The notes under the pieces were generated by a model, which was given only the letters and a program-made list of their open reading frames with translations, made no database searches and was not told where the DNA came from. The translations under genes and the position numbers were made by a program. This document shows positions 1 to 64,000 of a DNA stretch of 64,000 nt, piece by piece. The stretch is from a virus. Location: the IMG/VR virus record IMGVR_UViG_3300002052_000001, positions 1 to 64,000 of that record; one strand, 5' to 3'. Positions within the stretch are counted from its first letter, which is position 1. Every line of letters begins with the position of its first letter.

Positions 1-1242
1 CCGGACATTCCGGTCGGTATCCGGTCGACGGCATTGGAAACCCCTGTTCAGCCCACCTCTCTGTCGATCACCTACACCGACACGGCCGGAGTGGTTAGAA
101 CCATCACTGACGATGGCAACGGAAACCTGATCGGCGATATCGATCCGGCGGCTCCGGTGGGCTTCAATCAGGTCGACTACGAAAACGGCAAGTTCGCGTT
201 CAAGACGCTTGTAGCGGTATCAGCGGCCGAGACCTCGCACGCGACTCCGCCGACAGCTCTGGTTCCGGGCTCGAAGGTCGATGCTCAGCACTACGTGGAG
301 CCGGGCGACACCCTTAATGAAGACGATTTCTACGGCGGTTCAGACGGAACGGCGTCTATCGGCCGTAACGAGCTGACTGATCCGACGCTGAAAACGGCCA
401 GAGAGGGCATGTACGCCCTGTTGGTGCCCGATGAGCTGCTCAACATCGCCATTCCGGACGCGGCCGGGAACGTGACGATGGCGGTCGACCAGGTGGCCGA
501 AGCCGAGACCAACGGCAAGTGGTTCATTATCCTGGCCTCGCCGCCGGGCATGAACCCGCAGCAGGTCAAGGACTGGCGGCGTAACACGCTGGGCATTACC
601 AGCAGCTACGCGGCGCTGTACTACCCCTACATCACCATCGCGGATCCCGTAACGGACAACAGCCTGAATATCCCGCCCCAAGGTCATATCGCGGGCGTAT
701 ATGCGCGCACGGATGTGAATCGGAGCGTGGGCAAGGCTCCGGCAGGGACCAGGGACGGCGTGCTCAACTGGTCCACCGGCCTGGAACGCAGGCTGGAGTT
801 CGCCGAAATCGACACCTTTTTCCAGAGCCAGGTCAACGCTCTCATGGATACGCCGCAGACCGGCCGTGTGGTATGGGGTGCGCGCACGCTGGAGAGCCCG
901 CCGGGCGACTTCCAGTTCGTTCACGTGCGGCGGCTCTTCAACTTCCTGAAGGCGTCGATCTACAACAGCACCCACGGTTTCGTATTCGAGGACGTGGGCG
1001 CATCCCTGCGGGGTCGGATCCAGCTCAGCGTCGAAACTTTCCTGCTGGGGCTGTTCAACCAGGGGATCTTTGCGGGTACCAAGCCCAGTGAGGGCTTCCA
1101 GGTTATCTGTGACGAGACCAATAACCCGCCGGAGGTGGAGCAGGCGGGTGAGGTCATCTGCGATATATTCGTCGCTCCCAACAGGCCCGGCGAGTTTATC
1201 GTGTTCCGTATCCAGCAGATGTTCACGGCGATGGCGGCATAA
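1..1242 (+). CDS. contractile tail sheath protein (5' truncated by window edge)
   Basis: Forms the contractile outer tube of the tail. The frame is open from base 1 with no convincing start, so the N-terminus lies outside the window; an internal TTG at 34 is unlikely to be the true start. About 413 residues are visible. The C-terminal half has typical sheath features: a WRRNTLG segment, an ALYYPY strand followed by IPPQGHIAGVYARTD, the VWGARTL strand, and a C-terminal domain running FVHVRRLFNFLKASI then IVFRIQQMF. These resemble the conserved C-terminal domain of T4 gp18 / Mu / phiKZ-type sheaths. Tube, tape measure and baseplate genes downstream agree. The call rests on motif recognition only. 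Confidence 0.93.
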   Translation, partial: PDIPVGIRSTALETPVQPTSLSITYTDTAGVVRTITDDGNGNLIGDIDPAAPVGFNQVDYENGKFAFKTLVAVSAAETSHATPPTALVPGSKVDAQHYVEPGDTLNEDDFYGGSDGTASIGRNELTDPTLKTAREGMYALLVPDELLNIAIPDAAGNVTMAVDQVAEAETNGKWFIILASPPGMNPQQVKDWRRNTLGITSSYAALYYPYITIADPVTDNSLNIPPQGHIAGVYARTDVNRSVGKAPAGTRDGVLNWSTGLERRLEFAEIDTFFQSQVNALMDTPQTGRVVWGARTLESPPGDFQFVHVRRLFNFLKASIYNSTHGFVFEDVGASLRGRIQLSVETFLLGLFNQGIFAGTKPSEGFQVICDETNNPPEVEQAGEVICDIFVAPNRPGEFIVFRIQQMFTAMAA

Positions 1243-1313
1243 ACGGTTGTACTGAAACAAGGGCTTAGAGGTTTTTGGCGGTCGGACCGCCAGGAGAAAC
1301 AGCGAGGAAAAAA

Positions 1314-1718
1314 ATGGATGCAGCGATCACTCACACCGGGGCCATCAGCGACCCCATTTTTATTCCGGGACCGAACATCGAGGTGGCTTCCGGAGAAACC
1401 AAGAACTGGAACGACATCACCATCGGCGACCTCGATGGCAACGAGGTCATTAAGAGCCAGGTGGTAGCCGGGAACCTGTCGGTCTCCGTGACGCCGGATG
1501 CCAGGGACGCGGCGGTGGCGACCCAGGGCGCGCTCAACGCGGCGGCCAAGGAGATATATGCCTTCGTCGATCTGCCCACCGGGTACGAAGGCCGCACGGC
1601 TTTCTGTTCCAACGGTCGGAAGACCGGTGAGGGCGGAGGCGCTGGAACCGGCGTGCCGGTCTACTTCTCCAACGCCCAGTGGCGCAGATACTATGACGAT
1701 GCTCAGGTAACGACGTAG
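1314..1718 (+). CDS. hypothetical virion-associated protein
   Basis: 134 residues from ATG 1314, which follows a purine-rich AGCGAGGAAAAA leader; a longer reading from 1275 lacks a ribosome site. It has no membrane segment and no recognised motif. The sequence is rich in short beta-type stretches and ends in a Tyr-rich segment (YFSNAQWRRYYDD). It sits directly after the sheath and before a run of beta-rich adhesin-like genes, so a small virion or adhesin-base role is possible. I do not recognise the family. Confidence 0.7.
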   Translation: MDAAITHTGAISDPIFIPGPNIEVASGETKNWNDITIGDLDGNEVIKSQVVAGNLSVSVTPDARDAAVATQGALNAAAKEIYAFVDLPTGYEGRTAFCSNGRKTGEGGGAGTGVPVYFSNAQWRRYYDDAQVTT

Positions 1719-1764
1719 GCTGCCACCTTCCCTTTCCTCGCTTTCCTTCGGGAGGAGGTAGGCC

Positions 1765-2190
1765 GTGTCGGACCCTCAGTTCGTTGTAATTGAGCAGCGC
1801 ATCACAGCCGGTAACGACTGGGATGGGACGGTGCCGTTGACTACCCCCGACTTTACCACCAAGGGGGTCAAGAAGTTCCCGCCAGCAGCTCAGGGCGGTC
1901 TGTTCGTATTCGACTTTACCTCCTACTTCCTCAAGGAGATTCAGCAAATTGCTGTGGATTTCAATGGGGTCGGCAGCAAGAGCATCGTGATCCGGGGGCC
2001 GGGCGGCGCGGCCGATGATATCGAGATATTCAAGTCGACCGACCCCCTGGAGGTCAACATCCTCATCACTGACAAGTTTCAGCTCGCCCCGGACGAACAC
2101 ATCGTGATCATCTCCTCCGGCGCGGCCAACGCCATGTTCGCCAGAGTGATTGGGAGGCCCCTCCATCCAGAGCCTGCATCCATGACGTAG
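1765..2190 (+). CDS. hypothetical beta-rich virion protein
   Basis: 141 residues from GTG 1765, preceded by GGGAGGAGG at good spacing. Alternating hydrophobic strands (IVIRGPGG, VNILITDKF, HIVIISSGA) suggest a beta-sandwich, as in small tail-fibre or head-decoration proteins. Only 11 bases separate it from the next gene, so the two are probably co-transcribed and co-translated. No specific family is recognised. Confidence 0.7.
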   Translation: MSDPQFVVIEQRITAGNDWDGTVPLTTPDFTTKGVKKFPPAAQGGLFVFDFTSYFLKEIQQIAVDFNGVGSKSIVIRGPGGAADDIEIFKSTDPLEVNILITDKFQLAPDEHIVIISSGAANAMFARVIGRPLHPEPASMT

Positions 2191-2201
2191 GAGGTGTCTC
2201 C

Positions 2202-2612
2202 GTGCCGATATATGCCAATGGCAGAGACACCAGCCTGAGAATCTACGGGGCTAATCCTGGGGCCGGTGACGTGGGGGCCAAGAAGTTGAGGTTGGAATCT
2301 CCGACTGTCGCTGGGGAAGAAGACTCTTTCTACACTGAAAACGGCTTTACCGTTTCCCGGATAGTAGCAGCGATCCGAGGCTCCGCTTCGCCGTCGGTTA
2401 CGTGGACGGTGAGATTTGCGTCTACCCGTGATGCGGCAGGTACCGAGGTCAATATAGGAGGAGTAACCACTAACGATTTAAGTAACGGCAGCAGCATTAT
2501 CTTGTTCGACAATGCGGCCATTCCGGCCGATTCCTTTGTCTGGCTCGAAGTAACTGCCGTATCTGGTACGGTGGACGAGTTGGACGTGACCATTATTCCG
2601 ACGCTGGTGTAA
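2202..2612 (+). CDS. hypothetical beta-rich fibre-cassette protein
   Basis: 136 residues from GTG 2202 with TAGGAGGTG eight bases upstream. The body looks like one beta-sandwich: VTWTVRFASTRD, then a polar turn, then FVWLEVTAVSGTVDELDVTII at the C-terminus. The pattern (small ordered domain, strongly amphipathic strands, no cysteines) fits a receptor-binding or fibre-tip module. Codon use here is more A/T-rich than in the tail-tube genes, as is common for exchanged adhesin cassettes. Confidence 0.68.
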   Translation: MPIYANGRDTSLRIYGANPGAGDVGAKKLRLESPTVAGEEDSFYTENGFTVSRIVAAIRGSASPSVTWTVRFASTRDAAGTEVNIGGVTTNDLSNGSSIILFDNAAIPADSFVWLEVTAVSGTVDELDVTIIPTLV

Positions 2613-2615
2613 CGA

Positions 2616-3344
2616 GTGCCTCTTTATATTAACGGTCGTCTACAACCTGATCCAGGTGCCGCCTTGGGTGCCGTTACATATAAAGGGACCTGGGATGCAG
2701 CGGCTAACAATCCGGCGCTGGCCAGTGGTATTGGTGTTCAGGGGCACTACTATGTGGTGTCGGTTGCGGGGACTACCAATCTGGATGGCATCACCGATTG
2801 GCAGGTAGGGGATTGGGCCATTTTCAATGGGACGGTCTGGCAGAAAGTTGATAATACGGAGCCAGTTGCCATCAGAATCTATCCTCCGGGTGCAGTTGAT
2901 CCGGTGGCTCCGGCTCCGCAGAACGGCGATCTCTATTTCAATACCGTACTCCGTATGACGATGGAGTACGATTCGGTGCGCGGAAAGTGGTTGTCGGTTG
3001 AGGCTCAAACATTTGTTTTTGGAGCCAAGAAGGACACGGCCGCAGGCAGCTATTATGGAGGTACCGAGGGGCTGACGTTTTCAGCGACCAATGGATACGA
3101 CGCGAGGTTCAACGGAACCGTTGTGGCGATAGGCTATACCAGGGACGACACGGATGCGGCGACCTTTGAGATTATGGACGATGGGGCTTCTATTGCAACG
3201 CTGGCGTCGGCAGCTCAGAAAGGAGCAGACAATACTGTAAATGCTGATTTCGCTCAGCACAGCGTGTTAGCTGCTCGCAACCAGTCGGGCGGTAACGTGA
3301 CTACGGCCGTGCAGGGTTACTTTATCGTCAGGTGGAGAGTCTGA
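2616..3344 (+). CDS. tail fibre protein
   Basis: 242 residues from GTG 2616, four bases after the preceding stop and without its own strong ribosome site, so translation is probably coupled. Residues about 22-80 carry the widespread fibre motif with GTWDAAANNP, GVQGHYYVVSVAGTT, LDGITDWQVGDWAIFNGTVWQKVD. This recurs in fibre proteins of unrelated phages and marks an attachment or repeat module. The remainder is beta-rich with no enzymatic motif. Confidence 0.8.
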   Translation: MPLYINGRLQPDPGAALGAVTYKGTWDAAANNPALASGIGVQGHYYVVSVAGTTNLDGITDWQVGDWAIFNGTVWQKVDNTEPVAIRIYPPGAVDPVAPAPQNGDLYFNTVLRMTMEYDSVRGKWLSVEAQTFVFGAKKDTAAGSYYGGTEGLTFSATNGYDARFNGTVVAIGYTRDDTDAATFEIMDDGASIATLASAAQKGADNTVNADFAQHSVLAARNQSGGNVTTAVQGYFIVRWRV

Positions 3345-4996
3345 TGTCCACGATCATCATAGCTAAGAACCAGACGGCCGGTGATCTTCCGCTTAAGAAC
3401 CTGTCCGCGCCCGATGCCAAGATTCCGGCCAGCGGACAGGTAACTCTCACGGCCTATAACTTTGTCTGGGATATTCAGGAGGATGCAGAGCTTCTAGCTT
3501 ACATCAATGCTGGGGACGTACTCCTCAATGTCGATGGAAAGGACCTGAACAAGGAGGAGTCACTGAACGCGGCGTCTGCTCCGGCGATGGCGAAGAATAC
3601 CGACAACTTGCATGATACCCAACAGGAACCGACAGGCTTTCCCAACAGGACGGATTCCACGATCAGTCGGGTAGATGGTTCTCGAACTTTTACTGTTCAA
3701 CCGGCGGTTACCAGCTTTGATTTTTATATCGCCGGTAGCAAGTACACGAAGACGGCAGCACAGAACAGGACATGGCCCGACGCTGAGGGTATTCACTACT
3801 TCTATTTTGATACAGCGGGGGTTCTCCAGACTACTCAAGCCTTTACGGACGACCTCATTTTGAAATACGCGCTTGTGGCGCTGCTTTACTGGGATTTTAC
3901 CAATAAGGCTTCGATCCTTTTTGCCGACGAGCGTCATGGCATTCAGATGAATGGTGAGACGCACCTGCATTTGCATTTCTCATTCGGTGCTCGGTGGACC
4001 GATGGCCTTGCTTTACAAGGCATTACGGCCGATGGTGATGGAAGCAGTAACGGTCATGCGCAATTTGCCGTACAGGATGGAGCGATTCGAGATGAGGATC
4101 TGCTTTTTTCAATTGTAAACGGTAGTCCTCAGACCCTTTCTCCGACGGCGCAGATTCCAATTTATTATCGTAGCGGAGCGGCTGGTGATTGGCGCAAAAA
4201 GACGGCGGATTCGTTTCCTGTTATTTACCAGGGAACGGCAGGATATCCGGCGGCTCAGCGGCTTCCCTACAACAGTTACCTGGGTGGGGTCTGGGGTCTA
4301 ACAGAGGTAGCGAATGCAAACTTTGTTTGCGTTTTGTTTTTTGGAACGAACAACCTCAGTGAGCCGTTTGTTGGCATTCAAGGGCAGCAATTCTATTCCA
4401 CTGTTTCGGATGCAAGGGCTGGCGCTCAAGTAGAAATCAGGAATGTAATTTTGAGCGGACTGCCTACGCCGGAGATGGTACCGATAGGCGTTGTCATTTT
4501 CCAGACAGCTACTGCTTATTCCAACACCCCAAAGGCTCGGATCCGTAGCGATGGAACAGGCGCTGCTTATGTTGATCTCAGAAGGACCGACCTTGTTGGG
4601 GTGCCTGGTGGAGGTGGTACCGGTGGAATCTTCGGGGCTGATTACCAAAGAGCGCAGTCGCTGGGAGAGCAGAACACGTCTCTCCTCGCCTATCAGGACA
4701 AGGTTACCCTGGTTGTTCCCGCGAGGACCGGAACCTATCGTGTGGCTTATAGCGCGATGGTAAAAAACTCTGATAAAAGGGGGCAGGTGCGTCTTTACAA
4801 TGTGACGGACGCTGTAACATTAGAGGAAATTCCGTTTAGAGTGAAGGATAGCAACGATAGGTACGACCAGTATGGGAGTGCATGGGAGATTGTCTTTACT
4901 GGGGTGGCTAAAACGTTCAAGATTCAGTGGCAAAGCCTGGATGGAAACGCGCAATACATAAAGAACGCCTATATTGAAATTTGGAGGGTCTATTGA
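3344..4996 (+). CDS. tail fibre / receptor-binding protein
   Basis: 550 residues. ATG 3344 shares its A with the preceding TGA, and the next gene starts on this gene's stop in the same way, giving a coupled chain. The N-terminal 60 residues (ending near DVLLNVDGKDLN) look like an attachment segment. The centre holds a His-rich strand THLHLHFSFG. The C-terminal 120 residues form a predicted jelly-roll ending in AYIEIWRVY, a terminal pattern seen in many phage fibres. Host recognition is the likely role. Confidence 0.8.
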   Translation: MSTIIIAKNQTAGDLPLKNLSAPDAKIPASGQVTLTAYNFVWDIQEDAELLAYINAGDVLLNVDGKDLNKEESLNAASAPAMAKNTDNLHDTQQEPTGFPNRTDSTISRVDGSRTFTVQPAVTSFDFYIAGSKYTKTAAQNRTWPDAEGIHYFYFDTAGVLQTTQAFTDDLILKYALVALLYWDFTNKASILFADERHGIQMNGETHLHLHFSFGARWTDGLALQGITADGDGSSNGHAQFAVQDGAIRDEDLLFSIVNGSPQTLSPTAQIPIYYRSGAAGDWRKKTADSFPVIYQGTAGYPAAQRLPYNSYLGGVWGLTEVANANFVCVLFFGTNNLSEPFVGIQGQQFYSTVSDARAGAQVEIRNVILSGLPTPEMVPIGVVIFQTATAYSNTPKARIRSDGTGAAYVDLRRTDLVGVPGGGGTGGIFGADYQRAQSLGEQNTSLLAYQDKVTLVVPARTGTYRVAYSAMVKNSDKRGQVRLYNVTDAVTLEEIPFRVKDSNDRYDQYGSAWEIVFTGVAKTFKIQWQSLDGNAQYIKNAYIEIWRVY

Positions 4997-5634
4997 TGGC
5001 CAGCATTTTTAATTACACCATCAGCGAGGACGTGATTTCCGGGAAGGTCGATTCGGACAGGCTTATCCAGGAAATTGGTTTGAGCGCCATCACTATTGCG
5101 TTAGATGGTGTCAATGTGAACGGCGATGCCCTCACAGTTCAGTTCAAGGCTGACTTGCCTGCGGCCGACAAGACTCTTCTCGATGGAGACACCACGAATC
5201 CGTGTGGGGGCATTATCGGCAATCACTCGGGCCTCCCGTTGCCGGATGATGTGGTGTCCTACGTCAGGGCGTGTCCTACCGATAACAAGAACAAGCATCT
5301 TTTTATTAAGGGTGTGCAGTTCGACGCTGCTCTGAACACCGACACTAATAACGACTATGCGCTGCCCGAAGCGATGGCTTTGCAAGGGGCTTTGGCGGAA
5401 GTAAAAGATTTTACCGACGGGGACTACGTTGAACTTTTCGTTTTGAATGGGTCTGATGCCGTTGTGGGACAGTATGGTGAAACAGTTTATATTCCGCCGT
5501 CGGGGAAGGTTGGGGCTGTTTCTGAGGGGTCCACCTCCATTCCTACTGGGTTCAAACTTAGAGCCAAATACCATTCAGTGGCGACGGAAGGGACGCAGCC
5601 GAAGATCACGGTTGCTTATCGGCTTTGGAAGTGA
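4996..5634 (+). CDS. fibre-cassette structural protein
   Basis: 212 residues from ATG 4996, overlapping the fibre stop by one base. The sequence is beta-rich and Asp/Thr/Asn-rich, ending ITVAYRLWK, similar in style to the C-terminus of the upstream fibre. It could be a fibre-tip partner or a second subunit of the same appendage. No catalytic or metal motif is visible. Its stop again overlaps the start of the phospholipase gene, so all five cassette genes appear to be translated as one chain. Confidence 0.68.
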   Translation: MASIFNYTISEDVISGKVDSDRLIQEIGLSAITIALDGVNVNGDALTVQFKADLPAADKTLLDGDTTNPCGGIIGNHSGLPLPDDVVSYVRACPTDNKNKHLFIKGVQFDAALNTDTNNDYALPEAMALQGALAEVKDFTDGDYVELFVLNGSDAVVGQYGETVYIPPSGKVGAVSEGSTSIPTGFKLRAKYHSVATEGTQPKITVAYRLWK

Positions 5635-6491
5635 TGCGGGGACTTGCGCTCAGCGGTGGGGGGTCTAGGGGTCAGTTCCACGTGGGAGTGGTTGACCACC
5701 TTCTGGGTGACCTGCGGACCGAGTACGATGCCTATGCGGGCGTGAGTGTGGGCGCACTGGTGGGCTCCTTCCTGACTCAGTATAAGACGGGTGAGGAGAT
5801 GCAGGCCGCCCAGGATCTAAAGGACCTGTTCACGCCGATTCAGGACCCCGACATCTGGAAGAGCTGGTTTCTGTTTGGCAAGGTCAGCATTTGGAAGTCG
5901 AGCGCGCTCAATAGCAAGCCCCTTCAAGAATTGGTGAAGAAGACGCTGGACGAGGAAAGGGTCCGGGCATCCGGCAAGAAGCTCCGGATCGGCGCGGTGT
6001 CGCTGGATACCACCAGCTACCGGCTGTTTGATGAGACCTACAGCCCGTTGGCGGAGGCGGTCTTGGCATCGGCCAGCTACCCGGCTTTCTTCGAGCCCAT
6101 TCAGACCGACGGCCAGCTCTGGACCGATGGCGGCGTGCGGCACGTGACGCCGGTGAAGGCCCTTATCGATCTGGGCTGTGATGAAATCGATGTGTCAATC
6201 TGCCATCCGCCCAAGCCGACGGCGAAGTTCGAGCGTAACCCGGATTGGCCAGATGTGGCCATACGTTCTATCGACGTGATGAGTGATCAGCTTACCTGGG
6301 TAGACGCGAAGTACGCCCAGCTTCTGACCCGGCTGCTGGAGTACGAAGAGATCGAGGGCAAAAAGAAGATCAAGCTCCGGATAATTCATGCCGCGCATTT
6401 GCTGAATGACGATCCGCTGCACTTCGATCCCCATGAGGCGGTAAAGATTCAGAAGGAGGGGTATGACGCAGCGAAGAGCCTGGAGGCATGA
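5634..6491 (+). CDS. patatin-like phospholipase
   Basis: 285 residues from ATG 5634. All patatin hallmarks are visible: oxyanion-hole GGGSRG at residues 8-13, nucleophile elbow GVSVG with Ser38, and the second catalytic residue in DGG at Asp165. This is the Ser-Asp dyad of bacterial and viral patatin lipases, which hydrolyse phospholipid acyl chains. There is no signal peptide. The position between fibre and tube genes implies late expression. It may be a virion component acting on host membrane, or an effector made late. The family call is firm; the target lipid is unknown. Confidence 0.9.
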   Translation: MRGLALSGGGSRGQFHVGVVDHLLGDLRTEYDAYAGVSVGALVGSFLTQYKTGEEMQAAQDLKDLFTPIQDPDIWKSWFLFGKVSIWKSSALNSKPLQELVKKTLDEERVRASGKKLRIGAVSLDTTSYRLFDETYSPLAEAVLASASYPAFFEPIQTDGQLWTDGGVRHVTPVKALIDLGCDEIDVSICHPPKPTAKFERNPDWPDVAIRSIDVMSDQLTWVDAKYAQLLTRLLEYEEIEGKKKIKLRIIHAAHLLNDDPLHFDPHEAVKIQKEGYDAAKSLEA

Positions 6492-6538
6492 CCTAAAAGT
6501 AGCCTCCTCTGAGAGGGGTGTGATAGAAAGGACCGAAG

Positions 6539-7111
6539 ATGGGAATCGCAAAACAGCTTGAAGAGGCCATATATGATGAGCCGATGGCGGTTCGATCGGA
6601 GCCGTTGGACGAGATGGGGTTCATCGTCAAGCTGATGCGGCTGCGGCACGACAACTATCCGGGCCGCGATGCTCACGGAGTGCTGCCTCTGGTCGTGGTG
6701 GGCCATGAGTCGATGGATCAGCCGCGCTGGAGCAACTGGATTCGGGAAAATGCCGTGGCCCACTTTGGCCCGGCCTATGCCGAAAAACTGGTCCAAAACG
6801 GTATCGAGTTGAAGGAGATGATGCCCCAGGCCGGATTCGGACGTGTGATGCGGGACAGTGGAACCCGGTCGGCCGAGCGCAATTACAGCTACCTGGACCG
6901 GGCCGGGGAGATCCTGGTGATGGTCGAGAAGTGGCCCAGTCTCTACAACCTCATCGCGGATGAAATGGCGGAACAGGAGATGACGCTCCGCGAGTTCGTG
7001 AACAGAGTTCGGAATTTGCCTTCGCCCCTGGAGCTGGGGAGAGGCGCAGATACCACCCTGGGAGATCTTTTACCGCCGCTGGACGGGATGATTCTTCCGG
7101 GTGAAAGGTAG
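6539..7111 (+). CDS. hypothetical protein, possible tail completion or tube-associated factor
   Basis: 190 residues from ATG 6539 after AAAGGACCGAAG. Mostly helical, with Arg-rich amphipathic stretches, a segment FGPAYAEKLVQNGIELKEMM and a C-terminal LREFVNRVRNLPSPLEL helix. No cysteine cluster, membrane segment or known catalytic motif. It precedes the two tube-like genes, a position where tail chaperones or completion proteins often lie, but I do not recognise the family. Confidence 0.72.
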   Translation: MGIAKQLEEAIYDEPMAVRSEPLDEMGFIVKLMRLRHDNYPGRDAHGVLPLVVVGHESMDQPRWSNWIRENAVAHFGPAYAEKLVQNGIELKEMMPQAGFGRVMRDSGTRSAERNYSYLDRAGEILVMVEKWPSLYNLIADEMAEQEMTLREFVNRVRNLPSPLELGRGADTTLGDLLPPLDGMILPGER

Positions 7112-7129
7112 GAGAAGCAGGAGGAGATC

Positions 7130-7693
7130 ATGGCAAGAGCGATGGCGACAGATCCACTTCATGCGTTCCGGTATCACGTCCGGGCGAGTGCGGTGCCAGG
7201 TATTGCGGACGATCCGTTGCAACCGGCGGCGGGTTACGGGGTCGGCCTGGAGGCCGAAGCTGGATTCCAGGCAGCAACGTCTCCGGAACTGACGATAGAG
7301 ACTTCGGAGTATCGAGAGGGGATCAAGACATACACTCAGAAGTATTCCGGTATTCCATCTACCAACACCTTGACGCTCAGCAGAGGTGTGGCGAGGTACG
7401 ACACGGCGTTCTACGTGTGGGCTATCGCGGCGGCCGAAGGGCGCGAGTATCGAACCGATCTCGTCTATTATCACGCTATGAGACAAGGGCGGTCCTATCC
7501 TTTCGACGCGGCCAACGATTTTACGATGCAGAATTCCAAGGTGTACATCTGTCGAGAGGCGATACCGGCTCGCGTCAAACTCGCTGGAGACCTGGATGCC
7601 AGCACCTCGGATGTCAGCCTGGCAGAGGTGGATGTCGATTACGAAAGGCCGGAGATTTATACCCCGCCTGGTGTTCAAGCATCCTTGCCGTAG
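7130..7693 (+). CDS. tail tube protein (gp19-like)
   Basis: 187 residues from ATG 7130 after GGAGGAGATC. It shows the contractile-tail tube pattern: an N-terminal FRYHVRA strand, TYTQKYSGIPSTNTLTLSRGV in the middle, then a YDTAFYVW helix, and a C-terminal strand ending with the late-residue motif ASTSDVSLAEVDVDYE. The equivalent SRGxxxYDxxxYxW block is repeated in the next gene. Expected to polymerise inside the sheath. Confidence 0.85.
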   Translation: MARAMATDPLHAFRYHVRASAVPGIADDPLQPAAGYGVGLEAEAGFQAATSPELTIETSEYREGIKTYTQKYSGIPSTNTLTLSRGVARYDTAFYVWAIAAAEGREYRTDLVYYHAMRQGRSYPFDAANDFTMQNSKVYICREAIPARVKLAGDLDASTSDVSLAEVDVDYERPEIYTPPGVQASLP

Positions 7694-7735
7694 TCGCCAG
7701 GATTTTGTGGCCTGCTGGCCACCTGGAGGCTGACG

Positions 7736-8422
7736 GTGCCCCGCGAGAGGCTTGAGGACGTACTTCAGGTTTTCAACTTCTGGCTGTTTGATGCCGGGGT
7801 GATGGGGGGCAATATCCTGTTTCCGGTGCTCGATCCGTCGTTGGCGTTCAGCGCCATCACCGCGCCGGAGATCACCACCGAGCTGCGCGATATCCAGCCA
7901 GGCAACTGGGAGTACAAGCGCCGGGTGGTCAAGACCGCCGACGCCGGGCCGATTACCCTTTCCCGTGGGGCGCGCTTTTACGACTCCGATATGTATAACT
8001 GGATCACCAGGGCCATCCGGGGGGAGGATCCCTCCAGGAGGACCTTGTTTCTGATCCACTTTTTAGGGTTGCGGAGTGGCGGAACTGCGCAGCTTGCAGT
8101 AGGGGCTGCGGTCGGGGCTGCTGCTGGTTTGGCCACCAGCGGCCTGGCTGGAGGGGTTACCGGAGCAGCCGGAGGAGCTATTCTGGCGAGTTTTATTGAG
8201 GATCGAATCCCCGGCCGGTGCTGGTCGCTGCACGACTGCGTGCCGACCAGGTACAAAGCGGGTTCGGATTTTGACGCTTCGGCCAGCGATGTCTCGATTG
8301 TGGAGCTTGAAGTGCAGCCGGAGTACGTCCAGGAGGTTACGGTTTCGACCATCGCTCCGGGGATTTCTGGGGCGGTCGGGGCTGTAACCGGTGCGGTCAA
8401 TGTTGCTAGTGGGATTTTCTGA
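7736..8422 (+). CDS. second tail-tube-like protein with Ala/Gly-rich hydrophobic insertion
   Basis: 228 residues from GTG 7736. It shares the tube signature with the preceding gene: an N-terminal FNFWLFD strand, LSRGARFYDSDMYNWI, and near the end DASASDVSIVELEV. It may form a tube-initiation ring or a tube-tip protein. Residues about 115-155 form an unusual Ala/Gly-rich hydrophobic insert (GAAVGAAAGLATSG, GAAGGAILASFI) that could cross or disturb a membrane. A short perfect hairpin (GTGGCC-tgct-GGCCAC, 7707-7722) lies just upstream of the start. Confidence 0.78.
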   Translation: MPRERLEDVLQVFNFWLFDAGVMGGNILFPVLDPSLAFSAITAPEITTELRDIQPGNWEYKRRVVKTADAGPITLSRGARFYDSDMYNWITRAIRGEDPSRRTLFLIHFLGLRSGGTAQLAVGAAVGAAAGLATSGLAGGVTGAAGGAILASFIEDRIPGRCWSLHDCVPTRYKAGSDFDASASDVSIVELEVQPEYVQEVTVSTIAPGISGAVGAVTGAVNVASGIF

Positions 8423-8556
8423 TGGATGAGCTGATGGCAACAGTAGGAGATGCACCGGACACGCTGACAGCCGTGGTGGAAGAAAGCGACCAGGGCTTGG
8501 AGGCCATAGTCGGCGACGCGCCCGACACTCTGACGGCCACCGTGGAGGATTGCTGA
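8422..8556 (+). CDS. 44-residue acidic protein with two tandem 16-residue repeats
   Basis: ATG 8422 overlaps the preceding stop by one base, and its own TGA overlaps the next ATG by one base, so it sits exactly in the translational chain. The product contains the repeat VGDAPDTLTA-V-VEE then VGDAPDTLTA-T-VED. The two DNA copies differ mostly at third codon positions, which is good evidence that the peptide is translated and under selection. It is acidic with a single Cys at the C-terminus. Function unknown. Confidence 0.7.
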   Translation: MDELMATVGDAPDTLTAVVEESDQGLEAIVGDAPDTLTATVEDC

Positions 8557-8933
8557 TGGCCTATCCCCCGAATTTACTGAACAGCTTGCGCGTGGTGAAG
8601 GGACAGAGCAAGTCCTTCCAGATCACCATCAAAAAGAAGAGTGGGGCCAAGCCTAAGCTGGCCAGCGGGGTGCGGCTTATTTTTACGGCGTTCCGGGGTA
8701 GCACGGTATTTTTTACCAAGACCACGGATTCCGGCGGCGGCATCGAGATCATCGACAGGGAAAATGGTGTGGCGATTCTAACGCTGGAAGTTGCGGATAC
8801 CGAGAAGCTGGAAACCGGTGCGAATCAGTACGAATTGTGGGTGGACCACGGCGAGACTCCTCCTCGCCGTGAGACGCTGGTGGAGAAGGCGGAGCTGTTC
8901 GCTACAGAGAGCGTGACGAATTTCAATTCGTGA
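8556..8933 (+). CDS. hypothetical beta-sandwich virion protein
   Basis: 125 residues from ATG 8556. It begins with a strand-rich stretch (LRVVKGQSKSFQITIKKKSG), continues with VRLIFTAF and VAILTLEV, and ends YELWVDHGETPPRRETLVEKAELF. The layout resembles small Ig-like or baseplate-upper-type N-terminal domains in phage structural operons, where a strand-turn-strand set ends with a polar C-terminal helix. This is a resemblance by pattern only. Confidence 0.65.
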   Translation: MAYPPNLLNSLRVVKGQSKSFQITIKKKSGAKPKLASGVRLIFTAFRGSTVFFTKTTDSGGGIEIIDRENGVAILTLEVADTEKLETGANQYELWVDHGETPPRRETLVEKAELFATESVTNFNS

Positions 8934-8951
8934 TGATAGGCTGAAAAGCAA

Positions 8952-9743
8952 ATGACGTACGGAATGAGCACACGCGCTGTCAGCGCTCCCATCGGGACCA
9001 TCGGGATGTACGGTCCGACGGCTCCGGCGGTGAAGCTCGTTCCGTTGTCGGTGTTTTTCCTGAATATGCAGGGCGATGAGGAGGGGGAGGAGCAGGACGC
9101 TCTGTACGGCAAGAGGAGGCCCAGCAAGGACAAGAAGAAGCGGCGGAAGGGGGATAGGGTGCCTCCGGCGCGTCCGGGCAGTAAAGCGGCTCCTGAGCCC
9201 GGCAAAGGGGGAAAAGAGGGGGAGGACGAGACCGCCAAGAAGCAGCCCCCGCGTGCGCCCACGCGCCCGGCCGCAGGTGGTCCAGAGCCCCCGAAATCCG
9301 AGTCCCTCGTCGAGGGCAAAGCCACGAAGTCTCAGAAGTGCAAGTACTGTGATAGCCCGGCCACCAAGTCTTACGAGTGGGCAGATGGGCGTGCATATAT
9401 TCCAGTGTGCGAGGCGCACGAGAAGACGGCAAAGAATCGGATTGAGAAGATCAACAAGTGCAAGATAACGGCCATTCGGCCGATTCCCCAAAGGCAGTCG
9501 ACTGCCTCCGAGCAGGCGACGCCTCCAGGAGAGGTTTTGACCCCTATCAAGGTAGGGCCTACCAGGGCCTCCAGTGGTGTGATGGGGACCGGGAACATCG
9601 CCCGGTACCACGTGCCCCTCGGGCCGCCATTGCGCCGTGTGACGCCGATAGGGGGTGAAAAAAAGAAGAGACGCAGAAGGCGAAGGTTGAAAGGAGAGGA
9701 GCGCAGCCGTTGGATAGAACGGCTGTCCGAGATTATCCAATAG
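8952..9743 (+). CDS. highly charged protein with Cys/His zinc knuckle
   Basis: 263 residues from ATG 8952. Residues about 40-120 are a low-complexity Lys/Arg/Glu/Pro-rich linker. A compact CxxC...CxxxH block follows (CKYCDSPATKSYEW to VCEAHEKTAK), a zinc-knuckle type that recurs in virion proteins of large phages. The C-terminus is strongly basic (KKKRRRRRRLKGEER), suited to contact nucleic acid or another acidic virion part. Palindrome copy 1 lies in the coding sequence after the knuckle, where it encodes RQSTAS. Molecular role unknown. Confidence 0.72.
   Translation: MTYGMSTRAVSAPIGTIGMYGPTAPAVKLVPLSVFFLNMQGDEEGEEQDALYGKRRPSKDKKKRRKGDRVPPARPGSKAAPEPGKGGKEGEDETAKKQPPRAPTRPAAGGPEPPKSESLVEGKATKSQKCKYCDSPATKSYEWADGRAYIPVCEAHEKTAKNRIEKINKCKITAIRPIPQRQSTASEQATPPGEVLTPIKVGPTRASSGVMGTGNIARYHVPLGPPLRRVTPIGGEKKKRRRRRRLKGEERSRWIERLSEIIQ
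9492..9507. repeat. dispersed palindrome copy 1
   Basis: AGGCAGTCGACTGCCT, a perfect 16-bp inverted repeat containing the shared 14-mer core (9493-9506). Located in the linker region of the gene at 8952 and read as R-Q-S-T-A. Confidence 0.85.
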
Positions 9744-9777
9744 GTGAATGTAGTGGGAGCTACAGAAGGAGGAGAAG

Positions 9778-10964
9778 ATGGGAGCAGGATCAGGAAAGGC
9801 CGAGGCCAAGGCACCGGTTAATCTGGCAGGTGGACAACCAGGTGAATTGCCAGCACCACAGCCCGCGCCGCCTGGCGGTCCGGGGCTGGAGCGGGGAACG
9901 CCGTCGCCGCATCTTCAGCAGGCCCTTCAGGGCGATGTTGTTGAGGATAGCAGCGGGGACTATGAGACCATCACGGACGCGGCTGCGGAGAGCGGGGTGT
10001 TCACTATCGTCGGTGGTTACCTGGACGAGGATCGGGTGGTCCACAACGAGGTGCACGTTAAGTCGCTGGGCGGCGACGAAGAGGAGCTGATCAGCAACGA
10101 CAACATCGACATCATCGATCGGTTGACCGGCATCATGGTGAACTGCACCGAGCGCATCGGGACGCTCACCGAAAAGGGCAAGATTACCCAGGCGATCCAC
10201 CGGCTGCCGATGGGGTCCAGGAAGCATCTGCTGGTTTCGATCCGGCGTGTTACGCACTGGAAGCGGCGCAAGGATATGTACGAGATGGACATTCGGTGTC
10301 CCATCGACAACTGCCAGCGAGAGGGCAGCTACCAGGTGAACCTGGGACACCTGGAAACCTACGAGATGGCGGAGCCGGGCAAGCGGGACTTCTCGGTAAA
10401 GCTGCTCGACAGCGGCGATGAGATCGTGTGGCGTGTTTCTTCGCTTCCGCAGGAGAAGATCATGAGGGCCGTGGCAACGTCTGACACGGACGATTTCAAG
10501 ATTCTAACCTACGCCATCATGATGCGGCTGGTGTCCATCAACGAAAAAAGCGTGAGGCTGGGGCTCGACGATTTCGTCTATGGGGCTGGGTCGGCTAAGA
10601 AGATCAAGCTCAGCAAGGAGGCGGAGCAGCTTTATCCGATCGTGAAGGGGTGGACCTCTGGAGACCGCGACCAGCTACGGGAGAATTTCTATCTCAACGA
10701 ACCGGATATCAATATGGAAATAGACATCAAATGCCAGTTCTGTAAGCGAGAATTCGTGACGGAACTGGACGTGACGCAGCGAACCTTTTTTTTCCCTTCG
10801 GCAACCTCCAGGCGCTGGAGGCAGAGGTCCTCTACCTGATGGAGGCTTTGCATCAACCATACGATGTCTTGATGAAGATGCCGTGTGGGAGGCGTCGGAG
10901 GTTCGCGGACGAAAAAGAAAACCTGGATCGGTGGAGAGCGGCGCGGTTGAAATCTCGGAGATGA
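9778..10964 (+). CDS. tail assembly chaperone / T4 baseplate-hub-chaperone-like protein, expressed with a probable -1 frameshift
   Basis: The zero-frame product runs 9778-10839 (353 residues). A slip to -1 on the run of eight T at 10786-10793 gives a 395-residue fusion ending at the TGA 10962-10964. The N-terminal 60 residues are Pro/Ala-rich and disordered; the middle is an alpha/beta domain. Near the slip lies a CQFCKREF zinc-type motif followed by TQRTFFFP, like T4 baseplate-hub chaperone (gp26/gp51) relatives. The -1 extension (LEAEVLYLMEALHQPYDVLM, then Arg-rich, then RWRAARL) resembles the short helical DUF6760-type proteins found after such genes. Position just before the tape measure matches the frameshifted chaperones of many tailed phages. 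Confidence 0.78.
10786..10821 (+). promoter_or_regulatory. probable -1 programmed frameshift signal (T-run plus stem-loop)
   Basis: Zero-frame codons are TTT TTT TTC across eight T residues (10786-10793), a slippery X-XXY-YYZ run. A perfect 7-bp stem CCTCCAG / CTGGAGG with a GCG loop lies at 10805-10821, about 11 bases downstream. The -1 frame stays open for 56 codons with protein-like sequence, whereas zero frame stops after about 14 codons of Ser/Arg-rich tail. A true indel or a sequencing error in the homopolymer is the alternative. Confidence 0.65.
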
Positions 10965-10969
10965 TGTAG

Positions 10970-13747
10970 GTGGCAATTACTGGCGGCGGCGGTGGCATGG
11001 GTCGGCTCTTGGGCCTTGGCTTCATGTTCGGAGCCAAGGACAAGGGCGCGGTCAAGGTTACCGAGCAGATTGGCGGCGGCTTCGAGGAGATGTCCGACAG
11101 TATCCGCCAGGTGGGGAAGCAGACCTCCGGGTTGATGAAGTTCGGCAACGCCATCAACGCGCTCAACTTCCTTCAGGTACACCGGCTCACCGATGCGATG
11201 GAGGGGCTGGCTGAAAAGGCTGGGCTCGGAGACGCGGCCCAGGCCAATCAGATCGAGTCGTGGGGGGTGCAGTTCGGCAAGACCTATCGGGAGGCCACCG
11301 CTGGCCTGGGGGAGTTCAAGAAGGCCGTGGACGAGTACAAAGGGGCCATCTCTGGTGTGTCTTTTACCCTAGAGGTGGACGCGGCCGAGATGACCAAGGC
11401 CATTGCCTTGCTCACCAAGTCCGGGGCCAAGCTCGAAGATTACGGTCTGAACGTCCGGGAGATCGGCGGTCTGATGCAGGCGGGCATTCTGAGCGGAGAC
11501 CAGCTCGCCGACACGCTCACCAGCCTAGCCCAGGGCTACGGTTTGGGGGCCAAGGGTGCGGGTCTTCTTCTGGACGAGATTACCAAGATCGGAGAAGTGT
11601 CCGGCGCGGGTGCGGACGCAATCCGGCAGATGCCGGAGGCGCTGAAGGCCGCTGATGCCGCCATTGCCGGGTTGCCGGAGGGTATGGCCGGAAGCGTCGA
11701 GGATACCGTCAAGTCCCTGACTGTCCTGGCGGCGTCGACCCAGCGCGTGTTGGGCGGTCCGTATGAGCAATCGTTCCAGGCGGCCGTCGACGTGATGCAG
11801 AAGCTCACGGAGTCGCGGAGGGAGTTGGCGCGCACCTTTGCTGGCCTGGGCGGGGAGTTCCCCGAGATGACCGCCCGGCTCGCGGAAACCTACGGATCCA
11901 TCGACAAAGCCTTCGAGGTCATGGCGGACGACCCGGCTCTGTTCATTCAGGAGATCCAGAAGGTCTACGCTTCGCTCGACGAAACCAGGAAGTTCCGGCT
12001 GCTGGAACAGCTCCCCGAGTCCATCAAGTTCATGGTGAAGGCGGGTGCAGAAGGCGCGAAGGTCATAGAGTCTATGCGTGGGCCGATTGAAGGAGCTTCC
12101 GGCGCGTTAGGCCGGATGGCAAAGGGGGCGTCCGGCGCGGCGCGGACCTTCTCCGAACAGATGGACCTGATGGAGGAGCGGTTCGCCAACCGTCTGAACA
12201 AGATGACCTCCCAGACCGATGCGATGGTCGTAAAGCGTCAGGCCAAGGCGTGGAAGCGTCTGGGCGACACGATCGACAACTTGCGGAAGAAGGGCGGCCC
12301 CTTTGCCGAGCTGCTCCAGCTATTCTTGGATGTACGCCGTCACGGGTTGGTGCACGGCATTCTTCCGTCTCTGGAGAAGCTGGCGGGTAGGGGCGGCATA
12401 CTCGGAGGCGTTGCCAAGTGGTTGCAGAAGGTCGCGCCGATGACCGAAGGATGGGGTGACGCCATCATCGACGTGGTTACGTCGCTAGGTCCGATGATCA
12501 TTGGATTCAAGATGCTCGGTGGTTTCGCAGTTCTCGGCAAGGTTTTTGGTGGCCTGGGCAAAGTATTTGGGATGCTGTCCATCAAGCTGATGCTCTTCGC
12601 CGGGATCGGTTATCTCGTCTACAAGAACTGGGATCTGATCGCTCCGGTTCTGAAGGAAATCTGGGGGGTGCTGAAGAAGGAGCTGGGTCCAGCCTTTAAG
12701 ATGATCAAGCGGGTGGGACTCGATGCTTGGGAGGCGATCAAAGGCGGTGCCATTTCCATGTGGGAGGATACGCTGAAGCCTTTTGGAAAGTGGTTCATGA
12801 AGAACCTTCCCATGATGATTGCGACAGGGGCCGCCGCCATCGCTGCAACGATTGTTGGGGTGAAGACCATCGTGAAGGCGGCGGCTGTTGTTATGGCTGG
12901 GGCGTTTGTGATCGTCGGCAAGTCCGCGAAGGCCGTTGCGGTTTTCATCAAGGAGGGGATCGGCGGCGCGATGGACTGGGTAATCGATATGTGGGAGGGG
13001 TTTTTCTTCAAGGTCGATGTCGGGTTGCAGAAGACGGTCAGGGCGTTGAAGCAGGGGGCGGCCAATATCCTGGAGATCGTCCAGTTCCTTGTGGACAAGC
13101 TGCCCAAGGATGCGCTCGAAATGGTGGGCCTTGGGGGACTGGCCGAGTCGGTGGATAAGGGGGTGAAACAGACCCTCCAGAATCTCAGAAGGGACATCAC
13201 AGAGCTGGATGAAGATATTAAGGAAAAGGAGGATGCGCGTAGGCGCTCGAATGCAGAGGCTGACCGGCTGGGCATGGAGCGTCTGAAAAGGATGGAAACC
13301 GCAGGGATGGACGTGCGGAAGGAGTTTTCGCATCTGGGGAAAGAGCTAAGTGGCGTTGTGGAAGAAGGCGGTCGCGGCATCGAGCGCGTCGAGAAGATGA
13401 AGGCGCGGATTTACGCGAAGACCACCGAGGCGCTTGCGCGGCGGGGGAGGGAGACTGAGAAGCCGGAACCCAAGGCCCGGCGGCGTGGAAAAGGAAAGAG
13501 GCCCGTTGAGGCAGCCCGGCAGGAGGCCGCAGCGGAGGCTCAGGTAGCTGTGACCGAAACCTTCATGGTTCGGGGTAGAGGTGGCGCGGCGGCTGAGCCT
13601 TTGGAGGCTTTTTTGAAAGATCCTCGGGCGGTGAAGCTCGTGGCTGCTGGTGTGGAGGCGGGAGTTACTGCGAGGGACAAGAGAGCACGCAGAGGAGGGC
13701 GAACGCGGGCCGCCGAAGCGGGCGGTGCGGAACGAGAAGGGGTGTAG
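10970..13747 (+). CDS. tail tape measure protein
   Basis: 925 residues from GTG 10970. The N-terminal half is long, helical and coiled-coil-rich. Hydrophobic clusters at about residues 500-560 (GPMIIGFKMLGGFAVLG, MLFAGIGYLVY) and 615-650 (AAAIAATIVGVKTIV) are the membrane-active segments usual in tape measures. The C-terminus is a charged helix rich in Arg/Glu/Ala. Size and place (after the frameshifted chaperone, before baseplate genes) are diagnostic. At about 0.15 nm per residue the tail would be near 140 nm, an inference from the usual ruler relation. No lytic domain is evident. Confidence 0.93.
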   Translation: MAITGGGGGMGRLLGLGFMFGAKDKGAVKVTEQIGGGFEEMSDSIRQVGKQTSGLMKFGNAINALNFLQVHRLTDAMEGLAEKAGLGDAAQANQIESWGVQFGKTYREATAGLGEFKKAVDEYKGAISGVSFTLEVDAAEMTKAIALLTKSGAKLEDYGLNVREIGGLMQAGILSGDQLADTLTSLAQGYGLGAKGAGLLLDEITKIGEVSGAGADAIRQMPEALKAADAAIAGLPEGMAGSVEDTVKSLTVLAASTQRVLGGPYEQSFQAAVDVMQKLTESRRELARTFAGLGGEFPEMTARLAETYGSIDKAFEVMADDPALFIQEIQKVYASLDETRKFRLLEQLPESIKFMVKAGAEGAKVIESMRGPIEGASGALGRMAKGASGAARTFSEQMDLMEERFANRLNKMTSQTDAMVVKRQAKAWKRLGDTIDNLRKKGGPFAELLQLFLDVRRHGLVHGILPSLEKLAGRGGILGGVAKWLQKVAPMTEGWGDAIIDVVTSLGPMIIGFKMLGGFAVLGKVFGGLGKVFGMLSIKLMLFAGIGYLVYKNWDLIAPVLKEIWGVLKKELGPAFKMIKRVGLDAWEAIKGGAISMWEDTLKPFGKWFMKNLPMMIATGAAAIAATIVGVKTIVKAAAVVMAGAFVIVGKSAKAVAVFIKEGIGGAMDWVIDMWEGFFFKVDVGLQKTVRALKQGAANILEIVQFLVDKLPKDALEMVGLGGLAESVDKGVKQTLQNLRRDITELDEDIKEKEDARRRSNAEADRLGMERLKRMETAGMDVRKEFSHLGKELSGVVEEGGRGIERVEKMKARIYAKTTEALARRGRETEKPEPKARRRGKGKRPVEAARQEAAAEAQVAVTETFMVRGRGGAAAEPLEAFLKDPRAVKLVAAGVEAGVTARDKRARRGGRTRAAEAGGAEREGV

Positions 13748-13757
13748 AACGTAGAGT

Positions 13758-14087
13758 ATGCCGGTTAGGGTCAGAAAGACATCGAGGTTGCTTTTCGCCA
13801 GGCTCATCACCATTGATGATGTGGAGCACTGGGAGCTGCCGGTGTACCCGAAGATCGAGGCGGCTCCGGACGACAAGCGGTACACCGTAGACCGTGGCGA
13901 CCGGATCGATCGGTTGGCCAGGAAATTCTACGGTAGTGATGACTTGTGGTGGATCATCGCCCTGGCCAACAACATGGAATTGCTGCCGTGTGATTTGAAT
14001 CCGAATACTGTCATCAGGATTCCTTCTCAGCGTCGAGTTTTTACTCATGTTTTGCGGCGACCGAGCAGGGGGGAGGAGGGTCGTTAG
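13758..14087 (+). CDS. LysM-domain tail/baseplate protein (gp53-like)
   Basis: 109 residues from ATG 13758. Residues about 40-95 form a LysM-type module: YTVDRGDRIDRLARKFYG, then DLWWIIALANN, then LNPNTVIRIPSQ. In contractile phages such short LysM proteins (Mu-type tail LysM, T4 gp53) sit between tape measure and hub genes and clamp baseplate parts rather than bind cell wall. The short basic C-terminus ends four codons before the next ATG. Confidence 0.82.
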   Translation: MPVRVRKTSRLLFARLITIDDVEHWELPVYPKIEAAPDDKRYTVDRGDRIDRLARKFYGSDDLWWIIALANNMELLPCDLNPNTVIRIPSQRRVFTHVLRRPSRGEEGR

Positions 14088-15575
14088 ATGGTGCTCGGGC
14101 TTGGAGGTGCCGGGCCGATCGATCCTTCTGGTTTTCAGATATCGGTGGCCGTAACAAATCCGACGGACGGCGTGCGTGTACCGTTGTGGATGAAACAGGA
14201 GTCCACCGATATTCCGAACCTTGGTGGCGGTTTGGGCGATGCGCTTGGCATGGTCGACGATGTGTTAGATCTTGGCGGTGGTGGGGGTACCAGTGACCTA
14301 CTCGGTTTGGACTTGCCGATTGTGGAAAGCGTGTCTGTGGAAATAAGCCTGGGTATGGTTGCCAAAACGACGATCAATATTGCCTCCCCGTTCGACCTGG
14401 GACTCAAGCTCTTGGAGAGTTCATTGTTTCGCGTAGGGAACCTTTATGAGGTGCAGCTTGGGTATCCGAAGCTGGGCCGGTTCACCCCTTGGTTTTCTAC
14501 GATGGCCCAGAAACCTTCCCTTCGGATTACTGGTGATGAGGGGCTAACGGCAACCCTCAATGGTGGCGGTGATATGGCCTCTTTACGGGGGACATCTTCC
14601 AAAGTGTACGAGGGTAAATCGTACAAAGAGATTATTGAGGAAATTGCCGAGACTCATAAATGGAAGGTGGTGTTCAAAGAAGATAGCGGGCTCGAAGCGA
14701 TCGTGTCAGCCCTGACAGCGATTGGATACGAAGACCCTTTGGAAAAGAAGCGCACCAAGGTAAGCCAGGGCAATATGACGGATTGGTTTTTTGTACAGAA
14801 GATGACGAGAGATGCCGGTTGTGATGCTTTTCTGGCTTCATCGCAGAAGGATGAGGGGGGGAATGTTTTGTATGTGAGAAAGCGGAAAGAGTCTCTAAAG
14901 AGGCCGCCTCTCTATAAATTTCTGATGCGCGGAAATTGCGATTTTCAGAATACTTTTCCTATGTTCGAGTTTGAGATCGAGCCCCAGGGTGTTTATCTAC
15001 CGGCTGGGGCGATCAAGACAACGAGCAGTGATCTGGATCCGCTGAGCAAGAAAGTTCTGGACATAGAAGTTACGTCCGCTACTGCGCAGGAAGCGGTGCT
15101 GGGAGATGGGAAACTACCGGATTCAACCGAGAAGCTGGTGGAGGATGTATTGGTGCAACTGGCCGCTACGGAAGGTACGCAGCGTACAGGTCAATTTATG
15201 CCTGTTTCGGCGCGAGATCCTAGAGAGCCGAAAGATATTTGCCAGGCGCATCGGGATGCGTTGGCTTTTCGGTACGGCATTAATGCTTCTATTTCTGCAT
15301 ATGCGATTCCGGAGTTGTTTCCGGGCAGCGTTGTGGAGCTGGGTGGTGTAGGAATTTTCAGCAGCAACTATTGGCTCGAATCTATGACGCACGAAGCTAA
15401 CGACACCGAGTGGATGATGAGTCTGAAGCTCATCAACAACGGGTCGGCTGCTGGTGGGCTCGATGAGGCTCTAGCAAAACAGGCAGAGGAGACCAACACT
15501 GAGGAGGTGGAAGAGGGCGTGGATGCGGCATCGGGGGGCGGTACTATTGTTGATGCTGTCAAGGGCGATTTTTAG
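14088..15575 (+). CDS. baseplate hub protein (gpD / gp27-like)
   Basis: 495 residues; ATG 14088 immediately follows the previous TAG. The domain order fits hub proteins: an N-terminal beta domain with VESVSVEISLG and FEVQLGYPK-type strands (here YEVQLGYPKLGRF), then the helical segment SYKEIIEEIAETHKWKVVF, then QGNMTDWFFVQKMTRDAGC typical of late-control gpD/VgrG-like hubs, and a C-terminal beta domain. A Gly-rich loop at residues about 45-70 is unusual. The spike gene follows directly. Confidence 0.82.
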   Translation: MVLGLGGAGPIDPSGFQISVAVTNPTDGVRVPLWMKQESTDIPNLGGGLGDALGMVDDVLDLGGGGGTSDLLGLDLPIVESVSVEISLGMVAKTTINIASPFDLGLKLLESSLFRVGNLYEVQLGYPKLGRFTPWFSTMAQKPSLRITGDEGLTATLNGGGDMASLRGTSSKVYEGKSYKEIIEEIAETHKWKVVFKEDSGLEAIVSALTAIGYEDPLEKKRTKVSQGNMTDWFFVQKMTRDAGCDAFLASSQKDEGGNVLYVRKRKESLKRPPLYKFLMRGNCDFQNTFPMFEFEIEPQGVYLPAGAIKTTSSDLDPLSKKVLDIEVTSATAQEAVLGDGKLPDSTEKLVEDVLVQLAATEGTQRTGQFMPVSARDPREPKDICQAHRDALAFRYGINASISAYAIPELFPGSVVELGGVGIFSSNYWLESMTHEANDTEWMMSLKLINNGSAAGGLDEALAKQAEETNTEEVEEGVDAASGGGTIVDAVKGDF

Positions 15576-15586
15576 GAGGTTGAAGG

Positions 15587-16366
15587 GTGCCTGGTTCTTT
15601 GGCGTATTCGGCATCGGGCTTTCGCCGGTTCATGGACCGGATCGTTATGGAGGGCCTGGAGTGGCTGGGCTACTACTTTGGTTCGTATCGGGCTGAGGTG
15701 GTCGATAACAAGGGTTTTTCTGAACTGGGGGCCATCGGGCTTGGGGCCGATTTGGACAAGATCGGTTTGCTGAAGGTGCGCGTGCCGGGTATCGGTGACA
15801 CGCCTGAGACGCCGCCGCGTGTTGCCTATCCCAAGACGCCGCTGGCAGGTTCAGGGTATGGCTTCAAGAGCCTGCCTCCCAAGGGGAGCCACACCTGGGT
15901 CGAGTTTGAAAGGGGAAAGCCGGATATTCCTCTGTGGTTCGGCGGCTGGTGGGCCAAGGGTGAGATGCCGTCGGAGTTGGAGTCGGTCGATGCCCACGGC
16001 TGGGTCACGCCCGGCGGCCACAAGCTCCTGCTCATCGACGATACGGGTCAAGAGAAGGTGCGGTTCGAGCACAAGCTCGGGGGGTATGCTGAGTGGGATA
16101 AGCTGGGCAACGTCGTGGTCGCCAACTTCGAGCTGCCAGGCGTGCCGCCGGGTACCACTACGATATCCCTGGGAGAGGGGGCCACCGAAGCGGCCGTGCT
16201 CGGGGATGTGCTCAAGGGATTATTCGAGGAGACGCTGGATGCGATTGCCCAACTGACGGTGATTTCTCCGGCGGGCACCACCAGCCCGCCAGTCAACGTG
16301 GCGACCTTTCAAGCAATCAAGGCCCGACTAGAGACGGCCTTATCGAAGGTGAACAAGGTGAAGTGA
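15587..16366 (+). CDS. baseplate spike / hub OB-fold protein (gp5-gpV-like)
   Basis: 259 residues from GTG 15587 after TAGGAGG. Residues about 40-130 form the OB-fold N-domain typical of spike proteins, with GLLKVRVPGIGD, a LPPKGSHTWVEFERGKPDIPLWFGGWW block and flanking strands. The pattern WV-FE-G-P--P-W-G is common to gp5/gpV homologues. A DTGQEKVRFEHKLGG strand block then leads to a helical tail. No lysozyme domain and no clear spike-tip metal motif is seen, so a separate tip protein may exist. Confidence 0.8.
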   Translation: MPGSLAYSASGFRRFMDRIVMEGLEWLGYYFGSYRAEVVDNKGFSELGAIGLGADLDKIGLLKVRVPGIGDTPETPPRVAYPKTPLAGSGYGFKSLPPKGSHTWVEFERGKPDIPLWFGGWWAKGEMPSELESVDAHGWVTPGGHKLLLIDDTGQEKVRFEHKLGGYAEWDKLGNVVVANFELPGVPPGTTTISLGEGATEAAVLGDVLKGLFEETLDAIAQLTVISPAGTTSPPVNVATFQAIKARLETALSKVNKVK

Positions 16367-16854
16367 TGCCGATGGTCGTCAAACAGCTTTCTACTGCTCT
16401 GCTCAAGGTGATGAGAGCCTTGGAAGCGGACGAGGGCAAGAACGCCCGGAGCTGGGCGGATGCCTATACCAAGTACGCGAAGCCCGCGATAGCTGGTCTG
16501 GCGCTTCCCGTGTGGGTAGGGACAGAGGCCACCAAGATGAGTCCGATGCTCCAGACCGCGATGAAAACCCCGTCTCCCAGTCCCTCGAATTTCGCGATGG
16601 CATTGGCTAATGGAATCGAGGCGTTCTGGTTGCTTCCGCCCGTTGTGTTCACTCCACCAGGTGGGGCGGGTGCGGTGACTGCTTTTCCTGGCAAGCCAGC
16701 TTTGATCGCTGGTCTGACTGCGGTTCTTTCAGCTCCGCAGCCGGAGGCGGCGGCGGCCGAAGCGATTGCGGCTCAGTTGGATACCGCTTCCAGGACAGTG
16801 ACGGTGACGTACACGATCCTACCGGCTCCACCGGTGATCGTGCCCATTACATGA
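16366..16854 (+). CDS. hypothetical baseplate-operon protein
   Basis: 162 residues; ATG 16366 shares its A with the spike stop. Ala/Pro-rich, with a moderately hydrophobic middle (FWLLPPVVFTPPGG) and a C-terminal strand VTVTYTILPAPPVIVPIT. It is probably an accessory of the spike or hub, since a similar Ala/Pro-rich small gene often follows gp5-like genes in contractile phages. That statement is general recollection, not a computed match. Confidence 0.68.
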   Translation: MPMVVKQLSTALLKVMRALEADEGKNARSWADAYTKYAKPAIAGLALPVWVGTEATKMSPMLQTAMKTPSPSPSNFAMALANGIEAFWLLPPVVFTPPGGAGAVTAFPGKPALIAGLTAVLSAPQPEAAAAEAIAAQLDTASRTVTVTYTILPAPPVIVPIT

Positions 16855-16906
16855 AAGGACGGAGAATTGAGGAAAACAGAGGCTTTAAGGTAGGATGGAC
16901 GGCTAG

Positions 16907-17293
16907 ATGACGATTCGTGGCATAGCATTTCCGTTCAACAAGAATACCACTGGCTTTCCGGCGAAGAGCGAGGATGACCAGACGATTGAGGACAATATCC
17001 GGCGCATTCTCCAGACCCGGCGCGGGGAGCGGGTTATGCGGCCGAATGCCGGTAGTGACACGATGAATTTCGTGTTCGAGAACATCGGCCCCATGATGCG
17101 GGCCAGCATTAACCACGAGGTGCGGCGCGCTCTGGCGGCCGGAGAGCCCCGCATCCAGGCGCTGCGGGTAATCACCCTTCAGAAGGAGAACCGGGCCGCA
17201 AAAGGCTATACGGTGGTGGTGATCGTGGTATATCGAGTGCGCGGGGAAATTAGGCAAACGGCGGTCGATATGGCGACCAGGAGTGCGGCCTGA
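16907..17293 (+). CDS. baseplate wedge protein, gp25-like (GPW/gp25 family)
   Basis: 128 residues from ATG 16907. It carries the gp25 signature: the N-terminal GIAFPFN strand, DQTIEDNIRRILQTRRGERVMRP, then NFVFENIGP, a helix IN-EVRRALAA-EPRI and a C-terminal strand TVVVIVVYRVRG. Gp25 is a highly conserved sheath-adapter and lysozyme-like wedge of contractile systems. The stop and the ATG of the wedge gene at 17293 overlap. Confidence 0.92.
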   Translation: MTIRGIAFPFNKNTTGFPAKSEDDQTIEDNIRRILQTRRGERVMRPNAGSDTMNFVFENIGPMMRASINHEVRRALAAGEPRIQALRVITLQKENRAAKGYTVVVIVVYRVRGEIRQTAVDMATRSAA

Positions 17294-19473
17294 TGGCTGA
17301 CCCGATCCAGATAGAAAGCCCCCAGGCGAAAATCAACCGGGCCAGGTTTGCTGGCAAGGATTTCTTCACGTTCGTCGATGACATCATCGCCCGGATCCAG
17401 GCGTTGTTTGTCACGGAATTCAACGACTTCGTGGTTTCGGGCGTCGGCCAGATGCTCATCGATATTGTGAGTTGGGCCTGTGAGACGCTGAGCTTCTACA
17501 TCGACCGGCAAGCTACGGAATCTTACCTGGCGACGGCCCGCACCAGGAAGGCCATCAGCAGGCTGGCGCGCCAGCTCGGGTACAAGATGTCGGCGGCCGT
17601 GTCGGCAGCGGTGGATTTGGAAGTGACCCTTGCAGAGGTTCAGACCTTTGCTGTGACTATACCCATCGGATTCAAGTTCCAGGGGCCGAACAACCTGGTT
17701 TTCGAGGCGGTAGAGGCGGTTACCTTTCCGATAGGAGAGGGTCCCTTGAGTCCGCCGCGCACCGTTGGGGTGAGAGAGGGCGAAACGCGGGTAGAGTTCT
17801 TCTCCTCGAATGGCGCGAAGAATCAGATTTTCCGGCTCAACCCTCAGCGCGGACGATACATCGCTGGTAATGGCTTTGTGTGCCGGGTAGCCGGTTTTCC
17901 CTGGTCGGAGTCCGAGATCATTACCTTTGATATGACCGACCAGTTTGAAGTGAATTACAACGATGAGCCGCCGTCCCTGCGATTTGGTGATGGTATTGCC
18001 GGGAACATTCCAGCGGCAGGGGATGAAATCCGGGCCGAATACGTTGCCAATTCGGGCAAGGCGGGAGCTGTCCAGAGCGATACTATTACCGATGTAGTGG
18101 ATCCCCTCGTCGTGGCGGCCACCATTATTCCGTTGAACATTACCAACCCGCTGCCCTCGACGCCGGGCGCGGATCGGGAGGACCTGGAGAAAGCTCGGAC
18201 CAATGCTCAGCGGTTCTATCACGCCCGCGATGTGGCGGTGACCAGGGGCGACTACGAGGGGCTTTCCACGGCTTATGTGGACGCGCTGGCGGGCCAAGTG
18301 GCTATTGCTCAGGCGTTCGCGGCCCATAGCGCGGAAGACGATATCCAGCTCCAGATTTACTTGGACAACATTAGAGTCATACGAGATTCCCTGGCCTCTG
18401 ACGTGCAGGCGGCGACGGACCAGATCGAGCCGGATCGGATGGCCATCTACGAGCTGCGGGACACGGCGGACGATGCAACGGGGGTCATCGCAACCAAGAA
18501 AACCGGGATCGAGTCGGATGCTGATGACGCTATTACTGCCGCCCGGTCCATCAAAAACAGGACTTCCCAGATTGGGGTAGACGCCAACGACATCAAGACC
18601 CACGTGACCGATGGTAAGGCCGCCGTGGACGCCATCACGACGGATACCCCGGACCAGCTAACTGCTGATACCAAGAACGCGCTCAAGGCTTACTTCGACT
18701 CGATCGATGCGGAAGCGGATAACATCTCGGGCGACGCTTCAGCCGCCGACGGAGAGGCGACCACTGTTGTGAACAAGCAGGCCAGTATTAAGACGCAGGC
18801 AGATGAGCTGGAGGAGGAGAACACGACGGCCCAGACCAGCCTGGACGACATGGAGCCGCTGCTCGACAGCATCGAGGCCCAGGTGATCGTTATTAACAAC
18901 CGTGTGACTACGGGCTTTGAGGATGCGATCGAGACTGAGCTGCAAAACATTTTTGACCATGTGGACGGTTTTCTGTCGGCTGATTGCAAGGCTAATCTGG
19001 TCCAGGTGCCGATCCTTACCAGGGACGTGGACGGCTTCCTCCAAGAGCCCCCAGTCGCTTTGATCAACTCGCTACGGGCCTACCTGGACGCACGCAAAGA
19101 GGTCACCCAGGTGCCGGAGGTGGTCTCCGGCGGCGCGTATCTGGTTCCGGCAATTATCGAAATTACCGTTGGAATAAAGGCCGGGTTCGTCAAGCAGACG
19201 GTTTTAACGAACGTCGAGAAGGCGGTTGATGATCTGCTGCGTGTGCGTGCCTTTGGGGCTTCTCTTCGAGTGGCCAACCTGGATACGGTAATTTCGCCGA
19301 ATCCTCAAACCGGTATAGGCGGCGTAGATGGCGTGGCTTACTCGGTGGTCAAGATCGTCGGAACTGTTGGAGACGTGGTTCCGATCGATGCTGATGGGAA
19401 TCTCATCATCACCGAGAAGTACGTCATTACCAAGGGGTCGGTGGCCTTGACTGGTGTGGAGGCGGCGGCATGA
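17293..19473 (+). CDS. baseplate wedge protein, J/gp6-like, with long helical insertion
   Basis: 726 residues from ATG 17293. The N-terminal region (DFFTFVDDIIARIQ, then ETLSFYIDRQATESYLATARTR) and the PGADREDLEKARTNAQRFYHARD segment followed by TRGDYEGLS are the BaseplateJ signature. The family body is interrupted at residues about 353-560 by an Asp/Ala-rich coiled-coil insert. After it a strand domain resumes (AIIEITVGIKAGFV, LRVANLDTVI). T4 gp6 is 660 residues and P2 gpJ about 300, so the insert explains the extra size. It forms the wedge that links to fibres. Confidence 0.88.
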   Translation: MADPIQIESPQAKINRARFAGKDFFTFVDDIIARIQALFVTEFNDFVVSGVGQMLIDIVSWACETLSFYIDRQATESYLATARTRKAISRLARQLGYKMSAAVSAAVDLEVTLAEVQTFAVTIPIGFKFQGPNNLVFEAVEAVTFPIGEGPLSPPRTVGVREGETRVEFFSSNGAKNQIFRLNPQRGRYIAGNGFVCRVAGFPWSESEIITFDMTDQFEVNYNDEPPSLRFGDGIAGNIPAAGDEIRAEYVANSGKAGAVQSDTITDVVDPLVVAATIIPLNITNPLPSTPGADREDLEKARTNAQRFYHARDVAVTRGDYEGLSTAYVDALAGQVAIAQAFAAHSAEDDIQLQIYLDNIRVIRDSLASDVQAATDQIEPDRMAIYELRDTADDATGVIATKKTGIESDADDAITAARSIKNRTSQIGVDANDIKTHVTDGKAAVDAITTDTPDQLTADTKNALKAYFDSIDAEADNISGDASAADGEATTVVNKQASIKTQADELEEENTTAQTSLDDMEPLLDSIEAQVIVINNRVTTGFEDAIETELQNIFDHVDGFLSADCKANLVQVPILTRDVDGFLQEPPVALINSLRAYLDARKEVTQVPEVVSGGAYLVPAIIEITVGIKAGFVKQTVLTNVEKAVDDLLRVRAFGASLRVANLDTVISPNPQTGIGGVDGVAYSVVKIVGTVGDVVPIDADGNLIITEKYVITKGSVALTGVEAAA

Positions 19474-20102
19474 ACCTGAAGGCGAAGCGCCACCTGGTGC
19501 TGTACCTGCTCTGCCTGCCGTGGGACTTGCTGGTATGGGGGGGTATCCTGTTGATTCGAGCGCTCTGGGGTACCAGGCTGGAGTGGGAAAATCCTCGCGA
19601 TAATCCGGCTGCCAAGCCTGGTGGTCCGGGCGGCCCGTCGCTGACCTGTGAGATGAAAAAGGGCTCCTGGCCGGTGAGCGAGGGTCGTTGGCCGAAGGGT
19701 TGGTATCTGCGGGAGCTGCCGGACGGGACAAAGTACCCTTGGGGAGGATCTACCATAGGGCACGCGATCTTTTACGGGCCGCTAAAGCGGCACCCGAGGG
19801 GGAAGCCGTGGCGGCCGGTCCAGTTCCATGAGCATGTGCACGTTGAGCAATACGAGGCTTCCATGCTGCGGGCCTTTGTGCTGGCGGCCTTAGTTGCGGC
19901 TGTGGGGCAGTCGACTGCCTCCTACGTGCTCGCCGGGCTCCTCTGGCTCACGGGCTACATCCAGATGGGTGTCGGAAACTGGACTACCGCCTGGCTGAGG
20001 GGTGAGAATCCGTACGAAGGCAGTCATCACGAAGAGGCGGCGTACGCCCTGGATGATGACTACGAGCAGGAGCTGGAGAAGGAGAAGCAGGAAGGTGTCT
20101 GA
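19470..20102 (+). CDS. membrane protein with HExxH motif (putative metallopeptidase)
   Basis: 210 residues; ATG 19470 overlaps the wedge stop by four bases. N-terminal helix LVLYLLCLPWDLLVWGGILLI is a membrane anchor, with a second hydrophobic stretch near residues 130-165. The HExxH motif HEHVH is at residues 120-124 followed by EQYEAS; the C-terminal motif ENPYEGSHHEEAAYALD may supply the third ligand. This is the pattern of small bacterial membrane proteins with HERVHVRQ and a C-terminal NPFE-type segment, whose activity I do not know to be proven. Palindrome copy 2 lies between (GQSTAS). Confidence 0.62.
   Translation: MNLKAKRHLVLYLLCLPWDLLVWGGILLIRALWGTRLEWENPRDNPAAKPGGPGGPSLTCEMKKGSWPVSEGRWPKGWYLRELPDGTKYPWGGSTIGHAIFYGPLKRHPRGKPWRPVQFHEHVHVEQYEASMLRAFVLAALVAAVGQSTASYVLAGLLWLTGYIQMGVGNWTTAWLRGENPYEGSHHEEAAYALDDDYEQELEKEKQEGV
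19906..19919. repeat. dispersed palindrome copy 2
   Basis: GGCAGTCGACTGCC, perfect 14-bp core. It lies inside the metallopeptidase-like gene and is read as G-Q-S-T-A. Confidence 0.85.
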
Positions 20103-21006
20103 GACCTCTCCACGAATGGGATGGACGTATCCCAGCCAGCACGACGATCCCTGGTTTGATGGATTCGTCGATTTCGTGCGGGCGACGGATGCCTCCGGTT
20201 TCGCGGCTCGCGAGGATCGAAATCTTATCCTGACCGGTGGCGGTCTGTTGTCCTGGTCCCCCGGCGGATCCGGGTTGACCTGGAGCGAGGCTTTTCTTGT
20301 TTTCTCGCCCTCCACCGGGTTTTTCACGCGCATCGTGGCCAACTCCCTGGCTCCGGCCGACGGCCAGGTGATCCGGGCCGAGATCACCCGGCATCCGGGG
20401 CAGAACGTGAACGTGGCGGCGGAGGTCGCCAATATCGCTCTGAACACCGACGATTCGCTTATCCTGGGGCTGCGGGTCGGCACGAATTTTATTTTTCGCA
20501 ACGCCATGATCATGCAGGCCGGGACGGTCATTGAGGCAGAGGATTTTTTCAGCGGTGGCGGCGGTGGTGGTGGCGGAATTGGCGGCGCTTTCAAATATGT
20601 GGCACCGGGCGATTCGGTATCCGTGCTGCCCAACACCCAGATTAATGTGGACGGTAAGGTGGTTGTCGACGGTCGTGTGTTCCTGAACGGCCACATGCGG
20701 TTTATCGGCCGCTGGCACACACCGCCCCAGGTGCTGCCGATTATTGGCGAGGCGGCCGAGATTCCCAATAACTGCATTGCCCGGATTGACCCGACGTACG
20801 GGCCATTCACCCTCACGCTCAGGCCCAGGGGCACCCCAGGGGAGAAGGTGGAGCTGATCAGCATCAGCGATGCCGCGACGCCGCCGGTGGTGACGGTGGA
20901 TGGTCAGGGGCCGCTGTTAGGGGGGCTTCCTTCTAGGCAGCTTACAACTCCGCGAGAGTACCTGCGGCTGGAGCGCGTGAAGGGCAACGGATGGATGGTA
21001 GGTTAA
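20095..21006 (+). CDS. hypothetical tail/fibre-associated protein
   Basis: 303 residues. I chose GTG 20095, which overlaps the preceding stop by eight bases and has GGAGAAGCAGGAA upstream; a further upstream reading through 20002 would be basic nonsense within the preceding gene. Beta-rich, with a Gly-run linker (SGGGGGGGG) at residues about 160-170, then KYVAPGDSVSVLPNTQINVDG, resembling structural-loop patterns of phage fibre stems. The C-terminus ends GNGWMVG, typical of fibre proteins. Confidence 0.7.
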   Translation: MSETSPRMGWTYPSQHDDPWFDGFVDFVRATDASGFAAREDRNLILTGGGLLSWSPGGSGLTWSEAFLVFSPSTGFFTRIVANSLAPADGQVIRAEITRHPGQNVNVAAEVANIALNTDDSLILGLRVGTNFIFRNAMIMQAGTVIEAEDFFSGGGGGGGGIGGAFKYVAPGDSVSVLPNTQINVDGKVVVDGRVFLNGHMRFIGRWHTPPQVLPIIGEAAEIPNNCIARIDPTYGPFTLTLRPRGTPGEKVELISISDAATPPVVTVDGQGPLLGGLPSRQLTTPREYLRLERVKGNGWMVG

Positions 21007-21007
21007 G

Positions 21008-21526
21008 ATGACCCAGTTGCGCAATTATTTGGCTACTCTATTCACCACGAAAAAGTGGTGTCGGTCATCGCAGCCGCTATTCGAGAAGGACACGGCGGAT
21101 ATTTACAACGGTCCTACTCATGCGGAATGGTGGTGTGTTGTTTTGGCCTATACCGATTTGGCGACGGCCAAGTCTGTGCTTGTTCAGGCGATTCAGAACG
21201 AGGCGGCACTGCTCTCCGCGAGCGAGCTGAAGACCAAGATGGAATCGCTGACTGTTTCGATGACAGTCCAGGAGTACACGGCTCTGATGGACTGGGCTCG
21301 GCCTCTGCGACAGGGGCCGTCGGAGGCAGCTCTTCATGGGGCTTTATACGGGGCCGCCAGGTTTTTGAAAGAGGAGCGTCCGGAGATTATTCCGGTTCCC
21401 ATTCACTGTTTGATAAGAAAGGAGGCCGAGAGGAGTGCGGTGTCGATGGATGAAGCCACAACCACTTTCTACACATTTTTGCGTGGACAGGTGGATTTGA
21501 ATACCTGGAAGGGCGAGTACGCCTGA
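21008..21526 (+). CDS. fibre-array paralogue A1 (unknown family)
   Basis: 172 residues from ATG 21008. It is the first of four intact homologues within 7 kb (others at 25134, 25816, 27569) plus a remnant at 25678. Shared landmarks: two Trp-Cys pairs (WC near residue 17 and WWCVVLAYTDL), a run TAKSVLVQAIQNEAA, then ELKTKMESLTVSMT-QEYTALMDWA, and a C-terminal FYTFLRGQVDLNTW-GEYA. Mostly helical, with no membrane segment. The family is unknown to me. Its interleaving with fibre genes suggests a fibre-assembly partner or chaperone, one per fibre. Confidence 0.75.
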   Translation: MTQLRNYLATLFTTKKWCRSSQPLFEKDTADIYNGPTHAEWWCVVLAYTDLATAKSVLVQAIQNEAALLSASELKTKMESLTVSMTVQEYTALMDWARPLRQGPSEAALHGALYGAARFLKEERPEIIPVPIHCLIRKEAERSAVSMDEATTTFYTFLRGQVDLNTWKGEYA

Positions 21527-22293
21527 TGAGCGGTTTTTCAAAAAAATATATTTTATCAGAAATTCAACGGCTGGAGGCAGAGATTGCCGCCGGAGCTGCT
21601 GGTCCGTTGTCTCAGATAGATGTCGATGTCCCTGCCGGAACTTACAGTGATTTTGGGAACGGCATTACCGGTTGGGCCGATGCAGATGTGGTGGTTATAA
21701 ATCCCACCACTGGTACGGTGTATATTGAGGGATTTTATTCATCTCCGATAGCTGGGATTAAGGGCGAAAAGAAAATCATTAGGAACGATGGCACATATTC
21801 TGTTTTTATTAGTCACATGGATGTGGGTGCTGTCGCAGAAGACAAGATTTTTATCAAGCAGAGGGAACTCTTAGAGTTGGCTCAGGATGACCTGGCTGTA
21901 TTTTATTATGATACAGAGGAAGAACACTGGTATCAAACCGATGCAAAACCTAAAGGTAATGATCTTGAGCCTACGTCGTCGCGGCGGCTAAATGAATACA
22001 CAGGATCGGTTGGAGAGCGTGTTCCATATGAGCCAGCGAGTTTTACAGGAAATAAACGGATTACATTTCCGCCCGGTCCATCAATGGGTGACTTGTTTGC
22101 AATAAAGAATGTAACCGGCAGCACGGCGATTATCAATGTTTATTCTGCTTCACAAAAGATTGAAGATCCTATCAGTGGAGGTGTTATCGCTGCGGCAACG
22201 GACATTCCTATTGGTCTTGCGTGGATTGGGGTCACCTGGCAGTTTATGAGTTCGGAGGGGGGTTATTGGGCCTGGCATGTGGTGGGAGGATAG
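21526..22293 (+). CDS. tail fibre-like protein
   Basis: 255 residues; ATG 21526 overlaps the previous stop by one base. N-terminal coiled-coil SEIQRLEAEIAAGAA is followed by beta-repeats. The segment KKIIRNDGTYSVFISHMDVGAVAEDKI and later LAVFYYDTEEEHWYQT reproduce the fibre pattern IN-GS---L---D---A-NRI---...YD--E--W seen again at 23707 and 28132. The C-terminal half has VPYEPASFTGNKRITFPPGP. Base composition is distinctly A/T-rich, consistent with an exchanged adhesin module. Confidence 0.72.
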   Translation: MSGFSKKYILSEIQRLEAEIAAGAAGPLSQIDVDVPAGTYSDFGNGITGWADADVVVINPTTGTVYIEGFYSSPIAGIKGEKKIIRNDGTYSVFISHMDVGAVAEDKIFIKQRELLELAQDDLAVFYYDTEEEHWYQTDAKPKGNDLEPTSSRRLNEYTGSVGERVPYEPASFTGNKRITFPPGPSMGDLFAIKNVTGSTAIINVYSASQKIEDPISGGVIAAATDIPIGLAWIGVTWQFMSSEGGYWAWHVVGG

Positions 22294-22296
22294 ATT

Positions 22297-22731
22297 ATGC
22301 ACGTTCCTGCCAATCAAGTTTTGCCAATAAGGTATATGAATAATGCCGATGCCACCACGATTTATCGAGGGCAGCCGGTATATGTTTTTTCAAGCAACAG
22401 AAATGTGAAGATAGCGAGGGTTACATCTTTTGCTGAAGCACAATATTGGGGAACAGCTATAGCGGATGTTGCTCAACCTGATCATGGTTTTTTCGCATAC
22501 GCTGGTCCCGTTATTATTCCCAGCTCCTATCAATATGGCTCTAGTTGGGCAGCCGGTGATTATATCTATTTGAACTATAGTAGCGCTGGTTCTTACCGTA
22601 ACGCGCCCCACCAGATTGGGGGTTACTTTATTGTGCCGATTGGCCGGGTGGCGGAGATGATTGGTTCGGATGCCATTGTTACGATCGAGAAGGGTGAGAT
22701 AGTGGAAGTACCTGGTGCACCGCCACCATAG
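22297..22731 (+). CDS. small fibre-cassette protein
   Basis: 144 residues from ATG 22297, three bases after the previous stop, preceded by GGTGGGAGG. Contains a strand block of the kind found in DUF2190-like capsid/fibre decoration domains: GQPVYVFSSNRNVKIAR, then YWGTAIADVAQPDHGFFAYAG, and IVPIGRVAEMIGSDAIV, ending in VEVPGAPPP. It probably decorates or caps the neighbouring fibre. The assignment to a named family is uncertain. Confidence 0.66.
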   Translation: MHVPANQVLPIRYMNNADATTIYRGQPVYVFSSNRNVKIARVTSFAEAQYWGTAIADVAQPDHGFFAYAGPVIIPSSYQYGSSWAAGDYIYLNYSSAGSYRNAPHQIGGYFIVPIGRVAEMIGSDAIVTIEKGEIVEVPGAPPP

Positions 22732-22744
22732 GAGCCGATTTGTG

Positions 22745-23671
22745 ATGCAGGTGTTGGATAGAATGGGCACACAGGATATCGTTGATGGCGATACGTTCGT
22801 GGAGCAAATCCGTAACAGGTATGCTCTGCTAAATGGCGGTCTCTGTGTCGAGGATGAAGGGCGCACTATATATACAAATTCAAGTCACGGACTGTCAGAA
22901 GGGTGTCGGGCTTGCAAGGCCGGTACCTGGATTTGCCTGCCTACTACAGGATGGTGCAATCTAACTTGTGATTTCTGTGCAAGAAAGCCCCCGAAAAAAG
23001 ACCATGACGAGCACCTTTATATTAATACGCGATCCGCCGTCCAGGTCGTGTCGGACATCATGGCTGAGAATCCGAAAATTACGGGGGTGTCTTTTTCTGG
23101 AGGAGAGTTTCTGCTGGAGCGAGACAAGGTTATTTCCATATTGACTCTTTTCTCTAAAACGGCTCCCGCTATTTATCTCTGGGCCTATACTAATGGTAAG
23201 CTGGTCGATTCGGATATCTTGGCGAAGCTCAAAGACGCCGGGCTTGATGAGCTGCGGGTCAACCTGGCTGCCACGGATTTCAGTGATGAGGTATTAGAGA
23301 AACTCATTCTGGTGAAGGACATTATTGGCAAGGTTACCGTTGAAATTCCGTCTATTCCACAGGTTAGAAAGAGGCTGTTGGACGATGGGAAACTGCAAAT
23401 CCTTATAGATTGCGGGGTGGCGCAGCTCAACCTGGCCGAGTTGATGATTCATCACCAGGGAACCGAAGGATACGTTGTAGGAAAGGAGGCTTATGTCTAC
23501 AAGTCGTGGCTGGTCAGTCCTACCGAAAGTAGGTTTATCACGGTAGATATTATCGAGTACGTTGTGCGTAATGGGCTGGATATTCTGGTCAACGACTGTT
23601 CCAACGATGCCAAATATCTGCATCTGATAAGGAAACGTTATGGTGCGAAGTATAGACACGGGAACAACTAA
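22745..23671 (+). CDS. radical SAM enzyme
   Basis: 308 residues from ATG 22745. The radical SAM [4Fe-4S] motif CxxxCxxC is present as CNLTCDFC at about residues 70-77, preceded by another pair CRACKAG. The SAM-binding GGE motif is FSGGEFLL, and TIM-barrel strands follow (AIYLWAYTNGKL, ELRVNLAATDF, TVEIPSI). These enzymes cleave S-adenosylmethionine to a 5'-deoxyadenosyl radical for difficult C-H chemistry. It has no obvious C-terminal SPASM cluster. It sits among fibre genes, between a 144-residue cassette protein and the fibre at 23707. The substrate is unknown; a modified fibre or peptide is an inference. Confidence 0.9.
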   Translation: MQVLDRMGTQDIVDGDTFVEQIRNRYALLNGGLCVEDEGRTIYTNSSHGLSEGCRACKAGTWICLPTTGWCNLTCDFCARKPPKKDHDEHLYINTRSAVQVVSDIMAENPKITGVSFSGGEFLLERDKVISILTLFSKTAPAIYLWAYTNGKLVDSDILAKLKDAGLDELRVNLAATDFSDEVLEKLILVKDIIGKVTVEIPSIPQVRKRLLDDGKLQILIDCGVAQLNLAELMIHHQGTEGYVVGKEAYVYKSWLVSPTESRFITVDIIEYVVRNGLDILVNDCSNDAKYLHLIRKRYGAKYRHGNN

Positions 23672-23706
23672 AGCTGGCAAGATAGTCGAGCTTCTGGGGT
23701 TATCTA

Positions 23707-24891
23707 ATGACCGATCAGATAAAGAGTTTTGACCCTGTAACTGAACGGGCCAAGATATTGGCCGCGCCTTACGCTGAGCACCTAATACGAGCGCAGACTG
23801 GCCTTTTATACGTTTATCCTAGCGGCGGAGGTGTTTACAATAGTTATGCACCCGGATCTTCTAGCCAGTGGCGGAAGTGCCATACTTTACTTCTTTTCCC
23901 CGGATCCGCCGGAACCATGATTCGCGGATTCCAAAATTACGCTGGTTCCGATGATTTCGTGCGTGAAAAGACCATCATAAACGTGGGCAGCGCTTTCGTT
24001 GCGCTATTGCACGACAGCGACACTGTTTCAAGTAACAGGCTCAAGTGCCCGAATGACACCACTTTGTTCTTAGGCCCGAAGCAGGGATGCAAAATAATAT
24101 ACGATACAACCGATGATAGATGGTTTGTCGCGCAGAGTTTGAACCTGAATGCGCCCGCTTATCCCTGGCTCCCGGTAGATACGGCAACCTATAACTCTTG
24201 GCCTCCCTCTCCCTACAGCGGCGGCTGGGGCGGGTCGGCTGATTTTGTGAGCCTTGCCCCGTCGGTAGATGTGCTCATAAACGGAATAGTTAGTTCTTTT
24301 GTATTTAGTGGCATCTCCAGCCCTGTCAAACCAATAAGATTTCTATTCAACACGAGCGATACATATAGTGTGAGTATCGCCCATAACTCAGGAAGCGCCA
24401 CCGCAAATGAGAGGGTTCTCACGGATACACAAGAAACAATAGTGCTGCGAAAGGACGATGGCGTCCTACTGATATACGACAGCCGGGGCACCGTGATGAA
24501 ATGGCGTGCGTGGAAACTAGGCAGTCGGCGCACGAACACGGTACGGGTTTTCATCGCGGGGACGGTTTCCTCGGGTGGCGAGCAAGGCGGTGCGTGGGAG
24601 GCCCCGTTCAACGGAAGGATTATCAGGGCTACTGCTTACAGAAAGGGCACTACGGGCACTGGCGGCAGTACGATAGTGGACGTGAATATCGAGGGCACAA
24701 CCATTTTTACAACTCAGTCGAACAGGCCGACTATCCCCTATGACGATGCAGACGGTAAGGATACGGCACCTGCTATCGAAGCGGGGGATTTTTCTCAGGG
24801 CGAAATGGTAACGGTAGACGTTGATCAAGTAGACACCGGTGGTGTTGTAACAGATTTATCGGTGATTCTTGAGGTTGAATACCACAAGTAA
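23707..24891 (+). CDS. tail fibre / receptor-binding protein
   Basis: 394 residues from ATG 23707. It has a long beta-rich body: TIINVGSAFVALLHDSDTV-NRL and YDTTDDRWFVAQS form the fibre repeat shared with genes at 21526 and 28132. The C-terminal 110 residues (VFIAGTVSSGGEQGGAWEAPF, then IIRATAYRKG, then IVDVNIEGTTIF, ending TDLSVILEVEYHK) resemble C-terminal jelly-roll domains of long tail fibres. It follows the radical SAM gene by 35 bases and would be a natural physical partner. Confidence 0.78.
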   Translation: MTDQIKSFDPVTERAKILAAPYAEHLIRAQTGLLYVYPSGGGVYNSYAPGSSSQWRKCHTLLLFPGSAGTMIRGFQNYAGSDDFVREKTIINVGSAFVALLHDSDTVSSNRLKCPNDTTLFLGPKQGCKIIYDTTDDRWFVAQSLNLNAPAYPWLPVDTATYNSWPPSPYSGGWGGSADFVSLAPSVDVLINGIVSSFVFSGISSPVKPIRFLFNTSDTYSVSIAHNSGSATANERVLTDTQETIVLRKDDGVLLIYDSRGTVMKWRAWKLGSRRTNTVRVFIAGTVSSGGEQGGAWEAPFNGRIIRATAYRKGTTGTGGSTIVDVNIEGTTIFTTQSNRPTIPYDDADGKDTAPAIEAGDFSQGEMVTVDVDQVDTGGVVTDLSVILEVEYHK

Positions 24892-24902
24892 GGAGAAATC
24901 CA

Positions 24903-25121
24903 ATGGCGCAATCAAAGGTACCTGTTAGCGTTTCCTATGCTGACGCAGCCGCGTTGCAAACGTGGTTGAATAATCTTGCGACAGATGTGTCCGGGGGTAA
25001 GGTAATATCTTTTCATGTGACTACTCGTTCGGAGGGAACGGGCGGAATGATCGAGGGCGAGCTTATTCTCTCTTCCGCCACGTCGATCGACGATCTTACA
25101 GTGGCGGTAGAAGACGCCTAG
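24903..25121 (+). CDS. 72-residue protein B1 (paralogue of gene at 33550)
   Basis: ATG 24903 after AAGGAGAAATCC. The product shares a block with the 70-residue gene at 33550: V-VS-ADAA-L--W--NLATD---GKVI-F, then -G-IEGELI/VGKVI and a C-terminal D(D)LTVA-ED. Both sit directly downstream of a fibre gene, so the pair may be fibre-tip caps or chaperones. No Cys, no membrane segment. Unknown family. Confidence 0.72.
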   Translation: MAQSKVPVSVSYADAAALQTWLNNLATDVSGGKVISFHVTTRSEGTGGMIEGELILSSATSIDDLTVAVEDA

Positions 25122-25133
25122 TAGGAGACTTTT

Positions 25134-25658
25134 GTGCCTACGATAAAACAGTTTTTGGACGGACTATTTGAGCAGAAGGCAGGGGCGTGGTGTGCGTTCG
25201 CCCAGAAACTCGTAAAAGAAGATTCGGCGGACACCTACAATGGTACAAATCGGCCGGATTTTTGGTGTCAGGTGCTGGCTTATACCAATTTGACGAAGGC
25301 CAAAGCCGTCATCGTTCAGGCTATCCATAACGCGGCGGCCGATCTTGATCCTGGTGATCTGAGAACCAAGCTGGAGTCGCTGACCGTTTCGCTGACGGCG
25401 GAGGAATATGATGCCCTCATCGCATGGGCAAAGCCCTTGCGCCGTGGAGTATCGTTTCCGAAATTGCATTCGGCGTTGTACTCGGCCGCCATTTTTTTGA
25501 AAACGGAAGCCCAGGACAAGATCAAGGCTCCGGTAATCTATCTTATCGATTATGAAAGGGAGAAGAGTACAGTGAGGCTTTCGCAGGCGAGGGAGACCTT
25601 TTATACATTTCTGCGTTCGGAAGTGACATTGGAGGAGTGGAGGGGATCCTATACCTGA
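25134..25658 (+). CDS. fibre-array paralogue A2
   Basis: 174 residues from GTG 25134 after TAGGAGACTTTT. It matches A1 along its length: WCAFAQKLVKEDSADTYNGTN, then DFWCQVLAYTNLTKAKAVIVQAI, then LRTKLESLTVSLTAEEYDAL-AWAKPLRRG and the C-terminal FYTFLRSEVTLEEWRGSYT. The N-terminal helix (TIKQFLDGLFEQ) resembles A4 and the remnant A3. It is followed at once by the remnant, indicating a local tandem duplication. Confidence 0.75.
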   Translation: MPTIKQFLDGLFEQKAGAWCAFAQKLVKEDSADTYNGTNRPDFWCQVLAYTNLTKAKAVIVQAIHNAAADLDPGDLRTKLESLTVSLTAEEYDALIAWAKPLRRGVSFPKLHSALYSAAIFLKTEAQDKIKAPVIYLIDYEREKSTVRLSQARETFYTFLRSEVTLEEWRGSYT

Positions 25659-25677
25659 TTTGTATTAGGAGGGTTTT

Positions 25678-25789
25678 ATGCCTACGGTGAAGGAGTATTT
25701 TACTACGCAGTTAGAAGAGTGGGTTGAAAGCCTGGTTTGTAAGTCAGGTAACCTTTGATCAGTTTAGCGCGGGTGGAACTTATACCTAG
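25678..25789 (+). pseudogene. decayed copy A3 of the fibre-array paralogue
   Basis: ATG 25678 begins a 26-residue ORF (to TGA 25756-25758) starting MPTVKEYFTT, which matches the N-termini of A2 and A4. About 30 bases downstream, in another frame, TAT ACC TAG (25781-25789) reproduces the conserved C-terminal Tyr-Thr-stop of A2, A4 and A5. The whole middle is deleted, leaving both ends of an A gene. It occupies most of the 157-base gap between A2 and A4; otherwise the gap is empty apart from the ribosome site of A4. Confidence 0.7.
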
Positions 25790-25815
25790 AGTTATACGTT
25801 TGTAAGGAGAAGCGC

Positions 25816-26331
25816 ATGACCACGGTGAAGGAAAACTTTTTGGAGTTGTTCAATGAGAACCGGACATGGTGCGGTCCAGCGAAAAAGCTGCTCAAGGACG
25901 AATCGTCCGAGATGTACAACAGCAGCCGTCGTCCGGATATCTGGTGTCAGGGATTGGCCTACATGAACCTGCCGAAGGCACGGGATCTGATCGCCGCTGT
26001 CGTTCAACACGTTGCGGCTGATCTCGACGATGGCGAGCTGAAAACCAAAATGCTCACGGTCACCGCATCGATGTCGGACCAGGAGTACGAGGATTTGATC
26101 GCATGGGCCGGAGCGCTGCGCAATGGTGCGCTGCCGACGGAACACAGGTTGCTTTATTCGGCGGCCAAGTTCTTACGGTATGAGCAAAGGCCCTACATCA
26201 AAGCGCCAGCCTCTTATTTTTTACAACATGAAAGAGCCAAAGGTGTAACCATCGTAGAGGCGGCGCAGACGGCGGCTGACTTTCATCGTTCGCAGGTTTC
26301 ACTCGAAGAGTGGCGCGGGTCTTACACCTGA
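25816..26331 (+). CDS. fibre-array paralogue A4
   Basis: 171 residues from ATG 25816 after TAAGGAGAAGCGC. It matches the family: TWCGPAKKLLKDESSEMYNSS, then DIWCQGLAYMNLPKARDLIAAVV, then ELKTKMLTVTASMSDQEYEDLIAWAGALRNG and a terminal VSLEEWRGSYT. It directly precedes the Asp-box adhesin at 26347, supporting a one-paralogue-per-adhesin arrangement. Confidence 0.75.
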   Translation: MTTVKENFLELFNENRTWCGPAKKLLKDESSEMYNSSRRPDIWCQGLAYMNLPKARDLIAAVVQHVAADLDDGELKTKMLTVTASMSDQEYEDLIAWAGALRNGALPTEHRLLYSAAKFLRYEQRPYIKAPASYFLQHERAKGVTIVEAAQTAADFHRSQVSLEEWRGSYT

Positions 26332-26346
26332 TCGGAGGTTTTGAAA

Positions 26347-27549
26347 ATGTCGAGTTTGAGGGCTTCATATCCTGTCTTGAAGGACAGGTTTTCGTCCTAT
26401 ACGAAGCTGACGTTTGGCGTATATGATTGGTGGACCAACCCTGGAAGGCCCATAGAGGCCAACGGGTATATGTTCATGCAAGACGAATCGCTCTTGTTTG
26501 TCTCTTTGGACGGCGTCACCTTTATCCCGATCTATGAGCTTTATTACAAGATAACCGACGTGGCCTATGGAGACGGCAAATACGTTTTTTCGGGAACTGA
26601 CTCGCATATACTTACCTCGGAAGGACCCGATGCGTACTACAACTGGAACATCGAAGAACAGGATTATGACGAGAGCCTGGGTCTTGTGGACGATTTCATG
26701 TGCGTCCATTTCGACGGTACGGCGTTCATCGTGTCAGGAGAAAGTGCGGGTGCGCCACCATCTTCATTGCCGATGTTTCAGCGTGCGTTGCCTGCTGATG
26801 TTACCGACTGGACCGCGATCAATGGGGCCTCTGTGCCTCCGGGGGAAACGGAAGAGGTCATTATTTGGAATATCGATTCTTACGGTGGTCGGATGGTGGC
26901 TGTCGGCGCGGCTTATGGGGAATATGGTGAGGGTTTAGGGTCCCGCGATGTTATTCAGTACTCCGACGATCATGGTTTGACGTGGACAAACGTTACGCCT
27001 CCCGGAATGCAGCCACAAGGGGCATCGCAGGGGCTTACAGAGTTGGAAGTTACTGGCGACGGTCGATTCGTGGCTCTGTCTTCCGAGTATGCGCAAGGGA
27101 TGGCGGAATGGGACCCTCCGTGGACCATACGGTTTATCCAATCTACCGACGGCGCAACGTGGGAGCTGATCAACGATCGGCTTATGTCGCCGTTTATCTG
27201 GGAGCAACACTCGGAACCCTACGCTGTGTGGGATGTGATAAATAGGAGCGCGCTGTTTCTTGTGGGAGGAGCGGTTCTCGTTCTGCTTCCGGGAATGGAA
27301 ATGCAAATCGGCCGGATGGGCGCGGATGGCCCTGATAACTTCGAGCACGTCCCGTTTCCTTCGTTCAAGGGATATTCGAAAGGCATGTGCCTGTTCAAGG
27401 GCAACTATTATTTAGAAGTGGAACCGGGAGAGGACGAAGGCGTGCCTTGTTATCTGATAGCATTTACCCCACGTGTTCCGATCAACCCTGCGGACTTAGA
27501 ATGGACGCCCCATGAGGAATACCCAACTGGGCCAGAGCTGCCACCATAG
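26347..27549 (+). CDS. tail adhesin with Asp-box (BNR-like) repeats
   Basis: 400 residues from ATG 26347 (GGAGG at 26334-26338; the upstream TTG at 26341 is less likely). It contains YSDDHGLTWTNV, a perfect SxDxGxTW Asp-box, and STDGATWELI, a close second copy, plus TDVAYGDGKYVFSG and GDGRFVALSS propeller-blade strands. Such repeats form sialidase-like beta-propellers that bind or act on surface glycans. No Arg-triad can be confirmed by eye, so receptor binding rather than hydrolysis is favoured. The C-terminus is Pro-rich. Confidence 0.72.
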   Translation: MSSLRASYPVLKDRFSSYTKLTFGVYDWWTNPGRPIEANGYMFMQDESLLFVSLDGVTFIPIYELYYKITDVAYGDGKYVFSGTDSHILTSEGPDAYYNWNIEEQDYDESLGLVDDFMCVHFDGTAFIVSGESAGAPPSSLPMFQRALPADVTDWTAINGASVPPGETEEVIIWNIDSYGGRMVAVGAAYGEYGEGLGSRDVIQYSDDHGLTWTNVTPPGMQPQGASQGLTELEVTGDGRFVALSSEYAQGMAEWDPPWTIRFIQSTDGATWELINDRLMSPFIWEQHSEPYAVWDVINRSALFLVGGAVLVLLPGMEMQIGRMGADGPDNFEHVPFPSFKGYSKGMCLFKGNYYLEVEPGEDEGVPCYLIAFTPRVPINPADLEWTPHEEYPTGPELPP

Positions 27550-27568
27550 CCGTAAGTGAAAGGTTTTT

Positions 27569-28111
27569 ATGGCCGACCTGATAGAATTTTTGGGGACCCT
27601 GAACAGCACCAAGAGGTGGTGCGTGGGAGATGTCAGTTCGTTGATCGATAAGCCAGCGGCGGACATTTACCAGGCGACACCGAACCCAGGGATGTGGTGC
27701 GTGGTGCTGGCCTATACCAATCTGCCTGTGGCCAAGAACGTGCTGGTGACGGCCATCCACAATGTCGCCGCTACCCTGGAAGACTCTGAGCTGAAGACCA
27801 AAATGCTCGCCTTTAATACGAGCATGACCGTTCAGGAACTGCGTGATCTCATGGGCTGGGCCGGGCCGAAAAGCGGGATTGGTTCTCCGCCGTCTCCAGC
27901 AGATCCATCTAAGGCGTTGTATTCCGCCTTGTTCACAGCGGCCAAGATGTTGAAAACCGAAGCCCCGGAATGGATGATGCGGGCCGTTGATGGGCTGGTG
28001 CGGTACAAGATGTCATCGGAAGAAAAAACCAAGGCGCAGGCGATCACCGAATTCTATGAGTTTCTGTATGGGGAGGTGGACCTGTCCACCTGGATGGGTA
28101 GTTACACCTAG
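27569..28111 (+). CDS. fibre-array paralogue A5
   Basis: 180 residues from ATG 27569. It matches the family with RWCVGDVSSLIDKPAADIYQA, then MWCVVLAYTNLPVAKNVLVTAI, then ELKTKMLAFNTSMTVQELRDLMGWAGP and the terminal VDLSTWMGSYT. It carries a short family-specific insert after WAGP (SGIGSPPSPADPSK). It lies between the Asp-box adhesin and a small fibre-motif protein. Confidence 0.75.
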   Translation: MADLIEFLGTLNSTKRWCVGDVSSLIDKPAADIYQATPNPGMWCVVLAYTNLPVAKNVLVTAIHNVAATLEDSELKTKMLAFNTSMTVQELRDLMGWAGPKSGIGSPPSPADPSKALYSALFTAAKMLKTEAPEWMMRAVDGLVRYKMSSEEKTKAQAITEFYEFLYGEVDLSTWMGSYT

Positions 28112-28131
28112 AGAATACGAAGGAGAGGTAA

Positions 28132-28614
28132 ATGTCTAACGGGCAACTCGACATAGTGAAACTCCCGCTGTCGCAGGCGGAAGCGCCCGGCCCGAATCAC
28201 TGGGCGATCATCATGGATTCGGAGAACGCGGACGCTCTGACTCTAATCACCGGTGATCCCATTCAGGCTTTTGTGTTGTTCGGCGCGCCGATGGAAATCA
28301 CCACTCCGGAAATCACAGCCGACCAGGACAACTGGGATCCCGACGATATTCTGGTGGCAACGGTTGTCCGGATGTACTCGGATGCGGCGTGGGACATAAC
28401 GGGGATTAACTCCACTGATCTTCCGGCATCCGGCAAACGAAAGACGCTCATCAACGTGGGATCCTTTAACATTACCCTGAAAGACCAGGATGTCGGTTCG
28501 CTGACCGCCAATCGATTTCTGCTTCTTGGTGGTGCGGGGGATATCGTTCTTCAACCGGGGGATGCTCAAGACATTTACTACGATGACACGGACGCAAAGT
28601 GGAGGTCCGCTTAA
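28132..28614 (+). CDS. fibre-cassette protein
   Basis: 160 residues from ATG 28132 after GAAGGAGAGGTAA. Its C-terminal half has KTLINVGSFNITLKDQDVG, then LTANRFLLLGG and QDIYYDDTDAKWRSA, the same fibre repeat as in the genes at 21526 and 23707. The N-terminal region is a short Leu/Pro-rich linker. Probably a short fibre or an adhesin stem. Confidence 0.72.
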   Translation: MSNGQLDIVKLPLSQAEAPGPNHWAIIMDSENADALTLITGDPIQAFVLFGAPMEITTPEITADQDNWDPDDILVATVVRMYSDAAWDITGINSTDLPASGKRKTLINVGSFNITLKDQDVGSLTANRFLLLGGAGDIVLQPGDAQDIYYDDTDAKWRSA

Positions 28615-28626
28615 CGTAGAGGAGCA

Positions 28627-30285
28627 ATGCCGGGATTCGGTTCATGGCCATTCGGAACAGGCCCCTTCGGCTCATACAACTGGTCGAAGCAGGTGCTGTT
28701 CAAGGACCTGCCGGAGCTGGACCGGCGGCTCGACCAGGATGTGGCCGACAATCGTCTGGAGACTTTCGTCGACACCATCCGGCCGTCCTTTGATGAGCTG
28801 TTGCAGAAGGTTCGGGACTTCGGTTCGCTGCGCGACCCGGACCTGGTGAGGAGCCAATACCAGGAGCGGCTCAACGTTAACCTGCTGATAGCGTACTCGA
28901 CGGCGGGTGGCCGCACCATCGAGGCCCTGCTGGAAAAAACGGATCCTGACGACCCATTCAATCCCCTGGAAGGTACCTCCATCGGCTGGATTCTGGAGGA
29001 CGAGGCGGGTCGTGAATACACCGTCAACTCGGTGCACAAGCTCTGGAGCGCCGGGCCGATGGTTGAGCTAACAGGCGTGGCTGAGCTGCCCGTGACGGCC
29101 TTCAGCCAGGGCACCCAGCTAACGGGCCTGGTCAGCTTTACGGCGGGCTCAGCGACCGTTACGGGCTCGGGAACGCTCTTTTTGACGGATCCGGACGTAT
29201 CCAAAAGGGTATCTCCAGGACAGTATCTCGCCCGGAGCACTGGCGGTCAGTATGTAGGGAAAGTGGAGACAGTGGTGGATGACACCACCATCGTACTGAC
29301 CGAGCCCTGGGAGGGGGCAGACCAGGTATCCGGCCTGGCGGTGGTGATGACGGCCTCAGATGGTCCGGCGGTGCTCCATCCTCCGGCGCTGCTGCCCTAC
29401 CTGGGAGAGGATTTCGGCCTGGAGGTGGACCAGCATGAGCCGGAGAGCTTCCAGCGCAGCACGGTCCGGAACGGCAAACAGTGGCTGATCAGGAAGGGCG
29501 CGCAGAGGGGCTACGACATCATCGGCAAGATTTCCGGGTACCGAGTGGTGGCCCACGGCCTGTGGCGTATCAGCTCGGTTCCGTCCTGGCTGTCGCCGGA
29601 TGAGGTGTTCGAGATTCCTTCTGGCAGCGGAAAGTACTACACAACGGTGGATCCCCTTATTCCGCGCTTCGATGAAATTGCGGCCGATGTCATTCCTTTA
29701 GATTATGCCTGCCGGGAAACGCCGAACTGGACGAGCGAGGCGATTACCCCTCCGGTGCCGTCACCGCCGGATGGCATGAGCGTGGAAGAGGCCATCGGTT
29801 TCGTGTTGGAGAACCTGCCTATCATCAGTTCAACGGATCTTGGAAGTGGGCGCTGGAGACTTCGTGTAGGTCCTGGTGTGGATCTGTGGCCGATAGCGGC
29901 AATCGGTTACTGGTACGCCAATTTTTCGACGATGGAAGGAGCGTTTTATTTGGAAGCGCAGCCAGTGGAGGTGGCGGCGGGTGAGTGGGAATTCGAGATT
30001 TTCGCGGGAGATTTTCCCGTTTTCGGAACCGAGGTTAGCATCGATTACGAGTGTCACCTGCTGATGAGCTGCGACTACTGCCGAGCCAGCTTGTTGAAGA
30101 TAGATGTCGTAGCGGCTGAAGTCCTGGATGAACCGGATGCTCTTATGGATGATGCGATGGGCCGGTTGACACGGAAAATTAATAAGGCGGTGCCCGCCCA
30201 TGTTAGAACAGCAGAGATAGTTCACGTGGTTGGCCCCGTTCAATTGCCATTGAATCCGACGGTGCAGGTGAGCACGCCGCCATAG
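28627..30285 (+). CDS. tail protein, gpI-like baseplate/fibre-attachment protein
   Basis: 552 residues from ATG 28627 after GAGGAGCA. The N-terminal segment (PFGSYNW, then FKDLPELDRRLDQDVADN and ETFVDTIRPSFDELLQKVRDF) resembles gpI-like proteins of contractile tails. Near residues 285-300 is QWLIRKGAQRGYDIIGKISGYRV, comparable to the conserved region of that family. A CDYCRASLLKIDV segment near the C-terminus is unexplained. It follows the array and precedes the long fibre genes, as gpI precedes fibre genes in P2-like phages. Confidence 0.68.
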   Translation: MPGFGSWPFGTGPFGSYNWSKQVLFKDLPELDRRLDQDVADNRLETFVDTIRPSFDELLQKVRDFGSLRDPDLVRSQYQERLNVNLLIAYSTAGGRTIEALLEKTDPDDPFNPLEGTSIGWILEDEAGREYTVNSVHKLWSAGPMVELTGVAELPVTAFSQGTQLTGLVSFTAGSATVTGSGTLFLTDPDVSKRVSPGQYLARSTGGQYVGKVETVVDDTTIVLTEPWEGADQVSGLAVVMTASDGPAVLHPPALLPYLGEDFGLEVDQHEPESFQRSTVRNGKQWLIRKGAQRGYDIIGKISGYRVVAHGLWRISSVPSWLSPDEVFEIPSGSGKYYTTVDPLIPRFDEIAADVIPLDYACRETPNWTSEAITPPVPSPPDGMSVEEAIGFVLENLPIISSTDLGSGRWRLRVGPGVDLWPIAAIGYWYANFSTMEGAFYLEAQPVEVAAGEWEFEIFAGDFPVFGTEVSIDYECHLLMSCDYCRASLLKIDVVAAEVLDEPDALMDDAMGRLTRKINKAVPAHVRTAEIVHVVGPVQLPLNPTVQVSTPP

Positions 30286-30301
30286 GAGGAGGAGAAGGAG
30301 A

Positions 30302-31009
30302 GTGGCGGTACCCGATGGTACATTACAGGAAGGCTGGGAGGCGGTTCTGGCGCGGGTCTATGCGCGGGACACGGCTGATACCAAGGCCGATATCACGCGC
30401 TTCAAGATTGGCGAGGGGGCATATACTGGTTTGCCGCCGGAGCCTATCCCCCCTGACCCCACCTTCTTGGATCTTCAATCGGAGGGTGAGGAGCTGGCCG
30501 GTGGAGGCGTTGCGGATTTCACCAACGGCAGCCCGAACGTGGTCGGCGTGGGGACTTCATTTCTGGCTGATGTGGCACCGGGGCAGTGGATCAAGCCGGG
30601 GCCGACGCCCAGCGCGGATCCCTACTCTGCCGGGGTGCCGGGCTCCGAAATAGACGGGTGGGGTGAGGTGTTTGACGTGCTAGATGATACCCACATCACC
30701 CTTACAGGGAACTATGTCGGCCCAACTACTTTGGGCCGGGCGGTCAGGAAGGCAGACGAACCGCTTTTTACTTTTCGGAAGGATTTGACGGCTGGAGATG
30801 TGCTGTATACGTCGGCGGTCCCGGCCATCGTCGAGATTCTGGCGATAGTGCTTGCGAGCGAGGCGCTGTCAGACCAGCAGGGAAACCCGCCCCGATTCTT
30901 TGAGCTGGGGGTATTTGACGCGAACGGTGTCATGTTGGCTTACATGACATTTCCGATGGAGGAGCAGACGGGCATACAATTCAATCATCTTATCGAGTTG
31001 ATTTTTTAG
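30302..31009 (+). CDS. tail fibre base / collar protein
   Basis: 235 residues from GTG 30302, preceded by AGGAGGAGGAGAAGG. The C-terminal segment FFELGVFDANGVMLAYMTFPMEEQTGIQFNHLIELIF is the gpH/short-fibre N-domain pattern (E-G-FD-NG-ML-Y-TFP). This usually links a fibre to the baseplate. The N-terminal part (WEAVLARVYARDTADTKADIT-FKIGEG) fits too. It directly precedes the 837-residue fibre, for which it may be the adapter. Confidence 0.72.
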   Translation: MAVPDGTLQEGWEAVLARVYARDTADTKADITRFKIGEGAYTGLPPEPIPPDPTFLDLQSEGEELAGGGVADFTNGSPNVVGVGTSFLADVAPGQWIKPGPTPSADPYSAGVPGSEIDGWGEVFDVLDDTHITLTGNYVGPTTLGRAVRKADEPLFTFRKDLTAGDVLYTSAVPAIVEILAIVLASEALSDQQGNPPRFFELGVFDANGVMLAYMTFPMEEQTGIQFNHLIELIF

Positions 31010-31018
31010 GAGACCAGG

Positions 31019-33532
31019 ATGTCCATACCGCTGGCAACGCTTCCTGAAGGAGCCACCACTATTCGGTGGCGGGAGCCCTATGTTTCCGATGGACTTAATA
31101 GAAAGCTCCACGGGCCGGTTCCGCGTGGCATCAATAGGGGCGGTAATCTGACCGCCTCATTGGCGGTTTTATCTGTCGAGATTGCACCAGATCCGGTGAC
31201 CGGTGATTCGGTTTATACCTATGCCAACGCCGACGGTCGCCAGGTGACCGTGCGCGAGGTCGGTACTACTACTCTCAGCCTTAACACGGGCGGCATTCCG
31301 GGTACCACTGTCTACATCGGTCTGGAAGTTTCCTATGTTACCGATGCGGATACCGAGGCCACATGGCGTGCTTATTCGCAAGTAGATATAGATGCTGATG
31401 AAAAAATTGTCGTTATTGGAAAGGTGGAGGTTCCGGCGTCGGGTGTTATTCCGGCTGCGAACATCACACTGGATCGGCGGCGGGATGCCTGGCAGGACCA
31501 GTCGACGGGGATGCGCGATTGGCGGCAGATCGTTGAGGGTGGCAACGTAGACCTCCCTGTTCCTGGAAAGGCCGCTGACAGATTCTTTCCATATTTCGCG
31601 GCGCTCACAACGGGCTCTGTAACGATTGAGAACAGTGATAATTTTAAGAGGTCGCTGACCCATTCCTTCCGCTTTGGAGGTAGCGATGGGATTGCGATTC
31701 TGTCTCCTCATACAGGAGATGGTATCAGTGGGGTGCTTTATCCGGTTCGAGAAGGACAGCGAATACTTTATTCATTCTATGTCCGAACTGACAATTGGAC
31801 TTACGACACGACGCAAAGAATTAGATTTGCTTTTCGGGACGGTCTTTCAACCGGCGCTTCTTTTACGGTGGTCGATCGACCATTCACCAATAGCGGCCCT
31901 GATGTTGGTTGGGTGCACATAACGGGAGTGGTGGAGTCGCCCTATGATGGTTGGTTCGGATGGGAGATCACATCGCATGTGGATGCCGGGAACAGCGGGT
32001 ATCTCTATATAGATGATATCCGGATCTGGAAAGAGGTCGGGGATGCGCTGGAAGATGACGGCCAGCGGTATATTATGGGAATCAATCGTCAGATTGAAGG
32101 AAGTGCTCTGGCGCTTTTCCCTGCTATCTTACCGGACGATGAGGCGACATGGGCCGATTCGACCATCAGATTAATTAACACCAGCCCGGCGGATGGCAGT
32201 GCCATATCTGCAAAGATCACGGCTGATCCTGTCAATGACGTGGATCTGTTTGATTGGACCATTGAAGCTAATACATTTTTCAAAGGGGCGATGGACATCA
32301 CGCCTCCAGCGGATACTGATGCCCTAACTATTGTAGCGACCGGATCGGGGAGAGGGATATTCGTAGAATCGGAAGACAATGTTGCTATTCATGCCGTGGC
32401 TGCCGATGCCCCTGGTATTTACAGCGAAACCCCGTCCCTTACCGCTCCTGCTATAGCGGCGGAGGGCAAGTTAGGGGGTATATATGCTGTGGCAGACGGA
32501 ACGGGGGTAGGTGAGCATGTTATGGGAGTGCTGTCCGCAGCGCTTGATCCAGATGAAGGATATGCCGCGTTTGGAATGTATGGGATGGCAGAAGGCAGCG
32601 GCGAAGCCTCTGCGGGGGTATTCGGTAAGGGTGAGTATGGTGGTGATATACCCACGGTTAAGGATGTTGGCGGTGTGTTTTGGGGCAAGGGCGCGTCCGA
32701 AGAGGCACTAGGGGCACTAAAATTGGATTCGGCGCAAGGTGCTGGTGTAGCGTGTGTGGCAGGAACCGATGGCCTTGCCGGAGTATTTTATGGTGAAAAT
32801 ACGGATTCAGGGTATTACCTTGATCCCGCTGTTATTATTTATGGGGGAGATGCACTAAGCGACGGTGATGGGCATACCGCATTAAAAGCCTTTGGTGGTG
32901 ATGCCGAAAATGGAGCGGGGGAGGGTGGTATTGGGGTATTTGGTCAGGCTGGTGAACGTGGTCCCGAATCGCCTTCCTATAGAAACGTCGGGGTTGTTGG
33001 TCTTGATGGTCCGGGTTCCGATCAGGGATACGGCGTATATGGTAGAGGCGACAAAGGAGGTGGCCTTTTTGATAATCCAACTGGAGGAGCTGACGGGCAA
33101 GCGATAGTGTTGAGTTCAGGTGTTGATTTCCGAGGAATTAGTGCGGACCAGAATCCTGCTAAAAATATCACGGTGCCGAGGAACGTTTTGAAAGCGAAAA
33201 ACGCTCCAAAGGCATGGGGAAAGTGTTACAGCGGGGCTTCTCCTTCTTTGATAGAGGGTTTCAATATTAACGGGGATCCCGTCAAACAATCTCCCGATCT
33301 AGATATCAATTTGAGACAGAGTTTTACAGACGAAGATGACATGATCATCATAATTACGTCTGATAGTCCGGGATATTATTTTTCAGGATACGCTTACGAT
33401 ACCGACACCTTTCGCATCTCGTGTTATCATTGGAGTACCGGTAATAAGGATTTGACTACAGAAGTAATTTATTTTCAGTTTGTTGTTTTCGGGATTCAAA
33501 CGCTTACCGCTTTCAATGGGCCGTTGGATTAA
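31019..33532 (+). CDS. long tail fibre protein
   Basis: 837 residues from ATG 31019 after AGGAGACCAG. It starts with a strand-rich N-domain (IRWREPYVSDGLNRKLHGPVPRG). Around residues 420-680 it becomes a long repeating Gly/Ala/Asp-rich stretch (GIYAVADGTGVGEHVMGVLSA, GVFGQAGERGPE) typical of beta-helical shafts. The C-terminal 120 residues are a beta-rich tip. The size makes it the main long fibre of this window. No chaperone domain is recognised; the 70-residue gene downstream may serve. Confidence 0.78.
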   Translation: MSIPLATLPEGATTIRWREPYVSDGLNRKLHGPVPRGINRGGNLTASLAVLSVEIAPDPVTGDSVYTYANADGRQVTVREVGTTTLSLNTGGIPGTTVYIGLEVSYVTDADTEATWRAYSQVDIDADEKIVVIGKVEVPASGVIPAANITLDRRRDAWQDQSTGMRDWRQIVEGGNVDLPVPGKAADRFFPYFAALTTGSVTIENSDNFKRSLTHSFRFGGSDGIAILSPHTGDGISGVLYPVREGQRILYSFYVRTDNWTYDTTQRIRFAFRDGLSTGASFTVVDRPFTNSGPDVGWVHITGVVESPYDGWFGWEITSHVDAGNSGYLYIDDIRIWKEVGDALEDDGQRYIMGINRQIEGSALALFPAILPDDEATWADSTIRLINTSPADGSAISAKITADPVNDVDLFDWTIEANTFFKGAMDITPPADTDALTIVATGSGRGIFVESEDNVAIHAVAADAPGIYSETPSLTAPAIAAEGKLGGIYAVADGTGVGEHVMGVLSAALDPDEGYAAFGMYGMAEGSGEASAGVFGKGEYGGDIPTVKDVGGVFWGKGASEEALGALKLDSAQGAGVACVAGTDGLAGVFYGENTDSGYYLDPAVIIYGGDALSDGDGHTALKAFGGDAENGAGEGGIGVFGQAGERGPESPSYRNVGVVGLDGPGSDQGYGVYGRGDKGGGLFDNPTGGADGQAIVLSSGVDFRGISADQNPAKNITVPRNVLKAKNAPKAWGKCYSGASPSLIEGFNINGDPVKQSPDLDINLRQSFTDEDDMIIIITSDSPGYYFSGYAYDTDTFRISCYHWSTGNKDLTTEVIYFQFVVFGIQTLTAFNGPLD

Positions 33533-33549
33533 TTTGAAGGAGAGGTAAA

Positions 33550-33762
33550 ATGGCACCGCCTACAAAAATAGAAGACATAGAGGTTTCCTTTGCCGATGCT
33601 GCGGTGTTAGGGGCATGGGTTGGTAATCTGGCGACCGATATCACCGCCGGTAAGGTTATCGGTTTTAATCTTTCTACCGATAAACAGGTCGGGAAGATTG
33701 TGGGAAAAGTTATTATACCAACGCCTGTCGATCTCACCGTGGCACTAGAGGATCCGCCGTAG
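33550..33762 (+). CDS. 70-residue protein B2 (paralogue of gene at 24903)
   Basis: ATG 33550 after GGAGAGGTAAA. It shares with the 24903 product the block IEVSFADAAVLGAWVGNLATDITAGKV-GF and a C-terminal VDLTVALEDPP. Both lie directly downstream of a fibre, supporting a repeated fibre/small-protein unit. No known family. Confidence 0.72.
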   Translation: MAPPTKIEDIEVSFADAAVLGAWVGNLATDITAGKVIGFNLSTDKQVGKIVGKVIIPTPVDLTVALEDPP

Positions 33763-33780
33763 TAAAGCAGGAATGGAAGT

Positions 33781-34623
33781 ATGCCCGCGCTGCCTACAGG
33801 AATAATTACTCAGCTTACGGGGAGCACGCATCACCCGAAGCTGGCTCAGGCTTATCTGAAAGCCATTGATCTGGCTGAGGATGAGGTGCCTCCGTGGGTA
33901 GGACAGGGTAGCGGTTTGTCGGTCGGGGCCGAGCCTGCCAAGGATGCCGGAATAGCGTTTCAGTACTGGCCGGAGTCCTTGACCGATAGCCGCCCGTCGG
34001 AATGGAATCCCCGCAACATTCCCGGTGGCTCGCATCCCATCTATCAGTGGACCCACGGCGGCGAGCGGCGGCTGAGCTTTACGGCCGTTTTTACTCGCGA
34101 CCATGAGCCTCCCCCGAGGGAGAAGGCCGGGGGCATCGGTGGGGCTATTGGAGCCGTGGTGAGCGCGGTCGAATCGGCAGCCAGCTTTGTTGGCCTGGGC
34201 GGTCCGGAAGCGGATCCGATGAGGAATGTGCCTATCGAGGCGGCGATTCATTGGCTGCGATATTTCACCTACCCGTACTACATCCAGGACGATCTGCGGG
34301 TGTTCGAGCCTCCGAAGTGCATCCTGGTGCTGCCCGGCACGAACCTGGGGCACAAGATCGACGAGCACGACATCGTGTGTGTGATGACCACCTGCGATGT
34401 CACCTACGAGGCGTGGTTCCCCAGCGGTCGGCCGCGTATCGTGGAGATATCCCTGGAATTTGCTGAGACGGTGCAGAGTGAGGGTAAAGTGGCCTTTCAC
34501 AATCGTGCGGATATGACGCTGGCGGGCGAAGTTGTGAATCCATTGGCGGTTTCTGGGGATTCTGAGGACGGCGGCATCCTGGAGGATATCGGCGGTGCCA
34601 TAGCTGGACCGCTTGGGCTGTAG
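33781..34623 (+). CDS. virion structural protein, possibly baseplate/tube-associated
   Basis: 280 residues from ATG 33781. It has a strand-rich body with FQYWPESLTDSR, then SHPIYQWTHGGERRLSFTAVFTRD, then FTYPYYIQDDLRVFEPPKCILVLP and CDVTYEAWFPSGRPRIVEISLEFAET. The Y-W-T-GGER-LSFTAVFT pattern recurs in tail proteins of myophages near baseplate genes, which I recall only in general terms. A Gly/Ala-rich hydrophobic segment (GGIGGAIGAVVSAVESAASF) interrupts it. No enzymatic motif. Confidence 0.65.
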   Translation: MPALPTGIITQLTGSTHHPKLAQAYLKAIDLAEDEVPPWVGQGSGLSVGAEPAKDAGIAFQYWPESLTDSRPSEWNPRNIPGGSHPIYQWTHGGERRLSFTAVFTRDHEPPPREKAGGIGGAIGAVVSAVESAASFVGLGGPEADPMRNVPIEAAIHWLRYFTYPYYIQDDLRVFEPPKCILVLPGTNLGHKIDEHDIVCVMTTCDVTYEAWFPSGRPRIVEISLEFAETVQSEGKVAFHNRADMTLAGEVVNPLAVSGDSEDGGILEDIGGAIAGPLGL

Positions 34624-34625
34624 GT

Positions 34626-34877
34626 ATGGCAAAAGCGATTGCGCTTTCCCAGGAAGATGAGGCCGTATCGGAGATAATCAGGCACGCCGGGGATGCGATG
34701 GTCCTGGTGATCACACGGGCCATGTGGGAGACCCTACTTCTCCAGGCCAAGGCCGAAAACTTGACCCCTGGCCGGATTCTGGACAAAGCCTTAAGGGGAT
34801 ATCTCGAAGAGCACGGCTGCAAAGAGGCAGTCGACTACCTCTTCCTGGTTGCTGAGGGTCGTCGAGAGCAAGGATAG
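34626..34877 (+). CDS. small helical protein, possibly DNA-binding
   Basis: 83 residues from ATG 34626, two bases after the previous stop. A helix-turn-helix-like pattern (MWETLLLQAKAENLTPGRILDKALRGYLEEHG) suggests a ribbon-helix-helix or short helical regulator. The near-copy of the dispersed palindrome lies in its coding sequence and is read as K-E-A-V-D-Y-L. Function unknown. Confidence 0.6.
   Translation: MAKAIALSQEDEAVSEIIRHAGDAMVLVITRAMWETLLLQAKAENLTPGRILDKALRGYLEEHGCKEAVDYLFLVAEGRREQG
34826..34839. repeat. dispersed palindrome near-copy (one mismatch)
   Basis: GGCAGTCGACTACC: one base differs from the core. Flanking bases AAGA and TCTT extend the inverted repeat to 22 bp with that single mismatch. 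Confidence 0.55.
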
Positions 34878-34880
34878 GCT

Positions 34881-35912
34881 ATGCCGCTGGACCGCAGATG
34901 CTCGATGGATGCTTTTGAGGCGAACATCCGGCGGGAGTATTACCGGGGCAAGACGGCCAAGGGAACCCAGCATTTCGCCATAGCCATGAGCACGCTCAAG
35001 CGGGCGTGCGGGGTGACATCCAAGGAGCGCATGACGCCCCAGCAGGTGATAGCGGCAGGCAAGAAGAAAGCTGAGGAGACAGAGTTGGGCGAGAGACGGG
35101 TGTACCTTCGGCCGCCCGGAGTGAAAACCGGGGTGAAGCGATACCAGATCATTCACCGAACGACCTGGGCCGGGAAGGATATTCCTTTGGGGGAAGGATT
35201 TGACGATGAGAAGGCTGCTCGCGCTAGGATGGCGAAGCTGAAGCCAGCGGGGAAAGAGTGCTACATTCTGTTTGACGGGAAACAGCGTGGCGGGGTGCAT
35301 GGCAAGCCCATTATGAAGAAGGGAGAGTGTGAGCCTCCCTGGGAGACCCATGAAGCTGCGGAGCCCGAATGTCTAGGTGGCTGCCTCCGGTTGGATGACC
35401 TGCTGGAAAGGGCGGTGGGGGTTCCTGAGCCTCAACGGCGAGAGATCGGGGCGCGGCGTGCTTGGTTGCAGTGGGTCACGAAGCTCCGGCGGGTTGCTAA
35501 GGCCGCTGAGGAGGTGGGCTGGTCCAAGTCGTCTTTCGAGGCGGATCACACCACGCGGAATCTCAACGCTGTTCTGGCCCAGTTCTGCAAGGGCCGTATT
35601 CCGATGCCACACGGTGCCAGAAAGTCGGAAGCCAGCGAGCGTGGCCGGTTTAATTCGCTATTCGAGATTGTCTTGCCGCCCAAGACGCCGCCCGCTTATC
35701 CTCCTGGCTTGGCGTACACGGGAGTACCTGTCGGCTCTGCGCATGGCGTCGGTACGAGCCCGTCGGCTTCCCAGTTCGTGCCTCCGGCGGATCCGGCTCG
35801 GTTCGAGAACTACGTGGACGGTCCAGTCATCCGGAGCCGCAAGCGTGGGAAAGGTGGCCGGGAGCGGATCGGCGGTGGTAAAGTGGTACAGCAGCCGAAA
35901 GAGAGGTCCTGA
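34881..35912 (+). CDS. hypothetical virion-associated protein
   Basis: 343 residues from ATG 34881. The N-terminus EANIRREYYRGKTAKG-QHFAIAMSTLKRACGV followed by RMTPQQVIAAGKKK is a short module I recognise from other phage virion genes (pattern NI-xx-GK-xx-QA-AIA-LK-ACG). A C-terminal proline- and lysine-rich tail and a helical middle follow. A motif LRLDDLLERAVGV echoes the acidic-hydrophobic blocks seen in the large proteins at 40624-46610. Not assigned to a known family. Confidence 0.65.
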   Translation: MPLDRRCSMDAFEANIRREYYRGKTAKGTQHFAIAMSTLKRACGVTSKERMTPQQVIAAGKKKAEETELGERRVYLRPPGVKTGVKRYQIIHRTTWAGKDIPLGEGFDDEKAARARMAKLKPAGKECYILFDGKQRGGVHGKPIMKKGECEPPWETHEAAEPECLGGCLRLDDLLERAVGVPEPQRREIGARRAWLQWVTKLRRVAKAAEEVGWSKSSFEADHTTRNLNAVLAQFCKGRIPMPHGARKSEASERGRFNSLFEIVLPPKTPPAYPPGLAYTGVPVGSAHGVGTSPSASQFVPPADPARFENYVDGPVIRSRKRGKGGRERIGGGKVVQQPKERS

Positions 35913-36493
35913 TGCTGGAGCATATTTTTTCCCATCTTACCGAGCAGCAGAAGCTGGATGGCGAGGTCGATCACCCCGAGTTCGACCCCGATTACAACGT
36001 GAGCGGATGGCCGCTGTTGTCCGATCCCGAGCAGCGCCGGAAGCTGGAGAGCTTCGTGCTCCGGAAGTGCATTCCGGACCGGCATCGGTTCAGGATGGCC
36101 AACGGTTCTCAGGGGATTGTCTATTTCGATGCTCGCGGCCGGGCCGTGGCTAGTGCGATTACCGAGGTGCCCGACGCCGACCTGGTGCGGTTGGCCAAGG
36201 AGGCAGGCAGTCGACTGCCTGGCCAGAGGGACACCACGAAGCCCCAGACCGGCAAGAAGGACCACGGGTACACGCCGCCGGTACAGGAGGAGCAAGAATT
36301 GAAGGAGGAAAGGCCGCCGTTCTACGATGCGTCATCGAGGTTGATACGGAAATTCATTGACGATTTGGACCAGGCCGTGAAGTCGGAACACATGGAGCGC
36401 AAGGACAAGGCGGCGTTTCTTAGGGCGGTCGACAAAGCGGCGAATTCATTTATGGAGACCATTTGGAAAAAATACCGCGTTTTCAGTAAATAA
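35912..36493 (+). CDS. hypothetical protein carrying palindrome copy 3
   Basis: 193 residues; ATG 35912 overlaps the previous TGA by one base. The N-terminal region has HPEFDPDYNVSGWPLLSDPEQRRKLESFV and a FDARGRAVASAITEVPDADLV strand-helix unit. The second half is a charged helical tail (DLDQAVKSEHMERKDKAAFLRAVDKAA). The palindrome at 36205 is in the junction between the halves and encodes G-S-R-L-P. Unknown family. Confidence 0.66.
   Translation: MLEHIFSHLTEQQKLDGEVDHPEFDPDYNVSGWPLLSDPEQRRKLESFVLRKCIPDRHRFRMANGSQGIVYFDARGRAVASAITEVPDADLVRLAKEAGSRLPGQRDTTKPQTGKKDHGYTPPVQEEQELKEERPPFYDASSRLIRKFIDDLDQAVKSEHMERKDKAAFLRAVDKAANSFMETIWKKYRVFSK
36205..36220. repeat. dispersed palindrome copy 3
   Basis: AGGCAGTCGACTGCCT, with flanks CAGGCAG...CTGCCTG, an 18-bp perfect inverted repeat (36204-36221). 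Read in a different frame from copies 1, 2, 4 and 6 (Gly-Ser-Arg-Leu-Pro). Confidence 0.85.
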
Positions 36494-36503
36494 GGAGAAG
36501 GAG

Positions 36504-36680
36504 ATGAAGTGTTCACGATGTGGTTCTGAGAAGGTCCTCACCGAGGGCCTGGATGAGGGCAGGGTGAAGATCACTTGTCAGAACTGCGGTCACACGGAGA
36601 TCAAGGACCAGCAGGGCCGCAAGATGCTGACCGATGACATGCCCACGCCGGACCGCCGCCAATATCTAACCGAGGGCTAG
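36504..36680 (+). CDS. small zinc-ribbon protein
   Basis: 58 residues from ATG 36504, preceded by an excellent AAGGAGAAGGAG site. Begins MKCSRCGSEKV and continues ITCQNCGHTEIKDQ, two CxxC pairs 17 residues apart: a classic zinc ribbon. The C-terminus ends PDRRQYLTEG. Its TAG is immediately followed by the next ATG. Small zinc-ribbon proteins are common phage accessory genes; the partner is unknown. Confidence 0.72.
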   Translation: MKCSRCGSEKVLTEGLDEGRVKITCQNCGHTEIKDQQGRKMLTDDMPTPDRRQYLTEG

Positions 36681-37007
36681 ATGAAAAAGGTCAAGCGGTT
36701 TATTCGGCGCTGGTGGTGGGCGTTCGCGCTCGGTGTCGGGTTCGCCATTACCATCCTGTGGAAGCTGCTGGGGCCGAAAGGGGGTCCGGAGCCTACGGAG
36801 GGACCGCTGAAGCCGCCGACCTTTACAGAGCGGGCGCGGGACAAGATCGAGCGTGTGCATCTGGAAGGAGAGATCGAGAAGGCCAAGGTGCGGGCCACAG
36901 CGGATGCGCAGAAGAAGGTGATCGAGTCCATCGAAAAAAAGGGGGAGACTGATCCGAAAGGGGCGCGCCGGGATATCGCTGCCTTTCTTGCCGCCAATCT
37001 GAGGTGA
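36681..37007 (+). CDS. single-pass membrane protein
   Basis: 108 residues from ATG 36681. The N-terminus is basic (KKVKRFIRRWWW), followed by the membrane segment AFALGVGFAITILWKLL (about residues 14-30), a Pro/Gly-rich hinge, and a cytoplasmic- or periplasmic-type coiled-coil (ARDKIERVHLEGEIEKAKV) ending in an Ala-rich helix. A membrane anchor for late genes is possible. No lysis signature is clear. Confidence 0.65.
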   Translation: MKKVKRFIRRWWWAFALGVGFAITILWKLLGPKGGPEPTEGPLKPPTFTERARDKIERVHLEGEIEKAKVRATADAQKKVIESIEKKGETDPKGARRDIAAFLAANLR

Positions 37008-37010
37008 GGC

Positions 37011-39047
37011 GTGGAGGGGCTCATCCTTTCGCCGACCGCGATGGCGGAGATGGTGCGCGACGGCGAAAAGAAGCTCATCGTCAAAAGTAAGCCTTTTGAT
37101 GTCGCGGGCAAGGAGTTCGTGCTGCTCAGTAGCCGGAAGGCGTACGGTACAGTCCGGCTGGGCAAGCAGGAAAAGCTCACCGTTAAGCAGTTTGAGCGTC
37201 GCCGGGGCGAGCACCGTATCAGCGATGAGCAGCGCCAGCAGTGGTGGCCAAAGGACCGGGAGCTGTGGGCGTGGCCGGTGAAGGTGCTCAAGAGGTACGA
37301 TCCGCCCAGGGCGACAAATGCTCCGACCGGCCCGCAGGTGGTGGTACGATCGGTGACGGTGAAAGAGCATCTGACAGAGGCCGTTCCGAAGATCAGCAGT
37401 GACCCGCTGACTGACTCCTATCTCAAGGCTATCGCCAAGGAGATCGAGCAGACGGCCGTGGCGGTGTCGGTTACCGGGGCTGCTTCCTGGAAGCTCAAAC
37501 AGATGGCTGCGCTTGCAGAGCCCGTCGCCGATGCCCTGGAGGGTGAGCGGCCGGAGGTGAGTAAGCTCCGGTCCACTTTGAAGCGGCTTGCCCATAATGT
37601 TTGGACCTCTCCCACCGGGGCGAGGAAGGCGTCGGCCGCGTTGCGGGCGCTGGCCGGGGGTCTTCGGGATGCTCGGAAGGTGGCAGCTAAGGGTTTGGGT
37701 AAAGCAGACCCATTTTTCAAGGCTGCTGGATTTGAGGTCGTGAACACGTGGGGATACACCAGCTCCGAGGTCCGGGACGTAACGCGAGCGCTGGAGGGGG
37801 CCTCGAAGGTGCTCACCGGTGTGGGGCTGTTGACGGCGGCGGGCGGCCTGGTGGAGCTGAATCCGGCCAAGGTAAAAGGCACTGCTTTTGTTCAGTATGA
37901 CCCGACGGCGGACCTGTTCATTTTCGATGCCCAGCGGTCCGGTTCGGCCAACATCGAAAACGTGCTCAGGGCGCTCGCAGAACGCCTGTGGCTTCAGGAG
38001 TTCGGTAAGGGGGACAGGGAGACCTGGGGGAATGGAAAGGGGCAGGAGGGCTTTTCTCGGGCCTTCGCGGGGCAATTGTTGGGGCAGCGCCTGGATTCGG
38101 ATGTGGCCGCTCGGCTCCAGGTGACCGTGGGCAAGCTGGCGGCCAGATGGCCGGAGGCCAAGGGTATTCGAGCGTCACGGGAGCTGTCGCCGCTGGACAG
38201 GATTTTGCAGGAAATCAAGTACGATATTGGCACCCGGCGTAAACGCAAGACGGGGGTGCATGTTAAAATCGCCGATCCGAGTAAATGGCGGAAGGTGAAG
38301 GGAACCTTTGCTCAAGATGTTGTGGAAGATGCTGAGGCCCAGGCAAAGAAGAGGAAGGAGCTGGCTAGTACCATTCGGAGGATGGCGCGGTATGTGCAGC
38401 AGGGATTGATTGCGCCGTTGGGCGTTGGTGACCATATCCGGGCTGCGAAGGAGATGAGGGCCAAGCACGCCAAGCGGCAGCAGGGATTTATGAGGGACCT
38501 GGGAAGACTGGCGGGTCCCCGGTACAAGGTAACGGGTCGGCTGAAGGACCTCGATAGCATGTTGGGTAAGATCGCCCCGCCAGATGCAAAGAACGTCAAA
38601 TACAAGGCAGCGAGTGCCCTGGGAGATGTGACCGGAACCAGGATCATCGCCGGTTCCATCGGAGAAGTGTATGATATTATTGAGAGTATCAAAGGGAAGG
38701 GGGCGCGATACGGTATAAGGATCAAGAACATTGATGACAAGGTGCGTAATCCCCAGGGCGCGGTGAAGTATCGGAGCATCCACCTGGACATCGTGGACAA
38801 GGACGGTGAGGTGAAGGAACTCCAAATCCGCACGCGCCGCCAGGATATGGCGGCCGATTGGTCCCACGATCAGTACAAGCCCTATACTCGGGAGCAGGTT
38901 CGGGCTCTGGAGAGGCACAAAAACAGGATTATCGATTACGCTGCTAGGGTGTCGGACTACTTTTATTCCCAGGATAAGGGGGAAGAAGTGGGTGCTGCGC
39001 CCCCTTGTCCGAGAGTGGTGAGTCGTTACTTCGGGTGCATAACTTGA
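37011..39047 (+). CDS. ASCH-like N-domain fused to RelA/SpoT-like nucleotidyltransferase domain
   Basis: 678 residues from GTG 37011. Residues about 8-100 (EMVRDGEKKLIVKSKPF, FVLLSSRKAYGTVRLG, HRISDEQRQQWWPKDRELWAWPV) match a small ASCH/PUA-like module that I recall at the start of many virion-linked phage proteins. The C-terminal 150 residues match a RelA/SpoT synthetase-type domain: GRLKDLDSMLGKI, DVTGTRIIAGSIGEVYDII, KYRSIHLDI and KELQIRTRRQDMAADWSHD. The Tyr-Arg-Ser-Ile-His and ExQIRT pairs are the guanine-stacking and catalytic landmarks of that family. The middle is helical. Alarmone synthesis, nucleotide-transfer toxicity or a degenerate fold are all possible. Confidence 0.68.
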   Translation: MEGLILSPTAMAEMVRDGEKKLIVKSKPFDVAGKEFVLLSSRKAYGTVRLGKQEKLTVKQFERRRGEHRISDEQRQQWWPKDRELWAWPVKVLKRYDPPRATNAPTGPQVVVRSVTVKEHLTEAVPKISSDPLTDSYLKAIAKEIEQTAVAVSVTGAASWKLKQMAALAEPVADALEGERPEVSKLRSTLKRLAHNVWTSPTGARKASAALRALAGGLRDARKVAAKGLGKADPFFKAAGFEVVNTWGYTSSEVRDVTRALEGASKVLTGVGLLTAAGGLVELNPAKVKGTAFVQYDPTADLFIFDAQRSGSANIENVLRALAERLWLQEFGKGDRETWGNGKGQEGFSRAFAGQLLGQRLDSDVAARLQVTVGKLAARWPEAKGIRASRELSPLDRILQEIKYDIGTRRKRKTGVHVKIADPSKWRKVKGTFAQDVVEDAEAQAKKRKELASTIRRMARYVQQGLIAPLGVGDHIRAAKEMRAKHAKRQQGFMRDLGRLAGPRYKVTGRLKDLDSMLGKIAPPDAKNVKYKAASALGDVTGTRIIAGSIGEVYDIIESIKGKGARYGIRIKNIDDKVRNPQGAVKYRSIHLDIVDKDGEVKELQIRTRRQDMAADWSHDQYKPYTREQVRALERHKNRIIDYAARVSDYFYSQDKGEEVGAAPPCPRVVSRYFGCIT

Positions 39048-39060
39048 TAGGATGTGGGGG

Positions 39061-39303
39061 ATGGCCGATCCGCTCCAGGCACTCAAGGCTCAGAAGCGCC
39101 TGACCCCGATGCCGGGCAAGGGCTACAACGTGGTCGGCGTCGATGAACATAACGATCCGGGTGAGGAGCTGTATCTGGTGGGGAATTTTCCGACTGAAGA
39201 GGAGGCCAAAAAGAGGCTGGCCGCCAAGAAGAAGGAGATTCTTGGACAGCGGTTTTACATCTATCCCCCGCAGGAGTGGGGGCAGTTTGATCCGGAAAAG
39301 TGA
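39061..39303 (+). CDS. small hypothetical protein
   Basis: 80 residues from ATG 39061; an ATG at 39052 would add MWG but has worse spacing. A compact strand-helix-strand fold with GYNVVGVDEHNDPGEELYLVGNF, then a EEEAKKRLAAKKKE helix and a FYIYPP strand. Typical of small phage accessory domains. No Cys and no membrane segment. Confidence 0.6.
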   Translation: MADPLQALKAQKRLTPMPGKGYNVVGVDEHNDPGEELYLVGNFPTEEEAKKRLAAKKKEILGQRFYIYPPQEWGQFDPEK

Positions 39304-39316
39304 AAGGAGTGAAGCC

Positions 39317-39685
39317 ATGCTCGATGGTCTAGTTGCGTATTTTACTCACCCGGCTTTTTGGGTGGCCTTGCTCGTAATTGGTTCAGTTCACGAGACTGGT
39401 AAGAAGCTCATCCTGGGACCGAAAGACAAATGGCCCAAGGAGGGTTTCAAGGGCTGGAAGGGCGTATATCGGGTTACCTGCAAGAACCACTCGCTGGTGA
39501 TGGGCGCGCTCATCGGGCTGATTCCCGGAATGCCGGTAACGGAGGCCCTGACGACCGAGGGGATGATGGGGTCGGTAATTTTCTATGTAGGCGCGGGCAT
39601 CGGCGCGATGATCGGGTACGCCTCCGTGGTTGGTACGGTGAAGGACGTTCTGGCCAACTACGGGAAAAAGCTCGCGGAGAAGTGA
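39317..39685 (+). CDS. multi-pass membrane protein (holin-like candidate)
   Basis: 122 residues from ATG 39317 after AAAGGAGTGAAGCC. Three hydrophobic segments: FWVALLVIGSVHETG (about residues 13-30), LVMGALIGLIPGM (about 60-75) and VIFYVGAGIGAMIGYASVVG (about 86-105). A charged C-terminus GKKLAEK follows. Size, three segments and nearby spanin-like gene would suit a holin, but no family match can be claimed. Its position between virion genes and the lipoprotein at 40118 is the only context support. Confidence 0.5.
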   Translation: MLDGLVAYFTHPAFWVALLVIGSVHETGKKLILGPKDKWPKEGFKGWKGVYRVTCKNHSLVMGALIGLIPGMPVTEALTTEGMMGSVIFYVGAGIGAMIGYASVVGTVKDVLANYGKKLAEK

Positions 39686-39774
39686 CCGAAAATTTCTTGC
39701 CCTGACTCCTCTGTGATAGTTTCAGAGGGTGCACTCGGGGCACGTCCCCGGAATAGTTCCCTACGGAGGAAACG
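39686..39774 (+). promoter_or_regulatory. intergenic region with two small hairpins and weak promoter-like boxes
   Basis: Short untranslated gap. CCTCTG...CAGAGG (39708-39728) with a nine-base loop, then CGGGGcacgtCCCCG (39737-39751). A weak TTGCCC...TAGTTT pair (39697-39722) has the 14-base spacing seen in the stronger promoters. No T-tract follows the hairpins, so termination is not established. The region ends in an ACGGAGG ribosome site for the next gene. Confidence 0.35.
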
Positions 39775-40035
39775 ATGATTCTCACTGTTCAGAACCAGCT
39801 CGCGACACCGCTGCCTATCGGTTTCCCGATCAACCGCACTCTGGACCCTAACGGTGGTGCGGCCGACACCTTTGTCGGTGGCGTATCGATGGCAGACCTG
39901 ATGGAGGGCGATGTGCCCAAGGGTGATCCGGCCTTCAAGCGCCTGAACCTGTTGGAGCAGGAGGGCAAGATCACCATGTCCATCGCGGTCGACGCGAACG
40001 ACACCAACATCCTTGACGAGGCCAACGAGCTGTAA
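39775..40035 (+). CDS. small hypothetical virion-associated protein
   Basis: 86 residues from ATG 39775 after ACGGAGGAAACG. Short strands (MILTVQNQL) then DPNGGAADTFVGGV, a Pro-rich loop, KRLNLLEQEGKITMSIAVD strand, and DTNILDEANEL. Similar small Asp/Gly-rich genes occur beside head or tail genes as decorators. No motif. Confidence 0.58.
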   Translation: MILTVQNQLATPLPIGFPINRTLDPNGGAADTFVGGVSMADLMEGDVPKGDPAFKRLNLLEQEGKITMSIAVDANDTNILDEANEL

Positions 40036-40048
40036 CCGTAAGGTTCAA

Positions 40049-40095
40049 CCCGCCAGGGGTCTGATTCTACGCCTTCTTCTTCTGCCCCTGGCGGG
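40049..40095 (+). other. strong hairpin with pyrimidine-rich loop
   Basis: CCCGCCAGGGG (40049-40059) is perfectly complementary to CCCCTGGCGGG (40085-40095), an 11-bp stem with a 25-base T/C-rich loop. The sequence after it (CCTGCCTTTCT) is only weakly T-rich, so it could be a terminator, an mRNA-stability element, or a translational control of the TTG-started gene at 40118. Confidence 0.6.
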
Positions 40096-40117
40096 CCTGC
40101 CTTTCTGGAGGTGGGCC

Positions 40118-40627
40118 TTGCGGTTTGCCCTCGTCATTTTTTTGTTGGTTTTTCAGGGTTGTGCCTCGACGAAGGCGGCGCAGCCGACGCGGACGCTTCC
40201 CTCGCCGTTGGTGGCCGCCGATCTGCCGGAGCGACCGAACGTTGAGCCCATTCCCCCGGCGGCTGACTGGACTGTTCCGTGTGCGGGCTACCTCCTTGAA
40301 AAGGAGGGGGAGGAGGAGCCGGAGCTGGTCAAGAATCCCGGCGTCTGCATGTCGGTCGAGAAGGCGGTCTTGGCCGGGAAGTACGTGGTGGCCTACAACG
40401 AGCTGCGCCAGCTCTACGTCATCGATCTAAAGACGTGGGGGCGTGAGCGCGAAATCTACGATCGGCATCTGGAGGCGGCGGACGGGGAGATCAAACACTG
40501 GAAGAAGGAAGCCGTCCGGTCCTGGTGGGAGAAGCACTCTGGCCAGATCGGTCTGGGGGCGGGTTTGATTTTTGGCGCGGTGATCACGGTAGCCATCGTG
40601 GAAGCCGTCGAACAGGTGAAACAATGA
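40118..40627 (+). CDS. lipoprotein with C-terminal membrane segment (possible unimolecular spanin)
   Basis: 169 residues. I chose TTG 40118: GGAGG lies six bases upstream, and the product starts MRFALVIFLLVFQGCAS, a compact signal with the lipobox Cys at residue 15. The earlier TTG inside the upstream gene gives an implausible N-terminus. The body is Pro-rich then helical. The C-terminus has a membrane helix IGLGAGLIFGAVITVAIVEAV. An N-terminal lipobox plus C-terminal transmembrane segment is the topology of T1 gp11-type u-spanins that fuse inner and outer membranes in Gram-negative hosts. The lipobox is not ideal (VFQGC), so this is moderate. Confidence 0.55.
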   Translation: MRFALVIFLLVFQGCASTKAAQPTRTLPSPLVAADLPERPNVEPIPPAADWTVPCAGYLLEKEGEEEPELVKNPGVCMSVEKAVLAGKYVVAYNELRQLYVIDLKTWGREREIYDRHLEAADGEIKHWKKEAVRSWWEKHSGQIGLGAGLIFGAVITVAIVEAVEQVKQ

Positions 40628-43600
40628 CCATACCGTTGACCGAAAAAGCGCCGCCCGGCTGGTCCGGGACCGTGAAGGCCATGAAGAGGCACATGCCAAC
40701 CGAGAAGGCTTTTGCTCTGGCCTGGGACATGTATAAAAAGGGTGCGAAGCCGCACTACAAGTCGACCGGTAGCACCACGAACGACAAGGAGCCCGAGCTG
40801 AAGAAAAAGTACCAGAAGGAAGGCTTGGCCGGGCAGCTCGCGGGGGCGCTGGAGGAAGGCAGCCGGTCCGGTAAGGAGTTCAAGAAAGGGGATATTGTTC
40901 GGTACACCGGGAAGTTTCTGCGGAACATCGGGATGCAGGCCGGAGGTCCGATCAACGGGAAGGTAGTAGGCTTCGTGAAGATGGGGGGCGGCAAGATGTG
41001 GCCGAAGGTTTTGTGGAGCGACAGGGACGAGCCCCATGCCGTTGCGCCGCTCAACATCGAGCACGATCCTCGGTTCAAGAGGAAGGGGTTGCAGCACAAG
41101 CCCGTCTATTTCGAGTCGGAGGACCTCAACGATCTGTTTGAGGCTGAGCTGGAAGAGTCCATCTCGCTCCCGGCCGACATCATCGCCATCTCCGATTTCG
41201 TGTCCAGCAAGGAAGGCAACGTCAGCGAGTCCGATCTGATGCGCCGATTCCAGATGACCCGGACCTGGGCCAAGAAGGTTCTGAAGGTGGCGAAGGTGGC
41301 CTTTCGCGGGGCCGGGATTCCGCGTGACGAGATGAAGCGGGCGCGGGCCAATCCCGGTCGGTACTTCCGGGAGAAAGTGATGCCCGTGCTGGAGAAGCTG
41401 TACGCGGCGAAGCTGAAGCCCCGGAAGAAGGAAGAGGACCTCATGGGCCTGGACAATCTGTTCGAGGAGGCCATCGAGGAGGAGCTGCTCACCGAGAAGG
41501 GCAAGCACTACTACGACGGCAAGAGTTACCACGCCGACACCGCCTTCCTGAATTCGATCGGCGATGCCATGCCGGGCATGAAGCTCAAGCACATGGGCTT
41601 CGGCGAGTTTTCTCTGGAAGGCAACGGCAAGAGCATCGAGTTTGATCGGATGCGCGGCAAGAAGTTCAAGGGCCAGAGCGGTCGGTCGCACCAGGTGTAC
41701 GACAACAAGGAAGGCAAGCTCGTCAAGGAGCTGATTAAGAACATGGAGAAGAAGGGCCGGTCCGAGCTGGTGCGTGAGGAGGTCGAGCTAGAAGAAGGGC
41801 GTCAGACGGGAGATGATGCTCCTGTCGAGCCGACCATCAAGGACTTCTCCATTGCTCCTATTACGAGGGTGGTCAAAAAGAAGAAGCAGTGGACGGAAGG
41901 GGATCTCAAGCACGCCATCTATATGGTGGTCAGGGATCAGTACTACAAGAAGTTCAAGCCTACGTTCGGAAGAGGGGCCGATGAGGACCATTTCAGGCAC
42001 GTGGCCCAGCAATTCATTCACAAGCTGCGACGGGATGGGAAGCTCACGCATATCGGTTACGCCGACAGGTCCGGCAAGGTAGTCAAGCACGGATATGGGG
42101 ACTTCGTGTTGGCCGTAGAAGCGGCCGAGCTGGACGAGGCGGAGAAGGGAAAGCTGCCGACCGAGGCCGAGCTGGTAGCGTTTATGAAGGAGAAGCCGGG
42201 CCGCACGATATCCGTGCTGGACCTGGGGTATGCGTTCGGGCTCAGCCCCCAGGTAGTGACCGGCTTCTTCAAGAAGCTCGTCAAGAAGGGCACGCTGGAG
42301 CTGGTGCAGGCCGCGCCCGGCCGCAAGCGGGTGAGCCGCACGGCGTCCTACAAGCTGGCCGAAGGTATTGAGTTGGCCGAGTTGTTCTGGGAGAGAGCTG
42401 AAGAGGCACCTCCCCAGATTTCTCCCGCTAGGTATGCCAAGAATAAGATGCTCGTGAGAGCCCCTTCTGCTACCGGTTACAAGACGCGGGCAGCTCGACT
42501 CGCGGATGCTCTCAAGGGTAAGTGGACGAACCGCGAACGCGGTTACATTATGAGTAAAACGAAGGCCGAGAAGCTGAAGAAACTCTACACCGATGGATGG
42601 GACGCCGACTTCTATACCGGTAAACTAGAGCCTCCCAAGAAGACGGAGGGCATCGAGCTGATCGAGGCCCGCTGGAGCGACGCCCTGGAGCTGTGCCAGA
42701 CGGTGACCAAGGGGCTGCCCCAGCTCAAGAAAAAGCACTTTTTCTGCCGGTTCGGGCCGCAGTACATCACGCCGCAGGTCATCATCGAGTACTCGGACGT
42801 GCCGAAGGGTTCCAAGACCGGCGAGATCGTCAACTGTCCGAAGCAGGTGAAGTTCAAGGTCGCGCCCTTCAAGAAGGACGGCGACGCCGATGGCGACGTG
42901 AAGGTCACCGTCCACTACAGCAACCAGAAGGACATCGGCTTCAAGCCCATGAAGGGGTCCGTCGACGCGGTGGGCAAGCACATCGTCAAGTTCCTGAAAC
43001 AGCACGACAGCAAGGGGATGAAGCTCGCGGCGTCGATGGCCAACGATCTGCACCTGGCTTTGATGGAAGGGCCGATCGAGGAGGACTGGTTCGACTTGTC
43101 GGTGCTGTCCTGCACCGATGCCGATCTGGAGGCCGTGCTGGAGGAGCTGGAGGGGCTGGACGAGGGCGTGCTCAGTAAGGCCGGGAAGGCGGCCGTGGTC
43201 GCGGCGCTGCTGCTGGGACTGGGCGAGGCAGCCCTGGCCAGGGATGTCGATATCAGCAACTACCAGGGCCGGGCGCGCACGGTTCTGGATCTGTCCCAGA
43301 GGAAGTCCACCGGGAAGAAGATCGGCGACCTGCTGAAGAGGTACGGCGTCACCGAGGGAGAGCTGTCCGAGCGTGCTCCGGCCACTGCGGCCGTGGGTGA
43401 GCTGCGGAGTGACAACCAGGAGTTGCGGCGCGAGCTGGAGCGATCGGTGGACCAGACCAGGAAGTTCGTCCGGTCCGTCTACCACCTGGAGGAGGTGGCC
43501 GAAGAGCTGGCGCACGCGGCCCAGGAGACCGAGCGGATCCGGCGGACGGCGGGGGTCGAGCGCGCCATGCAGCGGTCGCCCCTGGGCAACGCTGCTCGGT

Positions 43601-44166
43601 CTTTCGAGGCGGAGACCAAGAAGCTGTACGGGCCGTTCGCAGAGGGCCGCAACGCCATGACGCGGCTGGCCAAGATGGCCAGAATCTCAACCCGGCGCGC
43701 CGGGAAGCGTAAGGGGCCGTCTGTGCCTACCAGGGAGATCACCGCTACGAATCTGGTGCGCGAGGTGCTCCAGGTTACAGCCAGGATGAATTCCGTGATC
43801 CGGGAGAGCGCGGAGCTGGGGTCGGTCGCTATCCGGGAGGGTGAGAAGCTGCTGAACCAGAAGTCGGTCATCACGGGCGACAAGCTCACGGATCGGTTGT
43901 CGGCTTATGTGCAGGTCTATTTGGACTTCCGGGACCAGGTTTCAGTTGGGCTTTTCAAGATGATCGCCAGCGTAACGCGGCGCATGAATGAGGTGACCCG
44001 GCGGCTGATGAAGATGCAGGAGGGCGTTGAACATGGCTTGCATATCGTCGTGCTGCCGTGGGCTTCGGACCCCGATTTCGAGCAGATGTGGGAGGACGAA
44101 GATATCGCCATCATCGGCGACGGGGTGTATTCTCAGGGCAAAGGCTGGCTGGAGGCGGTCGCCTAA
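40624..44166 (+). CDS. large modular protein, candidate packaged polyprotein
   Basis: 1180 residues from ATG 40624, overlapping the previous stop by four bases. N-terminal GWSGTVKAMKRHMPTEKAFALAWDMYKKGAKPHY is a module common in virion genes of large phages. Short acidic-hydrophobic blocks recur between globular modules: LNDLFEAELEESI, LDNLFEEAIEEEL, IELAELFWERAEEA, IELIEARWSDALEL and DLEAVLEELEGLDE. One module is winged-helix-like (ISVLDLGYAFGLSPQVVTGFFKKLV). The C-terminal quarter is helical. I infer modules processed or packaged together into the head; no protease is seen in this window. Confidence 0.7.
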   Translation: MTIPLTEKAPPGWSGTVKAMKRHMPTEKAFALAWDMYKKGAKPHYKSTGSTTNDKEPELKKKYQKEGLAGQLAGALEEGSRSGKEFKKGDIVRYTGKFLRNIGMQAGGPINGKVVGFVKMGGGKMWPKVLWSDRDEPHAVAPLNIEHDPRFKRKGLQHKPVYFESEDLNDLFEAELEESISLPADIIAISDFVSSKEGNVSESDLMRRFQMTRTWAKKVLKVAKVAFRGAGIPRDEMKRARANPGRYFREKVMPVLEKLYAAKLKPRKKEEDLMGLDNLFEEAIEEELLTEKGKHYYDGKSYHADTAFLNSIGDAMPGMKLKHMGFGEFSLEGNGKSIEFDRMRGKKFKGQSGRSHQVYDNKEGKLVKELIKNMEKKGRSELVREEVELEEGRQTGDDAPVEPTIKDFSIAPITRVVKKKKQWTEGDLKHAIYMVVRDQYYKKFKPTFGRGADEDHFRHVAQQFIHKLRRDGKLTHIGYADRSGKVVKHGYGDFVLAVEAAELDEAEKGKLPTEAELVAFMKEKPGRTISVLDLGYAFGLSPQVVTGFFKKLVKKGTLELVQAAPGRKRVSRTASYKLAEGIELAELFWERAEEAPPQISPARYAKNKMLVRAPSATGYKTRAARLADALKGKWTNRERGYIMSKTKAEKLKKLYTDGWDADFYTGKLEPPKKTEGIELIEARWSDALELCQTVTKGLPQLKKKHFFCRFGPQYITPQVIIEYSDVPKGSKTGEIVNCPKQVKFKVAPFKKDGDADGDVKVTVHYSNQKDIGFKPMKGSVDAVGKHIVKFLKQHDSKGMKLAASMANDLHLALMEGPIEEDWFDLSVLSCTDADLEAVLEELEGLDEGVLSKAGKAAVVAALLLGLGEAALARDVDISNYQGRARTVLDLSQRKSTGKKIGDLLKRYGVTEGELSERAPATAAVGELRSDNQELRRELERSVDQTRKFVRSVYHLEEVAEELAHAAQETERIRRTAGVERAMQRSPLGNAARSFEAETKKLYGPFAEGRNAMTRLAKMARISTRRAGKRKGPSVPTREITATNLVREVLQVTARMNSVIRESAELGSVAIREGEKLLNQKSVITGDKLTDRLSAYVQVYLDFRDQVSVGLFKMIASVTRRMNEVTRRLMKMQEGVEHGLHIVVLPWASDPDFEQMWEDEDIAIIGDGVYSQGKGWLEAVA

Positions 44167-44183
44167 CAGCATACGGAGGAGTC

Positions 44184-45302
44184 ATGGCTTTTTCAGATGA
44201 AATCCGTTCGATCCTGGACGAGGGCAAGAAACCTTCGGGCCAGCAGATGACGGAGCAGCTCCAGGAGCCCGTCGATGAGGCGCTGGAGCTGCTCAAGACC
44301 CATACCAACCTCACCACCTTGCTTCAGAAGAAGCTGGATGCGCTGTCGACGGCATTCGGAATTGCCAACCAGGATGCAACCAGGGCGGGCAAGAAGACCG
44401 GTGAGGACCGCAAACAGGTGTTCGAGGTATTCGAGGGCGCGCCGCTGTCAGCCTTGCGGGAGCTGCGGGAAGTTATCGACCGATCGATCCAGCACGTTGA
44501 GAACGTGTGTCGTCGCGGCCGGTACCGGAGCGAAATGCCGAGTTACGGCGGGAAATGGACCACAACCGAGAGTCTGGGTGAGCAGGCCGACCCGTTCGGG
44601 GGCTCTACCGACCTCCAGAGCTACGGCGATTTCGTTCCGGCGATGGGCAAGATCGAACCGGGGATGGCCGTCGACCTGGGAGGTACCGTGTTCCGTGTTA
44701 TCGGCAAATCCGGCGATTCTGCCGTGGTTCAGCCCGAGGCCATTCGTCAGCAGGTGTACGGAGATTTCGGACCTGCGGGGGGCTATCCGACACCACAGAG
44801 CCCCGTGCCGTCCGGGGCGACCACTCCCCAAGATACTCACGACGTGGCTCCACGGAGCAATCTCAGCAACCCTACGGGCCATACCTCGCTGGTCGGGACC
44901 TCGGTGCTCAAGTACAGCCCGCATAGCGGCCAGTTTTCATTCGTTACCGGCAAGATGCCGGGCGACTACGAGATGGCTACGTCCATCCAGATTGTTGGCC
45001 ACGATCCAGCGCTGCCCAACATCGCTGGCGAGAGTATCACGGCCGATCGCCTGAAGCTGATGACCGATGAGGCCGAAGGCGACGATACCATTGAGAAACT
45101 GCGGGCCGTGGCGGATAGCAGTGAGCCGAAGCTGATCAACGGCGTGTTGGTAGACCCGTTTTCGGCGAACGTGGCGGTCGAGATGTACGACGGCCTGAAC
45201 GATGACAACCAGGAGCGCATGGAGGGAATGGGCATCTACGAGGTGCTCCAGGTGATTTATAGCGTGATGTCCAAGGCGCGGAGGGTTGGCGCAAAGGAGT
45301 AA
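44184..45302 (+). CDS. head-internal / virion protein with C-terminal shared module
   Basis: 372 residues from ATG 44184 after ACGGAGGAGTC. The start MAFSDEIRSILDEGKKPSG resembles the acidic N-terminal blocks of the next two genes. The C-terminal module (LVDPFSANVAVEMYDGLNDDNQERMEGMGIYEVLQVIYSVM) is related in pattern to the C-terminus of the 45960 product (MVDLWTASHVVQVYDAL, MPLLQMIGVVWKLV). The middle has a Gly/Ser-rich loop set. A packaged virion role is inferred from these shared modules. Confidence 0.66.
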   Translation: MAFSDEIRSILDEGKKPSGQQMTEQLQEPVDEALELLKTHTNLTTLLQKKLDALSTAFGIANQDATRAGKKTGEDRKQVFEVFEGAPLSALRELREVIDRSIQHVENVCRRGRYRSEMPSYGGKWTTTESLGEQADPFGGSTDLQSYGDFVPAMGKIEPGMAVDLGGTVFRVIGKSGDSAVVQPEAIRQQVYGDFGPAGGYPTPQSPVPSGATTPQDTHDVAPRSNLSNPTGHTSLVGTSVLKYSPHSGQFSFVTGKMPGDYEMATSIQIVGHDPALPNIAGESITADRLKLMTDEAEGDDTIEKLRAVADSSEPKLINGVLVDPFSANVAVEMYDGLNDDNQERMEGMGIYEVLQVIYSVMSKARRVGAKE

Positions 45303-45305
45303 CCG

Positions 45306-45944
45306 ATGGGACTGGCAAACGCACTGGCAGAAGCGGTGGGCTTCGAGGCCGGGGGACTGGAGGAAGCCGGGAAAGGGAAGACTCCTTCGACAGCGGCCGA
45401 GTTCAAGCGCGAGGCCGAAAAGATGAAGGAGAAGGGGTATCGTTTCAAAGTCGAGGTCAAACTTCGTGACCGAATCGACTACCTTTATGCAAAAACCTCC
45501 AGCGCTGCCGCGCAGTTAGCCCGCGAAAATCCGGGTTCGATTGTTATGCCGATCGATGCTCCGCCATTTAGCGGAAAGGCTCGCGGAAAACGTGAAGACT
45601 CTGACGGGGAACGGGAGGGAAACCGTAGCTTGGAGGAGGCAGGACGGGGCAAAGGATCAACGGCATATTTTGCCTCTCTGATTGATTCTGCTGTCCGCAA
45701 TTTGCGGGATCAGGCCCACGATATGCTGGACAAGGCCAGCGATATCGAAAATGCGTGGAAGAAGTGGGACGTGAAGAAGCTGGTTACACTCGGTGTTCTC
45801 AATCGTTCTCAGGCGACCCAATTGAAGGCTGCCTTGGAGGGAAGCGTTACCAGATTTTTCGCGGGTTCCCGGCGACATGAGAGCGATTCGTCGGATGTCG
45901 ATTTGAACGCTCTGTTCAGCGAGGCGGCATCGGAAGTGCCTTGA
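45306..45944 (+). CDS. virion protein with CTS-like N-terminus (paralogue of gene at 45960)
   Basis: 212 residues from ATG 45306. The N-terminus MGLANALAEAVGFEAGGLEE is shared almost residue for residue with the 45960 product. An LxE/LEE-type sequence at about residue 20 resembles cleavage sites of T4-type capsid-targeting peptides. The C-terminus has SDSSDVDLNALFSEAASEVP, another LF-E-A motif. The middle includes the helix NLRDQAHDMLDKASDIENAWKKW. Packaging into the head is an inference. Confidence 0.68.
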   Translation: MGLANALAEAVGFEAGGLEEAGKGKTPSTAAEFKREAEKMKEKGYRFKVEVKLRDRIDYLYAKTSSAAAQLARENPGSIVMPIDAPPFSGKARGKREDSDGEREGNRSLEEAGRGKGSTAYFASLIDSAVRNLRDQAHDMLDKASDIENAWKKWDVKKLVTLGVLNRSQATQLKAALEGSVTRFFAGSRRHESDSSDVDLNALFSEAASEVP

Positions 45945-45959
45945 GATAAGGAGCGACGG

Positions 45960-46610
45960 ATGGGATTTGCAAACGCATTACAGGAAGCGGTGGGCTCCGA
46001 GGCCAGAGGGTTGGAGGAGAAAGGAGAGTCCGCTGAAACAGCCAAATTGAACAAGGCTTTCGGCAAGGCAGGTTTTGGGGGCGGTGAGCCGAAACAGACA
46101 TTTTTGGGGCGTACAGTTGGTAAGTATGAAATGCGCGAATTTGATAGCTTTAAGAAGGTGGTACAGGTGGTAAATCGAGTGCTGAAGGCAAACGGTTTGG
46201 CTCCTGCTGTTGCTTGGCCATCGGATTTGCAAGACAGGCGAGATGTTTCCCGAGGCGTTGGAAAAGGAATCGGGGTGTATATTTCCCGACGGGGTAATCG
46301 GTATTCCGTTATGGCCGGAGGAGGCACTCAAGAATCTGATAATGTCGACTTGGACGTGCTGTTCACCGGGGCGGCCGAAGAGCTGGACGAGGGTAGGGCG
46401 AAAAAGCCTGTCATTGACCAGATGCGCCAGATCGTGAAGGAAAAGACGGCGCGCAAGATTCAGGGCAAGATGGTGGACCTGTGGACTGCGAGCCACGTGG
46501 TTCAGGTGTACGATGCGCTGAAGCCCGAGAACCAGAAGAAGCTGATGGCGATGCCGTTGCTCCAGATGATCGGGGTGGTCTGGAAATTGGTGGACGCGGC
46601 CACCTCTTGA
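45960..46610 (+). CDS. virion protein with CTS-like N-terminus and C-terminal shared module
   Basis: 216 residues from ATG 45960. Begins MGFANALQEAVGSEARGLEE, nearly identical to the preceding gene. The middle has SDNVDLDVLFTGAAEELDEG, the same acidic motif as the 45306 C-terminus, after which the protein continues with a domain resembling the end of 44184 (MVDLWTASHVVQVYDALKPEN). Thus it combines elements of both neighbours. The TGA lies within the -35 box of the next promoter. Confidence 0.68.
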   Translation: MGFANALQEAVGSEARGLEEKGESAETAKLNKAFGKAGFGGGEPKQTFLGRTVGKYEMREFDSFKKVVQVVNRVLKANGLAPAVAWPSDLQDRRDVSRGVGKGIGVYISRRGNRYSVMAGGGTQESDNVDLDVLFTGAAEELDEGRAKKPVIDQMRQIVKEKTARKIQGKMVDLWTASHVVQVYDALKPENQKKLMAMPLLQMIGVVWKLVDAATS

Positions 46611-46634
46611 CCAACGCTGGCTATCGTATAAGAT
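46607..46634 (+). promoter_or_regulatory. promoter P1 (TTGACC-N14-TATAAGAT)
   Basis: TTGACC (46607-46612), 14 bases, TATAAGAT (46627-46634). An inverted repeat GCTATC-N6-GATAGC (46620-46637) spans the -10 box, an operator-like arrangement. The gene starts at 46641, so transcription would begin very close to the ATG. Palindrome copy 4 lies 26 bases downstream of the -10. Confidence 0.5.
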
Positions 46635-46640
46635 AGCTGG

Positions 46641-47129
46641 ATGCTAGGGGCGCGCCGGAGGCAGTCGACTGCCCGATATTTCCAGCCGGTGCGATGTGCC
46701 ATCTTGGGATGCGGCGAGACGGCCGAGCCGGGGGCTATTTACTGTGCGGAATGCCGTGGACGGGCGATTGAGCGTCTGGAGGCTGACTCGGAGCTGGATG
46801 TCGAGATTTTGATTTTCCAGGAGGTTTTGGAAGGCGGTCCGGTGACCCGGCGACTGGAACGGCAAGGTACCCATCCGTGCGGCTTGTGCGGGCGACCTGC
46901 GGTTCCGGGACGGCAGTATTGCAGCGATCGATGTCGTACGCGGGCGCGGGCGGGCGAGCGAGGTCAGGTGAAACTGAATGGAATGGTGGCCACATTTTTG
47001 GAGCACGCGGCGCGGCGCGGGCTCGGTCGTAGCACCGTCTACAAGCGCCTGAAACTGGGTCTGACGCCTCTGGAAGCCCTGACCCGACCAGTTGACCCCG
47101 AGATGCGCCGGAGGGCACTATGCCGGTAG
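46641..47129 (+). CDS. double zinc-finger protein with C-terminal DNA-binding helix
   Basis: 162 residues from ATG 46641. Two Cys clusters (CAILGCGE to YCAECR, and CGLCGRPAVPG to YCSDRC) are zinc-binding. The C-terminal GRSTVYKRLKLGLTPLEALTRP resembles helix-turn-helix modules that close HNH and AP2-type phage proteins. There is no HNH motif, so a regulator or nuclease remnant is possible. The promoter, operator and palindrome 4 at its 5' end suggest control at DNA level; the palindrome encodes RQSTA in its N-terminus. Confidence 0.7.
   Translation: MLGARRRQSTARYFQPVRCAILGCGETAEPGAIYCAECRGRAIERLEADSELDVEILIFQEVLEGGPVTRRLERQGTHPCGLCGRPAVPGRQYCSDRCRTRARAGERGQVKLNGMVATFLEHAARRGLGRSTVYKRLKLGLTPLEALTRPVDPEMRRRALCR
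46660..46673. repeat. dispersed palindrome copy 4
   Basis: GGCAGTCGACTGCC core, read as R-Q-S-T-A at the N-terminus of the zinc-finger gene. It is the only copy next to a promoter, 26 bases after the -10 box. Confidence 0.85.
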
Positions 47130-47431
47130 CAAGCTGTGTGCCGGGGGTGCCGATGGCGGAACGGAAGACGGCTCTTGAAAGGGTCATCACGGCCGTCGAT
47201 ACCTATCGGCAGGTGGCTCGGAAGAGGGGTCCCGAGTTCGATGTCTGGCGCGAGGATGCGCGCCGGACGTTGGACGTGGAGCTGCTCACCTACCTGGGGG
47301 TTACTGAGTCGGAGACGATCAAGAGCCAGCAGCGGCTCCTGACAGAGGTTCTGGCCTTTCTGAAGAAGGCCGAAGGAGACTGGGCCGCCGTGCTCAGGGT
47401 GAAGGTAAAGAACGAACTGGGGCTGAAATAG
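47120..47431 (+). CDS. hypothetical helical protein
   Basis: 103 residues from ATG 47120, overlapping the previous stop region, with GGAGGGCACT upstream. Charged helical composition (AERKTALERVITAVDTYRQVARK, then WREDARRTLDVELLTYLGVTESE, then WAAVLRVKVKNELGLK). No Cys, no membrane segment. It lies just before the Gp157-family gene and is probably in its operon. Confidence 0.62.
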   Translation: MPVASCVPGVPMAERKTALERVITAVDTYRQVARKRGPEFDVWREDARRTLDVELLTYLGVTESETIKSQQRLLTEVLAFLKKAEGDWAAVLRVKVKNELGLK

Positions 47432-47447
47432 CTCCGAGGAGAAGGAG

Positions 47448-47936
47448 ATGGCGAAATTGTACGAAATGGTGGGCAGCTACCGGAACCTGCTGGAGGTGTC
47501 CGACAGCGAGACCGGCGAAGGATTCCAGGCGGTACTGGACACCCTCAGCGACGCGATCGACACCAAGCTGGAGGGCTGCGCTAAAGTGGTCAGGAACCTC
47601 CAGGGCGATATCGCCGTGCTGAAGGAGGAGGAGGCGCGGCTGGCCGGGCGGCGTCAGTCGGTGGAGAACAACATTACCCGGCTGAAGACCTACATGCGCG
47701 AGAACATGACGGCGGCGGACAAGCAGAAGATCAAAACGGCGCTGTTCACCATCTACATCATCAAGGGCAAGGAGAAGGTGCAGATCGACGATGAGACACT
47801 GATCTCCAGCGAGTATCGGGCCGAGCCCAGTCCGCCGCCGCCAGACCGCAAGGCTATCCTGGCCGCGTTGAAAGCGGGTACGAAAGTGCCCGGCGCGAAG
47901 ATAGTGATCGGCGATCCGTCACTCGGTATCCGATAA
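47448..47936 (+). CDS. Siphovirus Gp157-family protein
   Basis: 162 residues from ATG 47448 after GAGGAGAAGGAG. The long coiled-coil (FQAVLDTLSDAIDTKLEGCAKVVRNLQGDIAVLKEEEARLAGRRQSVENNITRLKTYM) followed by IKTALFTIYIIKGKEKVQIDD is characteristic of the Gp157 family from Streptococcus phage Sfi21, linked in some phages to recombination and to phage resistance. Family assignment is by pattern; the biochemical role remains unclear. Confidence 0.8.
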   Translation: MAKLYEMVGSYRNLLEVSDSETGEGFQAVLDTLSDAIDTKLEGCAKVVRNLQGDIAVLKEEEARLAGRRQSVENNITRLKTYMRENMTAADKQKIKTALFTIYIIKGKEKVQIDDETLISSEYRAEPSPPPPDRKAILAALKAGTKVPGAKIVIGDPSLGIR

Positions 47937-47939
47937 GGC

Positions 47940-47965
47940 TTGACAAACGCTCGTCAACCTATAAC
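47940..47965 (+). promoter_or_regulatory. promoter P2 (TTGACA-N14-TATAAC)
   Basis: TTGACA (47940-47945), 14 bases, TATAAC (47960-47965). The -10 region is within an inverted repeat TATAAC-TTAG-GTTATA (47960-47975). It serves the gene at 47975, which would be leaderless or nearly so. Confidence 0.5.
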
Positions 47966-47974
47966 TTAGGTTAT

Positions 47975-48358
47975 ATGGTGCTCATCGGAGAGAAGGGCCA
48001 GGGCATCCGGGAGGTGAGGTTTTACCTCGCTAAGGCTGTCCCGGATTTGATGCGTGGTGAGCCCCGCAACTGCGGGCTCATCATCCGTCGGGCCGAATCG
48101 AAGGAGCTGCACTTCCGGTTCATGGACGTGCCGCCAGTAGTCATCGACGGCTACCACGAGACGATCGGGAACTGGAAGGACGCGCTGGTCAAGCACGGTA
48201 ATCGGAGCCTGCATTTCATCGGCAAGCGCAGCGGTAACAAGTACGCCAACCCGAAGCTCTACATCGAGCTGGCTTTCAACCGGATGGTCGCGGGCCGGGT
48301 CGACTTCGGCGAGGCGTACAAGCGGCTGGTGCTGCCGGAAGGGGGGAGTCGTGAGTGA
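47975..48358 (+). CDS. hypothetical small alpha/beta protein
   Basis: 127 residues from ATG 47975. Strands such as GLIIRRAESKELHFRFMDV alternate with a long helix (LYIELAFNRMVAGRVDFGEAYKRLVL). No Cys cluster or membrane segment. It is immediately followed by the methyltransferase-like gene with an eight-base overlap, so it could be part of a two-gene module. Confidence 0.6.
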   Translation: MVLIGEKGQGIREVRFYLAKAVPDLMRGEPRNCGLIIRRAESKELHFRFMDVPPVVIDGYHETIGNWKDALVKHGNRSLHFIGKRSGNKYANPKLYIELAFNRMVAGRVDFGEAYKRLVLPEGGSRE

Positions 48359-48974
48359 GAGCTGGTTCGACAGGTACAAGGTGGACGTGCCGGAGGGCAC
48401 CGCCGGGAATTATGCCATCGAGCGATACGAGGTATTCGAGGAAGATGCGAAGTTCAGCGAGGTTCGGGCGGTAATCAGCTTTAGCGAGCGCGGGCGTGCT
48501 GTTCCGGCGGGCACCTATACGCGGCTGGTACGCAAGGGTGGCATCTACAGGCGCACGGTGGTGATGTCCGACACACCGTCTGAGATTAGGGATCATCGGC
48601 TAGCCATTCGTGTGGCCAGGGGCGACGTGCTCCTTAACGGCCTGGGGCTCGGGGTGATGGCGCGGGCCTGCCTGATGAAGCCGGAGGTCGAGCACGTGAC
48701 CGTAGTGGAACTGGCCAGGGAGGTGATCATGTTGGTCGAGCCTTGGCTGGCCGAGATCGCCCGGAAGGCCAACACCCGGCTCACCATCATCCACGCCAAC
48801 GCCCTGGAGTGGCAGCCGCCCAAAAACAAGCGGTGGGACGCCGTGTGGCACGATATCTGGGACGACATCTGCGCGGACAACCTGCCGGATATGCACAAGC
48901 TCCACCGGCGGTTCGGGCGGCGCTGCGACTGGCAGGGCTCCTGGTGCCGGGCGGAGGCGGAGAGGAACCGATGA
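48351..48974 (+). CDS. class I SAM-dependent methyltransferase-like protein
   Basis: 207 residues from GTG 48351. SAM-binding hallmark GDVLLNGLGLGVMARACLMKP, then the acidic end of strand two in HVTVVELAREVI, then TIIHANALEW and the characteristic C-terminal RWDAVWHDIWDDICADN with FGRRCDWQGSWCR. The last motif is one I recall from other phage genomes. Substrate unknown; DNA, nucleotide or spermidine-type chemistry cannot be chosen from sequence alone. Confidence 0.8.
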   Translation: MSESWFDRYKVDVPEGTAGNYAIERYEVFEEDAKFSEVRAVISFSERGRAVPAGTYTRLVRKGGIYRRTVVMSDTPSEIRDHRLAIRVARGDVLLNGLGLGVMARACLMKPEVEHVTVVELAREVIMLVEPWLAEIARKANTRLTIIHANALEWQPPKNKRWDAVWHDIWDDICADNLPDMHKLHRRFGRRCDWQGSWCRAEAERNR

Positions 48975-49411
48975 CGACCAGGAAACACAACGGAAAGCCG
49001 GTGCCCCCGGAGCTGTGGGGCAAGGATCATCTGACCACGCTGAGCTACATCGAGACAGTGTGTACCGATCACAAGGGCATTCCCTCTGCTGCCCGAATGC
49101 GGCATTGGCCGGGGCGTGTGCTCCGTGGCGACATCGATAGGGACCGTCTGCCGACTGTTGGTAATGACAAGGGATATCCGACTCGGTTGCGCGGTGGGGA
49201 TGAGCTGACCGAGCACGATGACTGGGACTGTGTGGAGGATATGGTGCAGGCGGGACTCATTCTCTGGGAAGGGACCGGGATGTACCCCATCCTCAAGCTC
49301 ACCGATAAGGGCTGGGCGGTCGCCGGGGTGCTGCGTAAATGCCGGGCCGAGAACATCCCTACATCGGACCTTCCTGTGGAGGACCTCCTGGAGGCGATCA
49401 AGGATGCCTGA
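48971..49411 (+). CDS. hypothetical protein
   Basis: 146 residues; ATGA overlap with the methyltransferase stop. Contains GKDHLTTLSYIETVCTDHKG, RGDIDRDRLPTVGNDKGYPTRLR and a DDWDCVEDMVQAGLILWEGTG helix-strand, which resemble small phage accessory domains with an acidic surface. The C-terminal motif DLPVEDLLEAIKDA is again an acidic-hydrophobic helix. Unknown function. Confidence 0.6.
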   Translation: MTTRKHNGKPVPPELWGKDHLTTLSYIETVCTDHKGIPSAARMRHWPGRVLRGDIDRDRLPTVGNDKGYPTRLRGGDELTEHDDWDCVEDMVQAGLILWEGTGMYPILKLTDKGWAVAGVLRKCRAENIPTSDLPVEDLLEAIKDA

Positions 49412-49760
49412 GATCAAGGGATTCAGGTTCAAAGTGGAGGTCCGGCTTCAGATTACGAGGTCGGAACTGGACCACATGATCGAGTGCTCCCAGGCACACT
49501 ACGACTGGAAGTGCAAGGCGGCGTCGCAGCAGGGCGGTTTTCTCTACGGCTGGCGGAATATGTTTGAGCTGGACGAGCCGGGTATCAAAACCTTAGAAGT
49601 CCAGGCCAACTGGGATACGGTGGACACGCTGTGCAAGATGTTGGAAGGCGAACAGTACATGCGCCACCTTGCGCCCGAGAAGAGCCTTTATTTTTCCATG
49701 AGGCGCGTTCTGGTTCGGATGCGCGAGGAGTCGGAGCGGGTCAATGCCGAAAAAGAGTAG
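49404..49760 (+). CDS. hypothetical helical protein
   Basis: 118 residues from ATG 49404, overlapping the previous stop by eight bases. Starts with a strand (FRFKVEVRLQITRSEL) then helices (LDHMIECSQAHYDWKCKAA). The remaining region has a Trp/Tyr-rich patch. Unknown family. The start FRFKVEVRL resembles the strand YRFKVEVKL in the 45306 gene, perhaps a shared small fold. Confidence 0.6.
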   Translation: MPEIKGFRFKVEVRLQITRSELDHMIECSQAHYDWKCKAASQQGGFLYGWRNMFELDEPGIKTLEVQANWDTVDTLCKMLEGEQYMRHLAPEKSLYFSMRRVLVRMREESERVNAEKE

Positions 49761-50310
49761 AGAATCAGCCGAGCCCGAGCTGTTCAAGGACCACGACGGG
49801 GCCTACAAGGTCCGGTGGCCGGACGGAACGGTGGTCAAGGTGCCGGAGCCGTCGAAGCCGCCACCTCCTCCTCGTATGTCTCAGCGGGAGATGCTTGGGG
49901 ATAAGTGGCCAACTGACGTTCATCCTGTCACCGGGGAACCATTTGTGAGGTGTGAGAGCGTGGAGATGGATCGGGAAACACTCGATTATCGTTGTCCGCC
50001 GCCGGAAAGACCCACGCGGGAGATTTGGGAATGGGATGATGATGCCGAGACCCCTACCTACGTCCGGGAGATGACCGATGAGGAATACGAAGCGGCGCTG
50101 AAGAAGTACGAGGAAAGGTGCAAAGAGTGGAATAGGACCGGCGGTGAGATACGTCTGGCAGGGCACGAAACGATCACCGGCCGGTTTGTTACAGCGAGCG
50201 GGGCCTGGGCGGAAGGCGTTCTGGTCGGGGAGAACGAGTGGCATTGGACTGAGCCGCCAAGTGTGGCGCTGGGCCATGTTTCACGTGAAACATCTGGAGG
50301 TGGTCGATGA
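49744..50310 (+). CDS. hypothetical protein containing a perfect parS site in its coding sequence
   Basis: 188 residues from ATG 49744 overlapping the previous stop. It has a strand DHDGAYKVRWPDGTVVKVP, a Pro-rich hinge, and helical DDEAETP-type segments (here DDDAETPTYVREMTDEEYEAALKKYEERCKEW). The C-terminus G-HVSRETSGGGR is the translation of the parS sequence. The palindrome is read as H-V-S-R-E-T. Product function unknown; the DNA-level signal is of greater interest than the peptide. Confidence 0.62.
   Translation: MPKKSRESAEPELFKDHDGAYKVRWPDGTVVKVPEPSKPPPPPRMSQREMLGDKWPTDVHPVTGEPFVRCESVEMDRETLDYRCPPPERPTREIWEWDDDAETPTYVREMTDEEYEAALKKYEERCKEWNRTGGEIRLAGHETITGRFVTASGAWAEGVLVGENEWHWTEPPSVALGHVSRETSGGGR
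50277..50292. promoter_or_regulatory. perfect bacterial parS-type site
   Basis: TGTTTCACGTGAAACA, identical to the chromosomal ParB-binding consensus known from Bacillus and many other bacteria; flanking A/T extends it to an 18-bp perfect inverted repeat (50276-50293). It lies near the 3' end of the gene at 49744. No parA or parB gene is in this window, so host ParB or a phage ParB outside the window would be needed. Confidence 0.75.
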
Positions 50311-50645
50311 GGGTGACGTTGGGTTGCTGTCATGGCTGTCGGCAGGTCGAACCGTTCCAGGCCACCGATCTTGGAAGGCTGTGTCCTTTTGATTTGGAAA
50401 AAAAACGGTGGGCCGAAATACAAGCCGAAACTCTGGACGGCAAGCACAAGACCGAGGCGGTGTTCGTGCATAACGATCCAGGATGTGTCGCCCTGGCCAC
50501 CGAATGGTTCATCCTGGAGATGCTCAGAAAGGCAGGGCCGGATATTAAGGAATTAAATCTCAAGACCAGATTTCCGAAGCCGCTGGAGTACATTGTGTTC
50601 CGGCTTCAGCCCGGCAGTTTTGTACCAAAGGAGTGCGACCGATGA
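50307..50645 (+). CDS. hypothetical protein
   Basis: 112 residues; ATGA overlap with previous gene. N-terminal CCHGCRQVEPF suggests a small Cys-rich site. The rest has a mixed strand-helix pattern (EAVFVHNDPGCVALATEWFILEMLRKAG) and ends in a strand (LEYIVFRLQPG). No known family. Confidence 0.6.
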   Translation: MRVTLGCCHGCRQVEPFQATDLGRLCPFDLEKKRWAEIQAETLDGKHKTEAVFVHNDPGCVALATEWFILEMLRKAGPDIKELNLKTRFPKPLEYIVFRLQPGSFVPKECDR

Positions 50646-50848
50646 TCGTTGCGCCCGGACAGTACCTGCTGGCCGTCTCGAAGGATGACTTGAAGATTCT
50701 CAAGGCGGCATTAGCGGACTGGGAGGGTTCCTGCCCGACGCCAGAGGGCCTTGACACGCGCACGCCAATCCAGAAGGAGTACCATGATCGTGATGTGGCG
50801 CGGGCGCGGGAGATGAGCGGAGAGATCGGGAAGTTTTTGCGGAAGTGA
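50642..50848 (+). CDS. small hypothetical protein
   Basis: 68 residues; ATG 50642 overlaps the previous stop (ATGA). Sequence VAPGQYLLAVSKDDLKILKAALADWEGSC, then RTPIQKEYHDRDVARAREMSGEIGKFLRK: helical, small accessory protein. No known family. Confidence 0.58.
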   Translation: MIVAPGQYLLAVSKDDLKILKAALADWEGSCPTPEGLDTRTPIQKEYHDRDVARAREMSGEIGKFLRK

Positions 50849-50855
50849 GGGTCTT

Positions 50856-51212
50856 ATGCCTCGCAAGATTTTCGATATGGGACGGAATCTCGGCATGAAA
50901 GACGCCATATCTGAGCGTCTTTTTCCACGGGAGCAGGAATTTGGAGTGCCCAACACGTACCTGGAGCGGTTGCTTGGGCAGCCAAAGGGAATCCGGGTGC
51001 CGGACATCGAGTGTGAGATGCCGGACGGTATAAAGGTCACGCTCAAGGATGTGGTGGTCAAACCCACCAGGAAGCAGGGGCTCGTGAATTGTACCTTCCA
51101 GGTGGCCCCCGAGCATCTCAAGTATTTCTATCCCAAGGTGATAACCCTTCCCCTGGATGGTACGATACCCCCTACGGAGGAAGCAGAAGGTGGCGGTAAG
51201 GAAGAAAGGTAG
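50856..51212 (+). CDS. hypothetical alpha/beta protein
   Basis: 118 residues from ATG 50856 after GAGGGTCTT. It begins with helix NLGMKDAISERLFPREQEF and continues with strands IRVPDIECEMPDGIKVTL and VNCTFQVAPEHLKYFYPKVI. The C-terminal EAEGGGKEER is disordered and overlaps the ribosome site of the next gene. Confidence 0.6.
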   Translation: MPRKIFDMGRNLGMKDAISERLFPREQEFGVPNTYLERLLGQPKGIRVPDIECEMPDGIKVTLKDVVVKPTRKQGLVNCTFQVAPEHLKYFYPKVITLPLDGTIPPTEEAEGGGKEER

Positions 51213-51399
51213 GAGAGGGCGGCCTCGAAAGGTGCTCACCCTGGAGGACTTCGAGAGGAGGGAAACAGCCTCTCCGAAGGGCGACGCGGCGCAGCTCTGC
51301 CTCGACGAAGAAATGGCGATGGGGGAGTTGGATGAGGAGCTGGCGGCGCAAGAGGTGATGCGCGATCTGGGCCTTGATCCGTTCGGAGATTTGGACTGA
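51190..51399 (+). CDS. small AT-hook-like basic protein
   Basis: 69 residues from GTG 51190, preceded by GGAGG. The N-terminus VRKKGRRGRPRKV contains an AT-hook-type RGRP core flanked by basic residues, suited to minor-groove DNA binding. The C-terminal acidic tail (EEMAMGELDEELAAQEVMRDLG) could bind a partner. A small DNA-architectural or regulatory protein is plausible. Confidence 0.62.
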   Translation: MAVRKKGRRGRPRKVLTLEDFERRETASPKGDAAQLCLDEEMAMGELDEELAAQEVMRDLGLDPFGDLD

Positions 51400-51403
51400 G
51401 AGG

Positions 51404-51808
51404 ATGTGGTTACGGAACATGCCAGGAACTGTGACAAGACGTAGTTTTTTGCGGGGAGTGGTGGCGCTGGTCGCGGGCGGCATTCTGCCGGTTTCGGCTG
51501 TCCGGGCGGCCTGGGAGAAATTACCCCCTGGGGAGCCCGAGAAGCCTGATTTACGGCCCCTTGTCGGTGAGGCTGGGCCTACGGACCAGGTGGTCCAGGT
51601 GAAGTCCTACGAGGAATGTAAGCGGCTGTTCGGTGACTTCGGCGGCGACGATTTCGAGCGCGAGCTGCTGGAAGCGATGACGGAGGAAATCGCCAAGGAA
51701 ATTGACCGGGTGTGGGTTGAGGAATTGCTGAAGGTAGCGACTGAAGGAGAAAAAAAAGGATCGGCTTGCTTTCCAGGGTGGCAGGGGAGGTACCGTGACC
51801 AAGGATGA
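51404..51808 (+). CDS. Tat-like signal protein
   Basis: 134 residues from ATG 51404 (ATG 51419 possible). TRRSFLRGVVALVAGG at the N-terminus is a twin-arginine-type signal with RR-x-FL, then a hydrophobic core. The rest is acidic and helical (EECKRLFGDFGG, FERELLEAMTEEIAKEIDRVW). The same RRxFL pattern opens two further genes at 52019 and 52296. Whether it is exported or is only a coincidental charged start is unsure. Confidence 0.62.
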   Translation: MWLRNMPGTVTRRSFLRGVVALVAGGILPVSAVRAAWEKLPPGEPEKPDLRPLVGEAGPTDQVVQVKSYEECKRLFGDFGGDDFERELLEAMTEEIAKEIDRVWVEELLKVATEGEKKGSACFPGWQGRYRDQG

Positions 51809-52022
51809 GGCGCTGAAGCGGCTTCGGAAAATAGAGGCCAATACCCACGATCCCTTTGTGACTGGGATGATCAAGCTCATCACGGACGGCTATGAGGTGG
51901 ACGATGTTCTGTCCGACGGGATCGCGGCGATGGCGGGGGCGATGACCGTCAATGTCGATGAGCTGCTGGAGAGCCGGGAGACGATAGACCGGATTCGGAG
52001 AGGGGAGTTCGCTGACCTATGA
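51795..52022 (+). CDS. small hypothetical protein
   Basis: 75 residues from GTG 51795. Contains a helix TKDEALKRLRKIEA and GMIKLITDGYEVDDVLSDGIAAMAGAMTVNVDELL. Helical and acidic. It overlaps the upstream gene by 14 bases and the downstream ATG by four, placing it in the same operon. Confidence 0.58.
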   Translation: MTKDEALKRLRKIEANTHDPFVTGMIKLITDGYEVDDVLSDGIAAMAGAMTVNVDELLESRETIDRIRRGEFADL

Positions 52023-52321
52023 CCCAAGGGATGACCCGACGTGAGTTTCTGAGGCGCAGCGCACCGATGGTGGCGGCCGGATTGGTGACGCCCTGGTTCG
52101 TCGAAGCCGTGATGAGGCGGCTGTTTCCGCCCAAGAAGTACTGGGACATGGGGGCCGGAGGCGTCCGGTACGTCGACATTCACGTATGTCCGCCCCACGC
52201 CGTGGAGTACATCGAGGGGGTGAGAAATCGCTATGCGGAGAAGCGGATCAATCCCGATTTTTTCGGGACGATTACGATAGGAGGGAAGGGTTCCGATGCC
52301 TACTCCGATGACCAGGCGTGA
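52019..52321 (+). CDS. Tat-like signal protein (paralogue of next gene)
   Basis: 100 residues from ATG 52019. MTRREFLRRSAPMVAAGLVTPWFVEAVMRRLF, then KKYWDMG: the N-terminal 45 residues match the next gene almost exactly. The C-terminus diverges after GAGG (YVDIHVCPPHAVEYIEGVRNR). Two adjacent genes with the same signal and different C-termini suggest duplication then replacement. The RRxFL pattern resembles exported Tat substrates, but phage-internal use is possible. Confidence 0.65.
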   Translation: MTQGMTRREFLRRSAPMVAAGLVTPWFVEAVMRRLFPPKKYWDMGAGGVRYVDIHVCPPHAVEYIEGVRNRYAEKRINPDFFGTITIGGKGSDAYSDDQA

Positions 52322-52664
52322 ATTTTTAGGGAGGTCGGCCCCGCTGCTGGCGGCCGGGCTCGTAACCCCGTGGTTCGTGGAGGCGATAGCCCGGCGGCTG
52401 TTTGGGCCGAAGCGGTACTGGGACATGGGCGCGGCGCGCCAAAAGGCAGTCGACTGCCTTGGCATGGACTGGGCGACGGGGCCAGATGTTACGGCGGTGG
52501 TGGTGTCGGAACCCAAGAGCAGGGGCCTGTGGAAGATGGAGATGGATTTTCGGGTTATCGAGGTCAGCCTGGTGGAGAAGCCGCTGCCGGGCCATGTGTT
52601 CCAGATCATCAAGGCGGCTGAAGATGAGCTGTCGATGGCGAAAATGAAAAACCAGGAGGTGTAG
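52296..52664 (+). CDS. Tat-like signal protein carrying palindrome copy 5 (paralogue of previous gene)
   Basis: 122 residues from ATG 52296. The N-terminus MTRREFLGRSAPLLAAGLVTPWFVEAIARRLF, then KRYWDMGAARQ matches the previous gene. Exactly where the similarity ends, the palindrome AAGGCAGTCGACTGCCTT (52443-52460) is inserted and read as K-A-V-D-C-L. The rest (MEMDFRVIEVSLVEKPLPGHVFQIIKAAEDEL) is unrelated to its paralogue. Function unknown. Confidence 0.65.
   Translation: MPTPMTRREFLGRSAPLLAAGLVTPWFVEAIARRLFGPKRYWDMGAARQKAVDCLGMDWATGPDVTAVVVSEPKSRGLWKMEMDFRVIEVSLVEKPLPGHVFQIIKAAEDELSMAKMKNQEV
52443..52460. repeat. dispersed palindrome copy 5
   Basis: 18-bp perfect inverted repeat AAGGCAGTCGACTGCCTT at the boundary where two paralogous Tat-like proteins diverge. 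Read in a third frame (Ala-Val-Asp-Cys-Leu). Confidence 0.88.
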
Positions 52665-52710
52665 CTAGCAAGCTAGCGGTGCGGACCAAATTTTCACCAA
52701 GGAGAAGGAG

Positions 52711-53346
52711 ATGGAGAAGGAAGTGCTGCAACCGCTGAAAGATGTGTGCCGTGAAGCTGATGGGTGGGTGGCTTCTTTTCCATCGGATCAATTGAGTAAA
52801 ATCCCTTGCAAAAAAGGGTGTGCGTGGTGCTGCCATCAGTTTCTGGAGATAACGATTCCGGAGGCCATACTGCTTGTCTTGGATTTGATAGACCAGAAGA
52901 CAGATCCGGAGAAATTCGAGCGATGGTGTCGCGTTGTGGAAAGGCGCGCTTTTCGTGAGATGGCGGTCTGCAACCGGGCTTCTGCTAGGGAAGATGCGTG
53001 GAAAGAGTTGTGCGGAATTCCTTGTGTTTTCTTAAAAAGAGACAAGTCGTGTTTGGCCTATCAGAGCAGGCCCGTTATGTGTAGGACGTATTTTATGCTG
53101 GAGGGTCCTTCTGTTTGTGAATCGAGGCAGGTGCAGAAAATCATCGGGCGCGCTTGGCAGGTGGACAACCACTTCTATTTTGAAAGGTCGCAGCGAGTGG
53201 CACAGAGGATAGCAGAAGCAATTGGGGTGATGGGAGACCTTTTGCCTATGGCGGTTGCCGTGAGATGGGCGTTGATCGGAGCTTTAGACGGAGAAGAAAG
53301 GATGCGGGAATTCATTGGAAAAGAGGCGAGTGAGAGAAAAGCGTAA
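52711..53346 (+). CDS. YkgJ-like cysteine-cluster protein (putative Zn/Fe-binding)
   Basis: 211 residues from ATG 52711 after AAGGAGAAGGAG. CKKGCAWCCHQFLEITIPEA, then CGIPCVFLKRDKSCLAYQSRPVMCRTYF contains the Cys arrangement of the YkgJ/FliB-like zinc- or iron-chelating domain. The cluster may be redox-active or structural. The preceding 46-base gap holds a small inverted repeat GCTAGC-AA-GCTAGC (52666-52679) and no promoter that I can see. Role in phage unknown. Confidence 0.8.
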   Translation: MEKEVLQPLKDVCREADGWVASFPSDQLSKIPCKKGCAWCCHQFLEITIPEAILLVLDLIDQKTDPEKFERWCRVVERRAFREMAVCNRASAREDAWKELCGIPCVFLKRDKSCLAYQSRPVMCRTYFMLEGPSVCESRQVQKIIGRAWQVDNHFYFERSQRVAQRIAEAIGVMGDLLPMAVAVRWALIGALDGEERMREFIGKEASERKA

Positions 53347-53374
53347 TCAGCTTTAGTTTCTGAAGGAGAAGGAG

Positions 53375-53716
53375 ATGGAGAAGGCGAAGAAGGAGAAGAT
53401 GGGGGAGGATTTTGTGCGCTGGATAAGCGCGACCATATTCACGGCAGTTTTGGCGGCTTTAATGCTCGGAATCGGCTGGCTGTTGCTTGGCGAACAGCCG
53501 TCGGTCGAGGTGATATCGTTGTGGCTTCTCATCTATCTCGTTGCCAGTCGTGCCGAGAGGGAGCTGGAGAAGCGGGACAGGAGGCGCGAGGGGAAGGAGG
53601 CCGTCAGCATCCCCGTTCCCAGGGAGCTGCTGAAGAAGGGGGGCTCCATCGACATCCACCTGGAGCTGACGGAGGAGGAAGGCGGCGATGCCGAGTGCTC
53701 TGTACGGTCTCATTGA
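53375..53716 (+). CDS. membrane protein with cytoplasmic charged tail
   Basis: 113 residues from ATG 53375 after AAGGAGAAGGAG. Basic start, then membrane segments about residues 17-38 (ISATIFTAVLAALMLGIGWLLL) and 45-58 (VEVISLWLLIYLVAS). The C-terminal half is a charged soluble domain (SIPVPRELLKKGGSIDIHLELTEEEGGDAEC). No lysis or immunity motif. Confidence 0.62.
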   Translation: MEKAKKEKMGEDFVRWISATIFTAVLAALMLGIGWLLLGEQPSVEVISLWLLIYLVASRAERELEKRDRRREGKEAVSIPVPRELLKKGGSIDIHLELTEEEGGDAECSVRSH

Positions 53717-54023
53717 CAAGCGGTACGTCGGTGATGAGGACGCGAAGTGGTACTTCTACCGCTTCGATCAGGCGGTCTCGAAGGCCAAGGGTATAGTCCG
53801 GGGCGACAACCAGGCCATTGTTGTAATCAGGCGCTACACCGTCGATTTCGGAGATTTGACCACCAAAATGAGCGTCCTGAAGAGGTGCTTGGAGGGCAGC
53901 GCAAGGGAGATCCTGGGACAAGGCCGTGATCTGGAGGCGTGGGGGATGTCTCTCAAAGGGAAGCCGAAGCGCGTCGATTTGCGCGGACTGAAATATCTGA
54001 AGTGGGACGGGACGATCACATGA
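53688..54023 (+). CDS. hypothetical alpha/beta protein
   Basis: 111 residues from ATG 53688, overlapping the previous gene by 29 bases. WYFYRFDQAVSKAKGIVRGD, then AIVVIRRYTVDFGDLTTKMSVLKRCLEG, then LKGKPKRVDLRGLKYLKWDG. The overlap and coding direction fit a small accessory operon. Unknown family. Confidence 0.58.
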   Translation: MPSALYGLIDKRYVGDEDAKWYFYRFDQAVSKAKGIVRGDNQAIVVIRRYTVDFGDLTTKMSVLKRCLEGSAREILGQGRDLEAWGMSLKGKPKRVDLRGLKYLKWDGTIT

Positions 54024-54274
54024 GAGACCTCGAAAAAGAGACCGGCATCAACCTCCACAATCCGCCGATCCAGGTGGTCCACGCGCACCTAAAGCGGACC
54101 GGGGAGAGCCCTTACCGGTCCGAGTGCCCGTTCTGTTTCCACGGCGTGCTGCTGGTGGGCCGCGACGAAAAGGCCGGGTTCAGGCTCATGGCGGCCGATA
54201 CCTGTATCTGCTGCGGGCAGGCCGTGGAGTACCTCGACATCGAGGAGATGAGGAAGGCAGAAGGAAACCCATGA
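54020..54274 (+). CDS. small Cys-rich zinc-binding protein
   Basis: 84 residues; ATGA overlap with the previous stop. ECPFCFHGVLLVGRDEKAGFRLMAADTCICCGQAVEYLD holds CxxC and CxxC at good spacing for a zinc ribbon. Similar mini-proteins are frequent here (54020, 55601, 63130, 63568). Confidence 0.66.
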   Translation: MRDLEKETGINLHNPPIQVVHAHLKRTGESPYRSECPFCFHGVLLVGRDEKAGFRLMAADTCICCGQAVEYLDIEEMRKAEGNP

Positions 54275-54411
54275 GCGAGAGCCCAAAAACCGACGCGCCG
54301 CTGACGGCCGGAGAGCTGGCTCGGATAGTCCTGGTCCTGGTCATCCCTGTCCTGGTGATCGCGGTGTGCTACTGGGGCATGGTGGCGCTCCACCATATTC
54401 TGGGAGGGTAA
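54271..54411 (+). CDS. 46-residue single-pass membrane peptide
   Basis: ATG 54271 overlaps the previous stop by four bases. ELARIVLVLVIPVLVIAVCYWGMVALHHIL is a long hydrophobic helix (about residues 17-42) after a polar N-terminus. Similar small membrane peptides are found in phage early operons; function unknown. Confidence 0.6.
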   Translation: MSESPKTDAPLTAGELARIVLVLVIPVLVIAVCYWGMVALHHILGG

Positions 54412-54412
54412 C

Positions 54413-54691
54413 GTGGCTGAAAAGGTAGTCGTGCAGTTCGAGGTCATCTATGGCGAGCAGGATCCGCTGGCGTTTACAAAGGAAAATATCAGCCAGATGT
54501 ACGAGAAGCTGGAGCAGATGGGCAAGCGGCACATAACACGCGCCATGCAGCTCAAGGACGGCAAAAGGTACGATGTTTTCCAGTGCGATGACGGAACCGA
54601 GGTGTGGTTCGACATCACAGAGTATTTCGAGGAGCTGACGCGGTTGACCGATGCGGCGTTGGGGTTGAGGTCGAAGCCCCCTATCCAGTAG
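54413..54691 (+). CDS. small hypothetical protein
   Basis: 92 residues from GTG 54413, after CTGGGAGGGTAAC. KVVVQFEVIYGEQDPLAFTKENISQMYEKLEQMGKRHI, then RYDVFQCDDGTEVWFDITEYFEELTRLTDAALGL. Mixed strand-helix; the strand pair RYDVFQCDDGTEVWFDI is a recognisable small-domain edge. Unknown family. Confidence 0.58.
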   Translation: MAEKVVVQFEVIYGEQDPLAFTKENISQMYEKLEQMGKRHITRAMQLKDGKRYDVFQCDDGTEVWFDITEYFEELTRLTDAALGLRSKPPIQ

Positions 54692-54775
54692 GGAGATGTA
54701 GGAAAAAAACAGGTGAACTTGACGATCAGAACTTCATGTTCGCGCCCGAATCTTCGGCGCTAGGAAGGGGTAATC

Positions 54776-54946
54776 GTGAGCACATTGGCACAGAGAATAA
54801 GGGATGCGGTCCTGAAAGACCTGCTCGACCGGAGAGGGTTCCGGCAGACGTGGGACGAGATCGACCACGACATCAAGGCGGAGATTCGGGGCGACCTCGA
54901 ACGTGAGATTCAAACCGTTCTCGACGATGCGGGTGTGAAGCTGTAG
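54776..54946 (+). CDS. 56-residue helical protein
   Basis: GTG 54776 after AGGAAGGGGTAATC, ending at TAG 54944-54946. LAQRIRDAVLKDLLDRRGFRQTWDEIDHDIKAEIRGDLEREIQTVLDDAGVKL is fully helical and charged. It is too short for many gene tracks but has good codon quality. Probably an accessory peptide. Confidence 0.55.
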   Translation: MSTLAQRIRDAVLKDLLDRRGFRQTWDEIDHDIKAEIRGDLEREIQTVLDDAGVKL

Positions 54947-54963
54947 GGCAAAGAGGAGGGTAG

Positions 54964-55341
54964 ATGCCAACCAAATATGTCAAGGATGATCAGAGCGTTC
55001 GCATAGTCGACTTGCTGAGAAAAATGTCGGAGGCCGTGGACAAGAAAGGTATCCCGGAAGGGTCGGCTTCCATCATCGCTGACATGCTGAATGTGCTCGC
55101 CAAGATCACGGCCGACCAGGCCCTTGGCGGCATGATTATTTGCATCTCTCGTGACAGCAAAACAACGAAGCCCAACGTGGCTCAGGGGACTTTCGTGTTG
55201 GCGAAAGCCGCGCCCTTTATCTACTACGACCTGTCAGGTCGAGCGCACGCCCTGGCCAATCGGCTGGCCGACAGTGGCCTGGACCTGGATGGCGCAACCG
55301 AAGAAGCAGAGGGACAGAAAGAAGATGGAGGGCTGCATTGA
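54964..55341 (+). CDS. hypothetical protein
   Basis: 125 residues from ATG 54964 after AGAGGAGGGTAG. SVRIVDLLRKMSEAVDKKG, then ASIIADMLNVLAKITADQALGGMIICISRDSKTT, then VLAKAAPFIYYDLSG. A small alpha/beta domain with one hydrophobic central strand. Unknown. Confidence 0.58.
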   Translation: MPTKYVKDDQSVRIVDLLRKMSEAVDKKGIPEGSASIIADMLNVLAKITADQALGGMIICISRDSKTTKPNVAQGTFVLAKAAPFIYYDLSGRAHALANRLADSGLDLDGATEEAEGQKEDGGLH

Positions 55342-55604
55342 TGCCGGAGAAGACCAGGGAGCAGGGGTGTACCTGCCTGAAGCTGGTCCGGTCCGGGCAC
55401 ACTGTTCGCTATCCGGATGTAGACGGCCGTGTGGTAGGGATTGACGGCATGGTGGAGGTATACACGGAGGATCCACATTGTCCGGTCCACGGTGTCGTGG
55501 CGAAAAAACTCAACCGGCTGATGATGATGGTGAACCTCATCGTGGTACTAACGGCAGCGACGCTGGGCTACATACTCAGCCAGATATGGGAGGCTTTGTT
55601 ATGA
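55341..55604 (+). CDS. Cys-rich protein with C-terminal membrane segment
   Basis: 87 residues from ATG 55341 overlapping the previous stop. CTCLKLVRSGHTVRYPD, then YTEDPHCPVHGVVAKKL has zinc-type Cys/His. The C-terminal helix LMMMVNLIVVLTAATLGYILSQIW (about residues 59-82) is hydrophobic. A membrane-tethered accessory protein is plausible. Confidence 0.58.
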   Translation: MPEKTREQGCTCLKLVRSGHTVRYPDVDGRVVGIDGMVEVYTEDPHCPVHGVVAKKLNRLMMMVNLIVVLTAATLGYILSQIWEALL

Positions 55605-56155
55605 GATTCGTGTGTTCCAAAAACCTGATGCACATTGTCAGGGATCAGGAGAATGCCGAAGGGTCGATGTGCGAGCAGTGTGGGGCCGACGTGGTGGAGA
55701 TGGACCGGGAGCAGCGGTTCATCATGTCTCTTCAGCAGCGGGCGCTGAAGGAAGCTCCCCGGCCCCAGGGCGTCAAGGGGGCGTGTGCGGTCCGCATAGT
55801 GGTTTGTACAGCCTGTGGCGCACCGATATGGCGCGGGACCGACCCTCTACCGCCCAGCGAGAAGTTCAGCAAGGTGGTGCTCGAAAGGGAGGGGATCGAG
55901 CGTGAGCCGCCGCTGTGCCAGAACTGTGAAGCCATCCGGTATCGGTACCCGGAGATTTACTTCTGGGTGAACAACACGGCGTTCTGGCGGCGCAACCGTG
56001 TGGATATCCTGGAGCGGTTGGAAAAGCAGTGCGGTAAACGCAAGGACCGGGAGCGCCCGGATCGAAAACCGTCACCGACGAACGGTAAGCCGGAGAAGCC
56101 CGGTACCGCGTCCAAAAAGACTTCCAAGAAGAAAAAACCAGGGAAACGCCGATGA
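55601..56155 (+). CDS. zinc-ribbon-type accessory protein
   Basis: 184 residues from ATG 55601, overlapping the previous stop by four bases. CEQCGADVVEMDREQRF, then VVCTACGAPIWRGTD, then LCQNCEAIRYRYPE gives three CxxC pairs. The C-terminus is Lys-rich (ASKKTSKKKKPGKRR), suited to nucleic acid. Unknown family. Confidence 0.65.
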   Translation: MRFVCSKNLMHIVRDQENAEGSMCEQCGADVVEMDREQRFIMSLQQRALKEAPRPQGVKGACAVRIVVCTACGAPIWRGTDPLPPSEKFSKVVLEREGIEREPPLCQNCEAIRYRYPEIYFWVNNTAFWRRNRVDILERLEKQCGKRKDRERPDRKPSPTNGKPEKPGTASKKTSKKKKPGKRR

Positions 56156-56442
56156 AGTACTGGATGCAGGTGAGGGTGCAGTGCGAAGCCCAGGAGGTCC
56201 TGGGTGTCAAGTGTGATGAGATCACTAAGGCCGACGTGCTCCACCACGTGGGGATGGTGGGCACCGGTGGGAGCACGGCCCTGGTCGGTGGTTTCGCGCC
56301 GCCGAAGGTCGCCAACCTGGTGCTCACCACCGCCGCTGGTGTCGACTGGGCCATGACCAAAAGGAGGCCGGGGGGTGCGCCCTGCTTCTTTTGTCCGAAG
56401 CACAAGGAGGCCGGGCTCGCCAAGATAGACGGGAAAAGCTGA
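56152..56442 (+). CDS. small Cys/His protein C1 (paralogue of next gene)
   Basis: 96 residues from ATG 56152, ATGA-overlap with previous. VRVQCEAQEVLGVKCDEI is mirrored in the next gene as VHCEAKRFLELEEECSE; the C-terminal CPKHKEAGLAKID also resembles CEKHKEAVLAVIE. The two are distant duplicates, each a single Cys/His cluster around a beta core. Confidence 0.6.
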   Translation: MKYWMQVRVQCEAQEVLGVKCDEITKADVLHHVGMVGTGGSTALVGGFAPPKVANLVLTTAAGVDWAMTKRRPGGAPCFFCPKHKEAGLAKIDGKS

Positions 56443-56816
56443 TGAGATACTCGTCTGAGATCACGGTGCACTGCGAGGCCAAGCGGTTCCTGGAGCTGGA
56501 GGAGGAGTGCTCCGAGACCATCCAGATCACGGCGGTATTTCAGGTGGAGATGGGCGGCGCTGTTGAGCCCTTTCCCGGTACCAGTCCGACTCCCAGGATC
56601 GATTTGAAACAGTGCCAATGGGTGAACGATGCGGGCTGGGCGCTAATGGAGCACAGTATGTGGGAGCCGTCGGTTTTCATTTGTGAGAAGCATAAGGAAG
56701 CGGTCCTTGCCGTGATCGAGAAGAAGGTGAAGGAAGAGGTAGAGAGGGCTTGCGCGAAAGGAAAGACCGGTGAAATCAGTAGTGGCAGAGGTGTGGAATC
56801 TGAAGGAAGTGAATGA
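56442..56816 (+). CDS. small Cys/His protein C2 (paralogue of previous gene)
   Basis: 124 residues from ATG 56442 overlapping the previous stop by one base. It has the SEITVHCEAKRFLE, ECSETIQITAVFQVEMGG block and ends CEKHKEAVLAVIEKKVKEEV. The C-terminal tail GKTGEISSGRGVESEGSE is polar. Probably related to C1 by duplication. Confidence 0.6.
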   Translation: MRYSSEITVHCEAKRFLELEEECSETIQITAVFQVEMGGAVEPFPGTSPTPRIDLKQCQWVNDAGWALMEHSMWEPSVFICEKHKEAVLAVIEKKVKEEVERACAKGKTGEISSGRGVESEGSE

Positions 56817-57072
56817 GCGCCAGGCTGGGCTATTGATGCTCGAAAAACGCCGGGTTATGTGCTGGCTGCGGCGCAATACTAACCTCGATGATGATGCTAT
56901 TGTCGATTACGCGCTCAAGCCGATAGCGGACGTGGCATTCGAGGCGGGCCATGAGATTGGCTTCACCGAGGCGATGCTCAAGGTTGACCGGATAGTGAAG
57001 CGGGCGATAGTGGCCAAGTGGGTCGCGGTAATCATTAGCGCGGCGTGCATCGCCTGGTGGTGGTCTTCTTGA
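56770..57072 (+). CDS. helical protein with C-terminal membrane anchor
   Basis: 100 residues from GTG 56770 (AAAGGAAAGACCG upstream; GTG 56809 is an alternative with little overlap). LMLEKRRVMCWLRRNTNLDDDAIVDYALKPIADVAFEAGHE, then FTEAMLKVDRIVKRAIV, then VAVIISAACIAWWW hydrophobic tail. It overlaps the previous gene by 47 bases. Its stop lies within the -35 box of promoter P3. Confidence 0.58.
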   Translation: MKSVVAEVWNLKEVNERQAGLLMLEKRRVMCWLRRNTNLDDDAIVDYALKPIADVAFEAGHEIGFTEAMLKVDRIVKRAIVAKWVAVIISAACIAWWWSS

Positions 57073-57096
57073 CAATCTTTTTTCAAGGTATAGGAT
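57069..57096 (+). promoter_or_regulatory. promoter P3 (TTGACA-N14-TATAGGAT)
   Basis: TTGACA (57069-57074), 14 bases, TATAGGAT (57089-57096). Its -35 includes the stop of the previous gene. Downstream lies the 57097-57306 structured region; no coding sequence starts until 57321. Confidence 0.55.
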
Positions 57097-57306
57097 GGTT
57101 TATGCTGGGAGCCGGATCACGACCCGGAGATGCAGCCTTGTTACGTGCACGATGCGGATAATAGAACGGTGCAAACCTCAAATAATGGAGGCGAATATGG
57201 TTTAAGGACACCGGCACAGGCCGGATTCGTTTATTTGAGATGAAGTGTTGAATGAGGAGTGTCCCCCGCCGTGGAGCCGGGAGGCTATGAAGCGGCGGGG
57301 ATTTTT
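57097..57306 (+). ncRNA. candidate structured RNA or leader with intrinsic terminator
   Basis: A 248-base gap between genes (57073-57320), filled by this element. P3 lies upstream. A nested arm is CTCAAATAA (57177-57185) with TTATTTGAG (57231-57239), enclosing CGAAT (57192-57196) with ATTCG (57225-57229), and CCGG (57211-57214) with CCGG (57221-57224), stacked without gaps on the 3' side. It ends in a terminator-type hairpin at 57264-57300. The gene at 57321 has AAAGGAGGG directly after the terminator, so the element could be a free RNA or an attenuator/riboswitch-like leader. Short ORFs inside (for example ATG 57104) lack ribosome sites. Not a tRNA: no T-loop consensus is present. Confidence 0.6.
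57264..57306 (+). terminator. intrinsic terminator with nested mini-hairpin
   Basis: CCCCGCCG (57264-57271) pairs perfectly with CGGCGGGG (57293-57300), followed by ATTTTT. The 21-base loop contains AGCC-GGGA-GGCT, a second small hairpin. It lies just upstream of the ribosome site for the gene at 57321. Confidence 0.72.
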
Positions 57307-57320
57307 GAAAGGAGGGTTAG

Positions 57321-57608
57321 GTGATCATCAACGGAAAGAGGGTGGGTCTCTACCATGAGGAGGGTGGCATTATCGCTGTGGAGGTGGTGGAGGACCTTTC
57401 GGACGAGAAGTGGACGAAGCTGCGCCTTCGGTGTGTACGGATGGTCCTGCCGAGCCCGATAGTTAAGGACTCTGAAGTGGGGGAGGAGTTCGAGGTGGGC
57501 AGGAGGAAAAACGCCGGAGCGTGGGGTGGTGATTGGTACCTGGATGAAGAGGGTATAGGGGTCGAGAGAGCGGTCGAGTTGTTTAAGAAAGGCGCGGCCG
57601 ATGCCTGA
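57321..57608 (+). CDS. small hypothetical protein downstream of the RNA element
   Basis: 95 residues from GTG 57321 after AAAGGAGGGTTAG. Strand-rich: INGKRVGLYHEEGGIIAVEVVEDL, then TKLRLRCVRMVLPSPIVKDSEVGEEFEVG, then GGDWYLDEEGIGVERAVELFKKG. A small beta barrel is possible. Expression may depend on readthrough of the terminator just upstream. Confidence 0.62.
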   Translation: MIINGKRVGLYHEEGGIIAVEVVEDLSDEKWTKLRLRCVRMVLPSPIVKDSEVGEEFEVGRRKNAGAWGGDWYLDEEGIGVERAVELFKKGAADA

Positions 57609-58167
57609 AGAGAAACCGAAATATCGGCATGATAATTGCCTGAAATGCCATTTTTTGGGGACATATAAAGGCGAGGATCTCTATGTCCACTGGGACTCGA
57701 AGGGAGAGAAGACAGTGATCGTTCGGTATGGCGACCGGCCGGGAGATTACACGTCTGGCCTTCCCTTGGTGGGTAATCTCGAACCGCTGAAGGAGGCTTT
57801 GAAACGGGCTATCCTTCGAGGCATCGTTCCCAAGAACGTGGCCTATCCGCTGGCGGTGCGACGTGCTTTCCGTGACGACCTGGAGAAGATGGAGGCGTTC
57901 GACGAATTCATCGATCAGGAGACGCGCCGGTACCGTGGTAAGCCGCTGACCGAGCAGGTGTGCGAGGACGTGGAGCGGATCATCAGGAACCTCTGGTACC
58001 GGTACTACCAGATGGACATGGTGACCGTGGATGGTGACCACATGCCAGGGTTTCGGGTACTGGGTGAGGGGAGTGCCTTGCTGTTCAAGTGGGACAATCC
58101 GGAGTACGGCGTTGGCGGCGATCTGCTCACGCCGTCCCTGGAAACCGCAACCCTTGGAGGTCGATAA
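57601..58167 (+). CDS. hypothetical protein
   Basis: 188 residues from ATG 57601, overlapping the previous stop. N-terminal CLKCHFLGTYKGEDLYVHWDSKGEKTVIVRYGDRPGDYTSGL suggests a small Cys-bearing strand module, then a helical domain (LKRAILRGIVPKNVAYPLAVRRAFRDDLEKMEAFDEFIDQ). The C-terminal GFRVLGEGSALLFKWDNP is strand-like. The fold resembles small phage regulators, but I do not recognise it. Confidence 0.62.
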   Translation: MPEEKPKYRHDNCLKCHFLGTYKGEDLYVHWDSKGEKTVIVRYGDRPGDYTSGLPLVGNLEPLKEALKRAILRGIVPKNVAYPLAVRRAFRDDLEKMEAFDEFIDQETRRYRGKPLTEQVCEDVERIIRNLWYRYYQMDMVTVDGDHMPGFRVLGEGSALLFKWDNPEYGVGGDLLTPSLETATLGGR

Positions 58168-58430
58168 TGGGAGTTCTGAGAAGCGGAACGGCAAAGATTC
58201 TGGAGGCCCAGTGCGGGTCGGATCACGATGAAGATGACGAGGATGTTGTCTTTTGCAACTGTCCTTTTTTTCGGTTCGATGAGGGCGAGCGGATTTGTCT
58301 CGGGTGGGGATCGGGCGGGGAATATCCCGGTCCTGTTTGCCCAACCTACATGACGGATATGACGAAGGAGGAGGTGCTGAGGGACTGTCCGCTGAAAAAG
58401 CATGAGGTTCTGGTCCGGTTGAAGGAGTAA
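58167..58430 (+). CDS. small Cys-rich protein
   Basis: 87 residues; ATG 58167 overlaps the previous stop by one base. VVFCNCPFFRFDEGERICLGWGSGGEYPGPVCPTYM has four Cys in a zinc- or Fe-S-type arrangement (CxC...C...C). An acidic stretch (HDEDDEDV) precedes. Unknown. Confidence 0.6.
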   Translation: MGVLRSGTAKILEAQCGSDHDEDDEDVVFCNCPFFRFDEGERICLGWGSGGEYPGPVCPTYMTDMTKEEVLRDCPLKKHEVLVRLKE

Positions 58431-58433
58431 AGG

Positions 58434-58853
58434 ATGCTGAAGGGAATCGAGCTGGAGGGCACTGGGCTTCCTATTCTGGAGTTGAGGAAAGTCACCGGGG
58501 TCAAGTACAAGATCACGGAAGGGATGGGTCGCATCTATCTGGAGGAGATGGGGCCGGGACAGTGGCGGCTGACCTATTCCGAGCACCTCATCCCGGACAT
58601 CAAGAAGCTGACCGCGCTGAGGCTGGTGCGCGAGCCAGAAGAGAAGCCGACCATCGAGGAGCTGGCGGCGCGGGTCGATCCCGAGGCGGCCGAGTATGCG
58701 ATAGCCAGTTTGTGGGAAGCTATCCAGAGCCTTGAATCTACTTCCACCGAGAATTTGCCCCGGCGCATGGCCGAGATTGCGAAGTACATGAACGACCTGT
58801 CCGATGCTGTCGGCGGTATGGAGGAGGCGAGAGACCCGGAGAATGGGACGTAA
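58434..58853 (+). CDS. hypothetical helical protein
   Basis: 139 residues from ATG 58434 after GAAGGAGTAAAGG. GLPILELRKVTGVKYKITEGMGRIYLEEMG, then AEYAIASLWEAIQSLESTSTENLPRRMAEIAKYMNDLSDAVGGME. The second half is a long helix pair. It overlaps the next gene by 11 bases. Unknown. Confidence 0.58.
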   Translation: MLKGIELEGTGLPILELRKVTGVKYKITEGMGRIYLEEMGPGQWRLTYSEHLIPDIKKLTALRLVREPEEKPTIEELAARVDPEAAEYAIASLWEAIQSLESTSTENLPRRMAEIAKYMNDLSDAVGGMEEARDPENGT

Positions 58854-59070
58854 GAAGAAGATATACACCTGCCATTTCGAGCCGGAGCAGGTCGAAAAGC
58901 TCAGAGAGTTGAGCAAGCGCACCAGGATTCCTGTGGCCGTGCTCATTCGGCAGGCGGTCCATGATTTTATCGCTAAAGTAGGCGGCGATTTCTTGAAGGA
59001 GAAGGAGCATGAAGAAGGTGATGCTGGTACCGAAAACGGCAAGCCCACCGCCGGGGGTTCAATGGGCTAG
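58843..59070 (+). CDS. ribbon-helix-helix DNA-binding protein
   Basis: 75 residues from ATG 58843. RKKKIYTCHFEPEQVEKLRELSKRTRIPVAVLIRQAVHDFI is a textbook ribbon-helix-helix (CopG/Arc type): a basic beta strand, helix EQVEKLRELSKR, turn R-I-P, helix VAVLIRQAVHDF. It probably dimerises and binds palindromic operators, so it is one candidate to recognise the inverted repeats at P1 or P2. That pairing is inference. Confidence 0.75.
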   Translation: MGRKKKIYTCHFEPEQVEKLRELSKRTRIPVAVLIRQAVHDFIAKVGGDFLKEKEHEEGDAGTENGKPTAGGSMG

Positions 59071-59779
59071 CGGGCGTTGTAGCCTTTGCGGTAAGTCCCA
59101 TTCCCCGGTGGTGCTTGACATCGCGCCGAACCCGAAAGACCGGGATATAGGCGAGGATGAGGGCGGCGTTTATGTCTGTCCTGATTGCGCGGAGCGTATC
59201 GTGGGCTTGGTTCTGACCGCCTTTGAAGGATTCCGTGCACCATTGGCGGCTGTGGCCCACGACATCTGGAGTTACCAGATGAAGAACGACGTGATGCCCG
59301 GTCTGGAGAAATTGGCGGCGAATCACCTGTCTTCCCTGAACGCTCGTGATCAGAGCGATCCGTGGACGCAAAAGTTGCTGGATGCCCTTCGCAGGGAAGA
59401 GCTGGCCATCAACGGATGGAAGGCGCTGATGCTTGTGGGATTTGCCGACTTACTTCGGGTGCAGCAGGTGGGATATTTGATGCAGGCCGACAAGATGTTG
59501 GCGGCGCTGGGGGCCAGGATAGAGCCGGTGGAGCAGGAGTTCGTGGGCGTTGACCATCCGGTTTTTACCAGTGCTCGGCTCAGGACCGAAGGGGTGCATG
59601 ACAAGGTAAGAATATGGAACCGAGGCGGTCTGGCGGGCGAGCTGGTTCTGAACAAGGGCGACGGAGAAAAAATGTTACACCGGTTGGGTATGGTGAATAG
59701 GGCCGATTCGGAGAATTTCCTGGAGCGTATCGCCGGAAGTAACGCCTCTGGGCCGAAAGAGGGCGACGGCGATGAGTAG
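59009..59779 (+). CDS. hypothetical protein with N-terminal zinc finger
   Basis: 256 residues from ATG 59009, overlapping the previous gene by 62 bases. N-terminal CSLCGKSHSPVVLDI...YVCPDCAERIV carries CxxC-CxxC of a zinc finger. The C-terminal region is helical with WTQKLLDALRREELAINGWKALMLVGFADLLRVQQVGYL and LVLNKGDGEKMLHRL. Unknown family. Confidence 0.62.
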   Translation: MKKVMLVPKTASPPPGVQWASGRCSLCGKSHSPVVLDIAPNPKDRDIGEDEGGVYVCPDCAERIVGLVLTAFEGFRAPLAAVAHDIWSYQMKNDVMPGLEKLAANHLSSLNARDQSDPWTQKLLDALRREELAINGWKALMLVGFADLLRVQQVGYLMQADKMLAALGARIEPVEQEFVGVDHPVFTSARLRTEGVHDKVRIWNRGGLAGELVLNKGDGEKMLHRLGMVNRADSENFLERIAGSNASGPKEGDGDE

Positions 59780-59852
59780 GCACGCAAAGGTCGTTTTTTC
59801 GATGGTGTTCACGCTTGTCTGCTGCACAGTCGGAGTTCTCGTGTTGGAGTAG
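59772..59852 (+). CDS. 26-residue membrane peptide
   Basis: ATG 59772, overlapping the previous stop by eight bases. KVVFSMVFTLVCCTVGVLVLE is a hydrophobic helix after SRHA. Small single-pass peptides occur in phage operons. The evidence is the reading frame, overlap and hydrophobic pattern only. Confidence 0.42.
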   Translation: MSRHAKVVFSMVFTLVCCTVGVLVLE

Positions 59853-59858
59853 GCGGCC

Positions 59859-60326
59859 ATGAACAACAAGCTCCCAAAATTCGTTTTTTGGATGGTGGTT
59901 GCGGTTACCAGCGCGGGGGCAGCCTTCACTTTCTGGGTTTTGGCGCAGAGGTACATGGACCGAACGATCGAGAGGGAGCGGTACGATGCCCGCGCCGACA
60001 CCCTTGAAGAGATGGTTGGGGAGTGCTCATGCCCGAAGCCGGAGCTGACCCCTTGCAGTCCGGACGAGCTTCACCGCCTGGAGATTTACCTGTACGGCGT
60101 CCACAACCATTTGGAGAAATCCTACAATCGGGTCGAGGACGCGATGGACGAGATCGGTAAGGCGCGCCGTGCCGTCGAGGAGCTGGCCGAGACGCCGGAA
60201 GAGCGTGAGCTGCGCGAGTACGGGGAGGCGGTGAAGGCCGACACCGCCCGTCGCAGGGAGCGCCGCAATCTTCGCGCTGCCGAGAACGCGATCAAGGCCA
60301 CGAAGTGGATGAGGGACAACCCATGA
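59859..60326 (+). CDS. membrane-anchored coiled-coil protein
   Basis: 155 residues from ATG 59859. The membrane segment FVFWMVVAVTSAGAAFTFWVLA (residues about 8-29) is followed by a long helical, charged coiled-coil (YDARADTLEEMVGE, LEKSYNRVEDAMDEIGKARRAVEEL). A CSCPKPELTPC segment carries three Cys. It could be a periplasmic-facing scaffold. No known family. Confidence 0.6.
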   Translation: MNNKLPKFVFWMVVAVTSAGAAFTFWVLAQRYMDRTIERERYDARADTLEEMVGECSCPKPELTPCSPDELHRLEIYLYGVHNHLEKSYNRVEDAMDEIGKARRAVEELAETPEERELREYGEAVKADTARRRERRNLRAAENAIKATKWMRDNP

Positions 60327-60505
60327 TCACCTATTTGGTCACGGCGGCCCTGGTTGTAATTGGGGCTGCGATTCCGGTCCTGGCCTACCGTATGGGCTAC
60401 CACGCGGGCCGCAGTGATGTGGCGAAGGAGGCCGTCAAGAGCTGGGAGAAGCAGATAGAGAAGGCGGAAAGGAGACAGGAAAGGGACTATGGGTACGAGA
60501 GCTGA
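60323..60505 (+). CDS. small membrane protein
   Basis: 60 residues; ATG 60323 overlaps the previous stop by four bases. ITYLVTAALVVIGAAIPVLAYRMGY is a membrane helix, followed by a coiled-coil AKEAVKSWEKQIEKAERRQERDY. It may pair with the previous membrane coiled-coil gene. Unknown. Confidence 0.58.
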   Translation: MITYLVTAALVVIGAAIPVLAYRMGYHAGRSDVAKEAVKSWEKQIEKAERRQERDYGYES

Positions 60506-60719
60506 GGAACTGAAGGGCGGCTGTCTGTCCAAGGTGGCCGATGACGAGCCCGTATTTGTGCTGCGGGCGCGGGACAAGCTGGCTCCGATGGCCGTTCAGG
60601 TGTGGGCCGCTTATGCCGAGATAGAGGGCGTGGACCCTGACAAGGTACGGGAGGCGCGCTTGTTGGCTAGCGCAATGTGGCGATGGCAGAAAGAACACGG
60701 CTCTAAGTTGCCGGATTGA
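60489..60719 (+). CDS. small hypothetical protein
   Basis: 76 residues from ATG 60489. KVADDEPVFVLRARDKLAPMAVQVWAAYAEIEG is a pattern I recall from other phage early genes (FVLRA-DKLAP). The C-terminus is helical (LASAMWRWQKEHGSKLPD). No enzymatic motif. It overlaps its upstream neighbour by 17 bases. Confidence 0.6.
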   Translation: MGTRAEELKGGCLSKVADDEPVFVLRARDKLAPMAVQVWAAYAEIEGVDPDKVREARLLASAMWRWQKEHGSKLPD

Positions 60720-60727
60720 GGTGGGCG

Positions 60728-61204
60728 ATGGTCAAACGAGGGGACAGTGTAACGATCAACGGCAGGCGGTTCGAGGTGGTCTCCCTTGGTGATTTCGATA
60801 CCGGGGAGGACCGGTTCGTCACGGTGAAGACTCCCGAGGACCATCAATTCCTGGTACCGGTCGAGCTGTGGGACGCAGCGGTCCAGGGAGCGGCTCCTTT
60901 TCCTGCCGAAATTTCGATTGAGAAGCTGGCGAAGCTGAAGGGCGAGTTTGAGGCTCACACCTGGAATTCCAGCGACAATCTCTCGTTCGCACGGGAAGAC
61001 TCGGAAAAGTATGTTCAGGCGCTGGAAGGCCGGGTACGCGAGCTGGCATTCAGGGCCGGGGCTTTTCAGAAGGCGCTGGAGAAACACGTCTCTCGTTCAT
61101 TGGACGCGGTAAAGGAGATAGCAGCGTTGAAGCTGACGGAAACGGAAGCGGCCACGGCTGTTCGGGAGGCCCAGGAACGAATATTGAAAGAGTTGGAGAA
61201 GTAA
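60728..61204 (+). CDS. hypothetical protein D1 (paralogue of next gene)
   Basis: 158 residues from ATG 60728. It aligns with the next gene: GDSVTINGRRFEVVSLGDFDTGEDRF / GDKLRIGDRQYEVIFVLEEPNTGLLR, then FLVPVELWDAAVQGAAPFP / FHVPVKIWDAAVRGAMPFP, and LEGRVRELAF / LEGRVRELTF. A likely beta-barrel/helix module duplicated in tandem. Unknown function. Confidence 0.66.
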   Translation: MVKRGDSVTINGRRFEVVSLGDFDTGEDRFVTVKTPEDHQFLVPVELWDAAVQGAAPFPAEISIEKLAKLKGEFEAHTWNSSDNLSFAREDSEKYVQALEGRVRELAFRAGAFQKALEKHVSRSLDAVKEIAALKLTETEAATAVREAQERILKELEK

Positions 61205-61620
61205 TGGCCACGTTGGGTGACAAGCTGAGAATCGGCGACAGGCAATACGAGGTCATTTTTGTTTTGGAGGAACCCAATACCGGGCTATTGCGAGTGGCGG
61301 AGCATCGGTCCGGCTGTGCTCGCTTTTACACGTTCCACGTACCGGTCAAGATATGGGACGCGGCGGTCCGGGGCGCGATGCCGTTTCCTACCGACCAGGA
61401 GCTGCGCGACCTGAAGGCCGATTACGATGTATCGGAGGACCCCCACGGCCACATCGCCGCCGACTATATCAAGGTCCTGGAGGGCCGGGTCCGGGAGCTG
61501 ACATTCGCCCTGGAGGCCGACCAGGTGGATTTCGAGCAGGGGCAGTCGACTGCCTTGCAAGGGGATGACAAACTCGATGAACTGGTGGCTGCTGAGCGGC
61601 AGGATGAAGGGGACAGGTGA
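61204..61620 (+). CDS. hypothetical protein D2 (paralogue of previous gene, with palindrome copy 6)
   Basis: 138 residues from ATG 61204, overlapping the D1 stop. It matches D1 to about residue 104 (LEGRVRELTF), then diverges: EADQVDFEQGQSTALQGDD contains palindrome copy 6 (GQSTAL). As with copy 5, the palindrome falls in the part where the paralogues differ. Unknown. Confidence 0.66.
   Translation: MATLGDKLRIGDRQYEVIFVLEEPNTGLLRVAEHRSGCARFYTFHVPVKIWDAAVRGAMPFPTDQELRDLKADYDVSEDPHGHIAADYIKVLEGRVRELTFALEADQVDFEQGQSTALQGDDKLDELVAAERQDEGDR
61541..61554. repeat. dispersed palindrome copy 6
   Basis: GGCAGTCGACTGCC core inside D2, read as G-Q-S-T-A. Another perfect 14-bp copy, again in the variable C-terminal part of a duplicated gene. 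Confidence 0.88.
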
Positions 61621-62270
61621 AGGAGCGCGGTCTCATCTTCACCGGGGAGTCGATTCCCGGTCTTCTGTCCGGGGCCAAGACCCAGACCCGGCGTGTGATA
61701 AGCGCTCAGCCGGTCCTGGTGGAGGGCCGGACCTGGGAATGGCCCTTTATCACGGAGAAGCTCCCGGACGGCTCCTGGAGACGCTTAAAGGCTTCGTGGG
61801 CCGATGGCATCCGGGACGTGACGGTGCCGATGGCGCAGTTCTGTCCTTACCAGCCGGGCGACCGCATCTGGGTACGCGAGACCTGGTATTCGGACTGGGA
61901 CAAGAAAAACCCGTTTCGGTGGGCGCACTACAAGGCCGATTTGATGTGTCGCCATGAGCACAACGGGCAGCCGATAAATGAGCCGTGGTTCAAGAGCGGG
62001 CATCGCGGCCCGTGGAAATCTCCGCGTTTCATGCCCCGGTGGGCCAGCCGGATGACGCTGGAGCTGACCGGCATCCGGGTTGAGCGGCTCCAGGCCATCT
62101 CCGAGGCGGACGCCATCGCGGAAGGCGTTGCGGATAAGGCCGTGGAGGGCGATGTGGTTGGGGCCTATGCGATGACCTGGGACCTGCTGAACGAGCGGCG
62201 CGGCTTCCCCTGGGAGTCGAATCTCTGGGTTTGGGTGCTCGAATTTAGGCTGATTGACAAACTTTCCTGA
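61617..62270 (+). CDS. ASCH-domain protein
   Basis: 217 residues from GTG 61617, overlapping the D2 stop. GESIPGLLSGAKTQTRRVI at the start, then PYQPGDRIWVRETWY in the middle and WASRMTLELTGIRVERLQAISEADAIAEGV are typical of phage ASCH/PUA-like proteins, which are thought to bind RNA or modified nucleotides. Its stop overlaps promoter P4. Related folds may be in the 37011 N-terminus and the gene at 62569. Confidence 0.8.
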   Translation: MKERGLIFTGESIPGLLSGAKTQTRRVISAQPVLVEGRTWEWPFITEKLPDGSWRRLKASWADGIRDVTVPMAQFCPYQPGDRIWVRETWYSDWDKKNPFRWAHYKADLMCRHEHNGQPINEPWFKSGHRGPWKSPRFMPRWASRMTLELTGIRVERLQAISEADAIAEGVADKAVEGDVVGAYAMTWDLLNERRGFPWESNLWVWVLEFRLIDKLS

Positions 62271-62279
62271 CCATATTAC
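62254..62279 (+). promoter_or_regulatory. promoter P4 (TTGACA-N14-TATTAC)
   Basis: TTGACA (62254-62259), 14 bases, TATTAC (62274-62279). It is placed in the 3' end of the previous gene and 10 bases before ATG 62289. The same 14-base spacing as P1-P3. Confidence 0.45.
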
Positions 62280-62288
62280 TTTGACCAG

Positions 62289-62576
62289 ATGGAGAGACCG
62301 CGAATCACCGACCTCTACGACGCCCTGGTTCTGTACCCGCCGGGAAGTCGGGGGGAGGAGCACGACAAGAAGATGATCCGGGAACTGTTGGGGTTGTGCG
62401 AGATGCACGGCTTCGGTCGGGTCCCGCAGGTGGCGAACGCCATCGAGGAAATCTGGCGCGACCCCGAGCGCCTGGAGCACTACAAGAAGCTGAAGGAGTC
62501 GCACCAGAAGTTGTTGGCGGCCGACAAGGAAGAACTGAAGAGGTTGGAAGGTAGAGAGGGGGAGCCGGATGGCTGA
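62289..62576 (+). CDS. small hypothetical protein
   Basis: 95 residues from ATG 62289. ITDLYDALVLYPPGSRGEEHDKKMIRELLGLCEMHGFGRVPQVANAIEEIWRDPERLEHY is a compact helical domain followed by a charged tail (LLAADKEELKRLEGREGEPDG). First gene after promoter P4. Unknown. Confidence 0.6.
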   Translation: MERPRITDLYDALVLYPPGSRGEEHDKKMIRELLGLCEMHGFGRVPQVANAIEEIWRDPERLEHYKKLKESHQKLLAADKEELKRLEGREGEPDG

Positions 62577-63114
62577 TGTCGTAGTCACGCTACCCAAGAG
62601 TTTCGGGCTCGCGGCCTGGATCGCGGAAGGCGACCCGGCAGGCGCGCCCTACTCCGGTACCGAGTGGGGCTGGTACATGGGCGGTCGGCCGCCCAGGAAT
62701 CTCGACGCGGGCGACCGGGTGTACGTGGTCTACGATGGTCACCTTATCGGGTACGCGCCGCTGGTCTGCATCCGGCAGAATCCCCATATACGTGGGTACG
62801 TCCTGGTGCGTCGGGGCGGGGCGGTGGCCGTGACCATCGACCAGCGGATCCGGGGCTTCCAGGGGTGCCGGTATCGGTGGTGGGACCGGAGCGAGGAGCG
62901 GCCGTTTCCACACTGGAAGCTGCTGGCGTACCCGCGCCCCCCGTTGCCGGATGCCGAGAGGTGTTTGCGGCTGCGGATCGAGAGCAAGCGCGGGACAGAG
63001 TATCGGTCTGAGGACATGGCCTTCTGCGAACGGATGCTGAAGAAGTACCCCGATTGGTACAGGGAAACCCAGCAGGAAGTGTTCGAGAAGTCCAAGCCGT
63101 TCGGAGCACTATGA
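62569..63114 (+). CDS. PUA/EVE-like domain protein
   Basis: 181 residues from ATG 62569, overlapping the previous stop by eight bases. GLAAWIAEGDPAGAPYSGTEWGWYMGGRPP, then LDAGDRVYVVYDGHLIGYAPLV is typical of PUA-superfamily domains: an initial strand, then GD-VY-V--G-L-G. The C-terminal part has FPHWKLLAYPRPPLP. Similar folds read modified nucleotides. The family level is moderate. Confidence 0.66.
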   Translation: MADVVVTLPKSFGLAAWIAEGDPAGAPYSGTEWGWYMGGRPPRNLDAGDRVYVVYDGHLIGYAPLVCIRQNPHIRGYVLVRRGGAVAVTIDQRIRGFQGCRYRWWDRSEERPFPHWKLLAYPRPPLPDAERCLRLRIESKRGTEYRSEDMAFCERMLKKYPDWYRETQQEVFEKSKPFGAL

Positions 63115-63129
63115 CCGAGGAATTGGCGG

Positions 63130-63375
63130 ATGGTTGAAAAGGCAAAGGTGAGCCTGGCGTGGCTCAAAGAACACGTTGCCGACATTACGATTCAATGGCG
63201 TCAGGCGCGGACGGATTTGATCTGCGACGGCTGTGAAGAGTTCATCCCCAGAGGCGGCAAAACGATGCGGGCTGGGCGGCGTGTCAACGAGGAAGGGAAG
63301 CAGGTGTTCCAACGCCATGCGCTTCTTTGCGTGGAATGCGGAGAGGACCTTCAGGAAAAGAAGGACCAGGCATGA
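63130..63375 (+). CDS. small zinc-binding protein
   Basis: 81 residues from ATG 63130. DLICDGCEEFIPRGGKT, then HALLCVECGEDLQEKK, two CxxC pairs: a zinc finger of the treble-clef or ribbon type. Unknown role. Confidence 0.68.
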   Translation: MVEKAKVSLAWLKEHVADITIQWRQARTDLICDGCEEFIPRGGKTMRAGRRVNEEGKQVFQRHALLCVECGEDLQEKKDQA

Positions 63376-63575
63376 GCGGTGTCAAGGGAGACAAGCGCCC
63401 GCTCAGGGAGATTATCCGGCGGCGGCGGTACCGCACCAAGAATCATCCGAGGGGGACTCATTCGGTGATTTTTACGCTTGAATGCGGCCATGAGGTGCGG
63501 CGCAAGGGAGGCCAATATGCGCGGTATCGGATGCGCTGCTGGGAGTGCTACCTGGAGGCACAATCCAATGGGTAA
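63372..63575 (+). CDS. small basic Cys/His protein
   Basis: 67 residues from ATG 63372, ATGA overlap with the previous gene. KGDKRPLREIIRRRRYRTKNHPRG-HSVIFTLECGHEVRRKG, then MRCWECYLEAQSNG. Strongly basic with CxH and CxxC, a candidate nucleic acid binder. Unknown. Confidence 0.62.
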   Translation: MSGVKGDKRPLREIIRRRRYRTKNHPRGTHSVIFTLECGHEVRRKGGQYARYRMRCWECYLEAQSNG

Positions 63576-63912
63576 TGCTCCGCGTTTTCAACAACCGCCC
63601 TCTGGTTGCATGTGTCTGATGACGGCGGACGGTGCGATTGCTGGGGATAACCACAGGTGTCCGGTGCATCATCCTCCGGATGGGATCGTGGAGCGACCGT
63701 GTGAGACTGTCCGGGTCAAGTGGTATTGCGGCATGTACGTCGGTCCGGCGAAGTGGCAGGGCGTCGATCGGTATGAGCCGGACGAGTGCTGTGCTGAGGG
63801 CGAGGCAGAGGTGGACCGGGAGGACTGGCAGCAGGGGTCGGCCGTGGTTTTCTGTACGAAGTGCGGCTCCAGGCTGCACCAGGCGGACTCTCATCTGGAG
63901 CTGATAGAGTGA
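63568..63912 (+). CDS. small Cys/His-rich protein
   Basis: 114 residues from ATG 63568, overlapping the previous gene by eight bases. SGCMCLMTADGAIAGDNHRCPVHHPPDG, then VKWYCGMYV and VVFCTKCGSRLHQADSHL. Multiple Cys and His suited to two zinc sites. Unknown. Confidence 0.64.
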   Translation: MGNAPRFQQPPSGCMCLMTADGAIAGDNHRCPVHHPPDGIVERPCETVRVKWYCGMYVGPAKWQGVDRYEPDECCAEGEAEVDREDWQQGSAVVFCTKCGSRLHQADSHLELIE

Positions 63913-64000
63913 CGGGTGATTCTCAAAAGCCAAATGGTGAGGCGGAAGTTCCTCGTCGAAGGGTTTTCGTTCCCGAACAAAGGGCTGTGACTTTTAGAAT
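63909..64000 (+). CDS. partial gene at window end
   Basis: GTG 63909 overlaps the previous TGA by four bases (GTGA), and the frame is open to the window end: residues TGDSQKPNGEAEVPRRRVFVPEQRAVTF. Basic and Pro-rich. Incomplete, so no function can be given. Confidence 0.5.
   Translation, partial: MTGDSQKPNGEAEVPRRRVFVPEQRAVTFR

Follow-up and report, generated by a model that had tools for sequence, protein, structure and literature searches.

The locus examined here raises the question of what a perfect copy of the chromosomal parS word is doing in a phage genome, and by which protein it is read. In bacteria, ParB recognises parS, is loaded as a CTP clamp and spreads, and it acts in both ParA-driven segregation and SMC loading (PMC12704722, PMC10197239), and the parS consensus is recognised across ParB orthologues (PMC7383237). 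The window, a stretch of 64,000 bases, is the first part of a virus record of 191,623 bases that may itself be a fragment. Annotation covered the window and four further stretches (133 kb in total), and the remainder of the record was covered by searches. The genes identified include those for a contractile-tail sheath, baseplate and tape-measure, together with a replication set comprising a DnaB-type helicase, a primase, a UvsX-like recombinase and others; no match to a tyrosine integrase was obtained in the record. About 37 tRNA genes, covering most amino acids, are arranged in two arrays (record 130.3-134.7 kb and 138.2-140.6 kb; L127:12348-16670 and L128:2187-4577). A 678-aa protein (window 37011-39047) presents a RelA/SpoT domain match well above the Pfam cut-off, and could possibly be a (p)ppGpp enzyme or a toxin-like synthetase.

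The sequence-only reading of the window had reported the parS word TGTTTCACGTGAAACA within an 18-bp perfect palindrome, and word, palindrome and positions were all recovered exactly as described. The features of this neighbourhood are the following:

50276..50293, no strand: 18-bp perfect palindrome ATGTTTCACGTGAAACAT, containing TGTTTCACGTGAAACA at 50277-50292
50277..50292, no strand: site 1, parS-type TGTTTCACGTGAAACA, near the 3' end of the ORF at 49744-50310
49744..50310, + strand: 188-aa ORF, overlapping site 1 with its C-terminal codons (..GHVSRETSGGGR and stop)
50296..50300, + strand: Shine-Dalgarno-like GGAGG, reached three bases after the palindrome ends and probably the ribosome-binding site for the gene that follows
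50307..50645, + strand: next ORF, of 112 aa, with a start that overlaps the previous stop (ATGA) and no family match

The description of the site as lying inside a phage gene holds in that it overlaps the 188-aa ORF, but the overlap is marginal, with the site 11 codons from the end of the ORF and ahead of the next ribosome-binding site. This ORF returned no Pfam or PHROG match, and no close relative was found in IMG/VR either for it or for the helicase gene adjoining site 5 (see below). The estimate that a chance match would be very unlikely, given previously as 1.5e-5, is borne out by base composition, which predicts 6.8e-6 perfect 16-mers per 64 kb.

A check for further parS sites in the rest of the genome, which the same reading had proposed, returned four more copies of the 14-bp core GTTTCACGTGAAAC in the whole record. 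The five cores start at 50278, 83876, 126799, 140582 and 165446, at successive intervals of 34, 43, 14 and 25 kb. As chromosome-type parS sites, three of them match the full 16-mer TGTTTCACGTGAAACA exactly and the other two have one outer base changed, with C for the outer T (G at the other end). The four additional sites are located as follows:

Site 2, core at 83876: 2 bases past a stop codon, overlapping the next predicted start
Site 3, core at 126799: within an ORF whose Rep_1-like match falls short of the Pfam cut-off
Site 4, core at 140582: a few bases past the final tRNA gene of an array
Site 5, core at 165446: shares one base with the start codon of a helicase gene (165460)

Base composition predicts 4.5e-4 copies of GTTTCACGTGAAAC in the record, against the five observed, and Markov models of orders 1-5 predict 3-5e-4 in the 133 kb read. 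The record contains no copy of the core with one mismatch and a single copy with two (35270). Five exact 14-mers where some 0.0004 were expected, with no one-mismatch copies beside them, suggest that these sites have been kept rather than arising at random. The explanation that they reflect chance, or selection acting only at the protein level on the HVSRET peptide, could draw on the in-frame VSRET encoded at both site 1 and site 3, but with this excess of copies and three of the five sites in non-coding sequence we consider it so improbable as to be negligible. The flanks of the five sites are unrelated to one another, indicating that their spread did not involve the copying of a longer element; a mobile repeat was ruled out on the same grounds. 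No good parS-type site was detected in the first 50 kb of the record, where the tail genes lie. The sites of this phage are dispersed, whereas many chromosomes and some other viral records have them in clusters.

The same pattern was observed well beyond this record. In IMG/VR, the exact 16-mer TGTTTCACGTGAAACA was found at at least 120 loci, versus 11 in the whole collection for a control palindrome (TTTGTCACGTGACAAA) of the same composition and with the same centre, a single control word being used for each collection. Among 50 parS-bearing IMG/VR records picked for length or multiple sites, none presented an HTH_ParB match and 20 carried two or more cores, clustered in some cases. The 18-mer ATGTTTCACGTGAAACAT was present in 198 of 50,697 phage records (with some matches over 17 bases), or in 153 under a stricter query, versus none for a same-composition control palindrome; as with the other database counts, many of these records are near relatives and hence not independent. 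The phages bearing it include those of Microbacterium, Gordonia, Arthrobacter, Bacillus, Lactobacillus, Clavibacter, Butyrivibrio, Rhodococcus, Chryseobacterium and Ruegeria, as well as micro- and inoviruses, while the records labelled 'Listeria phage LM' are fragments of doubtful nature, some of which may be host DNA. The ParB cut-off was reached in none of 20 phage records examined, one Microbacterium phage showing a sub-threshold ParB-like match. In 7.3 Gb of plasmid sequence, three times the amount of phage DNA, 18 records contained the 18-mer. In 28 Gb of E. coli sequence there were none, in keeping with the description of this species as possessing neither a native ParB nor parS (PMC7383237). 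Three filamentous phages, the bajarodino inoviruses (L199, L218 and L219), carry five to six perfect parS sites per ~6 kb, mostly at gene junctions.

The location of the sites bears on the possibility that they act as regulatory operators, with ParB bound near gene starts or ends silencing or timing the adjoining phage genes. Three of the five sites fall between called genes, site 5 lies on the helicase start codon and site 1 just before a ribosome-binding site, and the gene-junction placement in inoviruses would fit the same role. Against it, one site lies inside an ORF (site 3, in the Rep-like ORF; site 1 is at an ORF end), the neighbouring genes are unrelated, and the control palindrome also falls mostly outside ORFs. 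The bias towards intergenic positions is therefore not specific, location by itself constitutes weak evidence, and we regard a regulatory operator as unlikely.

The statement that the window holds no parA or parB appears to extend to the whole record. In the record, which may be a fragment, no match was found to AAA_31, the model used for ParA, or to the HTH_ParB DNA-binding domain. The sole ParB-like protein has 116 aa (record 148863-149213) and matches ParB_N below the cut-off, with no HTH, which makes it an unlikely reader of parS. Single-domain ParB-fold proteins have been described as common in phages (PMC12704722). With no HTH match in the record, a phage-encoded ParB acting on these sites was ruled out. 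The record thus shows neither the HTH-bearing ParB nor the AAA_31 ParA of a self-encoded phage ParABS system, and instead presents several parS sites unaccompanied by parAB, as in phi29 and SGI1.

A phage protein unrelated to the host ParB could still share the recognition word and read the sites. The existence of a second dispersed palindrome in this genome (GGCAGTCGACTGCC), presumably serving a phage protein, speaks for such a reader, as might the ParB_N-like protein were it not for its missing HTH match. The word is, however, the parS consensus across ParB orthologues (PMC7383237) and occurs in widely different phage families, so that we deem a reader of this kind very unlikely. Given the five sites, the absence of HTH_ParB and ParA matches in the record and the recurrence of this pattern among numerous unrelated phages, the interpretation of site 1 as a real parS site read by the host ParB appears well supported.

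The second palindrome, GGCAGTCGACTGCC, is present in 20 exact copies and four one-mismatch copies in the 191.6 kb, or about one per 8 kb. Six of the exact copies lie in the window (9493, 19906, 36206, 46660, 52445 and 61541) and 14 elsewhere in the record; they fall both within and between genes, and also in a tRNA array. No bacterial genome rich in copies was identified; the 43 matches obtained were single and spread over scattered genomes, and the word was hence discarded as a means of identifying the host. It may be recognised by a phage regulator, or by a packaging or condensing protein. The Rep-like ORF that holds site 3 (record ~126.2-127.4 kb; L127:8215-9438) also contains a copy of GGCAGTCGACTGCC, 150 bp from the parS site. 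This ORF shows a weak match to Rep_1 (rolling-circle initiator) and HUH- and YxxK-like motifs; a plasmid origin for it was considered and rejected, as no plasmid match was found. A distant relative (L138, IMGVR_UViG_3300006802_000085) has a repeated palindrome of its own, TACCCGGGTA, with five copies in 22 kb.

Comparison among related phages, of the kind that the sequence-only reading had put forward as a refuting test, provides a further line of evidence. Among isolated Ruegeria phages, DSS3P8 carries three sites, and two sites are shared between DSS3P8/V10 and MAL1, with the core identical at 14 of 14 positions and the 300-bp flanks 38-60% identical, in a comparison that was anchored on the sites. 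Some tens of adjoining bases on either side can also be aligned, and the Ruegeria sites therefore look homologous; their conservation favours selection acting on the site. In the Gordonia phages PatrickStar (L254) and Woes (L255), the cores form part of longer inverted repeats, and the outer arms of these vary from one site to the next. Three distant relatives of the phage studied here, identified through DnaB/helicase searches (47-63% protein identity; records of 41-81 kb), contain no sites, indicating that these are not a lineage-wide feature and that gain or loss occurred within the group.

A search of the open-access literature returned no paper on phages using host ParB via parS, and the closest systems known offer partial parallels. 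The genome of phi29 contains four near-parS copies, TGTTTCACGTGGAACA, in 19 kb, and its entry into the B. subtilis spore reportedly involves Spo0J/ParB. As here, several dispersed parS-like sites are found in a phage without a ParB of its own, and the directing of phi29 DNA is said to involve the host protein. The present sites, in contrast, are perfect or changed only at an outer base and lie in a genome ten times larger that is known from its sequence alone, and the phi29 host is a sporulating B. subtilis whereas the host of this phage is not known to sporulate. Other phages and plasmids, such as P1, N15 and the actinobacteriophages with parABS, encode their own ParA and ParB acting on private sites; they likewise partition through ParB and a centromere site, but no such proteins were found here. 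In bacterial chromosomes the same 16-bp word mostly clusters near the origin (PMC10197239), whereas here it is dispersed over the viral genome.

SGI1 provides a second precedent. Its parS mimics bind the ParB of IncC plasmids, stabilising SGI1 and destabilising the plasmid (PMC10954446). Like this phage, SGI1 is a mobile element lacking par genes that carries parS mimics for the ParB of another replicon, with its own stability being raised, but it exploits a plasmid ParB rather than that of the chromosome and is an integrative element, not a phage. This case is also relevant to the notion of the sites as decoys, whereby multiplying phage DNA would titrate host ParB and disturb segregation, SMC loading or cell division to the benefit of the phage. 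Replication would multiply the five sites of each genome, and the destabilisation of the IncC plasmid by extra parS copies is probably due to ParB titration (PMC10954446). A decoy would nonetheless be expected to present dense arrays, whereas the sites here are 14-43 kb apart, and single-site phages of 50 kb or more are common. A decoy function therefore appears improbable. Among the three options put forward by the sequence-only reading, which also included the directing of phage DNA to a cell location, maintenance through the host ParABS is the best and has precedents in phi29 and SGI1, while the decoy is less likely.

We hence propose, as a probable though by no means certain reading of the sequence evidence, that the parS sites load host ParB, by which unintegrated phage DNA would be partitioned, positioned or loaded with condensin. 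Host ParB would bind each of the five sites, close as a CTP-loaded clamp and spread onto the adjoining phage DNA. In view of the properties of ParB, a phage genome with five such sites should be treated as a host-like segregating replicon; once marked in this manner, it could be positioned and partitioned by host ParA and have host SMC condensin loaded onto it. The likeliest benefit would be that unintegrated phage DNA is kept or placed in an orderly manner when division precedes lysis, as in pseudolysogeny, a carrier state or an episome, comparable to what Spo0J reportedly does for phi29 in sporulating B. subtilis. The binding of ParB, the partition, the loading of SMC and any benefit to this phage are all inferred. 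Arguing against this reading are the dispersed rather than clustered arrangement of the sites and their absence from the distant relatives; no genes for lysogeny were identified, and the presence of GGCAGTCGACTGCC means that dispersed palindromes in this phage may serve something else.

The phage thus probably borrows the segregation machinery of its host, and many unrelated phages seem to do likewise. This kind of hijack is already known, from what is reported of phi29 and Spo0J and from SGI1 and IncC plasmids; a phage this large with five dispersed sites looks like a variation on it. More tentatively, and with the balance of our judgement slightly against it, the use of stolen parS sites and host ParB could be a general phage strategy, extending over large and small tailed phages, filamentous phages and micro-phages without ParB. 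It would then act during infection itself, in placing the phage DNA, loading condensin onto it or protecting it, and not be confined to sporulation and lysogeny. If working parS sites are common across phage families, the host segregation machinery would be a common phage target. The keeping and placing of unintegrated phage DNA in dividing cells would then be directly testable in Ruegeria, Bacillus and Gordonia phage pairs, and the finding would bear on how foreign DNA is treated by ParB-loaded condensin.
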